Assembly: GCF_000001735.4 (NCBI RefSeq)
Contig: NC_003076.8
Coordinates: 20,463,835 to 20,527,834 of the forward strand
DNA from: Arabidopsis thaliana
Taxonomy: Eukaryota; Streptophyta; Magnoliopsida; Brassicales; Brassicaceae
DNA: 64,000 bases
Direction of reading: 5' to 3'
Part shown: positions 1-64,000 of the stretch, piece after piece
Position numbering within the stretch: the stretch's first letter is position 1
Layout of the letters: every line of letters starts with the position of its first letter
The notes under the pieces: model-generated
What the model saw: only the letters and a program-made list of their open reading frames with translations
Database searches by the model: none
What the model was told of the DNA's origin: nothing
Translations under genes and position numbers: made by a program

Positions 1-171
1 TTGCAGCACTGATCATCTACTTCATAGCTATGAACATAGGCTTTCAGAGAAGACAGCGATGAGTTACCCTTCTTTTTTTTCAGAGAAGACAATGATGAGT
101 TACCCATTGTTAATGAAAATCGAACTAAGACTCCAATTTCTTCTACTTCCACAATGTTTTGAGTTACCTAT

Positions 172-366
172 ATACAATGATCCATTTGATGAGTTAGGGC
201 GGTTTACGGATGAAGATCTAACAAATGTAATGGCAAACATGGACATGGCTTGATGTCGATGAAACTAAGTTGTTGCACGAACTTGATCTTTCAATAACTA
301 ATTGTGGCCCCAACGAGGAGTTTGATGGGCTGTCTTCTATCAATGATGGGTTTACCATCTTGAGAC
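172..366 (+). pseudogene. Fragment A of an unidentified degenerate coding sequence
   Basis: This stretch reads in one frame through FDELGRFTDEDLTNVMA before a stop near 253. Two other pieces nearby repeat it in the opposite orientation. Positions 172-292 match the reverse complement of roughly 417-597, and 254-366 match the reverse complement of roughly 885-1005. Fragment A lacks about 60 bp in the middle that the 417-597 copy retains. I do not recognise the parent gene. The three pieces together look like a broken and rearranged gene relic, not a functional gene. Confidence 0.5.
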
Positions 367-409
367 ATGTTCAAACCATCGAATGATGATCTAAATGAAA
401 ACATCAGCA

Positions 410-775
410 ATGAGTGATTAAAAAATCTAGTTCATGCAACAACTTAGTTTCATCAGCAACCATTGGTAATGTAGTAAAGACATGAGGAGGCAAGTTTTCG
501 AGAAATGTCATGTCCATCAAATTGGGATTAGGGGTTGCCATGACATTTGATAGGTCTTCATCCGTAAATCGCCCAACTCATCAAATTGATTATTGTACAA
601 ATCTTCACCTTCTGTCAAGGGATGATCATCATACAGATTTATGTGGATGACATTGTCTTTGGTGACCCGTTGACTTGCACACATGTCAGACTCCTTGGTA
701 TGTGTTTCAAGAGTGGATGATTGCACCAGAGCGAGGTTGCATAGATTTGTACTAGTTGACACACCCTGCAAAACA
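410..775 (-). pseudogene. Fragment B of the same coding sequence, frameshifted
   Basis: On the minus strand an open frame from 771 runs through FDELG. It then goes out of register with fragment A because a G is missing in this copy (18 versus 19 bases between GAGTT and TTTACGG). With the frame restored, the reading would continue past 517 through a Leu/Pro-rich segment to about 410. The single-base loss, the inverted second copy and the absence of clear promoter or splice context support a pseudogene. The parent family is not recognised. Confidence 0.45.
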
Positions 776-884
776 ATTAAATTTCCATCAAATTACTCAT
801 TTTCTTAAGTTAAGTAAATTGGAAACAATTCAATACATGTAGAGTGTCACACAAGAAATCAAGTGATCTAGTATTTCTCTCTCT

Positions 885-1005
885 CTCTTTGGTAAACCCG
901 TCGTTGATAAAAGACAGCTCATCGACCTCTTCGTTGGTGCTGTAATTAGTGATTAAATGTTGGTGCTGTAATTAGTGATTAAAAGATCAAGTTCTGAAAC
1001 AACTT
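885..1005 (-). pseudogene. Fragment C, with a 26-bp tandem duplication
   Basis: The minus strand here matches the second half of fragment A (254-366), including GATCAAGTT, GGTAAACCC and AAAGACAGC blocks. A block of about 26 bp ending GTAATTAGTGATTAAA occurs twice in tandem at about 933-983 within this copy. It lies just upstream, in the minus-strand sense, of fragment B. The original gene may therefore have carried this segment twice, or this is a composite of two copies. Confidence 0.4.
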
Positions 1006-2657
1006 ATTCTAAACAGAAAAAGAAAAAGCTGTGTAAACAAAGAAGGATCACATACATAGAGAATTCTGACGACGAAAGAATTTTTTTTCATACTCTATAG
1101 CTGATCGTGACATTGACGTTCATTTTAAAAAAATTCTTTTTTGTATAAGTGATCTCATTGGTGAGTTGAAAAATAGAAAAAAAAAGTAGAAAAAAAAAAA
1201 GATTGATTTCATGTTCATGTATATGGTTTCGGCAAGATAAATCATCTAAAAATAGATGCCACGTATAATATTTCACCTATATAGATGAAAATATTTACTG
1301 GTTTATTAATAATTATAAAAAGTCATAGTATATGCGTATAGAAAAAACAATTTGGGGTAGATATGTCATATGTGTAATATAACGAAAGGAAAAGTTACTA
1401 TTTATAACAAATGAGTTTAGGTTACTAAGTTTAGTGGGGCATGATATTATTTCGTACTTCAAACGTTATTAATTCATAAGTTATTAGGATTTTAGTGGAG
1501 TTGACTTATTCAATTAGTGAAAGAAAACGTTACATAATTTTAAGTAGTCTTAATACATGATTTTACTTTAAATTTATTATATTAATTGTGCTTTGATGAG
1601 AGGACTGAACTGTTTAAACGTATTTATTTGAATATACGTTTTCCTTGCATTTAAACTTGTAGTAATGAATGTTTATAAAAATTTCATAAAGGTATAGTTA
1701 TATATTTAAACCATTCCATTTCCCATCTAAGAAATGGTTTTCATTATGATCATTTGATTTTTTTTGTACCTTAAATGAAGAAAAACCAATCAAATAATTC
1801 GTAGGAAAAATAGATGTATCAATTATGTGACAGTAAATAGATAAATATTTTGGCAAACAAATTAGATACAAATTTAGATTTGAAAATACATGCAAATTGA
1901 CTATCAATTAAAATGTATGAAACATGTGTAACGTATATTTCTCAAGTAAATAAAAATTTGGTAAAACAAATTAGATAAAATTTTAGATTTGAAAATAAGA
2001 GGATATATTTTGTGGGATTTTTGTAGGAATTAATATTTCGTAAAAACGAAACTCGTAGGAATCGTATAGGAAATCAATCCTAAAAATTTGGTAGAATTTG
2101 ACCATATTTTCTTATAGTATACATCTCAAGTGTACCAATAGGGTAAACGAAATATGATTTTCTTGGAACTAATATTGACATAAAATTGTATAACTAATGA
2201 TTTAAAACAAAAGAAGAGAAACAAAGTGGAAATGAAAGACCAAAAAGTAGATTTACAAACTTGAATCATGTTAATTTAAATATTCTTAACACCAATTTGC
2301 AATTTCTGAAGGACTCAGAAGTCTTTGATTGACATATATGCTACAAACAAAAGAAGCATTTAGTTGAAACAATAGAACCCTACAAAGTAGAAACAATGCA
2401 TGCACAAGCAGCCAAGAAATTATCAAACACACGTTCATGGCAGCTGATGCATCCAATGTTACTTCACTACTCTCTCCTACGCAAACTAAACCAAAACAAC
2501 AAGAAAGTAAAAGAAAGAGAAAAAAAAACACCGAGAGCATTCATGACGGGTCTTTGCATGGTCATCCAACGACCGACCATGTGAAAAATTCCACCAGTTC
2601 CGGTACACACTCACACACCACTAAAACCAGTTTTGTGACATCGGTTATCGTTAATAA
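1006..2657. other. AT-rich intergenic DNA and the 3' flank of AZG2
   Basis: No supportable gene is visible. Several short frames exist, but they are broken by homopolymer A/T runs and lack coding bias. The part next to 2657 should contain the 3' untranslated region of the minus-strand AZG2 gene. A minus-strand frame at 2286-2540 begins with a hydrophobic stretch but sits in that trailer, and I do not call it a gene. Confidence 0.5.
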
Positions 2658-4250
2658 TCAAACGATCTCGACGGTAGCGACGGAAGAAACTTGATTATGC
2701 TCTCTCATAACCCGTTTTCTAACCCCGTTAAGCCATTTTGCAACTCCCAAAACGACATCGTACATGCTTAATGCAAGATATATACCAATACCAGCAATAA
2801 TCCCATTAGCAATGGAATAAGTCAACGGCATAAGCAAGATCGTTACAAATGCTGTCACGGCTTCTTTAGTCTCTCCCCATCTAATATCTTTTACAACTCC
2901 CATCATCATCACACCAACCATCACCAACGACGGTCCAACCGCCCACCTCGGCACGTTAGTAACTAACGGCGTAAAAAACATTGACGCCAAGAAATACAAC
3001 CCTACGATAACGGCCGTTAGCCCCGTTTTCCCTCCTTCTTTCAACCCCGCCGAAGACTCCACAAAAGTCGCCGTCGTTGTAACACCTAACGCCGATCCCA
3101 CCACGGAGGAGCCGGCGTCTACTAAGTACGCCGCGTACTCTCCTTCAAACTTCCCATCTTCCACGAATCCTCCGATCTCAGCCATTGTGTAGAGTACTCC
3201 GGTCGTACCAAGAAGGTCAACGTAGAAGAGTGTAGCGAACGCGACCCAAACCTCGCTCTTTCTAAACTCCGTGAAGCTTATGGCTCCTAAAGTTGACTGG
3301 ATCTTGTGAAAGTCAACGATTTTTGTGAAGTAGTTGTAGTTTGAGTCTCCAAGAGGAGTGTGTGGAAAGATTGTGACTTGAGTGCCTCTAATCCAAGAAA
3401 TAGCCGTGACGAACACGATTCCGTAAATCATACTACCTTTGACGTTCTTCATTAGACCGAAACTCGTTATAAGAAACCCGACAACGGCTAACCAAAACGT
3501 AGGACTCTTCATTTTACCTCCTAAGCAAGCTCCAGTGACAGGATCCGTCTCTGCGCAGGCGGTTAATGTCACTAGAGTTGACTTATCCGGTCCCACGAGG
3601 CCAATGCCCTGGTTCATTTGTAAACCTACAAAGGCAATGAACATTCCTATACCGACCGCGCAGGCCAGTCTCACCGTTTGAGGGATGAGACGAGCAAGTT
3701 TCCCGCGGAGTCCTAAAGCCGACACAGCGAGAAAGGCACATCCTTCAAGGAGCACAATGGCCATAGCGGTATGATAAGAGATAGAACCGGATCCACGAAA
3801 CCCGACAACGTTGTATGCGATGTAAGCGTTGGCTCCCATACCCGGAGCAAGTCCAAAAGGGAGATTAGCTAACAAACCCATTGCTAATGAACCCACCATG
3901 GCTGATAAAGAAGTAGCCACAACGAGGTCCTTTTTAACCCTAGAAATACATTGTTCGTAGCCAGGGTTAGACCCGAGGACGCATTCTGGACCGGGTGGTG
4001 AAGAACTGGCCACGGTGGAACAGTCGTTGATGGAGCAAGTGGCACCGGAGTCGGCTAAGATATTGGCGTTCACGGTAATGATATAAGCCATGGTGAGGAA
4101 TGTGGCGGTCGCAGCTCGTAGTTCAGTTGTGAACGTTGTTTTTCTTGCTTCGAGCTTGAAGAAACGGCCGATGAAGCTCTTGGAAACGGTGTCGTTTAAG
4201 TGTTTCTTCATGTCGCTCCACGACTTGCATAACGTCTTCTCTCTTCCCAT
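2658..4250 (-). CDS. AZG2: Purine/cytokinin permease AZG2 (AzgA family), intronless
   Basis: A single-exon gene of 530 residues, recognised as Arabidopsis AZG2 (At5g50300). AzgA-type NCS2 permeases move purines by proton symport. AZG2 is reported to transport adenine and cytokinins and to act in lateral root emergence. The frame shows many hydrophobic membrane segments. Family blocks include [12 protein letters not shown] in the first helix, [15 protein letters not shown] near residues 145-160, [17 protein letters not shown] and [14 protein letters not shown]. The chosen start is MGREKT at 4250. The frame stays open upstream, with another ATG at 4301 (17 residues more), but a TATA-like TATTTATA near 4320 leaves room only for a short leader. 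A CACGTG G-box lies at 4461-4466. The paralog AZG1 shares the fold. I am very sure of the family and confident of the symbol. Confidence 0.95.
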
Positions 4251-7200
4251 GACTAATAATAATGAGGAATATAGGGAGCAAATGCAGGAGGAGGATGTCA
4301 TGCATATATACTTAATGATATAAATACACAGAATTATGTGAACACAAACTAAAATATACAAAGTTGACAAAAAAGAAACTCAAATATGATCAAATTGCAA
4401 AGAAAACAAATATATTTCTCTATTCGACTAAGACAAATTTAATACAAAAAGCTTCACAACCACGTGATACTCTCTTGTATCTATGGAAGAAAATCAAAAT
4501 ATCTAAGCCTATTTTGACCGAAATTTTATGATTTGAAAATTGTTACTTTTTCGGGTTACAATAGATAAAGGACCAAACAAGTCATTGTCTAAGAAGCTTG
4601 GCATTGGCTTCGAATCAAACCATATTTTTTTTGTTTTTTTCGGTGAACTTGGCAAACCAGAATTAAAAAGAATATAAAAAAAAAGGAACAAACACATATA
4701 GCATTTTCAAAATATTTTGCAAACTATAATATACATATATATATATATATATATGAGAATAATCTTCTTTTAAGATAAAGTAAGAATCATCTATCTTTGA
4801 TATATAGATATTTTGTCTTCACCAAAAGACATGTAAATAGTTTTATGTATTAAATGTTGGTATAAAATAACCTTGGCTTGAAAAAAGTATTTTAATTTAA
4901 TGACTATATATTTATATTTATTTGCTAATAACTTCACTGGTGTAAGGATAAAAAACTAACTCTTCCCCTTTTCTTTTCTTTTTGTAACTAAACTTTACCC
5001 ATCTATTGTAACTGTTTCAAGTCAAAGCTCTTTTTTTTTTCCTTTCATAAAAGATTTTGGTCTTCAAATTTCTCTGCATTAATGCTTTTTCTAACTCCAT
5101 AAAATTGTCTGGTATCAAAGAAAGTATGCATTGGATATAAAATATTTTAGTAAAGAATCTTCGGGGTGATATACCATCCTCTTTCCGGATGAATTGGAGT
5201 GCCATAAACTAGAAAATCCAACTAGTGTTATTCTCCTTGACCTCACCTAGTTGGACATCCTATGTAGTATCTACTTGTGAGTTGACCTAATGTTGCATAT
5301 TCAATTCACAGATTGTCTTAGTTTATGCAAGAGTCCGGAAGTTAATTTGGTTGTTAAAAATGGCGATTTTATTAGTTCAGCAAGAGCTTACATGATTCTT
5401 AGAAGCCATTCTATATTTTAGTCCTAAAATTACTAAATGATGTTCGATCCTCCACTGAAGTGAAATATTATTACGTAACATTAGAGTATATTTATCTTTC
5501 GTCTCCTACTCTTAATGTTAATTCCTAAAACATTGATACCCGTATATAAGCTTAAATGATTTATTTTTTTGATTATCACTAGATCATATTATTAGTGTGG
5601 TTCAGTCAAGTTCTCTTTGTGTTTCACATCTCAAATAAATGAGTAATTCCCTTAAATTTTTTTCATCTGCAAATCACCAAGTATGAAGATTTATCTTCCG
5701 TTGTCTATTTAAAGGACATGTTAAAAAGACAGTATATACTTGTATTTATTTAATCATAACATTTGCTTTCTAGCATTCTTAATTATCTAATTAGCTAGAT
5801 TCCTCAATAATATTTATAAATCTTTATGTAAGAAATTTTTACCACATCGTTGAAAATCAAACCCTACTTTTTATGCTATTTCTTGTACGATACTAGATAG
5901 CTGGACAAACCCTCGTAGAGATGTTTCATATATAGCAAGTTGTGATACAAAAAGAGCTAAAACCATAATGGATCATTAGCACTTAGTTGACAACGTGAAT
6001 CGATTATTGTCTAATTGATGTAATATAATTGGTAAGACTTTCTTTCATAAATTTTAGTTTTCCTATATAGATATTTAATAGAATAGTTGAAATAAGCGTA
6101 GCTGTTAATAGATAAAACCTACTATATGATATACAGAATTTGAAACAACTTTGTCTAATACAATATTGATTTCCTCGGAACTGATCTTAGCTTATTATAT
6201 ACATGCACAAAAAGCTAAATTAATCATTAAGCCACAATACTCCACATGCACTTGGTTTTTGTCCCAGAAACTTTTTTCGTCCTCGCAGCTCGTGAGATTC
6301 CATCGGTTGAATTTCACAATCTGTAAATTATAGTTTATTAAAAGAGAAATATACTTAGATTTTTTTGTCCTTCTATATTAACTTATAACCCTATATATGT
6401 TCTTTCAACAAAAAGATAAAGTGGCACATAGGCCTGCTCTTATTTTATGCAGTTAAGCGTAAGGAAGTTTGTGCCATAGCCTTCTGCTTATAATTGTCGA
6501 ATAACACTGAGGCTTGTTAATTTTACAAAAACAAAAAACAAAAAAAAAACAAAATAGGTTTATGGTAAGAAAAAAAATGTTGATGGTTTTCTACAGCTCA
6601 AATAAATACATATATTTAAGATTTTAGCATAGTTGTATAATGTTGATTCAGTGAAAGTAACAATCATTGTCGAAAATAGTACCATATATCATCGATTAAA
6701 AAAGAATCAAGTAACAATAATACTACTAATTATATTTTCTTCTTTTTTGCCAAATGGAAATAATACTAATCATATATTCTGTACAAATTTAATATTGGAA
6801 AATTGCATATCGTTCCTATTAATATAAACTTTCTCATTGTAAGAGTATACGTCAAACTATTCCATGAAAGTAATTCAAAGTATAGATGAATCTATAATTC
6901 TATATATATTTAATAATGAAGATATATAATATAACAATTGCCATGCGTATGTGTATTATGTTATAATAAGAGCAGTGTATATTTTAGTTTCACTAAGACC
7001 TAGACTAAGAAGAGCTGGGTTACCCTTTTAAGAAAAAGTAATTTGGAAAAGAAAAACATTAACATATAAAATAACCTTTGTGCAGAAAGGATATCAAAGA
7101 ATAATATAATTGTGATTTTGTTTTTTTGTTATAAGAAATTTTTGAAAGGGACATCATATATTATTCAAAGTTTATGGCCAAGGACAACCATGTGTCACTA

Positions 7201-9986
7201 ATATGGAGTAATCTACTGTATTTAATTTATCCTCAAAAAAGCTTCGTTATTTGAACTATGAACTCGTAGACCCGCATAAATAGATGAAAAAGCTTTGTCT
7301 TGAATCTTTTGACGATGAGATTTAAAGTAAAGGTTCAGCAAACCAAAAATAGATGAAAATTCGGGTGAAACTAGATGATTGTTGAGCATAAAATTGTTAA
7401 GGCATGAGATTCCGTTTTTTTTTTTGGTAAAAGGCATGAGATTCAGTTCTTTCAAAGTTCAGTCTTATGGAAGAACTTTGGTCACTAAATATTGCTTCAC
7501 ATAAAAAATTTGGTCACGAAATATTGCCACACATGAGTTTCGAAATCTTGCATCTGCTTTATTTTCACTTGTTTTCTCTTTTTATTTATCTTTGTTGTAA
7601 CATTTTAAAAGATACTATATTTGGGGATGATGAATAAAAAGAGTTTTTTTTGTTTTTTGTAAAAAAGTTCAGTATACTGTATGTCTCTACGATTAGATTT
7701 ATTTACAAACTTTATGGACATTTGAACAAACAAAAATAAAATAAATAAAATGGATCATAATATATTGTGGTATATAGTTATATGGTGTAATGGATTTTTG
7801 AGTCGACATTAATAAATTTTATAATATCATTAATCTACCGCTTCAATACGGATTGAATTTTTATTTTATTATTTTCTAACATTACCAAATTCTAATTACG
7901 GTCTTTTCTTCTTCGATGTTTATATTTCATTTGATTGTCATCCCCGAACAAAATTTATTTTATATCATTCACCAATTTTTCAATTCGTCCCCAAATACTT
8001 GTCTTCTCCCTACATATTGTATTTTAGCTAAACCAAACATGCTACAACAGCTGAAAGCAAAACCATCTTTTTATATCACAATACCAATTACCACATTCAC
8101 AAATGAAAAAGAATTATGAGTTATGGTAAAAATGACTTTTTTGTGTAGAAAATGGTAAAATTGACCAAATTTCCTTATATAAAAATGTCCAATAATATTA
8201 TATTAGGAACAACTAAGGGAGGTTGTAAATTCCAAGGAGACATAAAAGAAATGCACTGCTTTTAAACAAAACTCAGTATTTACTCTAATCGAAAGATCGT
8301 TCTTGTATATGTGACAAAGATATGCTTCCCTGCGTAACATGTCGTTTCAAAGAATCAAATTTCAGCTTTCAATGGATGAACTTTCATTCACCTTCAATGT
8401 TCAAATCGATCTCCTTTAGTTCACCAAGATCTAGTCAAAATAATGTTTTCCTAGTTGACAATATCGCTATATATTAATTTCTCCACAAATCATACCCGAA
8501 TAGGAAGATCAACAAGTTATAATTTTTACCAAAAAATGAAAAAAAAAAAGATCAACAACGTTTTGTAATATAAAAACTAATTCCAAATTTAGTTTATACA
8601 AACAATTATTTGTTATTTACAAGTTTTTAATACAATGAATCATAAAAAATAGCTCATTAAGTGTATATATGTATAGAAATATATACATTCATAAATGTAC
8701 AAATGTATATTTATACACACATTTTTATTCGTCCATCTTATTAAGTGAACCAATGCATATTAAAATATACACATTTTTTATTTTGTATAAATTTTTATTA
8801 AGAGTTGGCAATAACACATCTATTCACCAATTAGCACAAATTGAAGGATTTAGTTCTTATTGATTTGTTTCATTTTATATATTACTTTGCTATAATTTAC
8901 AAGCTTTTTTGATGATATGAAAGTATATGTAAAGGAACAAAAATTAGAAGAGCCATACATCATTTTTCTGTGAAATATACAAGGCGTATGGTATGGTACA
9001 AAATGGAGTATTTGACTACTGTAGCATTTTGAGTTTTTTTGTTTTAAGTTCTAATCTATGCGAATATATTTGGTTCTTTCAATTAATTTTGGTGTTAAAG
9101 ATATTTGTTTATTTAGATAGTCTAAATCATATATAAACGATGAATTTTTAGAAGTTTTTTTTTAAACAAACAACAAATCCAATTTAAATAACAACGTAAG
9201 ATAGTGCACTAGAAGTGCAGTCTTCTTGATATTACATGACTATTATAATTCAACTAAGCTTTTATTTTTGTCCATTACTTAGTTACATCATTGAGAATAA
9301 TGAAGATGAAGTCTAATTAAGGACAACCTAGAGGATGCGCTTATCTCAAATCATTTATTTCAAAAGAAATGAATATTTACTTCGTATAATTAGAGAGCCA
9401 ATAAAAAAAACATAAAGAGTTTGTTGCTCATAATCTCAACAACATCGAAGACGAAACTGAACCACCTCTTCACATCAAAAACACATTTTCTTAAAAATCT
9501 CTCGACTGTTTCGTCAAATTCTTCTGAAGTCTCTGACAATGGTTTTCGTCCGGTTAAGCTTTAACTAGATAAGCTTTATATGACCCTTGAAAAGTCACCT
9601 AAGTCATCTTCCCCTTCTTTTCCTTGAGAATCTGAAAAAACTTTTTGAAGAATTATTCGATTCCTTCCTTCTTATCTGATCCTATCCATATCCAAACTAT
9701 TACTTTTCAAAAACACTCTAGATTTATCGTTTTTCAACCCCTTATATTCGTTGAAATCTGAGAAGTTGATCTCCCAAGTTTTCGCAATTCCCCTCTAGAT
9801 AATGACTTTATAGCCATTAATCTCGGAGTTTTGATAGATCATTTATCACAGATCCGAGCGTGGGCTCAATCTGATATTGTTTGTGGTGTGTGTGATCTTG
9901 AAAATTGAACTTATGGATGTAGAAGAAAAAAAAATATGTAATTGTAAAATTCCCAATTTGGCGATTGTGAAAATGTGCAATTTGGC
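4251..9986. other. Long AT-rich gene-poor interval upstream of AZG2
   Basis: Nearly 6 kb with no convincing gene, which is long for a euchromatic Arabidopsis arm. All frames of 60 or more codons here are AT-driven and lack splice-compatible extensions. The AZG2 promoter lies at the left end, with a TATA-like element near 4320, a G-box at 4461-4466 and an AT microsatellite. The rest probably consists of decayed transposon sequence, but I could not assign a family. Confidence 0.5.
4734..4754. repeat. (AT)n microsatellite
   Basis: An uninterrupted run of about ten AT dinucleotides lies in the AZG2 upstream region. Such tracts are usually length-polymorphic between accessions. Confidence 0.85.
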
Positions 9987-10365
9987 CATAATTTAGGAAA
10001 ACGATCAAAATCAGTCCAAATAATTTGTTAAATACTTTTTTAACCCAAATTGTGGTATTTTCAAATAACCAACTTGAACCATATAAGCGTTAGCCGAATT
10101 CTACATCGACCTTTGTTAGTAACTATCAAACGATGTTGAGTCAAATGACACCATAACGAACAAAGTATAGTTTGACTCATCACAATTTAATTGGTTTACT
10201 AACACCATGAAGGTCGATGTAGAAATCGACTACCGATGATATGATTCAGGTTGCTACTTTAAAACTTTTACTTGTTCACGTTCATAAATACATGCTATCA
10301 TAGTTTGAGTTAGGAAAAGTATTATGCAAATTGTTGGGTTGATTTTGACCGTTTTATACATAATT
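9987..10365. mobile_element. Foldback/MITE-like inverted-repeat element
   Basis: Two diverged inverted arms face each other: about 9987-10150 and about 10166-10365. The outer arms pair GATCAAAATCAGTCCAAATA against the complement of a GGGTTGATTTTGACC block at 10335-10350. Inner matches include CTACATCGACCTT at 10101-10113 against AAGGTCGATGTAG at 10210-10222, and GAGTCAAA at 10138-10145 against TTTGACTC at 10171-10178. The loop is only about 15 bp, so the whole unit could fold into a long hairpin. There is no coding capacity. Element ends and target duplication could not be fixed by eye. Confidence 0.6.
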
Positions 10366-10727
10366 CTAGCATTGAGAATAAATGCCTATAAGTTTGTACG
10401 AATCTCTTTTTCTTTCTCTATAATGAATTTTGATTTGAAGTTGAAATCCTAACATAACTACAAAATATCGCAAAACTATCATGAGTTAAAAGCACCGTTG
10501 TAAACTTTTTCCTAACACTTCACTTTTAAATCTCCATTGTGAGATTAAGAATAAGAAAAAGAAGAGACAAATGGGCCTTCAATTTTCCCTCCATAATATA
10601 AGAAATGGGCCTGGCCTGGTATATTCATCTTCTTCCTCTACCTTCGGTAGAGAACTGTAGACAGAACAAGGGCTAGTTTCATTGTAAACGCTAATCTTCG
10701 CTCTCAGCCTCCAAACACACATCAAAC
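10366..10727 (+). promoter_or_regulatory. Upstream region and 5' leader of the kelch gene
   Basis: This 360-bp stretch lies between the foldback element and the first ATG of the kelch gene. It becomes less AT-rich and pyrimidine-rich (CTTCTTCCTC at about 10629-10638) near 10620-10700, as expected for a plant 5' leader. No clear TATA box at a fitting distance was found. Confidence 0.4.
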
Positions 10728-13700
10728 ATGGGGAAGAAGACGAAGAAGCCTGGTAAAGGAAAGGAGAAAACTGAGAGAAAAACCGCCAAAGCGGATGAGA
10801 AGAAAGCTCGTCGAGAGGGCAAAAAGCTTTCTCCTGAAGATGACATCGATGCCATTCTCGTAATTACTCTCTCCCTCAGATTCTGTATTGGTTTAAGCTT
10901 AGGAATCAGTGTTTTGGGTTCTGCTCTGTTCATAGTTTTATGGAGTATAGTGATTAAAAGAAACTTCTTTTAGTATAATAATTGTAACAACAACAACAAC
11001 AAAAAGTTGATATTTTTCTATCATTTGGATAGAGCTGGTGGCAGAATTTAGGGGTCTCTAATATTTGATGTTGTTTACCAGTTGAATATTCAGAAGGAGG
11101 AGGCTAAGAAGAAAGAGGTCCATGTTGAGGAAAATGTGGCAGCACCATCTCCTAGGTCAAACTGTTCGGTTAGGCTCTTACTTTTTTCTTTTTCTTAAAG
11201 GTTGAAACTTTCTTGATCTAAAGCTATTGAATTTTGCCAAATCTGGGCTGATTGATGGACATTTATGCAGCTCACTATAAATCCTTTGAAAGAGACTGAG
11301 TTGATACTCTATGGCGGTGAATTTTATAATGGCCAGAAGGTTAGCTTTGCACAATCTTTTTTCTTCAGAGTTTTGATTTTCTTTGTTAAGGAGTGTTTGA
11401 TTATATAGTCATATGATAATGATTGGTTTCCATGTAAATGCAGACATATGTATATGGTGATCTCTACCGATATGATGTAGAGAAGCAGGAGTGGAAGTTA
11501 GTTTCAAGCCCCAATAGTCCACCTCCTCGCAGCTCTCATCAAGCAGTTGCTTGGAAGAATTATCTCTACATATTTGGTAGATGAAAAGATCTTTAGTTAT
11601 TTTCTTGCATTTTCATTCCTTTCGAGACATATTTGTAAGTTTCTTTTTTTTGTTGATTAGGTGGTGAATTTACATCTCCGAATCAAGAGCGTTTCCATCA
11701 CTACAAGGTGAGTAGTATATTTCTGTGTGTTAGCCAGTCCAGTCCATTAGTTTTTTTATTTCTCATTTTTTTTTTTATCTTGGGGTTGGTTTAATTTATA
11801 GGACTTTTGGATGCTGGACGTGAAAACTAACCAATGGGAGCAGTTGAATTTGAAGGGATGTCCTAGTCCACGTTCTGGTCATCGTATGGTAAGTCTTTGA
11901 TGTACCCTGAGTTCCTGACCAATGTGCCTTAGAACTAAAAAATGTATGTCGCTAACATGCTACTGGATTAAGTAGATAGAGTCTGACTTTCCATATACTA
12001 TTCTTCCTCTAGCTGATACACAAGTGGTGACTTTGGCAGTTTATTAATCAATGACCAAGCACAGAGACTAATAGCAGATATTTAAGATGATAGAGATTAT
12101 ATCTTCACATGTTTTCTTGTATTTCGTACATCAAGGTGTGAATCTGGAAGGTTCTCCTTTATGTGCTGCTTAATTTTCAATCTATCTTCTGTGATGAATA
12201 TATGATTCTGCATTCTGCTATACTGAGCTGTCTTCGTAGTGGAGTTGTACTACTTTCATTATCAATCTGTTCCTGCCTTCCCTTTTGTAACCAACTCATC
12301 AAGTTCTCATCCTGCTCTGCTATAATCTACTTTTTCAGGTATTATACAAGCACAAGATCATAATTTTTGGTGGCTTCTATGATACTCTACGTGAAGTAAG
12401 GTAGTAATTTACTCATTTCGTTAGAAGTATATCAGGATCTTAATGTTACCTTTTCGTTGGTAGTTTTTTCTCCCTTTTATCATTCCCTAGATGTTTAATT
12501 ATTTCCGATGTCTGATATATTCTTTTATAGTGAAGTAATCAAGTTTAATAAATGGGATTAGAAAATGTAAACCTTTTCTAGTAGCTGCAACTGAATTAGG
12601 AGATTAATGTGATTGAACAAACATTTTCTCTAAGCTTTAATTTGATGTAACATTTTTATAAGTTAATTTCTGCCATCCACTACTCGTTTGCAGGTATTAC
12701 AATGATCTCTATGTGTTTGACCTGGACCAATACAAGGTAAACCTACATTCCATTGAAGTTTCCACCCATTTCAATTCCTAGCTCTCCAGAACTTTCTATA
12801 CCTTTTAGTGAATATATTTGGTGTTTATTTGATAGTGGCAAGAAATAAAACCTAAGCCTGGTGCCATGTGGCCTACAGCTAGAAGTGGCTTCCAGTTTTT
12901 TGTTTATCAAGATGAGGTTAGTTTACAATGCACATGTCTATATCATATTCTTTAAGTCCAAGCATAACCATTTACTTATAGGAAAGCCTTTTATGCTGCA
13001 GATATTCTTATATGGTGGTTATTCAAAAGAAGTCTCATCCGAGAAGAGCTCTGAGAAAGGAATTGTTCATGCAGATTTGTGGTCTCTTGATCCCAGGACT
13101 TGGGAATGGAACAAAGTATGTAATTCTAGATGGCATCACTTTTAATTATACTTCTTGTACTGTTTTCATGATAATACTAGTATCACCGGGAGAGTAATAC
13201 CCACACTTAGTTCATATATGTTTTGCCATTTTTATCAATTAGAAATCTTAACAACCCAGTTGATTTAACAATTTTCTTTCTTTGTAATGTAATAATACTT
13301 TCTGTACTCAGGTGAAGAAAATTGGGATGCCACCTAGCTCCCGTGCCGGATTTTCGGTATGTGTCCACAAAAAGCGTGCTTTGCTGTTTGGGGGTGTCGT
13401 GGACATGGAAATGGAAGGTCAGGAAATGGTATACTAGTATCATTTTTGTTTATCAGAATCTGTAAGCTGAATTATTGACATCTGTAATTTTTTGGCAGGT
13501 GATGTAATGATGAGTTTATTCTTAAATGAACTCTATGGCTTCCAGTTAGATAATCGTCGCTGGTAAGAATCCAATGTTATTATGAGTATTGACACTATGA
13601 AGTTTCTTCTCCAACGTACTTTTTGTTTATTCCTGGAGGTTGTAGAAATTATAGCTATCTTAAGATGCTTGGTTTTTTAAAATGTGAGTTTTTCATTTTG

Positions 13701-15447
13701 TATCACTCACTCTCAGTTTCTGTGGAGTACAGGTACCCAATAGAGTTACGAAAAGAAAAATCATCAAAAGATAAGGTATGACTACACCTACTATAGTTTT
13801 TGCTGCGTACTGTAATTACCTGTAACAGAAAAAAAGGCTGTTTTTCTTTTGCATGCATTGTTCAACTTTTATCCCGTAGGATGAGCCTTATGGTTTAAGA
13901 CGTTTCAAATGAGTAGAAAACTTCTCTTCGTTGTTTACAGGCGAAGAAGACTTTGGAGGCAAAACCTGTGGCATCTAATAATGATGATGAGATGGATTCA
14001 ACAGAAGAAGATGAATCATTGGCCATGATTGAGCAAACTGATGGAGTAGGCTCCTCGGATGGGATATCTGAACGTATGGCAACAAATCTAACTGTTGATG
14101 GAAATAGGTCTGATAAAAGTAAGGCTCTACAGGGAGCAAAAACTAGACTAGATCCACAAGTTTCGGTCTCAGAGGAGGTTTGTTTTGGCAAAATTCATTA
14201 ACATTGTGTAATTTCCTTTACTAGCTTTGGTGTTATCTTGTTAATCGTTGCAATTATTTCCTTGCAGGTTGTAAAACCATGTGGACGTATTAATTCCTGT
14301 ATGGTCGTTGGGAAGGATACCTTATACATATATGGTGGCATGATGGAGATAAAAGATAAAGAAGTTACTCTTGATGATTTGTATTCGCTTAATCTTAGCA
14401 AACTTGACGAGTGGAAGTGTATCATTCCGGTTTGTTTGACACCAATCTCCATTTTTCTGTCTTTTGATATCAGTTGATAAAATATTGTGTAGACAATAAG
14501 TTTCTGGGTATGTCTTTACAACAGACGACTGAAACTGAGTGGGTAGAAGTCTCAGATGACGAAGAAGGGGACGAAGACGACGATGAAGATGATAGTGAAG
14601 ATGAAGGAAACAGTGAAGAGTCTGATGATGAAGATGACGATGAAGAAGTAGAGGTACTATATGGTCTTACCTTTCTCTTAACTTCTTTGAATCTGGAGCT
14701 AGCTATGGCTATATTTGACTTAATTTGGTTATGTTAAATCTAGGCAATGGATGTTGATGGATCAGTGAAAGTGGGAGTTGTTGTTGCAATGATAAAAGGA
14801 CAAGGAAAATCTCTCCGAAGAAAAGAGAAACGAGCTCGGATTGAACAGATTAGAGCTAATCTAGGACTTTCAGATTCACAGAGAACCCCAGTGGTAAGAT
14901 TGTCTTCGCCATTTCCTTTTATTCTGTTGTCTGAGAAGGAGATTCTGTTTGAAGCTCAACTAATTTGGTCATGTTGTTGTCTTTGAAGCCTGGAGAAACT
15001 TTGAAGGATTTCTATAAGCGCACAAATATGTACTGGCAAATGGCTGCCTACGAGCATACCCAACATACTGGCAAGGTATGCTTAATCTGTGTGTTTCAAT
15101 CAAGCATATAATGACTCATATTTGTAGCAACTTTGTTCTGTCCTTGGCATGATATGATTCACATGTTGGCATTGTAGGAGCTGCGAAAGGATGGTTTTGA
15201 TCTTGCAGAAACTCGGTATCTTGAACTCAAACCCATTCTAGATGAGGTAAGCTTGTACCACAATTTAGTCTCTCCTTCTCTTCTCTCTCGATACTCTAAT
15301 AGTGTTAAAACTGGCCCGGACATAATAATGGTTGAATGTAATCTGCAGTTGGCAATACTTGAGGCCGAGCAAAAGGCTGAAGAAGCAGAAGGACCTGAAG
15401 CTAGTAGTAGCTCTAGAAAAGGAGGTATTGCAAAGAAGAAGAGATAA
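10728..15447 (+). CDS. Kelch-repeat protein with C-terminal DUF4110, KLHDC4-like
   Basis: A 20-exon gene encoding 666 residues, recognised as At5g50310. Exons: 10728-10859, 11082-11168, 11271-11339, 11444-11576, 11661-11707, 11802-11888, 12339-12400, 12694-12736, 12836-12916, 13002-13115, 13312-13417, 13499-13562, 13733-13775, 13941-14177, 14268-14429, 14525-14653, 14744-14893, 14989-15075, 15178-15246, 15349-15447. A Lys-rich N-terminus (1-45) precedes kelch blades at about 80-350, seen as repeated LYGGE, IFGGE, IIFGGF and LLFGGV strands with PRSGH turns. One more blade, YIYGGM, lies at about 445-490. A strongly acidic run of Asp/Glu (about 497-531) is followed by a basic patch and the DUF4110 block GETLKDFYKRT at about 584. 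The architecture matches human KLHDC4 and yeast Kel3. Kelch propellers bind protein partners; the plant role is unknown to me. An (ACA)n run lies in intron 1 near 10985-11001. Confidence 0.93.
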
Positions 15448-15810
15448 AGCTTTTGCAGTTTTGAATCGCTTTAGTTATGAAGCTGTAACACTTTAAAGAA
15501 AGAGTGAAAATTTTGAGGAAGAATGCAAATTCCTACATGAACTATGGCGTTTTGTTATGAAATACATACACGAACAACTTGTGTTGATTCCTGCATGAAC
15601 TAAATTATTTTAGCTAAAATTATCTCCAATACTTAATATACGCTTAAAATGAAAAATTTTAGTCAAAGTAGATGTAAAATGTAAATAATAGTATAGAACA
15701 AGAAAACGACGCCGTTTTTATCTATTTATTTTCTTGACGAAGAAAAGGAAGAAGAGAAACGATTTGAGAATTGGACAAGTGAATCTCTCGACATATCAAT
15801 TTCGCAGAAA
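15448..15810. other. Kelch gene 3' flank and promoter of the MULE-derived gene
   Basis: A short spacer between two plus-strand genes. It includes ACGACGCCGTTTT near 15706-15718, a GC-richer island in otherwise AT-rich DNA that resembles many Arabidopsis core promoters. The first ATG of the next gene follows at 15811. No separate gene is seen. Confidence 0.45.
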
Positions 15811-17077
15811 ATGAGGTAAAATATTTATTAGGGTTGATCTCGAATAGAGGAAATTGTGTTATGCAAGTATCTAGAGTAGGGTTTATGTCGAACTTTTCGT
15901 TTAGGGCTGGAGATTGTATGGAACAATTTAGTCTTTCAGGGTTAAATTTTATATGCATGCCATGTGTTTGATTAAATGCCTAAACGAGTTTCTGTTTTTG
16001 TTTAACTTTGTAGTTCTGATATTGATGATGGTGTGAATGATAAATCAAGTGAAGATGCTTCTCATAACGTTGAAGATGAGACAGTTATTCATTATGATTA
16101 TGAGTTTGATGAAGAAAATCTAGTTGAATGTTATATCACTGGATTTGGTGAGGAAGAGAAGAATGCTGATGATTACCGAGATACAACACCTGTTAGTTCC
16201 GATATTAAAACAGAACACTATGAAAGGCGTAGTGGCAAGCTAAAAATAAAACAGGTGTTTGACACTTTGGAAGAGTTTAAAGAAGCTATGGTGGATTACG
16301 TGTTGAAAGGAGGATGGAATGTGAAGTTTACGAGATGGGGAAAAGATAAATCAGAGCTCAAATGTGCGATGAAAGGAGATTGCCCGTGGAGAATTTATTG
16401 TTCTTTCGAAGAACCGGTTGGAAAGTGGATGATAAAAGTGTATCACGACGAGCATCGTTGTGTCAAGAATGGATATACCAAGCTATTGACTCAAGCTGTT
16501 ATTGCTAGGCTGTTTCTAAACGATATAAGGAGTAATCCTAAGTTCAAACCAAAAGCTATTCAAGGACAAATCCAGCAGCGTTGGAATTTGATTGCATCGC
16601 GTGATCAATGTCGAAAGGCAAAGCAAGTAGCGTTGGAGATCATACAAAAAGAACATGATGAACAGTTATCAAGGGTACAAGACTATCATCATTTGGAGTT
16701 TATGGAGTAAGTATTTCTAACAATATGGCTGCGTTTCTAGCGTTTCTTTTGACACTTTGATATCGATCTTGTCTTGGATTTTCTTTGTTAGCTCAAGCCC
16801 TGATTCTTCTGTGGAGTTTCATGAGGAGAGAAGTAAGAATCCTAAAAGGAAAAAGGAAGTGCAAGAGTCTCCTCCAGTGAAGGTAACCAAAGTTACGAGA
16901 GAGGGAAGGATTGTTCGTTGTGGCAGATGTGGTGTAATTGGACACAATACGAGGAAGTGTGGTAATGTTGGGGTGGAGTATATAAGACCGAAGAATCGGA
17001 ACACATCAGATGAAGGATTTGAGTTCATGGATCTAGACTACAACGAAGAGCCAAGTCAATCTTCGGTTAATTTGTAG
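15811..17077 (+). CDS. Mutator-transposase-derived protein: DNA-binding N-domain plus zinc knuckle, no transposase core
   Basis: A three-exon model of 327 residues: 15811-15815, 16014-16706 and 16792-17077. The first coding exon is only ATG plus two bases, followed by a good GTAAAA donor, and frame is kept across both junctions. Residues about 1-65 are acidic. Residues about 70-155 match the MuDR/MULE N-terminal DNA-binding domain, with F..LEEFKEAM, CPWRI and a late H.C. A TQAVIA..F..DI segment typical of MULE proteins follows. The C-terminal exon carries a zinc knuckle, C276-x2-C279-x4-H284-x4-C289, after a Lys/Arg-rich stretch. The DDE catalytic domain and SWIM finger of a full transposase are absent, and no terminal inverted repeats were seen. 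This suggests a domesticated or truncated transposase gene; I recall it as At5g50315 but am unsure. It converges on ELO3. Confidence 0.8.
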
Positions 17078-17365
17078 TTTTCGAAGGTTTATTTTAGATG
17101 ATGTGAACATCTTTTGCTTACAAGTGGAAGTGATGAATGATGATTTTAGTTCAGGCGTTTTTGGATGCAAAATTCTGTAAAACTTAGCAACATGTGTACG
17201 CATTACAGATTAATCTTACAAAATCGCCATAGTTCGTGAAGGAATTAGCCGTTTTCTCAACTTTTTGACTATGAAAATTTAAAGAGCAAAATGATACCAC
17301 AAGGGATTAATCTCACTAGTTCAACATAAAGATTTTACGAATTTGGTTTTTAAGTAAACATAATT

Positions 17366-20977
<3,612 letters not shown>

Positions 20978-21571
20978 CGTCACCAAAACCTCAGACCAAA
21001 ATTACGGGAAAATAGCGAACTCGTTGAACGCAGATTTTGTGTTAATGAAATCCTTTAAACGACATCGTTTTAATCTGTTTAACTTTTTTTTTTGTCAACG
21101 CTTCAATTTTTTTTTTTGAGGCAACAGAAAAGACATAAAATGGTGTGGAACCAAAATCTATATGAAGATTCAGTCTCCTTAAGAAGCTGAAGCACCAGCC
21201 TTTTGTGTTAGACAATGATGTGCAGTGATAACTTGGGTTTTGAGGCAGTCATCTTTGAGAATGACTCCATGAATCGTAATGGCATATATATGTGCCGACG
21301 TAATAGCCAAGATGGCTTATAGCTGTTGGAGATAATAGTCCTCTCCAACTATTGTGGAGAAGGAGTACCAAAACATATAATCCTATCTTTTGGGAATTAA
21401 ATCTTGATTTACAAATCTTCCATCATAATTTTATATCAGCCAATTACATTCAAGTGTTATCCAACTTCTCCTATCATTCAAATTCTCACAAAAGAAAGAA
21501 CAATAAATGAAAAAAGCTCAGATCCTGCTCATGGGAGAGTCTAAGTGATGAGAAATACTCCTATCTTTTTC
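20978..21571. other. ELO3 promoter and ABC1-kinase 3' flank
   Basis: Spacer between two minus-strand genes. Poly-T runs near 21083-21118 lie in the ELO3 upstream region. The section 21140-21360 is less AT-rich and contains small hairpins (GCCAAGATGGC near 21307) but shows no open frame. I see no gene. A C/D-box-like ATGATG at 21214-21219 has no convincing D box partner. Confidence 0.4.
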
Positions 21572-24500
21572 CTAACTTCCTGTGCGTAGCCTTCGTAGAG
21601 AAGCCCGTCTACGAGATCTTTCTTTGCCATCTGTAAAACTCAGGTGTTATGTTACCAACTCCATCAGCACTTGTTTTTTATGCAAAAAGTGTAGTGAGTA
21701 CTATACGATATAACCACTTACCTCTTGTCACTCTTCCAGATGCAAGTAAAGCCTCTTCGGCCATTGCTCTCCATTGTTCTGCACACGAATAATTAACTCC
21801 CATCCCAACACTGAGTCCTCTTAACAGAACCACAGTGCGAAGTACAGAGAACAGTTCCTCTGGAAATGTCTACCGACAAAGAACACATTCAAGTTAGTTT
21901 GGTATATATTATTACCTGTAGAACACACAACTTTTTTTTACTTTGTGACCATCAATGGAGCTTTACTTACCTCAACGGCTATCTTTTTAATCGAAGAGTC
22001 ATCTGAGAAAGGTTGTAAAACTGTCTGACCAGTAGGCATCTTTGTATCAAAAAGTGTTTGTGCTAACCGCAGAAGTTCTTGCTGCTCATTCTCACACTTG
22101 GCCACTGTATGTAAACCCATTTCCCTGAACATTCACAGCCACAATAACTTAAGGAATTTAGTGCTGCAGTAATCCAAACTGTTGACAGTGAATATTCCAA
22201 TATTGGACAAAAAAAAACGTTTTCTTATCACTTTCAATCATAATAATCCACCACATACTTGCCTCAAAACAGTTCTCACATACTAAACTATTCAATTTAA
22301 AAGTGGAAAAGCCGTTTTTTGAACATAATGATCAAGTACTTAATCTTCATAGCCTAAACAAAATGAAATCCTCGCTCACAAAATAACTTTTGTGGTAACA
22401 AATGGTTTCACCTTTTATGGACTGGTTCTTATTGGAATATCTTTCTCAAAAGAAAAAGATTTGCTAATGACAAAAATGCTTTTGAGCCACAAAACAGATG
22501 ATATGAACAAAAACGAACAATTTAGATCACAAAGTTACTTCAGTAGTGCATGGAGATTTAATGAGTTTTGAGTTACCAAAAGCTCTGTGATACTCGTGAA
22601 GCATTGTTATCAGCCATGGCAATGACCAAATTTGCATAACCAAGTCTCAACTTGTTGGGTAGTTCCTTCACTTGACCATAGTCCAGCAATGCAACCTAAT
22701 GACGGGAAACAAGATTACAACTCAGACTATATAGACGGGCAAGTTCTGCCAGAAGGTAACACTAAGCGAATTAAAAAACTACCAAATAATGACTACAAGC
22801 AAAATATGACTTGCCTCTTGACCTTTGCAAATCAAGATATTTCCAGGATGTGGATCCGCATGAAAGAAACCACTTTTCAGTATCATTTGGCCATACGCAC
22901 GGGATAAACTGTTAAGTATATTGCTGAAGAAAGAGGAGATATAGATTCAGTGTGGTGTCAGTATATTTCATAATGCAAGCCAATATAACAACAACAACAA
23001 CAAAAGAAAAAAGGACATGTGGATTTCTAGCACATAATAGCTACTAAGACTTTAGGCCAAAGAACTAAGGCACCATACTCTCTGAGATGATGTAGGAGCT
23101 TACTGCTTTGCTGCCTCTGCAATCTTACCATGAGGATTTATCCCTCTTTTAGCCATCTCATCACCAATGCTCAGGATTGGAATTCCATTAATGTATTCCA
23201 TCACCAAAACCCTCCTGAGGAAATCATGATTGTTCATATGGTAAGTATCACCCGAAGCAAAAATGATAAAAAAAAATTGTAGTTTAAGATGTGAGTATGC
23301 CATTAAATGACAGCAGAGGCTCCATCTAGAGAAGGCCTTAAACATTATCACATTAACCAATCAGGTATATGATATGCAAAAGTAAGAACACTTACTTAGT
23401 CACCATATCTCGCAGAACTCTTGGTACCAAAACAGGAGACTTTTTGTTGTTCTCATAAAGAAAACATCGAATTCTTTCCATTGCATTGGCCTCCCTTTTG
23501 AAGTCAAATTCATAACCAATCTTGAAAAAAGAAAACGCATAGTTTTCAGTGACTTGGAGAAAAATAAGTCTCACAAAGGAACAAGATCAATTAAGTACCT
23601 GTTTCTCCATTTCCTTTGTTATGGAATGCAGGTCAAATTTGATATCTGTTCTCTGCATGTATAAGGCGAATAGTTGCAAGTTTCTTATGTCTGTCATCAT
23701 CAATCTTTCAATGCCAGGATGTTGAACCTAAACATGTGGTATGAAGTTAGCGGTGAGCACTCCCTTCGAAAGATCAGAATCTTATTAAAAGCTGGTAGGC
23801 TTTTAGTAATCCCATGATAATGCTCACCTTTACAACAACATTCATCTTGTTACCCTTTACTATTGCTCTATGAACCTAAGAAAGCAAATAAATGTATAAT
23901 TTCTTAGTATAAACATAACCAGAGTTTGACAATGTTGCTACAGTTCCATGTCAGGAGATAATAATTCTATGGGAAGAGAGGACAAGGTTCTAGCTAATTC
24001 AAGAAACCATCATAACCAGATTATGTTCCTCTTTTCCTAATGTTCCATAATACTCAAACTCAATCATGCTTGCTTAATTGTAAGGTTTCAACCAAAATCT
24101 GTAATACCTGAGCAATAGAAGCAGAACCAAGAGGCTTTTCATCAAACGTTTCAAAGATTTCACCAATGCTTTTACCTAACTCCTTCTCTAGAACAAGTTG
24201 AATCGCATCAAACGGCGTCGCAGGAGCTTGATCACACAAAGTGACAAGCTTTTTCACCCACGCAGCTGGTGCCATGTCAGGTTTTGCTAAAAGTTGAGCA
24301 ATCTATTTAACCATTCAAACAAAAAAAGTCAAACATCAACAGAACACAACAACAACCATTAATGCAATAAAGCCAAACACTTTAAGTACCTTAAGGAAGA
24401 AACCACCAAGATCAGAGCACATGAAGTAAATCTTATCAGCAGCTTGTTCATGTTGTCTTTCCCACATTTCCTCTTGCTTCTTTGCATCTTTTACTAAACT

Positions 24501-24729
24501 TACTCGAAGTTGAAACACCTGAATCCAAACAAAACAGAGAAGCCCAAAATTCAAAATTTTTAGCGATACTATAGACTAATGAAGAAAGATGAAAGAGATA
24601 CCGTAAAAGAGAGACCTTGTAGCCTGTGTAGATATTAGTAGCTCGAACCCAGAATTGAAAAGAGCGTTGCCATGGACGAAAGCTATCGGAGATCTTCTCC
24701 TGGATCTCTTTGAAATCGAACCCATGCAT
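21572..24729 (-). CDS. ABC1/UbiB-family (ADCK-like) atypical protein kinase
   Basis: A twelve-exon gene of 479 residues (At5g50330). Exons: 24729-24616, 24518-24390, 24302-24108, 23875-23828, 23727-23599, 23520-23396, 23214-23104, 22923-22815, 22695-22577, 22124-21971, 21869-21722, 21630-21572. Motifs in order: a KIAQ tetrapeptide at 81-84 where the family usually has KxGQ; GSASIAQVH at 140-148 replacing the nucleotide loop; the VAIK-type lysine K162 in VVVKVQHPG; HADPHPGN (305-312) as catalytic loop; and LLDYG (323-327) as the DFG equivalent. The intron between exons 8 and 9 uses a GC donor. UbiB/ABC1 proteins are ATP-binding regulators of quinone and lipid metabolism in mitochondria or plastids. 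This member has no obvious transit peptide, so its location is uncertain. The C-terminus is very Arg-rich. Confidence 0.93.
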
Positions 24730-25556
24730 TTTGTTCTTTTTTTGGTGAAACAGATTGTTTTCAATTTTTGTTTCTCGATTTTGATATCAAATGTGAAAGC
24801 TTTCGGAAGAAGCGATGAAGTTGATCGAGATCGTGACTGCGTAAGAAGACAATGCAAGCAAGCTTCGGAGTTTAGTTCTAAACCAGTGTTTTCAGACAAG
24901 CTTAGCAATCCGGTTCGGGTTTAGCTCTCAACCAATAACAAACCGGCAAATCCCGGATTAACCGGCAATCCATAATTGTTTTGAAAGAAAAAACAATTTA
25001 CTGTATAAGTTTTGACTTCATAAAATGGTTATCATATGTTGATGTAAATTTTAAATGATTTGATTGATTTCTAAATTTGATAAAATTTTGATTTGGTTTG
25101 GATAAATTAAGGAATTTCATTAATTATCACTTTTAATACTTTTCACAAATACCAATCTATTAAAAAAATTGAGTCTCCCCATTTTTTGGGGTCAAAGATT
25201 AATCTTGAGTCATAGACTAATCATATATATGTTCAATATACAACTAAAAAAGTAATTTATAAAAGAAAATCAAACGCAGTAATCTTTTATTCGCATCCTC
25301 AATATGTTTTCCGTTAATACAATAAAAGACTACAACACAAAACAAAACAAAAAATAGATTAAAACATAGAAAAACTATAACACAAAACAAAGTATTAAGA
25401 AGTTCTCTGCGCAAATGTGCAGATTTAAAACCTCATATTGAACAAAAGTATCAATAAAATCAACAAATATATAGATGACTAACTTAAACGTAGTTTGAAG
25501 AGTAATTAACAGAGGATGCTGACATACTGTTACAACTAAGATATATATGTTGATAG
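24730..25556. other. ABC1-kinase promoter and 3' flank of the small gene
   Basis: AT-rich intergenic DNA separating two minus-strand genes. Positions 24730-24925 form the likely 5' leader and proximal promoter of the kinase gene. The rest shows only short AT-driven frames, and nothing else is supportable. Confidence 0.45.
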
Positions 25557-25781
25557 TTAGAGATGATAAGAGAAGGATGAGCAGGCGATGCAAGCTAGGA
25601 GGAAGATGGCTGAGGAAGCTCCATCGTTATCGAGATTACTAGTGCTTCGCTTGAATCTGCAACTTTTTTCTTTGTTGCAATTTGTGATTGATTGCATCTT
25701 CTTCTTCTGATGACGATCATCTTCTTTACATCTCTTTATGATCCCTCTCTGCTTCATTGCTTCTTCTGCTCTGCACACCAT
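25557..25781 (-). CDS. Small conserved plant protein of unknown function, 74 aa
   Basis: A one-exon frame of 74 residues, which I recall as At5g50335, an unknown protein. The N-terminal two thirds is highly basic and rich in Lys, Arg, Gln and Cys. The C-terminus is a hydrophobic, small-residue segment, ASSAIFLLACIACSSF (about 55-70), preceded by LDNDG. That layout, with a basic head and an Ala/Cys-rich hydrophobic tail, recurs in a family of tiny plant proteins I cannot name. A TATA box (TATATATA near 25846-25857 on the minus strand) sits about 65-75 bp upstream of the ATG, supporting a real transcription unit. There is no signal peptide. Membrane association through the tail is only an inference. 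Confidence 0.7.
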   Translation of the reverse strand: MVCRAEEAMKQRGIIKRCKEDDRHQKKKMQSITNCNKEKSCRFKRSTSNLDNDGASSAIFLLACIACSSFSYHL

Positions 25782-25845
25782 TCTCTTTTTGGTGAAAGAG
25801 CTCAGAGAATTTAGTGTAGGAGTACAAGAGTCCCACTTCGTATCT

Positions 25846-25857
25846 CCATATATATAG
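25846..25857 (-). promoter_or_regulatory. TATA box of the 74-aa small gene
   Basis: On the minus strand CTATATATATGG occurs about 65-75 bp before the ATG at 25781. This is a normal plant TATA position given a leader of roughly 35-45 nt. Confidence 0.6.
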
Positions 25858-25861
25858 AGCC

Positions 25862-27800
25862 AAGTTTTTTTTTAATAATAAAGTATAAACTATAATTTGG
25901 ACTAGTTCGAAATGGCATTTTAATAATTTTTGCTTGGATCTATGTTCTAAACCACCAAACCGTATTTTAACACGTGTAAATGATGCATTTGCTCAAAAGT
26001 TTGTTATTCCAAATTCGTTGTGTTTACTATGTACTACTATATTTTGCTTGGATATTTGTTCTAAACAACCAATTAACCAAACCAAATTCGTTGTGTTTAC
26101 TATCCACTGAAATAAATGTAAAAACAGTATTACATTATCAGAATCAGATGTATGTTAAAGTTAACATAAAACTTCCAAATATTTGCAAGATCCATGCATG
26201 GTGACCTAAAATTTTAATAATCCCACGGTTTCAAGTTCAGGATTTAGGACATTAGATTATTTATTTATAAGCTTCCAAATACTACTAGTTTGTAGCTACT
26301 CAAGACAGTATTTGTTTTCTTCGACACATAGACCCCAAACTGTGTTTCTATATGAGATTCAATGCATCTCTTTCTTATTTTAAAATCAATAAATGAGTAT
26401 ACTCAAATTGTTACGATAAAAGAACTCAGAGAATGTTTCTTTTTGACTTGGTTTTTTCAACCCAAATTAACAAGAAACAAAAAATGTCAAGATAAAAGAT
26501 TTATTCTTTATATTTTTCTTCTTGTTTATGTCTATAAACTATGGAGCTCCTGGTATAATATAATATATTTTAACTCTAAAATTATGTGTTTTAGGTTAAG
26601 TTTTTGGGTAGTTGCTAACTGATAGATAAATTTTTGTGTATAATAAATATTTAAGTAAGAGCTACAAAACAAGTTAGTTAGCAATGATAATGGACAATGT
26701 TATGGAGTTGCGACCGTTGTTCAAACAACAGCACATTTGGTTCTCTAAATAGGAATCCAAATTGGATTATCCAATCATTTGGGAAGTGAATATTGTAACG
26801 TATTTGTAACATGCATTAAACCCTCAAATTATTTAATGACCAAAGCCTAGTACCAATGATTTACTACACTAATATACTACTGTAGATGCGTTGAATTCTT
26901 TGTCATTGTTATAACAAAATGTGGAATTATTGAAAACGTAATGGAGGAAAATGAAAATGGGTTTTGGCGGGGAGCGAAAGAAATGCATGTGGAGAAGACA
27001 ATGTCACATGCGACATGTGAGAACGTTATGATGTTTGGTCTGAAACGGCGCCATTATGTGATTTATACATTGCATTTCCCTCTCACATTTACTCATCAAC
27101 CCATTCCATTCTTTGTTTTTAAATTTGAAATGTAAATATCAATAATCCTAATGAATCATAAAACTTGTCGATCATATTCAATGATCGACCTCATTGTATG
27201 GTGGCCAAAAACAAACCAAAATGCATTTCAATTATCCTCTTCCTTCGGGGTTTCAATTTAAAGAAATAACAAGATCGTTGTGTTGCTTCATCTAACCCTT
27301 AAAGCTTCATTGCTCGGTTAATGGACTAATCGCTTTTGTTTCCATGTTTGTTTTTATCTTCTTCTTTTTTTGTTTTTGCCATAAGACCAATTCCATAGGT
27401 TATGCTCTTCAGTAAAACCTAAACAATTTCATTATCTTCAATGAGTGTATACACCCCAAAAAAAAACCTGAAATGTATAAATTGAATTAAACTGAAAATG
27501 TAAATCAATTGGCTTCATTCAATAAAAACTAAACTAAACTAAATTTAGTAGAGTAACAGAACAAATTAAAGTTTTTCCAACTAGTTGAAACATGTGTAAT
27601 CATATTTTATAGCATAAGTTGCATCATATCGAACCGAATTACATATGGTTTGAACTGGTTTTAGTCTCCATAAAACTGCTAAAACTAAAACCAGAAAAAG
27701 AATCAAACCGAACTAAACCGTAATTGAATTGCCACCCAAAAAAAAAAAAAGATACACATTTGTTAATCTCAGTCTCCTCTAAACACAAGGCGTAATCTCG
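25862..27800. other. AT-rich intergenic region
   Basis: About 1.9 kb without a supportable gene, between the small gene's promoter and the RADA stop codon. Frames seen on the plus strand (for example 26941-27135) have no splice partners or recognisable motifs. The right-hand 100 bases probably include the RADA 3' trailer. Confidence 0.5.
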
Positions 27801-30800
27801 TTATCCCTTAAACACAGCATTGATTAACTCTTTCAGATTCTTGCATCCGATTATCTCAATCTCTTTCAAACTCAACGCCTTAAGTGATTCCTCCACTGAT
27901 TTAGGAACTACACATTTGTTAAACCCAAGCTTTGCCACTGTACTCACCCTTTTCTCCATTCTTGGTACCTGTACCATTATCCTTCAGTCATTTTCATCTA
28001 ACTGCTAGATAACAATTAGCTGATTCTTTTATTGCTTACCGTGCGAACCTCTCCCCCAAGACCAATCTCGCCAATGAATGCTACACCGTGAGGAATTGGA
28101 AACTCCAAGAAACTGGATTTAGGCAATAAAAGAGCAGTGCTTCATTTGCTGCCAGCTAATAACTAAATAACGCAAATCTTGCAGATTCTATGAGACTTTT
28201 TAAGAGCACAAAGAAGTTAAGAACACTCACCTGCTACAAATAGCTGCTGCTATTGCAAGGTCACCAGCAGTCTCAGAAAGAGCCATTCCGTTAGCGACGT
28301 TCAGAAAAATCCCCTGAAGCAAACTTTTATTATTATTAACAGGACTGCGATCACTAGGACACTAAGTGACCATTCACATAGATAATGAAGATTGGAGTTT
28401 AATACGCTTCATATCATTTATAACAGCGCCACTATGTTACTAGAAGAACAAGATTCACATGTGGAGTAACATTGCTGACTTACATTTTCCTGAATTCTAA
28501 GACCAGCTTGCTTCATAAGAACCTGTCATATGATAAGGCAGAACATAACAAAACGATAACAGTTATCAAAAAGGGGCAGTACACAAACGTAATTTGTTAT
28601 TAGAAAAAAAAAAAAGAAGATAATATTAGTAGTAGCACTCACTGCAATTATCATGTCAGCTCTGCTTGCTTGAACACCATTGACATGCCTTGAAACTGTT
28701 GAGCCAGGGGAACACAATGCCTACATAATAACAAAAAACAATGTTTAAACAAGAACTACAATAAATTGCTTCAATGTTCATAAGCACATATGAGGCAGCT
28801 AATGATGAGAGATCAGCATTGTCGCCTATTCAGAACCAACATAACAGCCATTGCAAGTCATGATTTTCATCATATTGACAATAGCGAAATTTATTAAGAC
28901 TTTCAAAACACAGTTTCACTTATCGAGCCAGAGCCCTTTTACAATTTTTTGAAATCTGAAGCAGAATTATCCGGTCATCTACCTGAACTTCAATTAGGAA
29001 ACTCCGAGATCCATCCATAACAACTGCTACAGCTAATCCAGCTAAAACATCTGAATCTGGGTTCTGTTGACTAAGATATATGCCACTTGGGTTTGAGACC
29101 ACTTCAAGTCCTGAGTTTGCCATTTCAAAAACTCCAAGCTGACAAAGGAGATAGCCACAATTTATTCGATAATTTTCAACTCGAACTAGAAATAAGTGTA
29201 CGGATAACACGCAAACTCAAACCACATAAAGAATAAAGGGAACAGAATCCACAGATATAAGAAGCTTGAACTAGCAAGTTCTCGATAAAACAGAAAGGAG
29301 GCAGTAAGGGAAATTACTAATCATGATCTAATCTGCAAAGGCATACTATCAAGGATTTGTATACATACTTCATCAGTCGACCCAAACCGATTCTTCACAG
29401 ATCGAAGCAAGCGGTACGTTGATGACTCTTCACCCTGAAATTTGATGGAAAGTACATGTCAACTAATCATCTTCTGTTATATCTCCTAATAAATTAAGCT
29501 CATATATTGTTATCGTCTAGAAAAGAGGTTATAAAGTTAATAAAAAATAACCCGAAGTATTTAGTTAGAATTGCAAAGCCCCTTATATCATGATTGCATA
29601 TCTAAAGACATCAGAAAGTTAAAAAGCACCTCCAAGTACAAGACAACATCTACTATGTGCTCCAAAACACGAGGTCCTGCAATATCGCCCGCTTTCGTAA
29701 CATGTCCAACCTAAAACAGAAAGTGACGTGCATAAAAGATCTGATCCAGATCAAACACCAGATCCAGATATGGAAGGAAAAGGATGGTGCTTACTCACCA
29801 AGAAAACAGGGATATTAGATTTCTTAGCAAAACGCAACAGGGTTGATGTGCATTCTTTAACCTGCCACCATCAGAGATTTCCAAGAAAATAGCCGTTTCA
29901 GCAGACAAAAAGAAAGTTACGAGAAAAGCATATGCAAATAGAAAAGAGAATGCTGGAGCCTGGTCTTCATCTAACACATAAAAGTCTCCTTTTAAACATC
30001 ATTAAAAAAGATGTGTGATTCTATGTAAAAAGGGAAGCAGCAAAAAGCATTATGGCATAACTTCCTGCTCATAGTAATTAGAAGAAAATTTAAGTGAGAG
30101 ACTAAGCAAATAGAGGGTAAAAACTTTTAAACCTGTGTGAGACCACCAGCACTTCCAGTCACATCTTTTAGGTAAACGGTTTGAATTGAGTCAATTATGA
30201 GAGCTCGAGGAGATAGTCGATGAGCTTTGTTTAGAATGTCCTGAAATAAATCATAACAAAACGATTTGCTTCAGGTAAATTTAAAGTTATGATACGCAAA
30301 GGCTTGGAATTTCACACAGTAGAGTTGGTGTCTGACACGTAAACATGAAGAAAATTAACTTGGAGATTAACAGTTATGCACAAAATAGGAATATACAGCT
30401 CATTGCTTAGGTGTTTAAAGAAGTTCTAAACTATGACTTCCGTTTGTTTAAGATAATAAGAATATTCATTCACATAAAAAAAGTATACCTGAAGATCCGA
30501 ACTCGAAAACAGGTAGAGCTCTTCAGTTTGAATTCTCATCCTGTCAGCCCGACTTCCTATTTGCTCGACACTCTGCAGTGGGCAAAAAACAGAAGAATTT
30601 CTGAAGAATGTGTAATCAAGTCAACAGAATGCGTGGGATGAGATCCTTAAGAACAAACTAAAATACGATATCTCTGCCATTAAATAGAAAACGCGAGAAG
30701 AAAACAGCCAACAATTTTGAAGTGCAGATGCGCAAAATAAAGCTCCTAACTAAAACTCAAGCTATGATTACTTTGTTGCGTCTTAAACATGTGCAAGTAA

Positions 30801-31996
30801 GCTCATTCAGACCATCTTAAGCAGCATAGTTTGAAAAAGAAACAGCCACGGAGCAATTACACAATCCACGAGTTTGATCAGAAACCCGACAAGAAGCAGA
30901 AACTTTGAGAAAAATAGAACATGACTAGTACTAACCTCTTCACCAGAGATATACAAAACCGGTGCTGGTTCGGCCAACTCACTCCCCTCAGCAATTATAG
31001 ATGCAATCTTCCATTTGAGAAAATAGGAGAGAATCAGTTAGCCTGTTGTGTGCATTGCAAACACCCAAACCACAAAAATTTACAAATTTGCAAAGGGAAG
31101 ACAAATTATTCAAACACCATAAATCACATCTCCTAACCTGCAACAACAAAGTACTCTTGCCAATACCAGGATCACCACCAATCAAAATCAGAGAACCTAC
31201 AAAAAAACAACACCATAGTAAGTCAAGAGCGAAAGACTGAGAATTAAAATCATAAAGACAGCATAAAACCTGGAGCAAGACCACCACCAAGTACTCTAGC
31301 AACTTCATTCCCAAAAAGTCCAGGCCTTAACATAATAAAATGCAATCATCAAAACAAACACATAACAAAACAACAAATACTCGAATCAATAAACACCACA
31401 AGAAGTGATATCTCATACAGTGAAATTCTCCATTGTTGTTGAGTAATGCCATGAATAACATCAGTCAATCGATGTGGCTGAACCGTAGCTTGCTCAGGTA
31501 ACCAAGACAAACCCTTACCCTCCGTAAAACCCAAGCCAGTACCGTTGCCACCACCACCACTAGCACTTGACTCAGAACCTTCAGAAAAACGTTTCATAGT
31601 CCCAACCTTATGACAAGCACGACAACTCCCCCACCATTGCCCTTCCGAGTGACCACAGCTCTCACAAACCCAAACAGTTTTCGATTTCCCTTTCTTCGAT
31701 TTGTTCATAACTACTTCCCCTGGATTCCATCGTGGAGGATTTGAACCTGATTTTCTCGATTTATCATCGGAGAATCCAATTTTGGTGTCTTTGTCTTCTC
31801 TGTTCGAATTCGCGTCCTGATTGGAGGAATGAAGGTCGAAAACGGAGGCGACGGGAGATGATGAGAGACGACGGAGACGAAGACGGAACCGGACCGGAGA
31901 TATAGGAACCGTGACCGGATTGGAAGATCGGAGGAGGAGAAGAGAGTGGGCTCGAGTGTAGAAGCATCTGAAGCATCTCATGTCTGCGATCAACAT
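27801..31996 (-). CDS. RADA: Organellar RadA/Sms-like recombination ATPase (RADA)
   Basis: A gene of 14 coding exons encoding 587 residues (At5g50340). Exons: 31996-31419, 31325-31270, 31196-31138, 31007-30936, 30572-30489, 30240-30133, 29861-29799, 29710-29630, 29434-29369, 29138-28983, 28720-28643, 28522-28484, 28313-28231 joined to 28112-28040, then 27968-27801. RadA is a branch-migration helicase in homologous recombination. The plant protein acts in mitochondria and chloroplasts, and the Arg/Ser-rich N-terminus (1-60) fits a transit peptide. A C4 zinc finger is C111-x2-C114...C125-x2-C128. Walker A is [10 protein letters not shown] (218-227). The RadA signature KNRFG lies at 381-385. A Lon-protease-like C-terminal domain follows, with NVANG and [10 protein letters not shown]. 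Two in-frame ATGs, at 31996 and 31981, could start translation; I used the first. With the 28313-28231/28112-28040 pair counted separately there are 15 exons. Confidence 0.95.
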
Positions 31997-32217
31997 CAAC
32001 AACAAACTCAAAAACCTTTCTCCACTGTTGCTGGTTAGGGTTCTGAGCTCCGAGGTTCGAAACCCGCCAATTTCACAAACACGACTTTGCCGCTCAGTCT
32101 TCTTCTGCGACTTCACATAAAAAGAAGTTCAACTTCAAAGTTAATAAGATTACTGAAATAGAGAATTTTATGTCATTGATACATTACTTTGGCTACTAAT
32201 TTATGCTCAGAATTCTT

Positions 32218-32469
32218 TTATATAACGCTATAGTAATTATTTCTATGCGTTTCACCATTTGATGATCTTGTTTTTGAAACAATTTTATAGTTAGCTATCA
32301 TTTCTAAAAGATCCTTACGAGCATGCAGCTGTGAGATTGTAACAACTAGACTGGTTTCTTTGCTCGGACCATGATCGACGTTTTCTGCATAAGAAATCGC
32401 TACAAGATTCTCGTTATCTTCTTCCTCATCACTCAAATACTCTTTCTTATATGGAGCTCCATATCGAGT
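32218..32469 (-). pseudogene. Possible decayed transposon ORF fragment
   Basis: The minus strand is open from about 32469 to 32218. It reads an acidic LSDEEEDNENL stretch followed by ISQLHARKDLLEMIANYKI. The latter faintly resembles the start of the MULE transposase DNA-binding domain (pattern Q-F-x3-K-x2-L-x3-I). That resemblance is weak and is my inference only. The frame is interrupted upstream and ends in AT-rich DNA, so it is at best a relic. Confidence 0.25.
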
Positions 32470-32759
32470 TCAGTTGCATGTCTTGCTCCAAGTCCATTTT
32501 TCTTCAAAAGAACGCAAAGCACATTAGGGCACTACAACATATTTAATAAACTTGCCAGAAATAAAATAAAAAAGTTTACAAAGCTTTTCTAACCAAAATT
32601 CATTAACCTTTTTAGGAATAGTCTTTTGCGCTAGTACTTTGTTTTCAAGTCTGTATTCATGCATGACTCAATCAGTCGATCTTCTCGCCTTACTATTGTT
32701 GCCGAACTTTTTTCTTGGACAGAAGAAGCACCATTTAAGATCTCCAGTCCTTAGGATAA

Positions 32760-32863
32760 GCCTCTCATTTACGATATGATATCTTATCCTCGTATAATTA
32801 CAGTTACAAACTTACAAACAACAGTAATTACGATATGCCTCTCATTTACGATATGATATCTTA
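32760..32863 (+). repeat. Exact 27-bp direct repeat, 77 bp apart
   Basis: The block starting GCCTCTCATTTACGATATGA and ending ATATCTTA occurs at 32760-32786 and again, unchanged, at 32837-32863. A third partial echo (ATGATATCTTA, then ATTACGATATGAG) follows at about 32893-32929. It looks like a recent local duplication in non-coding DNA. Confidence 0.75.
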
Positions 32864-33496
32864 ATACTTTAATAGAAAAATATGTTAAGAAAATGATATC
32901 TTACTTTCAAAATAATTACGATATGAGTTTTGACTAGTTACAAAAATAACAATAGTATATTATTAATAGGTTTTTTGCTTCCAGCCATGAATTGTTCGGG
33001 CCGCTCTGATTGTATCATGTTATTATGGAACTCATATAAATATGTATATAGCGACACTAGATTTGTGACAGGTAATTATGGATTCATTTGCGTTAGATGG
33101 AACCACAAGGTCCACAAATTAGATGAGAATTGTTTTCTAGTGAGACTGACTTAACAATTTGTTCTCAAAACAACTATCCAATACCAATTTAAATATATTT
33201 TCTTGCATAATGCTAAAGATATGTTGTGTAAAATATAATATATATTTTTATATTAATAAATAGATAAATAGGATGGTCATGTAAAAGTAATGATTTATTA
33301 CATTTAATAGAAATAATGTCACATGTAAAAGATCTAACCACAAATCCAAATAAAAATCAAAATTTTGTTGGCATTTGTTTTTTTTACAGGATACATTAAT
33401 TAACTCGACTTTTGGCTATTTTATAATTAAAAAAAAATCTATGGGCTTTTAAGAGATTATTAATACTACTATACGAGATGTGATCAATTTACACAC

Positions 33497-33507
33497 TATA
33501 TATATAG
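33497..33507 (+). promoter_or_regulatory. TATA box of the ESF1-like gene
   Basis: CTATATATATAG lies about 60-70 bp before the chosen ATG at 33567. The same element is kept in the duplicated copy near 34728-34736. Confidence 0.6.
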
Positions 33508-33566
33508 TCATGCCTTACCAAATCAAAGAACAAAACATTTCTTACTTCTTTGAGAGAAGAATTACT

Positions 33567-33910
33567 ATGATCTCATCATCACATTTCGCTATCTTTTGCA
33601 TCATCCTCGTTTCATTGTTTGCTCTTCAACAATGTATGTTTTGTACATATAGCTTATTCATCAACATATATACCACAATTGTTGTTAAAATATCTATAAT
33701 TTTTTTGTAGATGAAATTGGAAACATGGAAGAGAATCTGAACGCCAGCAAAATAGTTGTATATCTATCACCGTGTGTTAGAAAACGTTGTAGCTTTAGCT
33801 TATTCAAGAACTGTCATTGCTGCAGAGGGAAGTATCACTTTTGTTCAAAGAACATAAAAGTATGCGAGAAGGAGTGTCTTAGACTTAACCCACCGCGACC
33901 TCTGCCATAG
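33567..33910 (+). CDS. Secreted 8-cysteine peptide, EMBRYO SURROUNDING FACTOR 1-like
   Basis: A two-exon gene of 88 residues: 33567-33633 and 33711-33910, with a phase-1 intron just after the signal peptide. Residues 1-22 form a clear secretion signal (ISSSHFAIFCIILVSLFALQ). The mature part has eight cysteines spaced C-x4-C-x7-C-x-CC-x6-C-x6-C-x3-C, ending in a Pro-rich tail. That spacing and the intron position fit the ESF1 family of maternally supplied peptides known to affect suspensor and embryo patterning, rather than classical defensins. I recall the locus as At5g50345 but am not certain. An upstream in-frame ATG at 33510 directly abuts the TATATATATAG box at 33497-33507, so I chose the ATG at 33567. 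A truncated second copy lies 1.2 kb downstream. Confidence 0.8.
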
Positions 33911-34399
33911 ATATGGAAAACTTGCAAATGAGTTTAAAAAGAATTGATAAATCTCTTTTCAAGAAAAAAAAAAAGAATTCATAAATCTTATTGTTTTCGT
34001 CTTTTTGATTTAAAATAATAAATATGAATCGTGTAGCTATCTATTTCGCTTTCTTTTATCATAAAAAAAATATGTGATTCCAATAAATATATATATATAT
34101 ATATACAATCGTATGTAACTCAAAATAACTTCTAAAGGTCTACGACAAAATTACAACAATTAGAAATACCTAAACTATAACAGAATAAGAAATTAGGAAT
34201 AATATGAATATATGGCTCCAACAGTTACTATTCCCAAATTTTTGGTTGGTTAAGGAAAACGTGAAATTCTACGGTTTTTGGTTTTTTCGAATATTAGTTT
34301 GATTTTCTGTCGATATTTTTCAATCAAAAACAGAATCACAACACTCTAAAAAGGGCCAACAGAAAACTATACAATATATTTATTAAGTAAAAAAATTTT

Positions 34400-34449
<50 letters not shown>

Positions 34450-34459
34450 GTCAACCACA
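33911..34459. repeat. AT-rich spacer with (AT)n tracts
   Basis: Non-coding spacer between the ESF1-like gene and its broken copy. It contains an (AT)n run near 34087-34105 and a longer one at about 34402-34432, followed by a T run at 34433-34449 and GTCAACCAC. No gene is seen. Confidence 0.6.
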
Positions 34460-34845
34460 CAATGATTAAATATTTTATATTCTTATGTTATTAAATATAT
34501 AATTAGGATGTTTATTTTAAAGTAAAAATTTATTACATTTAATAAAAATGACACATGCATGCAAAAGATCTAATAACAACTACAAATAAATATCAAATTT
34601 CGTTTTGTCGTTTTTTTCTTTATATGTAGGATTTACACTAATTTAGTTGACATTTGGTTGATTGATTATCAAACAAATCTAACAAGTTTTATGAGATTAA
34701 CAATGGTTAATTACATACTAATTTCCATATATATAGTCGTACCTTACCAAATGAAACAACAAAAAAAGAAAATTAAGAGAAGAATCACTACAATGTCATC
34801 ATCATCATCACATTTCACTATCTTTTGCATCATCTTTCTCGGAAG
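34460..34845 (+). pseudogene. Truncated duplicate of the ESF1-like gene (promoter plus signal-peptide exon)
   Basis: Positions about 34500-34845 repeat 33265-33625 with an offset near 1235 bp. Shared blocks include TTTATTACATTTAATA, AAAAGATCTAA, the TATATATAG box, CCTTACCAAAT and the start of the signal-peptide exon (MSSSSSHFTIFCIIF from ATG 34793). Similarity stops at about 34840. The frame then runs for a further 20 or so codons antisense to the last exon of the neighbouring minus-strand gene and stops at 34903-34905. No cysteine-rich exon is present, so this is a broken tandem copy that may still carry an active promoter. Confidence 0.7.
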
Positions 34846-34862
34846 CTTGGCACGGCACTGCC

Positions 34863-37777
34863 TTAGATCAATGAGCGGCTACATAGCACAAGACTTCCCG
34901 AACTGATTCTATGCCTTAGCTTCCACGTCTCATTTAGAATATCTGAGCTGTTAGGTCGCTTCAGATACTCCGCTACATCTATCTTTAGTGTTTTTGTGGG
35001 CATCACAGGCTTCGTGACCGAGTCATATGGGCTCCAGCTTCCTCTGCTACTTATGGTACCAATGCTCGTCCCTCGCCCACTCGATGCATCCTATCAGCAT
35101 ACATTCATGTCAGAGAAACTTTCTACGAGTCATCTATCTAACCGGCTATAGTTTTAGACCCGTAAGGAGTACGGTCAGTGCAAAAAGTATTGTTACCTGA
35201 GTTGTATCCGACTCCCAGACAAGAGATTTTGAATTTGGGGTGTGCGGCGACTTGATAAGGCATGCCACTGCAGCAGACACGTCTGGAGTTTCCCATTGCA
35301 ACCAAGGGAGCATAACACCGTCCATTTCAACAGAAGTACTCTTAAGAGCACTGGTGCTTTGAGAGCTTTGTGTTTTTATCATTCCAAAACTTGAACTACT
35401 TTCGCTCCTCTCATCCTCCAGTGATGAAAAGTCTGTGTCTTCTATGTTTGAAATGAATTCGTCGATGAATTGCTCTGCTTCATCTGTCAAACACATGGAC
35501 ATCCTCCTGCTCCGGTCCTTGCTCCTCTGTCAAAATAAAAGAATGTAATTTTATCTTTTTATGCAAAGAATAAACCAGAAGAGGAAACATATGCTGTTCT
35601 GAGAGTTGTAATACTCACCTTTCGCGTCCGCAATGGCTTTTCCTCAGCTTCAGAGCTATTTTCAGTGAGTATTTCTTTCAAGTTCACAGAGAGCTCTCTA
35701 CCACGCTGCTCCTCCAACATAATCTCAGCCAGCAACTCTCGCTTGCGCTCCTCAGACTGCCAATTTAAGGGGAAACGAAGTGTTGTATATTTGGTCAATT
35801 CTTCAATGAAAGAACCTAGCAAATAGACGCAAAGAGAAGTTGTACCTCTTGCAATTTTGTTGCATAACCTTTCGTAGATGTGGAGACACCACGGTTATCA
35901 TCAAGAGATTTCCGCTGGGAACCATAACCAGAGTTCCCCAAAGATTCTCTTTTCTTTGGTGTTGCCTGTATTGACGTTGTTCATTAAAGCAACAATAATA
36001 ATACATCAATTAACAGTTGTAGGATATTGTTCTACTTTAGTCATCATCTCTAATAAACCATTCTAAAATCTTATTCATATAGATTCCCTCAGTTAAATGA
36101 AACATCCAGAAAGATCTGCCCTTTTTATAGGACTAGGTTGGTTTCAAGCAGAGAGTGGACACTCATATAATTAAGTTAATATAGTTCTGAGAAAAATAAA
36201 GAAATAATCGTTGGTTGAAACCACAAACCTTATTTTGGGCATATACTGTTCGAATTATCCTCTCAGTTCCATGCTTGCTGGAGCTGGAATCCTTTCCTTC
36301 ATCATCTGTGACTGCAGAAGACTGGCTCTGTAACATTCCAAACAATTTTTCTCCAATTAGTAACAAGAATTATAACATTTCCAGCGTATGGAGGTACACC
36401 AAATATATATCATACACAAAAAGATTAACGAATCCCCTAAACAGAAACACAAACACGCACAACAAAACGATTTTTAAACAAAAAAAGAATCTTTAAACCA
36501 AATTATATTTAGACTTACAGAGTAGCCATCATGGTATTTGATTGGATTCTGGCTAAAAGACCTCCTAAGACCTTGTCTATTATCTGAAGCAGCAGATTTC
36601 TGAGAACCACTATTTTGACTCTTTCCACTCATGAAGCTCTTCACATCCCTTGAACTGCTTGAATACTGAACTTGATCTACATCACTCTGCAAATGTAAAA
36701 TAATTCATGTCGATCACACTCCTCCAATATACAAATACAAATCACTACTCATATCAACAAGCCAAATGCACACAACAATGAAAATGTTCATACGCAGCTT
36801 CTACTAATTCAAGATGGTAAATGATACAACTGTTTATACGACTCATAAATACGCACAATAAATTGAATATATCAAAATCAGACCTAACAAACCAAGCAAG
36901 CATGGTCCTGTTGCTACAAAGTTATCTCATAATCACAGCTAAAATTATAATGGCTTGATAATTATAGCTTTCTAATAAAGTTCCAAATGTAACTAAAAAG
37001 GTAAAAAGTTCCTAATAGATTGCATCACATCACACCACTCAAGAGGGCCCAAGAGAAACTATACAATAAGAAGATACAAAGTAAGCAATCACAAAAGTGT
37101 AATACCTCAGAATTCTCAATCCGACGACGGACAACAGAAAGCGACCGTCGTCGCCGCGAATTCGCGTTCTCACGATCTCCCTCAATTACACCACCACTGT
37201 TCTCGACCTTAACCCTCTCATTCGGTTGTCTAGAAACCGACCTCCGCCGGCTCGAATTGTTGCTCACCGAATCAACCTTACTTGAACCACCACGATTATT
37301 ACTAGCCGGCTGTCTAGACAACGACCTCCGTCGCCTCGAGCTTTCAGTATCAGCATCTAACCTCCGTAAACCACCGTTACCACCACCAGAACCAACCCTA
37401 GAAACAGACCTTCCCCTCCTTTGCGAATTCGTAACCTCTCCGCCGGTACCGCCGCCGGAATTTCTTAAACCAGATCGTCCTCTTTCTCCGCTACTAATCT
37501 CGCTCTCGCCGGAGAACGATTCAAAAAACTCGACAGCTAAATCATCGAGGCTAATTTCACCGAATCCAGAACCTCTCACGGTGTTAACAAACTTTCCCTT
37601 CCTCATCGGAGTCACTTCAATGTCTGGATCCGGCATGCGGTGAGAGAAACGGCTCAAACTCCGGTGTCTCCTAGAAGCTGACCTCCGTGTAGAGTAAGAA
37701 GAGTCGTCGCCACTCTCGGAGGATTTGGCTAGAGACGTCGTTCGCTTCATCGTTGAATTGAAAGCAGAAGTCGCCAT
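34863..37777 (-). CDS. Uncharacterised Ser/Arg-rich plant protein
   Basis: A seven-exon gene of 584 residues that I recall as At5g50350, function unknown. Exons: 37777-37106, 36686-36518 (frame places the end at 36519), 36327-36229, 35965-35846, 35756-35619, 35526-35197, 35090-34863. Residues 1-224 are low-complexity and rich in Ser, Arg and Gly, with repeated SRRRRSLSRQP and SRRRSVSRQP units that look like phosphorylation or RS-type motifs. The middle has a charged, coiled-coil-like segment (SEERKRELLAEIMLEEQRG, about 355-400). The last two exons are acidic and then carry EYLKRPNSSDILNE. No catalytic domain, signal peptide or membrane segment is visible. The 3' end abuts the truncated ESF1-like copy. 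A nuclear or RNA-related role is only suggested by composition. Confidence 0.85.
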
Positions 37778-40027
37778 TGGAAGAGAAGGAAGGAGGCAAC
37801 TCTACTGGAGGAGGAGGAGCGGATGATTCGACATTTTGAAATTGTTGAGCTGTTTTGAGGAATCAATTGCATATGATATGCTCCCAATTAATTCATTTTT
37901 GACTTAAATGCATTCGAATTTTTTAATACGTTAATTATTTTTCCATTTCTTAATCAATTATGAATATGCCAATTTTTTGTATGGTATTCGTGTATTATAC
38001 CTTTTTGAAGAATTTATAAATTTTATCCTTTTTTTTTAAGTACAAAAATATAAATTTAACATGTATTTTATTCGTTATATTTGGATTTAATCAGTTGTAG
38101 TTGTATTTACGGTTATAATATATATTTTTATTATTTTTTGAGTTATAATATTTTGTATAGAATATTTTTACCAAAATAAAATCTTATTTTGTCGTTATAT
38201 TTGAATACGTATTCTTACCAAAATAAAATCTTAAATATATATAATGTTAAGTATTAAAAAATAATATATTCGTAAAATTTTAGTAAAAATAACAATTTTA
38301 AAAAATTTAAGTGAAAATGCAAAATTAACAATATTTTTTATTATAACAATTGCAAAACATCATATTATATAGGAATTTTATTTAAATGTGGAATATTTGG
38401 GATTCATCCGAAATCACTGACATATCCTACCTTACTAAATTATTTACCAAAATAATACTATTTCTTTACATGTACATTTAAAAAGTTTTTTAAAGTTTGG
38501 TAAGAGATTTGCTTATTTTAAACTACTATTCTGAGGGCAACATTAAGAAAAATAAATTATTAGGCTCACTAATGCAGAAGCATAAGCTTGAGTAAGTAGA
38601 AAAATCAACTCAAAATGAAGATAAGCATGGTTATTTTGCTTGTAGCAGATTTATTTAAAGGATATTTTAAATTTATTTTTTGTTTTTATGGGTCATCTAC
38701 AATTATACACTCTACAATAGCTTTAGTAATTGTTTTGCCGTTTTTAATTTTTAAATTGAGGGTTTATTTTCATCAAAAAAAATCTAGAAACGGTGTTTAA
38801 TCGAGTGAAGGTTGTGTTTGATGATACAAAGAACAAGAGAACAACCAAAATTATTAACCAAACCAAACAACGTATGTTTTCTTTTCGTTTGATCTTTTCG
38901 TTGGTCGTCGAAACTCATATAAGTTTGATAAATTTTTGTATTTATATGTAGAGAACATAAACTTATAAGGTTAGGTGCGTTATATATGTCCTTAACTTCC
39001 AATTTAGACTAAGACATACACGTGTTTGTAGAAGATGAATTTCTTGTATGAATCTGAATTGGTCCAACTTCATTTTTCTCCTCTATATTGTATTTATATA
39101 TTATGTCTTGTTGAGAACACGTTGACGTACGAAAAGACCAAGATTCCCCAATAAAACATTTTCATTAGGATGCTGACATATAGTGTTATGTTATGGAAGA
39201 TTTTTAATTTGTTCATTTTGCGCTCAATTTTCTTTCTTTTTTTATGTAAACTAATAAATTTTTCTTTTTAAGAAAATTCTTTTTGATAAATTTCTCAAGC
39301 AAATTTTGTTTTCTCGTATTTCCATGAGTCGTAATTCAGTCCATGAAAGAGATTTGATGCATATTGATTCATGTTGTTAATTAGCGAAATACAATTGTCA
39401 TTGTTTCACTTCTATACATGTATGCCTTCACTTGTAGACCCATTTTTCTTATTTTGGCTACTAACCAAAATGTATTTGGGAACAGTTTTGTTTGTGTTGT
39501 TCTTCATAAAGTAGGGTACTGTTCTCTTTTAAAATGATGACAAGAACCAAAAACAATATATACGACTATAAGTGTATATTTTTCTATTGAAGAATTCTTT
39601 GGGATCTCTCATCTATGTCATGAATGATCAAGTTGCAGTTAATCACCGTTCACATGTATTTATTCAAGTCTTATATGTTGTAAGAATTTGGGTTCACATG
39701 CATGTGTTCATCCAAGCTTACATCTTATAATGAGAAGAGTAAGATAACTTTATATGGGATGTTACTTGGTGTAAAACCGAACTTATTCAATATTTCTTCG
39801 ATTTTTTATTGAATAACAAAAGCTATTGCGGTTTAAATCAAGCTCACTTGAACATAGAACCTGGACATGGTGCTCCACAAGAATTAAAATTGAAGTTGAC
39901 CGATTCAAAATAGAAGACTTGATCTCATTTTTTAAAAGTATAATATAGAATTGAACACCGTAACGTGAGTTCACTAATTCTCTATTTATAGTTGAATTTA
40001 CGTTTTGAAATTCTTACATTTAAATCA
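37778..40027. other. AT-rich intergenic region
   Basis: About 2.2 kb. The first 100 bases are the likely leader of the Ser/Arg-rich gene. Positions 37900-38560 are extremely AT-rich. A plus-strand frame at 38615-38800 begins MKISMVILLVA, which looks like a secretion signal, but it continues into AT-rich sequence without cysteines. I treat it as doubtful. The TATA box of the next gene is at 39983-39990. Confidence 0.45.
39983..39990 (+). promoter_or_regulatory. TATA box of the 74-aa secreted precursor gene
   Basis: TATTTATA lies 38-45 bp before the ATG at 40028. This suits a short leader. Confidence 0.55.
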
Positions 40028-40621
40028 ATGAAGAAAATGTATAACGTCGTGGTTTGCTTACTAACTTTGAGCTCTCTCTTGCTTTCTGGATTATCAAACA
40101 CAGCATTGGCTCGAGTACAGTATGAATCTCCAAACCTACGTAAGATTTTATCATTATTATCATTCCGAGCATTTTTCCATAACGATATTGATTTGTTTGC
40201 AGTTGAGATTTTCTAGAATACAATATAGAAAAGCTAAAACCGAATATTACAATAGTTTCGATTCCAGTGCATGTATGGGTAAACCATGAATGGTGGCGGT
40301 TAGACTGCTTCTTGTTATTAACATATTTGCATTTTTTGTTTGTTTGTCAAAATAATCTTCTAAATATAAATACGTATAAAATAAAATTTTACACTGGAAA
40401 GTAAAATAACAATTAATTTGAAGAATATGCTATAACACATAAGTTAGTTGAAGTTTGAAAAATTGATTGGGTAGTTGCTAATGTTTTCTTTTTGGAACAA
40501 AATTACAGGAGAAAAGGTTTGGGAACGATCGGTGTTCAAAGAGGTCAAGATAAAAGTATACCCTAGTTGTACACCTCCTGGAGGAGGCAGTGGACGACCA
40601 TGTCCTCCTCCTAGATCCTAG
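40028..40621 (+). CDS. Small secreted peptide precursor with a Cys/Pro/Gly-rich C-terminus
   Basis: A two-exon model of 74 residues: 40028-40139 and 40509-40621, joined by a GTAAGA donor and a TTACAG acceptor with the frame kept. Residues 1-28 form a strong signal peptide (VVVCLLTLSSLLLSG, with likely cleavage after ALA). The remaining 45 residues are a variable charged segment (REKVWERSVFKEVKIKV). The C-terminus is YPSCTPPGGGSGRPCPPPRS, with two cysteines flanking a Gly-rich turn and a Pro-rich end. Length, signal peptide, dispensable middle and conserved-looking tail are the hallmarks of plant post-translationally processed peptide hormones or phytocytokines. I cannot assign it to a named family. 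A TATA box sits 38-45 bp upstream. The intron splits the variable region. Confidence 0.65.
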
Positions 40622-41598
40622 AGAAATTCTATCATAGAATATTTGATCCAAAAGAAAGAATGATTCATCATATATATGTAATAATCTTTTCAACATTTAA
40701 TAAACTTATTCCTAACTAAAAATATAATAGGAAAGTGGTTGGAAACGAAGAAATATAAATGGTTTTCTGTATCTATCATTGACGGCTCTAACGTCAAAAC
40801 TATAATATGTGAAAATATAAGATGATATATATGATATATCAAACGCTCAACTTACTTAATTAGAAATTAGTCAAATTCCTTACGTAAGAGCTTTGGTGAA
40901 AATGTATCCAATTGGCCATGTGTAGAGAGACATGAAGTATTTTACCTACGGCCTACGGCTACGAGAATCTCATAACGATGGAAATAACAGTTGATTTAGT
41001 CTAGTGCAGTTTTAAACGTAGTCTCTTTTATGTCATCAAGTGTTTCCAAATGTAAAGTGCATATCGATTTTCCTAGGAGAATAGGAGTGGAATTTCAACG
41101 TATGATGTTGAAAATATTATCCGATCTTAGTTTCAAGACTTTTAATGAAACTTTACGTTATTATACATGTACTAAGTACTAAGGAGTCTACTTCACCTCA
41201 TGTGTTTTAACAAATATCTCCAAATTAATTTGAAGGTTAAGCTTTTTCTAAGAGTAAGCAAAAAATTTAATGCATTCCATTGTGTGATTAAACATAAGAT
41301 CCTCACCTAAGTACTAATTCCATAATCCTACAAAGCACAATACTAGAAAAAAGAAAGATACCGACTAACCAAGAGTTTTTATACAAACCCCAAAAAAGAA
41401 GAAGAATAAAACACCAAACACTACAAATTAAAACAGAACATTGAAATCAAAATGTTAAAACTTAAAAGCTACAAAATTGCGAAATATGTATGTACACTCA
41501 TAAAGTTGGAAGTCCAAATATCTATCTAACTTGCATGTCGTTATTAAATATCCTCATCTCATCAATCTAACATCATCTCTAATCCAACGGCCCAATCC
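40622..41598. other. Intergenic region
   Basis: Roughly 1 kb of AT-rich sequence between the plus-strand secreted-peptide gene and the minus-strand DUF7950 gene, so it should hold two convergent 3' trailers. No gene is seen. Confidence 0.45.
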
Positions 41599-42474
41599 TC
41601 ACCGTCCAAGGCAAAGTGCAGCATCAACATCAAGCCGCCACGCAAAGCCACCGTCACTCATCCTCCAAACATCACAGAACGAAGTAATCGAACTCACCTC
41701 CTTATCACGACACGTGTACTGCAATCTCATTCTACACGTAAAAGTCCGGTACGTTACCAAAGGCTTCTCCTTCATCACAAGCCACACACTCATCTTACTA
41801 CACTGCTCATGATCTTTCCCAACCACCAACTCTCTGTAAGAACCGTTCGTCCAAATGACTCTCCCTAAACCGTCCGATATAAAACCAGGACACGTGTCTC
41901 TCTCAAGATTCATCTTCCTCTCCTCGTCCGTACACCCTAACTCATACTCTCCCTCCATCAATCTCTCCGTTACACACTCCACCGTCAACAACGACGACAC
42001 AACCGTTTCCGTCATTAACTCTGTCTGATAACGTCTGTTATAACTAGCTCCGTCATTAAAACTCAGCCACAACGCCGCCGCACCTAACTCCGGCGCCGCC
42101 TTAGCCTTCAACGGCGAGTCTTTCTTCTCAGGAGTCTCTGGAAGAAGAGGCAACGTCACGATCTCTCTACCACCACCAGATCCGTTCTTCGTCTCATCGT
42201 TTCTCTGTCGTTTGCTGTTACCGTTACTATTAACGGATCCGGTACTGCTACTATTATTCTCCTTTGAATATTTTCTCTTACCTCTCCGTGATCTCGACGA
42301 AACGTTAGTTATCACCGATCCATTCTTCTCCGTCGGTGAAGCAGGAGATCCACCAGAATCAGGTCTCGGTGCAATCGGACGGTACCGGAGCATAATCCGA
42401 TCAACCTTCGACATATCATTTCCACCACCACTACCACCGTACCTCGCAATACAACAACCTCCCCGGAAATTCAT
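41599..42474 (-). CDS. DUF7950-family protein
   Basis: An intronless gene of 291 residues that I recall as At5g50360. The frame stays open six codons upstream but only from a TTG; the first ATG, MNFRGG, is at 42474. Residues 1-130 are low-complexity (Gly, Ser, Asn, Lys) with a basic patch SRRGKRKY near 65-72. The C-terminal half (about 165-291) is the compact domain, with ERLMEGEYELGCTDEERK, CPGFISDGLGRVIWTNGSYR, CRMRLQYTC and CDVWRM....FAWRLDVDAALCLGR, which I know as DUF7950. Its molecular function is unknown. I recall this locus as an abscisic-acid-responsive transcript, and the promoter carries several ACGTG cores in agreement. A TATA box lies near 42524-42531. Confidence 0.9.
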   Translation of the reverse strand: MNFRGGCCIARYGGSGGGNDMSKVDRIMLRYRPIAPRPDSGGSPASPTEKNGSVITNVSSRSRRGKRKYSKENNSSSTGSVNSNGNSKRQRNDETKNGSGGGREIVTLPLLPETPEKKDSPLKAKAAPELGAAALWLSFNDGASYNRRYQTELMTETVVSSLLTVECVTERLMEGEYELGCTDEERKMNLERDTCPGFISDGLGRVIWTNGSYRELVVGKDHEQCSKMSVWLVMKEKPLVTYRTFTCRMRLQYTCRDKEVSSITSFCDVWRMSDGGFAWRLDVDAALCLGR

Positions 42475-42523
42475 GTTTTGTCTAACAAACAAGTTTGTTT
42501 TGTTGGAGAAGAAGTGTTTGGTG

Positions 42524-42531
42524 TGTATATA
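42524..42531 (-). promoter_or_regulatory. TATA box of the DUF7950 gene
   Basis: On the minus strand TATATACA lies about 50-57 bp before the ATG at 42474. Confidence 0.6.
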
Positions 42532-42576
42532 AAGAAAAGAAAACTCTTACGTCGACACGTTTGGAGAAAACCTTGC

Positions 42577-42917
42577 CACGTGCGAGACCAAACGATGAAC
42601 AGCGCAACGACGTGATTGGACGAAGGTTAGAGACGTGGCGTTTTGTTTGAATCCGACATTGAGACTCGAAGTACGAGGGAAGTGGTGACCAATAGGAGAG
42701 CGAGGAGTGGCTATTAGGTGCGGTGCGATTAAAGGTAGACACATAAGGCTGCGACTTTGGAGTTACGTGTAACAGAACGCGAGGGTTTTGGTTTTGAGAT
42801 GAGAGGACACATGCCGTGATCTTGTTTGCTGTTTTCTACGTTCAAAAGTTTTGAGATTCTTTTTTTTAAGTTTGGTTTCTATTATTAGCATGTAGGATGG
42901 GGAGATTGTGACACGTG
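42577..42917 (-). promoter_or_regulatory. Cluster of ACGTG (ABRE/G-box type) motifs
   Basis: Five ACGTG cores lie in 341 bp upstream of the DUF7950 gene: CACGTG at 42577-42582 and 42912-42917, and ACGTG at 42610-42614, 42633-42637 (in GACGTGGC) and 42765-42769. ABF/AREB bZIP factors bind such elements, and multiple copies are typical of abscisic-acid-induced promoters. The density is well above what AT-rich flanking DNA shows elsewhere in this window. Confidence 0.65.
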
Positions 42918-44415
42918 GGGAGTAACGCTGTGACACGAATCTCCTTTGGATGTGGGGTTGCATTTATTTCCAGAAGAAGATACTTTTTGCATGCATATAA
43001 TTGGTGGAAAGTATAATATTAATAGTATAATACACACTTTATAAATATCTACTACGACTACGAAATCTTCCGGATTTCACTAAATTACAAAACAATAAAC
43101 CGCATGAAATTTAGTATTAGTATCTAACTATTCGTTTGACAAAAAAAAGTACAGATATGATCAATTAAGTAGATATTAGTTGAAGATAAGAAAAAAATAT
43201 AATCATGTAAAATGTCATGTGTCGTTTAATAGACATGTTATCTAATTAATTTTCAATCACTATTATTTCAGTACGATTCAATAGTTGTCCACATAACCTA
43301 TTTATAATCCAACTCAATGTAATTCTAGAAGAAGATACTTTTAGCATGTATATAATTGGTGGAAAATATAAGTAGTATAAAATATGCATATCTACTATTT
43401 TTTCAATGTTCCGGATTTCGGTGAGTTATAACAAGACTGTAACCTCATAAAAGTTTATAGACCATGAATATAGAACACAGTGCAGAATGGAAATGTTATA
43501 ACCGGCCGAAGTTAAATTTTCCATTATAATTATTTATTTTGTGTAATTATTGATTAAAATAAGAAAATGAGTAACTACTATTATGACGGTCCAAATTCTA
43601 ACAGAGAAATTATGAATGCCATGTCAGATAAATGCACAAAATATGTTGTGGTTAAACAATTGCAATGTGGTCATAATTTTTATTTTTTATTCAATTTTTT
43701 TACAAAAAATTTGTTAAAAAATAAGAACATTTTACTGCTTATAAGAATGTTTTGATAATTATTTAACCAACCATTTTTCTTGTAAATACTTTATATTTTA
43801 TTAAGATTCACTTTTATGGTTTGTAAAATATTTTTATAGTTTTGAAATAATAAACTTGTAAATTCATAAAATTATAGTTTAACTTTAGTTTTCTGATTCT
43901 TAAATATTGAACAATAACTAATAATATTACCAATTCATAGTTCCAGTGCCAACTCTTTAAGATAAATTAAATTGCATATATATATTGCATTATGGACTGA
44001 ATGTGTGTATATGTAACTATGAAGTATATGAACATGACGATGCCAACTCTTTAAGATAATTTAAATTTGATTGTTCATTGGAATCCAAATTCTTGAAATT
44101 TGACAACTTTAATCTTAAATTCATCAAAATAAGATAATTAAACCCGTATTTTTTAAAACTACAAGAAATAATTAAAAAAGAAAGAAAGAAATGTTGATGC
44201 ATATTTTATTGAACACTAGCACACTAATAAAACGCTCCTGTTTTTATTGTAGCTAGAACTTTGGTTGGATTATGATTTACACTAGATTTGCTTTAAAAAA
44301 AAAAGAAATTCAAGACATATTTTTTTATGGATTTAAAGTTTTTTTTTTTGCTAGTTCTCATTGGAGGAATTGGAACATTCTTAGGTAACATTCCTAAAAC
44401 CAGACGTTGTGATGG
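42918..44415. other. AT-rich intergenic region with a local duplication
   Basis: No supportable gene. A diverged direct repeat (about 42971-43090 and 43326-43436) is described separately. TGCCAACTCTTTAAGATAA also occurs twice, near 43947 and 44041. The right edge is the 3' flank of the SGPS-repeat peptide gene. Confidence 0.5.
42971..43436 (+). repeat. Direct repeat of about 115 bp, offset 355 bp
   Basis: AGAAGAAGATACTTTT, then GCATG, ATATAATTGGTGGAAA and later TTCCGGATTTC occur in the same order at 42972-43080 and 43327-43420. Spacer differences are small. It looks like a tandem segmental duplication of non-coding DNA that has partly diverged. Confidence 0.7.
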
Positions 44416-44751
44416 TCACCATAAATTCATATTTGCGTTGTGTGCAACCGGTGGTTCTTTGGTACTAGGTCCTGAGGGTGGAACAAACCATCTCCTAACT
44501 AGTGGTTCTTTGGTACTAGGACCTGAAGGTGGAACGAACCATCTTGTACCCGGTGATTCTTTGGTACTAGGTCCTGAAGGGGGAACGAGCCATCTTGTGA
44601 CGCGTATTGGATCAACTGATTTTTTAAGCAAACTTTCGGACTGTCGAAAATCTTCAGATTCATGTAAGAGGCTCTTCTTGTTGGCTTCAAGAACACCAAC
44701 AAAGAGGAGAACAAACAATGCTATCACAGTAAAAAAATTTGATTTCGTCAT
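44416..44751 (-). CDS. Secreted precursor with three tandem SGPS peptide repeats (IDA/PIP-like)
   Basis: An intronless frame of 111 residues starting at the ATG at 44751. Residues 1-23 are a classic signal peptide (FFTVIALFVLLFVGVLEA, then NKK). An acidic/polar spacer follows (about 24-51). Three copies of a 17-residue unit then come directly in tandem: RWLVPPSGPSTKESPG, RWFVPPSGPSTKEPLV and RWFVPPSGPSTKEPPV. The tail is AHNANMNLW. The 51-bp DNA repeats keep the frame exactly. The PPSGPS core matches the heart of IDA/IDL (PIPPSAPSKRHN) and PIP (SGPS) signalling peptides, which act through HAE/HSL2 and RLK7-type receptors. A multi-copy precursor would release several ligands. A TATAAA on the minus strand lies 47-52 bp upstream. 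I know no named gene for it. The antisense frame at 44327-44836 is longer but is less plausible. Confidence 0.72.
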   Translation of the reverse strand: MTKSNFFTVIALFVLLFVGVLEANKKSLLHESEDFRQSESLLKKSVDPIRVTRWLVPPSGPSTKESPGTRWFVPPSGPSTKEPLVRRWFVPPSGPSTKEPPVAHNANMNLW

Positions 44752-44797
44752 TACAAGATACTTTTACAAATTGTTAGAACTATTGACTATGTTTAAG

Positions 44798-44803
44798 TTT
44801 TAT
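44798..44803 (-). promoter_or_regulatory. TATA box of the SGPS-repeat precursor gene
   Basis: TATAAA on the minus strand, 47-52 bp before the ATG at 44751. This implies a leader of about 20 nt. Confidence 0.6.
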
Positions 44804-45547
44804 AACATTGTCATAAATCTTATCTTATCATCTTAGAACTAAAGAATAAGATTTAATATTTTCTAATATGGAATGTGTTCTAAGTATGGTACACTGAAGA
44901 TATTTTCCCGAAAATATTCTTTTTAATATATAGTAGATTTGACTGAAAAAATATAGGCAAAAACTATTATTTAAATAAATAATAAGAATACAATTCAACA
45001 TTTTATACCCCAAACATTTTCAAAATTTATCTTACCATCCAAGTTCATTGAAGCTCAAATTGTAATGATGATATCTTTATTCAAATATATGAATTACTTG
45101 TATTTTATTCCTTTTTTTGTTATCCAAAATAAATCTATAAATCTGAAAAACTTGAATTTCACTAACTATGGTTTCATATCGCTTATCTCATTGTGATGAT
45201 GAGATGATCTATATACAATTCCGTTGGAATCTGTTGGATTCCTGCTCTACCAATTCTTACAGTTGATCACCAATTCTTTATAAGCTACCATTTTGTTTTC
45301 AATGTTATGCGATTCTAATGTTTTCAATCTTCCACTATTTTACTACGATTTTGTTTTTCCTTTATTCACCTGACATTTCCAGTCGCAAACAATAAGCCTT
45401 AGTGAAACACACTGCACAAAACTGCAGCAAATGTTGCTCTCAAGACAAAAGACATTCCGGGGGAAACAAATAAAAAAACTCAGGAGAGTTATTTAAGATA
45501 AGCAAAAAAAGATACATCTTAAACTGATGCCATTTCGTTTTTCAGTT
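44804..45547. other. Intergenic region
   Basis: Upstream DNA of the SGPS-repeat gene and the 3' flank of the adenylate kinase gene. AT-rich, with no gene visible. Confidence 0.45.
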
Positions 45548-46797
<1,250 letters not shown>

Positions 46798-48021
46798 GTT
46801 CGTCGTCGTCGTCTCTTACAAGAGAATTAGATTTGGTCCGGTGGAGTTGTGTTCTCTTTTTGAAGTGCGTGTATTGGATTCGATGCTTCCAATGTTTTCT
46901 TTCACCGTTTTACGATTTTACCCTTAACTGTGCCAACAACTACAAAGGCCTGCCCTTCGAACAACAACAACCTGCCTGGGGTTGGTGACACACCCAACTC
47001 TGAAAACGAGTCTTTCTTCTTACACATCTAATATCGCACATTTTTCATAATTACATAAAATCAAATATCATATAATACTTCCAACAAACCATTATGTTTT
47101 AGGTCAAGTGAACCAAAAAAAGCGGACTAGAAAACATAGAATAAGTAGAGTCTAACACATTTTTTCGGTTTTAAGGCACGATGGACCGGTCATTTGTCCA
47201 ATTAACACTAGTGTTAAGAAACTTAATTTGATATTAAGTACTGAGGTTGAAGATTTTGCTAGTTTATGGTAGACTTATGAATATCAGTATACCACTAGAC
47301 CACATTCACTTTTCGTCAATAAGACAATTAAACTCTTGAAAACCCACATTTTTCTTTTTTTTTTTTGAAAGCCAAACTCCATCAATGTTTGGTTATTAAA
47401 GATATGAATGAATACTACATCATTAGTTTCTTTCTTGATAATTTTTGTATATTTATTTATTAATAAGTTTTTGTATTTTTCTAAATTCTTAACATTAATA
47501 AAAGAGTTTTCCAAAAAATGCAAAATAATACTATAAAATTCAAAATAGTACATAATATAAGCTTTTTTTTTTCCAACTTTACATATATTGTAAACGTTTT
47601 TACGATCACATACATCTGCTTTTTGAAAATTCTAAAAATATAAATAAACTCTTTACCTCAAAAGTTTCAATTTGCTATATACATTTTTTTAAAATCAAAT
47701 TTAACAATAAAAAATAAAATTAGATTACATATTATTTTAGAATTAAATTAACATAGGCCCACTTCTTATGTTGGGAAAAGGGAACAACAAATATAACAAT
47801 TTAGCAACAAAGAAGTAGAAAAAAGAGGTGATGTCATAATAAACGGTAAAATAATAGGAACGATGAGCGAGCGGATCTAGCTTTCGTCAAAATCATCATC
47901 ACTGAGTACATCTGCCACGTCAGCTTGATTGGGATCTATTTGGTCGCCCGTACACAAAATCTCGGCTCACTCACTCACACTACTCAAGTCAACGTTTCTA
48001 AGATTCTCCGGCGGAGCGATT
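46798..48021. other. Divergent promoter region between adenylate kinase and CPI1
   Basis: About 1.2 kb between two divergently transcribed genes, so it contains both promoters. A CCACGTCA element at 47915-47922 and a less AT-rich stretch at 47880-48020 form the CPI1 proximal promoter and leader. The middle is AT-rich. No gene was found. Confidence 0.5.
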
Positions 48022-50097
48022 ATGTCAGGTAAAACTATCGCCGATCTCTTCTTCTTCTTCTGATTCGAATCTCTCGTCCCCATTCCCTGATTTTTTTGAT
48101 TTACATTTGATAGGATCTTCTTCACCGAGCTTGTGGCTGGCACCGAATCCGAGCAAGAGATGGGGAGAGCTCTTCTTCCTCTTCTACACTCCTTTTTGGC
48201 TCACTCTCTGTTTAGGCATCGTTGTTCCTTACAAGCTTTACGAGGTCTATGCGATCATCAAATGAGCATTGTTTTTAAGTGTCTGATGTATTTAGGAGAC
48301 GATGAGACAGAGTTGAAGTAGCTATTCACTTTTTTTTATCTGCTAAATTAGATCAACAAAGTTTATGAAATGATGTCTCATTGTTTACCATGTCAGTGTT
48401 TTAGAGATCTGAAAATTTTACTGTTGTATGAAGTTGTCTTTTAAGTGGTATTGAAGAAGTACTAATAAGTGTTAGTTACTTTGCAAACTAGCAGACATTC
48501 ACGGAGTTGGAGTATCTGCTTCTAGCTTTGGTTTCAGCTGTTCCTGCTTTCGTTATACCCATGTTACTCGTTGGAAAGGTTACTTTTTGACAACTTTTGC
48601 TTTCACTGTGAGCTAACGTGTTCGTGGTGCTATACTTGTTTGTCTACTAGCTACTTGCTTCCAATTGAATGCAAATCTCTATTGTTTTCCTTACCATATG
48701 GACTCAGAATATATGCATTATTCTTTCAGGCCGACAGAAGTTTATGTTGGAAGGACCGCTATTGGGTTAAGGCAAGCTTTTTTTCTATGTGCATGACATT
48801 TTGGCTTGCCAGTTCTAGTTTCAAACTATTTTTAGAACTTGTTTTAACTTCCTTGAGTACTGGTGAGAGTTCTCAAGATCTCATCCATAGTTGTACTGAT
48901 TGGAACATGTTTTTACCACAGGCAAATCTCTGGATAATTGTTTTCAGCTATGTCGGAAACTACTTTTGGACTCACTATTTCTTTAAAGTTCTTGGAGCGT
49001 CCTATACTTTTCCATCATGGAAAATGAATAATGTAAGCACAGCATTATCTCGGCAGATTTGTTCTATTGAGTAGTTTTCTTGTTTCCATGAGCTTATGGC
49101 AGGGGTTTTGTGTTGAACAGGTGCCTCACACAACATTCTTCCTAACACATGTTTGCTTCCTCTTTTACCACGTTGCATCGAACATTACTCTTCGGAGGCT
49201 ACGCCATTCCACTGCTGATTTACCAGATTCTCTGAAATGGTGTTTTGAGGCTGCATGGATACTTGCGCTTTCTTATTTCATTGCATACTTGGAGACTATT
49301 GCTATCGCAAATGTACGTTGTGATGTCTACATTTCTTTGATAATTTCCTATAAAAAGAGCTCTCTACTTGGTGTTTTATCATATATCACAAATTCCTCTT
49401 ATAGTCTGCTTAAAGACTACGTTTATCTACTTAATCATTCTAGAATCTTGTTTAGAAACTAGTCACTTGACAATAACCGCTCATATGTTCTGTTTTTGTT
49501 TTCAAACTTGTGCAGTTTCCTTACTATGAGTTTGTGGACCGAAGTGCCATGTACAGAGTTGGATGTCTTTTCTATGCCATTTACTTCATTGTGAGCTTCC
49601 CAATGTTCTTCAGGTAAAGAAAGCATAGTTTTCTATCATCTCATAGAAGCAGTGAATCTTTTCACCTTCATGACTGTTGCATATCAAAACTGAGACAAGT
49701 GATAGTTGTTAGATACACCGGATTAATTGATTGAATTTTCTTGAGAGTCTTAAAATATAGGAATTAAAGACTTAAATGGAGAACCAGGTCTTTCTCAAGT
49801 GTCTTGAGGAGTTCTTTGAACAGTCTCTGTGATATGCTTCCGTCTCACCTTCTTATTGCTATTTGATTACCTCGAGTTGTTGTCTATCTGTTTTCATATG
49901 TTTTATTCATTGTTTGCAGGATGGATGAGAAATCAACTGATGAATGGGATTTATCTCGAGTGGCTGTTGATGCTTTGGGTGCTGCTATGTTGGTAACAAT
50001 CATTCTTGATCTATGGCGTCTCTTCTTGGGACCTATAGTTCCCTTACCGGAGGGACAAAACTGCCTTCAGTCTGGATTACCATGGTTCTCCAATTGA
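48022..50097 (+). CDS. CPI1: Cyclopropyl isomerase CPI1 (cycloeucalenol cycloisomerase)
   Basis: An eight-exon gene of 280 residues (At5g50375). Exons: 48022-48028, 48114-48244, 48495-48578, 48730-48771, 48922-49032, 49121-49312, 49516-49613, 49920-50097. CPI1 opens the 9,19-cyclopropane ring of cycloeucalenol to give obtusifoliol in plant sterol synthesis at the ER, upstream of CYP51. The protein has several hydrophobic segments (FYTPFWLTLCLGIVVPY, LLALVSAVPAFVIPML, LALSYFIAYLE) and the family blocks NYFWTHYFF, LGASYTFPSW and RLRHS. The first coding exon is only 7 nt. The intron after exon 4 starts with GC (AAG then GCAAGC), which is needed to keep the conserved YWVKANLW. A GT donor six bases earlier would also stay in frame and drop Val-Lys. 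Confidence 0.95.
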
Positions 50098-52547
50098 AGA
50101 TTGAAAGATCGGTTACTTCCACCAATTCAGGGAATTGACATGGGACTGAGAGAGAAACCTGCAAAGGAATTTCCATTAACACTTTACGGAATTGGGAAGC
50201 AGTTAATGCAGGGCATGTTTCTAAGGCTTTTCTTCTCCAACTGCTGATTTGTTTGTTAGTTGTTTTTGGTTTTCAGTTTCTCTTGATGAACTTTCCCAAT
50301 GTAACCTTTCAAGTTATCCTTTATAGAACAGAATGGAACTTCGTTTTTTGTTGTGGACTCGATATATTGGTTCGTCCTCTTAAGTTCATTAAAACAAGAA
50401 AGACCATAACACCATTGAAAGAACCAAAACTTGATATTAAATGGTAAAGTCTCATCACATGAAGTAGCTAAGGGCTTACTTTACTTCTGCAACCTCCCCC
50501 GTAGCATTTGTTCCATTGTTGTAGTCACTAACTTATATGGGACGACTGTTGCAGTGCATAACTGCAACCACAATCAGAACACTAATCTCTGGTCCAAGAT
50601 CAACATTACCTGGTCCTGTGACCATCCATGATTCCTTGAACAAGTACACGTTCTCAGTTCTTTGTCCGTAGACCGGTTAGTAGTGGGAGATAGAACAAGA
50701 CTGCTCTCCGTTTTTGTAATCTTTGCATCTGAGAATATTAAGGAGATACGACTACTAACCGTAAGAGTTTACTTGTTCATATATGTCATAGTTTTAATGT
50801 GGTTTGTAATGAGTCTTTGGAGTGTAAGAGTTTAAAAATGATTTAATATAAGATCTAAGTCTCATTCACATAAGATAACCCTGTTTCAAGATACAACAAC
50901 AATTCTATTATAGGAGCATCCTTCAACTTTTAAATATAAAAAACATAAAACACTGAATCAGAATCATACTGATACTAACTCAGGTTTATTGTAGTTTCTT
51001 GAATAAAATCTGGAAAGAATAACAAAACATTACTGCCACAAGATCAGAAAATGAAACAACCCAAAAATATTTCAAGAGTGTTAAGTTGCCATTATTGTAT
51101 CATCAAAATAGTACTGCCACTAATGCTTTATACCATCAATTAATGCATGACTGACCTCGTTTCTTCTAACCCAAGTATATGCTATTCACAGAACAAGAAA
51201 AATACTTCCCTGAATCCAGACTAAATCACACTAACTCATATATCAACACGAAGGAGAAGAGTATGGACCAAGAAAATTGAGAAATCCAAACTCCGATTAA
51301 GCCATTAAGGCAAAAAACCATCCATGCAAAGAGACATATAAATTCATAGGGAGAGAGACAAAAACACGTAGCAATAAAAAAGCAAATGAGTACAAAACAA
51401 AACAAAACAAAATAGAAGATTGTGCAATGTAACGCAAGGACTCATGAAGATCATCATACCTTTGCTTTGAGAATCAGGATGGACAACTTCAGACTTGTGT
51501 AACCCCTTCTTTTTCGTCAAGATTAATTACTTCTTTTCGAATTCAACGTGAATGTAAAAATCTCTAGAGATCAAATTTTAAAACATCAAGCAGTCTAAAC
51601 ATTAAACAACATCAGCTTAACACAGTTTAAACGCATTAACCACTTTATAAAATGTTGAAACTATTTTTGTAACCCACAATATTATAAAACGCATGTTTCT
51701 TGTTTTCTAAAGAAAATCTAAATTTTGAATTGATCAATTTTTTGTCCAAATCTTCTATGATTTCCTTAGGGAGAGCCACAACCTGATTCCAAGCCCAAGA
51801 AGAAGGATGCTCCACGTTTTAAAGTTAATCTTGGAAGCGAGCGACAATGCTTGGGATGGAATGTTAAAGGTAGCAGATGCATACTCTGTTATCATAGTCT
51901 ATGTCAAAGTATGTGGATATGAATAGTTTCCATGGTCGTACTTGTCCAAGAAACTTGGATTTGTATTTTGTAGCTACTCGAACACAAAACTTGAAACCAA
52001 GAACATTTTTTTTGGTGCCAATAAAATAACACACTGGTCTAAGTGACATGTATGTTTTTATGAGATTTGCTCTCCAATGTGGCTCAACCTGTGTTTTCTT
52101 TGGGTATATACATACTGGATTTTTGGCCGAAGTCTTGGAAACAGATTATATCTGTGATTTGGAAAATGCGGAATCACCCACTATTATAAACTGAAATTTT
52201 CTTAACTTATCATTTCTATGCAACAAACACACTTTTACTATCAAATCTAAGTACAGAGATACGTTACAACAAGAAAGTAATATCATCCAGCTCCATATAT
52301 ATAGCAAAGACCATTTGATTCAAGAGCATAATCATTATATAAAACCCATGGTCATAACATGATAAGTATTAAGACATGTACATAAGAATTTTGACAGTGT
52401 ATAAAAAGGGTGTAAGCCCGACTTTCACATATATAACTTAAACCCCTGACTTATATGTTACCTGGCCACTATCATCTTTCAAACAGACAAGATTGTCCTT
52501 CAAGCAAGAGAGTCCTCGTCAATCGTCATCATCTTCTAGCAAGAGCC
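50098..52547. other. CPI1 3' flank and gene-poor spacer with exon-like relics
   Basis: About 2.4 kb without an intact gene. The CPI1 trailer lies at the left. A less AT-rich patch at 50480-50700 is open in a plus frame (to 50631) and also in a minus frame, with no recognised motif. A splice-flanked open stretch is at 51770-51869. A minus-strand open stretch ending in a GTATG donor is near 51460-51530. The right edge is the EXO70F1 trailer. Confidence 0.45.
51770..51869 (+). pseudogene. Orphan exon-like fragment
   Basis: One hundred bases flanked by a TTTCCTTAG acceptor and an AAAG|GTAGCA donor. They are open in one frame and read a Lys/Pro-rich segment and then RFKVNLGSERQCLGW. Its base composition is richer in GC than the surrounding DNA. 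No neighbouring exons continue it. It may be a gene fragment captured by a transposon. I do not recognise the source protein. Confidence 0.35.
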
Positions 52548-54599
52548 TTAACTTTTCCTTCTCGGGTGGTGAATAACCAATTGATTTCCTTCAAATAGGT
52601 CTGGTAAGTAACTCTCCAGGTCATCTGGTGTGTACTTTATGTACTTTCCAGCATGCCTACCACCTTCTAGTTGACTCCTATTCCTTCCGAAGAAAGCCCG
52701 GTAAGCCGGGATTACTTTCTCTGATATAGATATTCTCAGTTCTTCACGAAGTTGAGGATCCGGGACCTTCCAAGCCGTTTGCAGCCTGTATAACTCTTCA
52801 AAGCTGGCATTAAAACCTCTGAATCTCTCTTTTAACGCCATCTTGGAAGAATTGTTGCTTCTTTGTCCATAACTCGGACTACCACTTGAACTTCCACCCA
52901 TACTTTCGTCCCTCAAAGCAGATAGCACCCTGCTCCAGGAAGCCCTGAGGTAACCGGTAGCATATTGACGTATCTGCCCTCTTCGTTTTCTAACCCAATC
53001 ATCACCCAAGAGTTTACCAAGCTCAGAATCCTTCACCTTCTGAACTATGTAGTAAATGTTGTTCATCATGAACACATGTTGCAGCCCACCATCTTCATAC
53101 AACTTTGATTTATCTTCAAGATTTGATTCCAACGACGTAATCAACCCCAATATTCTTTTCGCAAGAGGAGACATCTCTTCTGTACTATCATCACCAGATA
53201 CGCCACTTGACTCATTACTCTCCAGAAGCGAATTTAAGGTCACCGCATAATCCACAATCAATTTCATGTAATTCATCACATAACGTATCATTGGATGAAC
53301 CTCACCATTTGTCGTCGGTCTCTTTGATGTCTCATTCCGAACATTATTCTCAAACTCAACAAAAGTCCCCCTCGCAGCATCACCCAGTGCTTCCAACACC
53401 CCCTTGGTCTCATTACACACAAAACAGTCAGTGACCATCACCTCTAAAGTCTGCAACACATTAGCCAACGCATCATACATGTCCAGAATCCTAAACAACT
53501 TCTCTGATGATCTTCTACCAATCGCCACAGCCTCTCCGAAATTCAACAACTGCATCACACAGCTTTTAGTTGTCTCGTTAAAGCAAACCTCTTTACTCGA
53601 CTCCGAACTGCTAAAGATCTCATCACATATCTTTTTCTCACCAACAAGAAGAACCCTAACAGTAATCTTCACAGCTTGAATCCACTTCTTCATCTTCTCA
53701 TCCATAGACTTCCAATCAATCTTCTGAACTTCTTCTATACTCAGCTTCTCAACACCAAGAATCATCAAACAATCATCCAAAGCATCACGCCTAACCGAAC
53801 TATAAACCTGAACACACTCCTTCTCATAACCAGCGCGAATCATCCGCTCTGCAATCTCCTTCAAATCTTCAACAGCAGTTGGATTAATCAAATCAACCCA
53901 AAGATCACACCCTATACTCCCTCCTCTCTCATGAAACAACCTCCTCCTACTCCCACTACCATCTCCATCAGCAACCAAACCAAAATTCTCAAAATCCTCA
54001 ACAACATCACCATCAGCAAAGGACAACGAAACACGCCGCATCGAGCCATAGAGTCGCTCAGCGTCTAAAGGAACAGTGTTACGAATCAAAATCCGTCTAA
54101 ATTCATCTTCAAGCTGAGACATAGCCATCTGCAAAGCACTATCAGCTCTATCCACCATATCAGGCTTATTCTCAGACGAAAGATCCTCAAGCAAAGAGAT
54201 AATCTCATCAACAGCTGAAAGAAACTCGGTAGCTTCCTCCGGAGATTCATCAAACGAAAGAGAAAACGAAGAGGAACGATAGTTACCAGAAGACGAAGAC
54301 GAGTGACGAGAAGAATCATTACCACCATCCCACCGATGAATAACCGATTCTGCAGCCTCTAAACGCGCCACAAGAGCGTCGTTTTGATTCTCTTCCTGGT
54401 TCGTCATCGCGGTTTTGATATTTGATAAACGGTTATCGAAGCTTGAGAAGATAAGTAACATATCTTCACGAACCTCTTTTGGTGTGTTGAGGCTTTTCAT
54501 GATCTGTTGCGCCGTAGCGAGAACACGGTCTTCAGCTCCCCCACCACCACCTCCGGCTTCGGCGTTGATACTCGCCGCCGTGGTTGTTGTTGCGGCCAT
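52548..54599 (-). CDS. EXO70F1: Exocyst subunit EXO70F1
   Basis: An intronless gene of 683 residues, recognised as At5g50380. Exo70 proteins are helical rod-shaped exocyst subunits that bind phosphoinositides and tether secretory vesicles at the plasma membrane. Land plants have many paralogs, and the F class is linked to pathogen responses and secretion. The N-terminus is Ala/Gly-rich, followed by [20 protein letters not shown] Ser-rich segment spans about 95-120. A conserved [15 protein letters not shown] block lies near 185-200. The Exo70 C-terminal superhelix starts around residue 275 ([22 protein letters not shown]) and runs to the end. [31 protein letters not shown] and [14 protein letters not shown] are visible family signatures. 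The single exon is typical for plant Exo70 genes. Confidence 0.96.
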
Positions 54600-56954
54600 C
54601 TATGGAGAAATTCGAAAAGGGAAAAATCAAAATAGAGAGGTAGGTGAATCAGAAAGATGAAGACATGGATCGTGTTGTGAGATTTAGAGATCAAAACTTG
54701 AGAGAGATTGAATTGAAGAAGAAGAGTATAATTTTTTTCTAGGGTTTGAGTGGAACAAAGACAGCGAAATGGATTGTTTTTGGTCTTTCCGAAAAAAAGA
54801 AACAAAGTCAATACGTTTTCGTTGACCTAAATGTTTTGGTACCGGTTATTTTCCGGTTTAATTCTCTTCTACGAATCACAGATAGACAGAAAAGTACGGT
54901 AATGTTTTTGGTTACTTTCGGTTTAGTCTTTTTTTTTTCAATTGCTGCAAGTTTTGGATAGAGTTTTTAGACTGTTTCAAATTTAGTTCAAGGAGTTTTA
55001 TTTAGACTGTTTCAAAATGGTTAGATTTTGTGATTTTTTAATTGTTCATTCAGTATGGGTTTAGCTTTAGAATGTTTCAAATTGTATTCCGATCCTAATA
55101 TAGATTCAGAAAAACGGACCGGACCAATGTGATTGATTTGATAGCAGCATTATTGCGGTGGAGTACTCTTCCGGCGTATTGACGCTGTCGTCCGCCTACC
55201 GTATCCAACGGTTGATAATTATAGTTGACAATAACAGATTTTCTAATCTCTCAAATCAATTTTTTTCTGCTAAACGACAGATATCTGTGTTCACACTTCA
55301 CACCATCAACATTCATCTACCTGTTGTTTATTCAATATAGCCAACACAATTGATTTTTTTTTATAATGGATATGTTATTATTTGTAAATTTAACATGATG
55401 ATTGTACATAAAAAGGTTAGTGTTACCAAACTCTAACTCTATTATAGTAAAGGGAAATTTGACTCTATAACCAACAAAAAAACTATAATTAAGAAACTAG
55501 CACCTCACAAAAAAAACCTTGATATTCTTTATATTTTATGTATTAATTCCAATGTTGTCCTTTTTTTTTAAAGATATTATTGAATAAAGGTTTTTAATAG
55601 ATTTATGAAATTAAGTGTTATTCAATTATGTCTTTATAAAACTACTTTAAAAAATCTGCTTTTATTGGATTAATGTTTATTTGATATATTCTAAAATAAA
55701 TTAAAAATAAGTGTTATTCAATATTTATTTGATTTGTTTCATTTAGGATTTGAATGTACTTTTATTCATAAAACATGAAAAAAATAATCCAAACATTTTA
55801 TCAAGTATTTCAAAATCCACGTAAAACATTAAACATTAAAATCAAAACCCACATATTATCAAGCCAATTCAAGTCTATTAAAAACCTCAATCTAATAACA
55901 ACCTCTTAATCTCATTTTCCCCATCAACTTAATCTTCACTTTCATATTATCACTTTGCCTCCTTTTTTTTTTGCCAAGTTGTCATAAAAAAATGGGTGCA
56001 AAATTCCCTTTCTATACCGTCATTATCACCGTTAGTGCTACCATTACAATCGATGTCATCGTTATCGTCACCACTACTACCATCGCTATTGTCAACATCA
56101 CCGCTACGTTTTATCTCGGTTGCTTGAGTTGCCAATGTTGTATCTTAGAGTATAGTTTTTTTTGGAATCAGATCAGTTTAACTCCATCATTTGGATCACT
56201 TAGAATATAACGTTCTTTATTCGTCGTATGTTTAGTTTAGTATTATGTGTTCTCTATTACTGCTACTATAGTATATAGTAAGACACTACAATGTTCTATA
56301 CTATTTTAAAAGACATGCTTTGGGTTTGAATTTACAGTACTGATTTTAAATATAATTTATAAAAAATAATATATTACAATATTTATTCTTATGTGATCCT
56401 ATATAGTATAAGATCATATAGTATAACATATATATTTTTTTGTTACAAACACTTAACCACGTAAATGTTTATATCCATTTGAAAAATTCAATCACTACAT
56501 CAATTCACGTTTCTCACTCATTTACGCGTACGTCCACAATTCCAAGTGCAGCTACGAGTGTGTCATTCTCCTTTCACACGTGCGTTTGCATCCTTTACAA
56601 GTTGGAAAAGAGTTTTTCGTCTTTCTATCATCTATATGTGTTACTTTCTTCATTTACCTTATTATGATGCTATATATTTAATAACTTTAGCTAGAATGGT
56701 TATTCACCTAATTCACCCTATATCAAATTTACACCGTAATACACAACACAATTCTGCACTTTTTTTTTGGTGTTAAAAGCAGTGAATGATAAAAAAACTT
56801 TTACCTTTATTGATAGCAATGCTAAAAGAATCATACAAACCCGTTACATGATCACACTATTTTCCGTGTGTTATACATATATATAACTTTAGCATAAAGA
56901 AACAAGAACCCATAACAATAAAAGAACATGGAATCTACTTCTACTTGTGATGAT
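54600..56954. other. EXO70F1 promoter and AT-rich spacer
   Basis: The first 150 bases are the EXO70F1 leader and proximal promoter. Positions 55451-55560 carry a dispersed repeat shared with 62897-63006. A trinucleotide-like low-complexity patch at 56010-56110 is open on both strands but has no ATG-started gene. The right end is the trailer of the PPR gene. Confidence 0.45.
55451..55560 (+). repeat. Dispersed repeat, copy 1 (transposon-end-like)
   Basis: This 110-bp stretch starting GGGAAATTTG and containing TATAATTA and AAACTAGCAC aligns along its length with 62897-63006, in the same orientation. The character (GAAATTTG, then AACC-ACAAAAA) resembles the ends of Arabidopsis Mutator/VANDAL-type elements, which is an inference from memory. 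Confidence 0.5.
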
Positions 56955-59146
56955 TCACCAATAACCTCCACAAGAACACTTCCCTTCTTTAAAATGATGG
57001 AACCGGCTCGCGTCTCTCACTACCATCTCTCGTCCTGTAACCAAAGATATGAACTCAACCACCTTGTGGCAATTTTTGCATATCCTATGGTTCTGAGTAA
57101 TCTGCAATGGATTCCATTCCGGCGTATTCACCAATCCGTAAGCTATGGCTAGTTTCTCGCTGTGATATCGCCCTACTCGCTCTTCTTCCTTTTCATCTAC
57201 GTCTGGAAGAAGGTGTTGCTCCTCCTCTGAGTACCCATACTCGGAAATCTCTTCCATTAGTTCATCCACTTTTTGGTATATCTGCCTGTTTCATTTAGAT
57301 TCACACATCGTAAGGTTATGAGATTATGAAATGAAGACAGAGAAAGATTTTAGTATTGTCAGATAATTTACCTTTTCACCGTCTCATTGTAAGAATCAAA
57401 CCTATCTCCTGAAAGAAAGCTGTGAGTCTGATCTCCAACCTCAACCCAAGTACAAGCCGGCATCATGCTTAATCCTTTGCTCTCCAATGTCTCCAAAACC
57501 CCTGCAGCTTCTGCAGTTTTTCCCATACTGTTGTACATATTATACATCACAACGTAGTTTCCGAGCTTCTCGGGTCCCATTCCATAGAGTTTTTCAGCAA
57601 CCACTCTTCCAAGCTCTAAGTTTTCCTGCATCCTACAGGCATTCAAGAGTGCTGCCCACATGTTCACCGTGGTTTTCAAAGGAGCTCTTCGGATAAACGC
57701 AATGGCTTCATCTAATAAACCGTCTCTACCCAACAGCTCAATCATGCAGGCATAATGCATCGCCCTTGGTTTGATCCCATGAACCTCACTCATCGATAGA
57801 AAAATCTCCCAACCTTGCTCAGATAAACCTGAATAGGCACAAGCTGATAGAACTGCAAGAAATGTGACATGGTTTGGAGCGACGTTTGCTGCAATCATTT
57901 TCTCAAACAACTTAACAGCATCAGTTCCTCTACCATGATTTGCATATCCACCCATCAAAGCGTTCCATGAGATTATATTTTTTCTCGGCAATTTATCAAA
58001 AACATATCTAGCAGTATCTACTCTACCCCATTTGCTATAAAAGTCTACAAGAGCTGTGTTTGCAACGATTTCCGATTCAAAACCGTTTCGAATTAAACTA
58101 GCGTGTGCCTGCTTAGTAAGCTCAAGCTTTGCAAGCTTTGTAGAAATTCTTATCATTATCGAAAGTGTGAACTGATCAATAGACACACCTGAGTCTCGCA
58201 TGTCATACAACAAACACAGAGCTTCCTCACTATAACCATGAAGCGCATAACCCGCAATAACGTTGTTCCAAGCAACAGTAGTTTTCTCGGGCATACACTC
58301 AAAAGCACATCGAGCATCTTCAATATCCCCACACTTGCTATACATATCAATCAATCCACACGAGACAAAGGTATTATCAACAACTCCTAACTTCAACGCA
58401 CAAACGTGTAACTGTTTCCCCACATAAATAGACCCTAAGCCAGCCGAGGCCCGTAGCATCACCGCAAACGTATGAGTCTCACAATCAGAAAGCTCCTCCC
58501 ACATCATCTTAAACAACTCAAAAGCTTCAACATAATTCCCAAAATTAACAAACCCAGAGATAATCGAGTAATAAGAATACAAATTTCTCTCAGGGATTTC
58601 ATCAAACAACCTACGTGCATCAATAATCATCCCACACTTGACATGCATCAACAAGATTCTGTTCATCATATACTGCTCCGGCTCAAACCCATTACTCATC
58701 ATAAACCCATAAACCCTTTTAACACACCGAATCGATTTCAAACGAATACAAGCTTCCACTAAAGCATCATAAGTACTAACACCAACCTTAAAACTACAGC
58801 GAATCTCCAGAATCTCAAACAATTCAAAAGCTTCTCTGAATCTATTACACAAAACCAACTTCTCTATCTGACTACAAATCGTTACACCAGATTTACTGAT
58901 CTGGGTATCATCCAAAATCTGATCTTTCGATTCCTTAACCTCGATTCTAATTGGTTCTGGTTTCAGCTTTGGTTTTGGTTTCAGACCTTGAACTACAGAA
59001 GAACAACTGAGTCTTCCAAATGGGTTCTTCCATCTTCTTCCTCGTAACGAGAATTTTCGCGGGAAAGTGAGAACCTTGGGATTGGAAGAAGAGTCTCGAA
59101 TCTCGTCTAATCTTATGCTCTGGTAACGCGAGAGTGGAATCTCCAT
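56955..59146 (-). CDS. EMB3141: DYW-class pentatricopeptide repeat protein EMB3141
   Basis: A two-exon gene of 701 residues (At5g50390): 59146-57372 and 57285-56955. The intron sits just before the DYW domain. PPR proteins bind organellar RNA, and DYW members usually act as C-to-U editing factors. The N-terminus (1-60) is rich in Arg and Ser with few acids, which fits a plastid or mitochondrial transit peptide. About eleven P/L/S-type PPR units run from residue 90 to 520, for example YDALVEACIRLKSIRCVKRV and ALVDFYSKWGRVDTARYVFD. The E/E+ region follows. The DYW domain keeps the deaminase-like HSEKLA (HxE) and CKNCH zinc ligands. It ends GYW rather than DYW. An embryo-lethal designation is remembered, not derived here. 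Confidence 0.95.
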
Positions 59147-59740
59147 GATTGGAAGAGAATGGGGTCAATAAGAGATTAGGAGCAAACAGAGGATCCAGAT
59201 CATATTGATCGGAATCGCCCGAGAAAGCACCGTGGAAAGATGGATTTGTTTACTTGATGCTCCGCAATGTCTGAAGCAAATGGGTTTTGTTGCTGAAAGA
59301 AGAAGAAGGAAAAGAAGTGATTTTTGAAATAGAGAGAGAAGAGCATCACACAGCATCGGGAGCTCCGCTAATGGCAGTTGGAATTTAGACTTTGAGGAGA
59401 GAAGCAGGTAGTTATGAAAACTACGTCGTTTTTGGCATAAGCAGATCTAATCACAGTTTAATTTAAGAAAATTATTGATTTGCATTGTTGCAGTAAACAG
59501 GTTTTTATGACATTAATCATAGCAAAATACGTTTGATGGAAATAGTTTTATTTTTATTTTGAAGATTGTTTGATGTTTATATTTAACAATATCTTTGACG
59601 TTTGAAGAAAAAAAAAACTACATTGATGATCACATTTGTTTGTTAAGAGATGAGCAAGAAACAATTGTATAATCTACAAGGAATCAAAACTAGGACTGTT
59701 TCTTTACTTACTACCTCACAACATCAAACGCTCGAAGAAA
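59147..59740. other. PPR-gene leader and PAP27 3' flank
   Basis: Spacer between two minus-strand genes, with a GC-richer PPR leader (59147-59400) and then AT-rich DNA. The CTACGTCGTTTTTGG block at 59421-59435 resembles common Arabidopsis core-promoter sequence. No gene was found. Confidence 0.45.
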
Positions 59741-62397
59741 TCATGAAGCTAATGTGGTTGGCTCGCAGCTATCTCGAACACAAGCCAAGACATCTCTGTA
59801 TTCTCTAAAGATAGTGAAGGAGTCATGTACAGCTCCATTGCTGCTTTTCTTGTATTCGAAGAGAAGAGAGGAGTGATCAAAAGCCGTCAACTTCACAAAC
59901 CCGTAATCATAGTCTCTGAAGATACTCCACTTGGGTTTCAGCGAGCTGAACGAAGACAAGTGACTTCCTGCACCACCAACAACCACGTGTATAGTTCCTT
60001 TGAAGGCTCCTGAGTAGTGACTTTTCTCATTGTCCATACATTGGTTCTGGTAAATGGGGCATGTTCTTTCATAGTTATGAACATGACCGTAGAACGCGAT
60101 GTCTACTTTATACTTCTGCCAGAGCTTTTGCAAGCTCTCTCTTCCCATAGGTTCTTCAAAGGAACCTTCTTGACCATACCAATCGTTTGTTGAATAACCG
60201 AGAACACGATGAGCAATAAAAATCAACCAAGGCTGAGCCCTTCTGTCTACAGAGGCAAGACAACGCTCTATGAATTGGTATTGCTCTGACCCTTCTCTCC
60301 AATCATGTTCAGTGTCCGCTACACAGAACCGAAACATTCCATAATCCGCAGAGTACCAGAACTTAGCTTTGTTCTCAGCAGGAAAATCAAACATGGTTTC
60401 CGCAGGAACCCCACACTCCCCTCCAGAGTCTTTACCACCATAGAAGGATCCAGAGTCTGGCCAATCCCGCTCGTGGTTGCCACTGAAGAGAAACACAAGT
60501 TAGTGCCAAGAATCTGGAAATCGTTAAAGCGAAGACTTATATGGCCGGTCAAGCTAACCTTGCGACCATGTATGGAACAGTAGAAGCAATAGGTTCAACT
60601 TGAGCTGTGAACTGATCCCACTGCGAGATGTAACCATTTGCGTAAGTGATATCTCCAATGTGGAAAACAATGTCAATGTTCTTCAAGTCCTTGATGAGTT
60701 GATCAGTGGTGTTGAGAGAACCAGGCTGATAATCATTGTACTCGTTTGAACCATCCCGCTCTCCCTTCAAATACATATTACAGAAACATATAAGTCCCGA
60801 GAGGAAACACTAACAAGGCAATGTTTTTATATAGAAAACAACAAGCAAGTACCTTCCCCATGTCCCCGAAGATTATGACCCGTTGTAACGAGTCTTGTCC
60901 AGGATAAGGAGAGGACTTGAAAGTGAAATTCTTGCTCCAAACTATTGATCCATTCATCAACTCATGACCCATCCTGTATGTGTACCTTGAGGTAGTTGAT
61001 GATCCAGAAAGTTACAAAACCGTTATCCAAACGATGTGTTTAAACAAGAAAGGAAATTGATACTTCTAAACAGTGTATATACTTGAGGTTTGGCCAAAGA
61101 TCTTTCAATGAAGCAGTGTGGATGAAACCTGGATCACGCCAACCAACAGTACGAGCAGGAGCACCTGTGTCAAACAGTGTAGTAAGAATCAAAATGCAAA
61201 TTCAGATAAAGAGAAAAGTGCATAGATTTCTAGTTTCATACATACCACACATGCTGTTCCTGGTAAAAGTCAAGGTACCAGCTGGCGATCGTCTACTTCG
61301 AGTTCCCTTACGACTCCATTCCACAAACGGAACAGCCTCACCTATGTTGTAACCACTTGTCCATGTTACGGTCATCTATCAAAATCATAGTGCAAAGCAT
61401 GTTTTAGTTCATATATCGATTTGAGAGTCTTGTTAAGGCTTTGATAAATCAGGCTATGGAAAACTTACCTCGTCCCATTTCTTCCCTAAAGCAAGACGTG
61501 GATAGACAGGAGCTTTAGGATTGATAAACGATACATGATTTGAAACCGAGACAAGTGTTGGCTGTAAAGAGCAATAAAAGAGATCAATTAGAGTCCATTG
61601 GAGATAAAACACAAACTTGAGAGGTTGTGTAATCTAATCAACTAACATTTGAGAGTCCCCCAGTGAAGAGGGCAAAGGAGAAATCAGCTCTCTGGTTTAT
61701 AAGCATGAACTTCAAAACCGCATTCCCAGTCTTCATATAGTCAGGACTGGACTTGGCATACATATACTGCCATATTAGAGGAAAACTAAATGAGATGAAA
61801 TGCAATGTCAAAGTTGAGAAATCAACAGTCAAAATGTAATGGAAACCTTGACTGGAGCTGAGCAAATAAAAGGAGCTATCTCTTTGTCATCTGTTGGAGC
61901 ACAAGAAGATGAGCTATAACAAGAGAAACACAAAGACAAGTTGTTAAACACATCAATCAATATGCAAACACATGATTCATAAAGAGGGTTTAATGGATGT
62001 AAAAAAAATACTCGAATTTTGCTGGTGAGAAGACTCCAACCCAATCGTCTGAAGAAGGCTCCGGATTTGAGATAACAACATTTACCCATTCTGTGTCCTG
62101 ACCCTGTATCAGCAGCCATCATCAAAAACTAAATCATATATCTCGATTCGGCACTGGAATCAGTTTACAGGAAAGACCAAAGAAACATAACATATCTCAG
62201 TTTGGTCTGATGCTAAGTTTGTTTACCTGGGAACCAAGAACAAGAGGGGAAACGTGAATAAAAGCAGAGTGATGCTGAGCTAAATTTATGGCGTATATAT
62301 CAATTTGAGACAGTGCTTGATCTCCACGTCCATTTTCGTGACTTGAAGACACCTGTACGATGAACCATAGAAGCACTAACAAGAAATTCCTAGCCAT
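59741..62397 (-). CDS. PAP27: Purple acid phosphatase PAP27
   Basis: A ten-exon gene of 611 residues (At5g50400). Exons: 62397-62227, 62103-62012, 61913-61847, 61766-61647, 61561-61469, 61375-61246, 61164-61083, 60985-60853, 60764-60559, 60482-59741. Plant purple acid phosphatases are secreted or vacuolar dimetal enzymes that hydrolyse phosphate esters. Residues 1-19 are a signal peptide (FLLVLLWFIVQVSSS). A fibronectin-like N-domain precedes the catalytic domain. All five metal-ligand blocks are seen in order: IFGDMG, GDITYANGY, SGNHERDWP, FIAHRVLGY and GHVHNYERTCP. The size places it in the high-molecular-weight plant class with PAP1, PAP9 and PAP24. The leader region carries G-rich runs on the coding strand. 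Confidence 0.95.
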
Positions 62398-62458
62398 CGT
62401 CGAGAGTGCTAACTTTCTCTTCTTTGCTGTGACAGATAGATGAAATCAGAAGCTAAAA

Positions 62459-62470
62459 CCCCCCCCCCCC
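62459..62470. repeat. C12 homopolymer (G12 on the PAP27 strand)
   Basis: Twelve consecutive C lie 62-73 bp upstream of the PAP27 ATG, on the opposite strand. Such a tract is rare in AT-rich plant DNA and prone to length variation and sequencing error. Confidence 0.85.
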
Positions 62471-62561
62471 AAAGAATCTTTTGACCTTTCAAAGATTAAA
62501 ACTTTCCAATCGCATGATATTTTGAATTTTGAAGACTCTTGGTTTTTGTTCTCAAGTACAT

Positions 62562-62582
62562 CCCTTTCTCTCCCTCCCTCCC
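62562..62582 (-). promoter_or_regulatory. G-quadruplex-type motif upstream of PAP27
   Basis: On the PAP27 coding strand four GGG runs occur in 21 bp, at 62582-62580, 62578-62576, 62574-62572 and 62564-62562, with loops of 1, 1 and 7 bases. This meets the usual G3-N1-7 quadruplex pattern. It lies 165-185 bp before the ATG, in the leader or proximal promoter. Confidence 0.6.
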
Positions 62583-64000
62583 TCGAAGGCGTTTCAGAAC
62601 AGAAATTTTCTTTTTTTAGGAGGAAGACAGAGCATAGAGAACTTGTGTCTGCTTTTTTTTTTTACTTGTAATAAAATAATTGTAATCGAGTGAGCACATA
62701 ATGTCGTAACATTTGTTGTCATTATCAAATTCCCAATGTTTTTATCCTTTTCTTTTACCTAACGTTCTAAATGGTACATAAAAATAGCCAATTGGAAAAA
62801 GGATGCATATTACTTGAAGAAATTTTCATTTATATTTCTATAGTAAAGAATTTTCTCCCTTTGTTTTGATTTGTTTTCTTTTCATCTTTTTATTGAAAGA
62901 GAAATTTGCATTTCTAACCTACAAAAATATTATAATTAGGTAACTAACACTCTAAAAAAAAGTAACTAATATTGTTTGTATTTTCTGTAATAATGCCAAT
63001 ACTATCCATGTTTGAAATACACGCTCTTCATCTTCTCCCTTCCATAGAAAACCAACTATTCTCTTTCACCAACTATTAACTTTTGAACATGGGATTGGTT
63101 CTAATAAAATCCAGTCTACCTTTTATGAAGCTTTTGATTTTGCCAACGATTAACAAAAGTGTATTGGGCACAGAAGCAAGACAGTTAATTTCCAGAAATG
63201 ACATTTAGGTTTTGCTCGAAATTGAATTAGAGGTTTTGATTTACAGAGGCAAGACTTCAGATTTTGTTGGAGTCTTTGGTTTTTTAAGAGACTTTGGTTT
63301 TGTTTTTTGAAATTGAATTAGTCGAGATTCTCGCTAATAAACGCTGAATTTGATCAATTTTTGTTCTCTGTTTCCTTCATTTGATTTTTTTTTTTGGGTC
63401 TCTCTAATTTTTTGGCGTCGTTGTTTCCTTATCCTGAACCAATAAATCGATTTTGATTTTGAGAAATTTTTGAGAGATACTATTCTATTTTGTGAATATA
63501 CTATTTACGTATACCTTGTACTATATACGTTTTAAAATGAATTGTTTGTTTTGATTAAGGATGTGAAATGATTTGATTAGTGTTTTATATTAAAAGTCTT
63601 GGGTTCCCTATATACTATCTTAGGGTTTAATATCCTTCCATCAAAAAGTATTTAATTGATTATTTGGATTCATCAAAACAAACGTTTCTATTTGAACAAA
63701 TATATACTATTCTATCTTTCTATGATGATCTTTATAGAATTTGATACCACTATTTATTTTTTTAAAAATTCGTTTCCGATTTTTAAAATTCAAATCATAT
63801 TAGATAAACAAAAAAAAATCTGTTTTTTCAATAGTATTATTAACTTTAACCAAGTAATATTGTTAAACTAATATAGTAAACAAAATTAAGAGGAGTGAAT
63901 ATATATTAGTCATATATATTTCTCTTTCCTCCTGTCAGTGACTTCTCTTTCTTTCCAAGCGGATCCGTAGGAAGGAGTTTAGTGTATTTTCACAACTGAC
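62583..64000. other. Upstream of PAP27, non-coding to the window end
   Basis: AT-rich DNA with no supportable gene. It contains the second copy of the dispersed repeat (62897-63006). A T-rich stretch with GATTTTGATTTTGAG-like text at 63200-63470 resembles a degenerate leader or transposon remnant. Nothing coding is seen to the right edge. Confidence 0.45.
62897..63006 (+). repeat. Dispersed repeat, copy 2
   Basis: It matches 55451-55560 over about 110 bp with scattered substitutions: AGAGAAATTTG, AACC-ACAAAAA, TATAATTA, then a run of A, TATT-TTTGTATTTT, and CCAAT-CTATCC. Both copies have the same orientation. Confidence 0.5.

Follow-up and report, generated by a model that had tools for sequence, protein, structure and literature searches.

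What does a short minus-strand reading frame encode when it joins a signal-peptide-like start to three copies of an SGPS peptide motif, and where did such an arrangement come from? Within the window, by which we mean the whole 64,000-nucleotide stretch of Arabidopsis thaliana DNA that was analysed, minus-strand positions 44416-44751 encode 111 aa with three SGPS-KE motifs, with the ATG at 44751 and a TGA at 44416-44418, as given by the ORF listing and its translation. The ORF is probably AT5G50361, a name that follows from gene order and not from a sequence match, its neighbours being presumably AITR5 (At5g50360) and an adenylate kinase gene (At5g50370). Residues 1-23 (MTKSNFFTVIALFVLLFVGVLEA; 44683-44751, minus strand) form a signal-peptide-like start with a mean hydropathy of 3.31 over 12 residues, and the N-terminus resembles the signal peptide of the IDA-LIKE precursor IDL8 to a degree equalled by 0 of 1000 shuffles; the signal peptide was assessed from hydropathy and this similarity, and cleavage after Ala23 is a by-eye call. 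A variable polar spacer (residues 24-52; 44596-44682, minus strand) lies between the signal peptide and the repeats and had no detectable similarity to the IDL8 protein, 726 of 1000 shuffles equalling it. After the repeats the protein ends in HNANMNLW, directly followed by the TGA. By consensus match only, a TATA-like element was located 53 nt before the ATG (44798-44804, minus strand), with two further ones farther upstream, and two AATAAA elements 168 and 206 nt past the stop (44205-44248, minus strand); the IDL8 counterpart of the TATA-like element is found 60 nt before its ATG. When the 111-aa ORF was used as a query against the genome (119.66 Mb, 7 contigs), only the self-match was obtained at E up to 0.001. 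A PDB sequence search gave three matches at E up to 10, with a designed protein at the top (0.012), and eight stretches of viral contigs fitted the pattern with no relatives among them; these candidates were discarded, as were the sub-cut-off Pfam matches Gram_pos_anchor (0.04) and NAD_kinase_C (0.31).

Tandem Repeats Finder assigned a period of 51 and 3.0 copies to positions 44446-44598, with a score of 229 that was the highest of 14 rows in the window (runner-up 102). Together with the translation, this places unit 1 (RWLVPPSGPSTKESPGT) at 44545-44595, unit 2 (RWFVPPSGPSTKEPLVR) at 44494-44544 and unit 3 (RWFVPPSGPSTKEPPVA) at 44443-44493, all on the minus strand. Each unit comprises 17 residues in frame, and VPPSGPSTKE is identical at the amino acid level in all three. 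The layout given in the original prediction, with a signal-peptide-like start, a polar spacer and three in-frame 51-bp repeats of VPPSGPSTKE, thus agrees with coordinates, translation and repeat detection, and its proposal of a three-motif, probably secreted precursor is supported by the three cores and the signal-peptide-like start. The units differ from their consensus by 12 changes. Only one of the five changes in the 13-codon core is non-synonymous, as few occurring in 1.5% of 20,000 random placements, compared to five of the seven changes in the 4-codon linker, a contrast of small numbers given 12 changes in total.

The string PSGPSxKE occurs genome-wide at four sites belonging to two loci, three of them in the window and one at C5:584308-584331. 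The latter is part of a 95-aa precursor ending in MLPKNVPIPPSGPSRKETPPSPPRSV, which is probably IDL8 (At5g02591), listed with 95 aa in Table 1 of PMC4526919 and termed an outlier by its authors; the identification is by chromosomal place and length, both of which fit, since the accessible text of that paper prints no sequence. A genome query with IDL8 at E up to 10 returned IDL8 itself and the window locus alone (two candidates scored), the match to the window showing 58% identity over 31 residues (E 3.7e-5), including one TGA and extending past the stop. When 4.5 kb of the window was compared by pairwise blastn with the 9.9 kb surrounding IDL8, two minus-strand DNA blocks were obtained. One begins 13 nt upstream of the ATG and spans the signal peptide (44672-44764; 71.6% over 95 columns, E 6e-6); the other is at the 3' end, mostly past the stop of the window ORF (44340-44422; 78.3% over 83 bp, E 4e-14). 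The next match had an E of 0.04. Both blocks are collinear with IDL8, one at each end of the gene. These alignments show the window locus to be a dispersed IDL8 paralog, with common descent at both ends. The kinship with IDA/IDL ligands that had been proposed earlier is borne out by this homology, and the paralogy itself had been overlooked.

In the codon alignment, the in-frame TGA (44416-44418, minus strand) takes the place of an IDL8 Ser codon. The 18 codons that follow it (44362-44415, minus strand) read PSQRLVLGMLPKNVPIPP in the window versus PSQRLIFRMLPKNVPIPP in IDL8 and represent a vestigial IDL8-type C-terminal segment past the stop (E 3.7e-5). They differ by six synonymous and three non-synonymous changes (dS 0.65, dN 0.08, dN/dS 0.12), and random changes were equally conservative in 176 of 20,000 trials. 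Farther on, the former SGPSRKE position now reads MRTSKKK and the core is lost (44341-44361, minus strand). The ancestral C-terminal motif region lies beyond the in-frame TGA and had been missed in the earlier reading. A common Trp is residue 60 in IDL8 and residue 111 in the window ORF; the offset of 51 residues equals three units (3x17), which could be fortuitous given that the two spacers show no alignment. With the last 62 residues of the window ORF as genome query at E up to 10, IDL8 was not returned; ORF queries miss IDL8 because the strongest homology is situated beyond the stop. A direct BLASTP pairing of the window ORF and IDL8 yielded 9/12 identities in the motif (E 4e-4, single comparison). 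Derivation of the units from an IDL8-type motif found no support at the DNA level, where 18, 22 and 32 of 500 shuffles were equal, and unit 3 plus the spacer showed no similarity to IDL8 residues 23-60 (613 of 1000 shuffles equal for protein, 117 of 500 for DNA). When 111 open stretches from the 9.9 kb around IDL8 were compared with the window, the only two matches with E no higher than 1e-3 fell at this locus, so there is no block synteny with IDL8 at the 9.9-kb range.

VPPSGPS is encoded at 10 of the 34 sites of a degenerate-pattern search, corresponding to six distinct loci when the organelle copies and their nuclear copy are treated as one. The five loci outside the window are CEP13 (L011), IDL1 (L024), an IDL-like frame on chromosome 5 (L040), an organelle frame (L038, L039, L018) and L013. 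At four of these, inspection by eye revealed an open frame with a Met and a signal-like segment upstream of the motif; at L013, judged likewise by eye, VPPSGPS lies in an open stretch without an evident signal peptide. The degenerate pattern itself shows no excess (34 sites vs 50 for the reversed pattern), and the permuted heptapeptides PVPSGPS and VSPGPSP had one DNA match each, none reading as the peptide. PPSGPS without the Val was less specific (43 sites vs 37); among 30 loci sampled from the 43 sites of this pattern, seven read PPSGPS, three of them being signal-bearing precursors.

An open frame with MARIRSAKYCFFFF...MPVPPSGPSKQHN was observed in two copies on the 367,808-bp contig C6, which we take to be the mitochondrial genome, and in one copy on C2 near 3.44 Mb (organelle-type frame copies: L038 363-782, minus strand; L039 361-780, minus strand; L018 1156-1575, plus strand). 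This frame is a predicted IDA-LIKE-type precursor in organelle DNA. The IDL-like precursor L040 (1255-1551, minus strand; C5 near 5.79 Mb) carries YPVPPSGPSRRHN and a second motif, PSGPNRRH, and by its chromosomal place lies outside the Table 1 loci in the accessible text of PMC4526919. L011 (1354-1635, plus strand), taken as CEP13 from its place and ending, contains an internal LPKGNVPPSGPSDKGH resembling the IDA motif, and the CEP end VPSPGVGH is also present. A 69-aa SGPS precursor was found at the chromosome-4 coordinates given in the accessible text of PMC4526919, its length being that stated there for PIPL7. This agreement, together with a 100% match of an IDA query to the genome, is the basis for taking C5, the contig that holds the window, as A. 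thaliana chromosome 5.

For comparison with known families we used ten comparators, namely IDA, IDL1, IDL2, IDL4, IDL5, IDL8, PIPL7, CEP13, L040 and the mitochondrial frame, which took in seven of the 20 genes that PMC4526919, as accessible, lists in its Table 1 and left out the other 13. Among these ten, IDL8 had the top raw score for tail, unit and N-terminus; the z-scores of the unit against shuffles were 8.2 for IDL1 and 7.0 for L040, both above the 6.7 of IDL8. IDL8, IDA, CEP13, L040 and the mitochondrial frame all remained below the Pfam cut-off, and the sub-cut-off matches QLQ (IDL8, 0.0033), YncO (L040, 0.12) and Toddler (L040, 0.15) were discarded.

The window gene shares with IDA and the IDA-LIKE proteins the format of a small secreted precursor with an N-terminal signal peptide, supported by hydropathy and IDL8 similarity, a PPSGPS core matching S(G/A/V)PS in three copies (IDL1 has VPPSGPS), and, through the collinear IDL8 blocks, homology beyond the short motif. 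Unlike them, it has TKES or TKEP instead of (R/K)(R/K)HN after the core, ANKKS instead of an Arg right after the signal peptide, a residue called conserved in the accessible text of PMC4526919, and three internal motifs instead of a single C-terminal one, which is degenerate and past the stop. IDL8, accepted in the IDA-LIKE family in the same text, is likewise without (R/K)(R/K)HN and has RKET. IDL8 further resembles the window locus in the collinear DNA at both ends, an M(A/T)KS signal peptide, the Trp followed by PSQRL...MLPKNVPIPP, and the SGPSxKE tail without HN; it differs in having one C-terminal motif and no repeats, whereas the window gene has three internal units, the TGA and a lost ancestral core. 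PIP2, PIP3 and PIPL1, each with two motifs, resemble the window gene in carrying more than one SGPS motif per precursor (PMC4526919, PMC4154866, as far as accessible), but the PIP/PIPL arrangement of SGPS followed by a C-terminal GxGH is not found, GxGH being absent from the 111 aa, and three copies in exact 51-bp units set the window gene apart. CEP13 (AT1G16950), a group II CEP, has an internal VPPSGPSxK (VPPSGPSDKGH in L011) as in the window gene, but only a single internal SGPS, and it ends in VPSPGVGH; the group II ending VPSPG(V/I)GH is missing from the window ORF with its HNANMNLW end. CEP9 is also a multi-copy precursor with five motifs according to the accessible text of PMC4526919, but these are CEP motifs, not SGPS. 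IDA-like CLE motifs of the PVPP type (PVPPSGPSPCHN) have the VPPSGPS core of the window gene but end in HN, and a triple repeat is unmentioned in the accessible part of PMC7552357. The absence of HN and GxGH emphasised by the original prediction is therefore correct for both, but the lack of HN is not unique, IDL8 having PPSGPSRKE. Since PSGPSxKE occurs at only two loci in the genome, the window and IDL8, we regard this lack as an IDL8-type tail.

The same DNA is also open on the plus strand, where an overlapping antisense ORF of 169 aa (44327-44836) is judged a shadow ORF. That it is instead the real gene, and the minus-strand ORF its shadow, seems very improbable to us, even though it is the longer of the two, has a hydrophobic start (2.65 over 12 residues) and shares its wobble positions with the minus frame, so that the core/linker contrast cannot choose the strand. 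Codon usage shows no preference for the sense strand either (-4.09 nats per codon for sense and -4.08 for antisense on the same DNA with 9 open stretches as a crude training set; -4.01 for plus and -4.09 for minus over the whole open stretches), and in the same search the antisense frame matched the IDL8 antisense over 46 columns (50%, E 4e-8), compared to 20 columns (80%, E 9e-6) for the interrupted sense match. Against this, the antisense stretch of IDL8 has no Met before the common block and is closed by a stop that lies across from the coding sequence, what has been published as IDL8, with accession AK221754 (PMC4526919, accessible text), is the sense frame, and a signal peptide occurs together with VPPSGPS on the minus strand only. 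Neither ORF, at 111 or 169 aa, passes the Pfam cut-off. Our preference is for the sense frame, since it is the one in which IDL8 is published with an accession and in which the window shares the IDL8 signal peptide and C-terminal block. Still less credible is an origin de novo or as a chance minisatellite that resembles IDA peptides by accident. PMC3049755 places AT5G50361 among the lineage-specific genes confined to A. thaliana, and its accessible text leaves birth versus death of such genes open in general, but collinear IDL8 homology at both ends contradicts such an origin unless the blocks are convergent, and thus argues against birth of AT5G50361 from non-coding DNA. Moreover, VPPSGPS stands in signal-bearing frames at four of the five other loci and the permuted strings are absent as peptides.

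With little more than even confidence, we consider the locus an IDL8 paralog acting as a working multi-copy precursor in which the ligand part has been replaced, possibly near the edge of decay. Arguments for function are the unbroken frame and the contrast of cores with linkers, and those for decay are the TGA, the loss of the original motif and the predicted interruption in A. lyrata. A serious possibility, though short of an even chance, is that an IDL8 paralog that once used its C-terminal motif gained the repeats by tandem duplication and is now non-functional here and in A. lyrata. The TGA in frame ahead of a conserved block and the replacement of SGPSRKE by MRTSKKK, which weigh against the functional reading since they are compatible with decay too, fit this course, and the dN/dS of the 18 codons between them suggests coding until fairly recently. 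Frame-breaking changes of the repeats in A. lyrata or other accessions had been named in advance among the evidence against the original prediction, and this is partly the case: AT5G50361.1, which is this ORF by gene order, is among seven loci with GeneWise-predicted interrupted ORFs in A. lyrata (PMC3049755, accessible text). On the other side, the 111-codon frame is intact with its signal peptide and all three cores, and the replacing changes gather in the linkers, not in the cores.

If the locus is such a working precursor, the ligand-bearing part of the ancestral protein would have been replaced by the three internal units. The protein would enter the secretory pathway, cleavage may occur near the Arg-bearing unit borders (VTRW, GTRW, VRRW), hydroxylation may modify the prolines of VPPSGPSTKE, and as many as three nearly identical SGPS-KE peptides could be released. 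This multi-ligand, hydroxylated scheme has precedent: some PIP precursors carry two SGPS motifs, and PIP1 is more active when hydroxylated at position 6 (PMC4154866, accessible text). The receptor would probably be whatever reads IDL8 and not HAE/HSL2, because the tail is KE and Pro-rich, as in IDL8, and not RHN. According to the accessible text of PMC4848090, HAESA binding of IDA without its C-terminal Asn is undetectable and exchange of Lys66/Arg67 to Ala weakens the binding, so a TKE or TKEP end is not expected to make a good HAE ligand. HAE agonism by the window peptides is thus unlikely, and IDL8 with its RKE tail would by analogy meet the same problem; alternatively, the peptides might act as weak competitors at a HAESA-class receptor. 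In the accessible literature naming IDL8 alongside abscission, no receptor for IDL8 is given. We tentatively suggest, while considering it rather unlikely, that IDL8 and the window gene belong to a separate SGPS-KE group of IDA-like ligands that lacks RHN and has a receptor of its own, the window gene having exchanged a single C-terminal ligand for three internal tandem ones, a change of precursor architecture caught in the act.

In the literature searched, as far as accessible, AT5G50361 was found only in PMC3049755. The strings VPPSGPSTKE and PPSGPSTK were absent from this literature, subscription papers and supplements being outside it; the accessible texts of PMC4526919, PMC4154866 and PMC7552357 and related titles and abstract openings contain no triple-motif SGPS precursor, and the window locus is absent from Table 1 of PMC4526919 as accessible. 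Through the IDL8 homology, a gene filed as A. thaliana-only gains a parent family, which argues against de novo origin, and a peptide-hormone precursor comes into view whose ligand would have shifted from the C-terminal end to three internal copies. The IDL8 tail, with its lack of RHN, now looks like a subclass and less like a one-off. If the peptides are active, their SGPS-KE tail would directly test the reach of the terminal HN rule for HAESA-class receptors.
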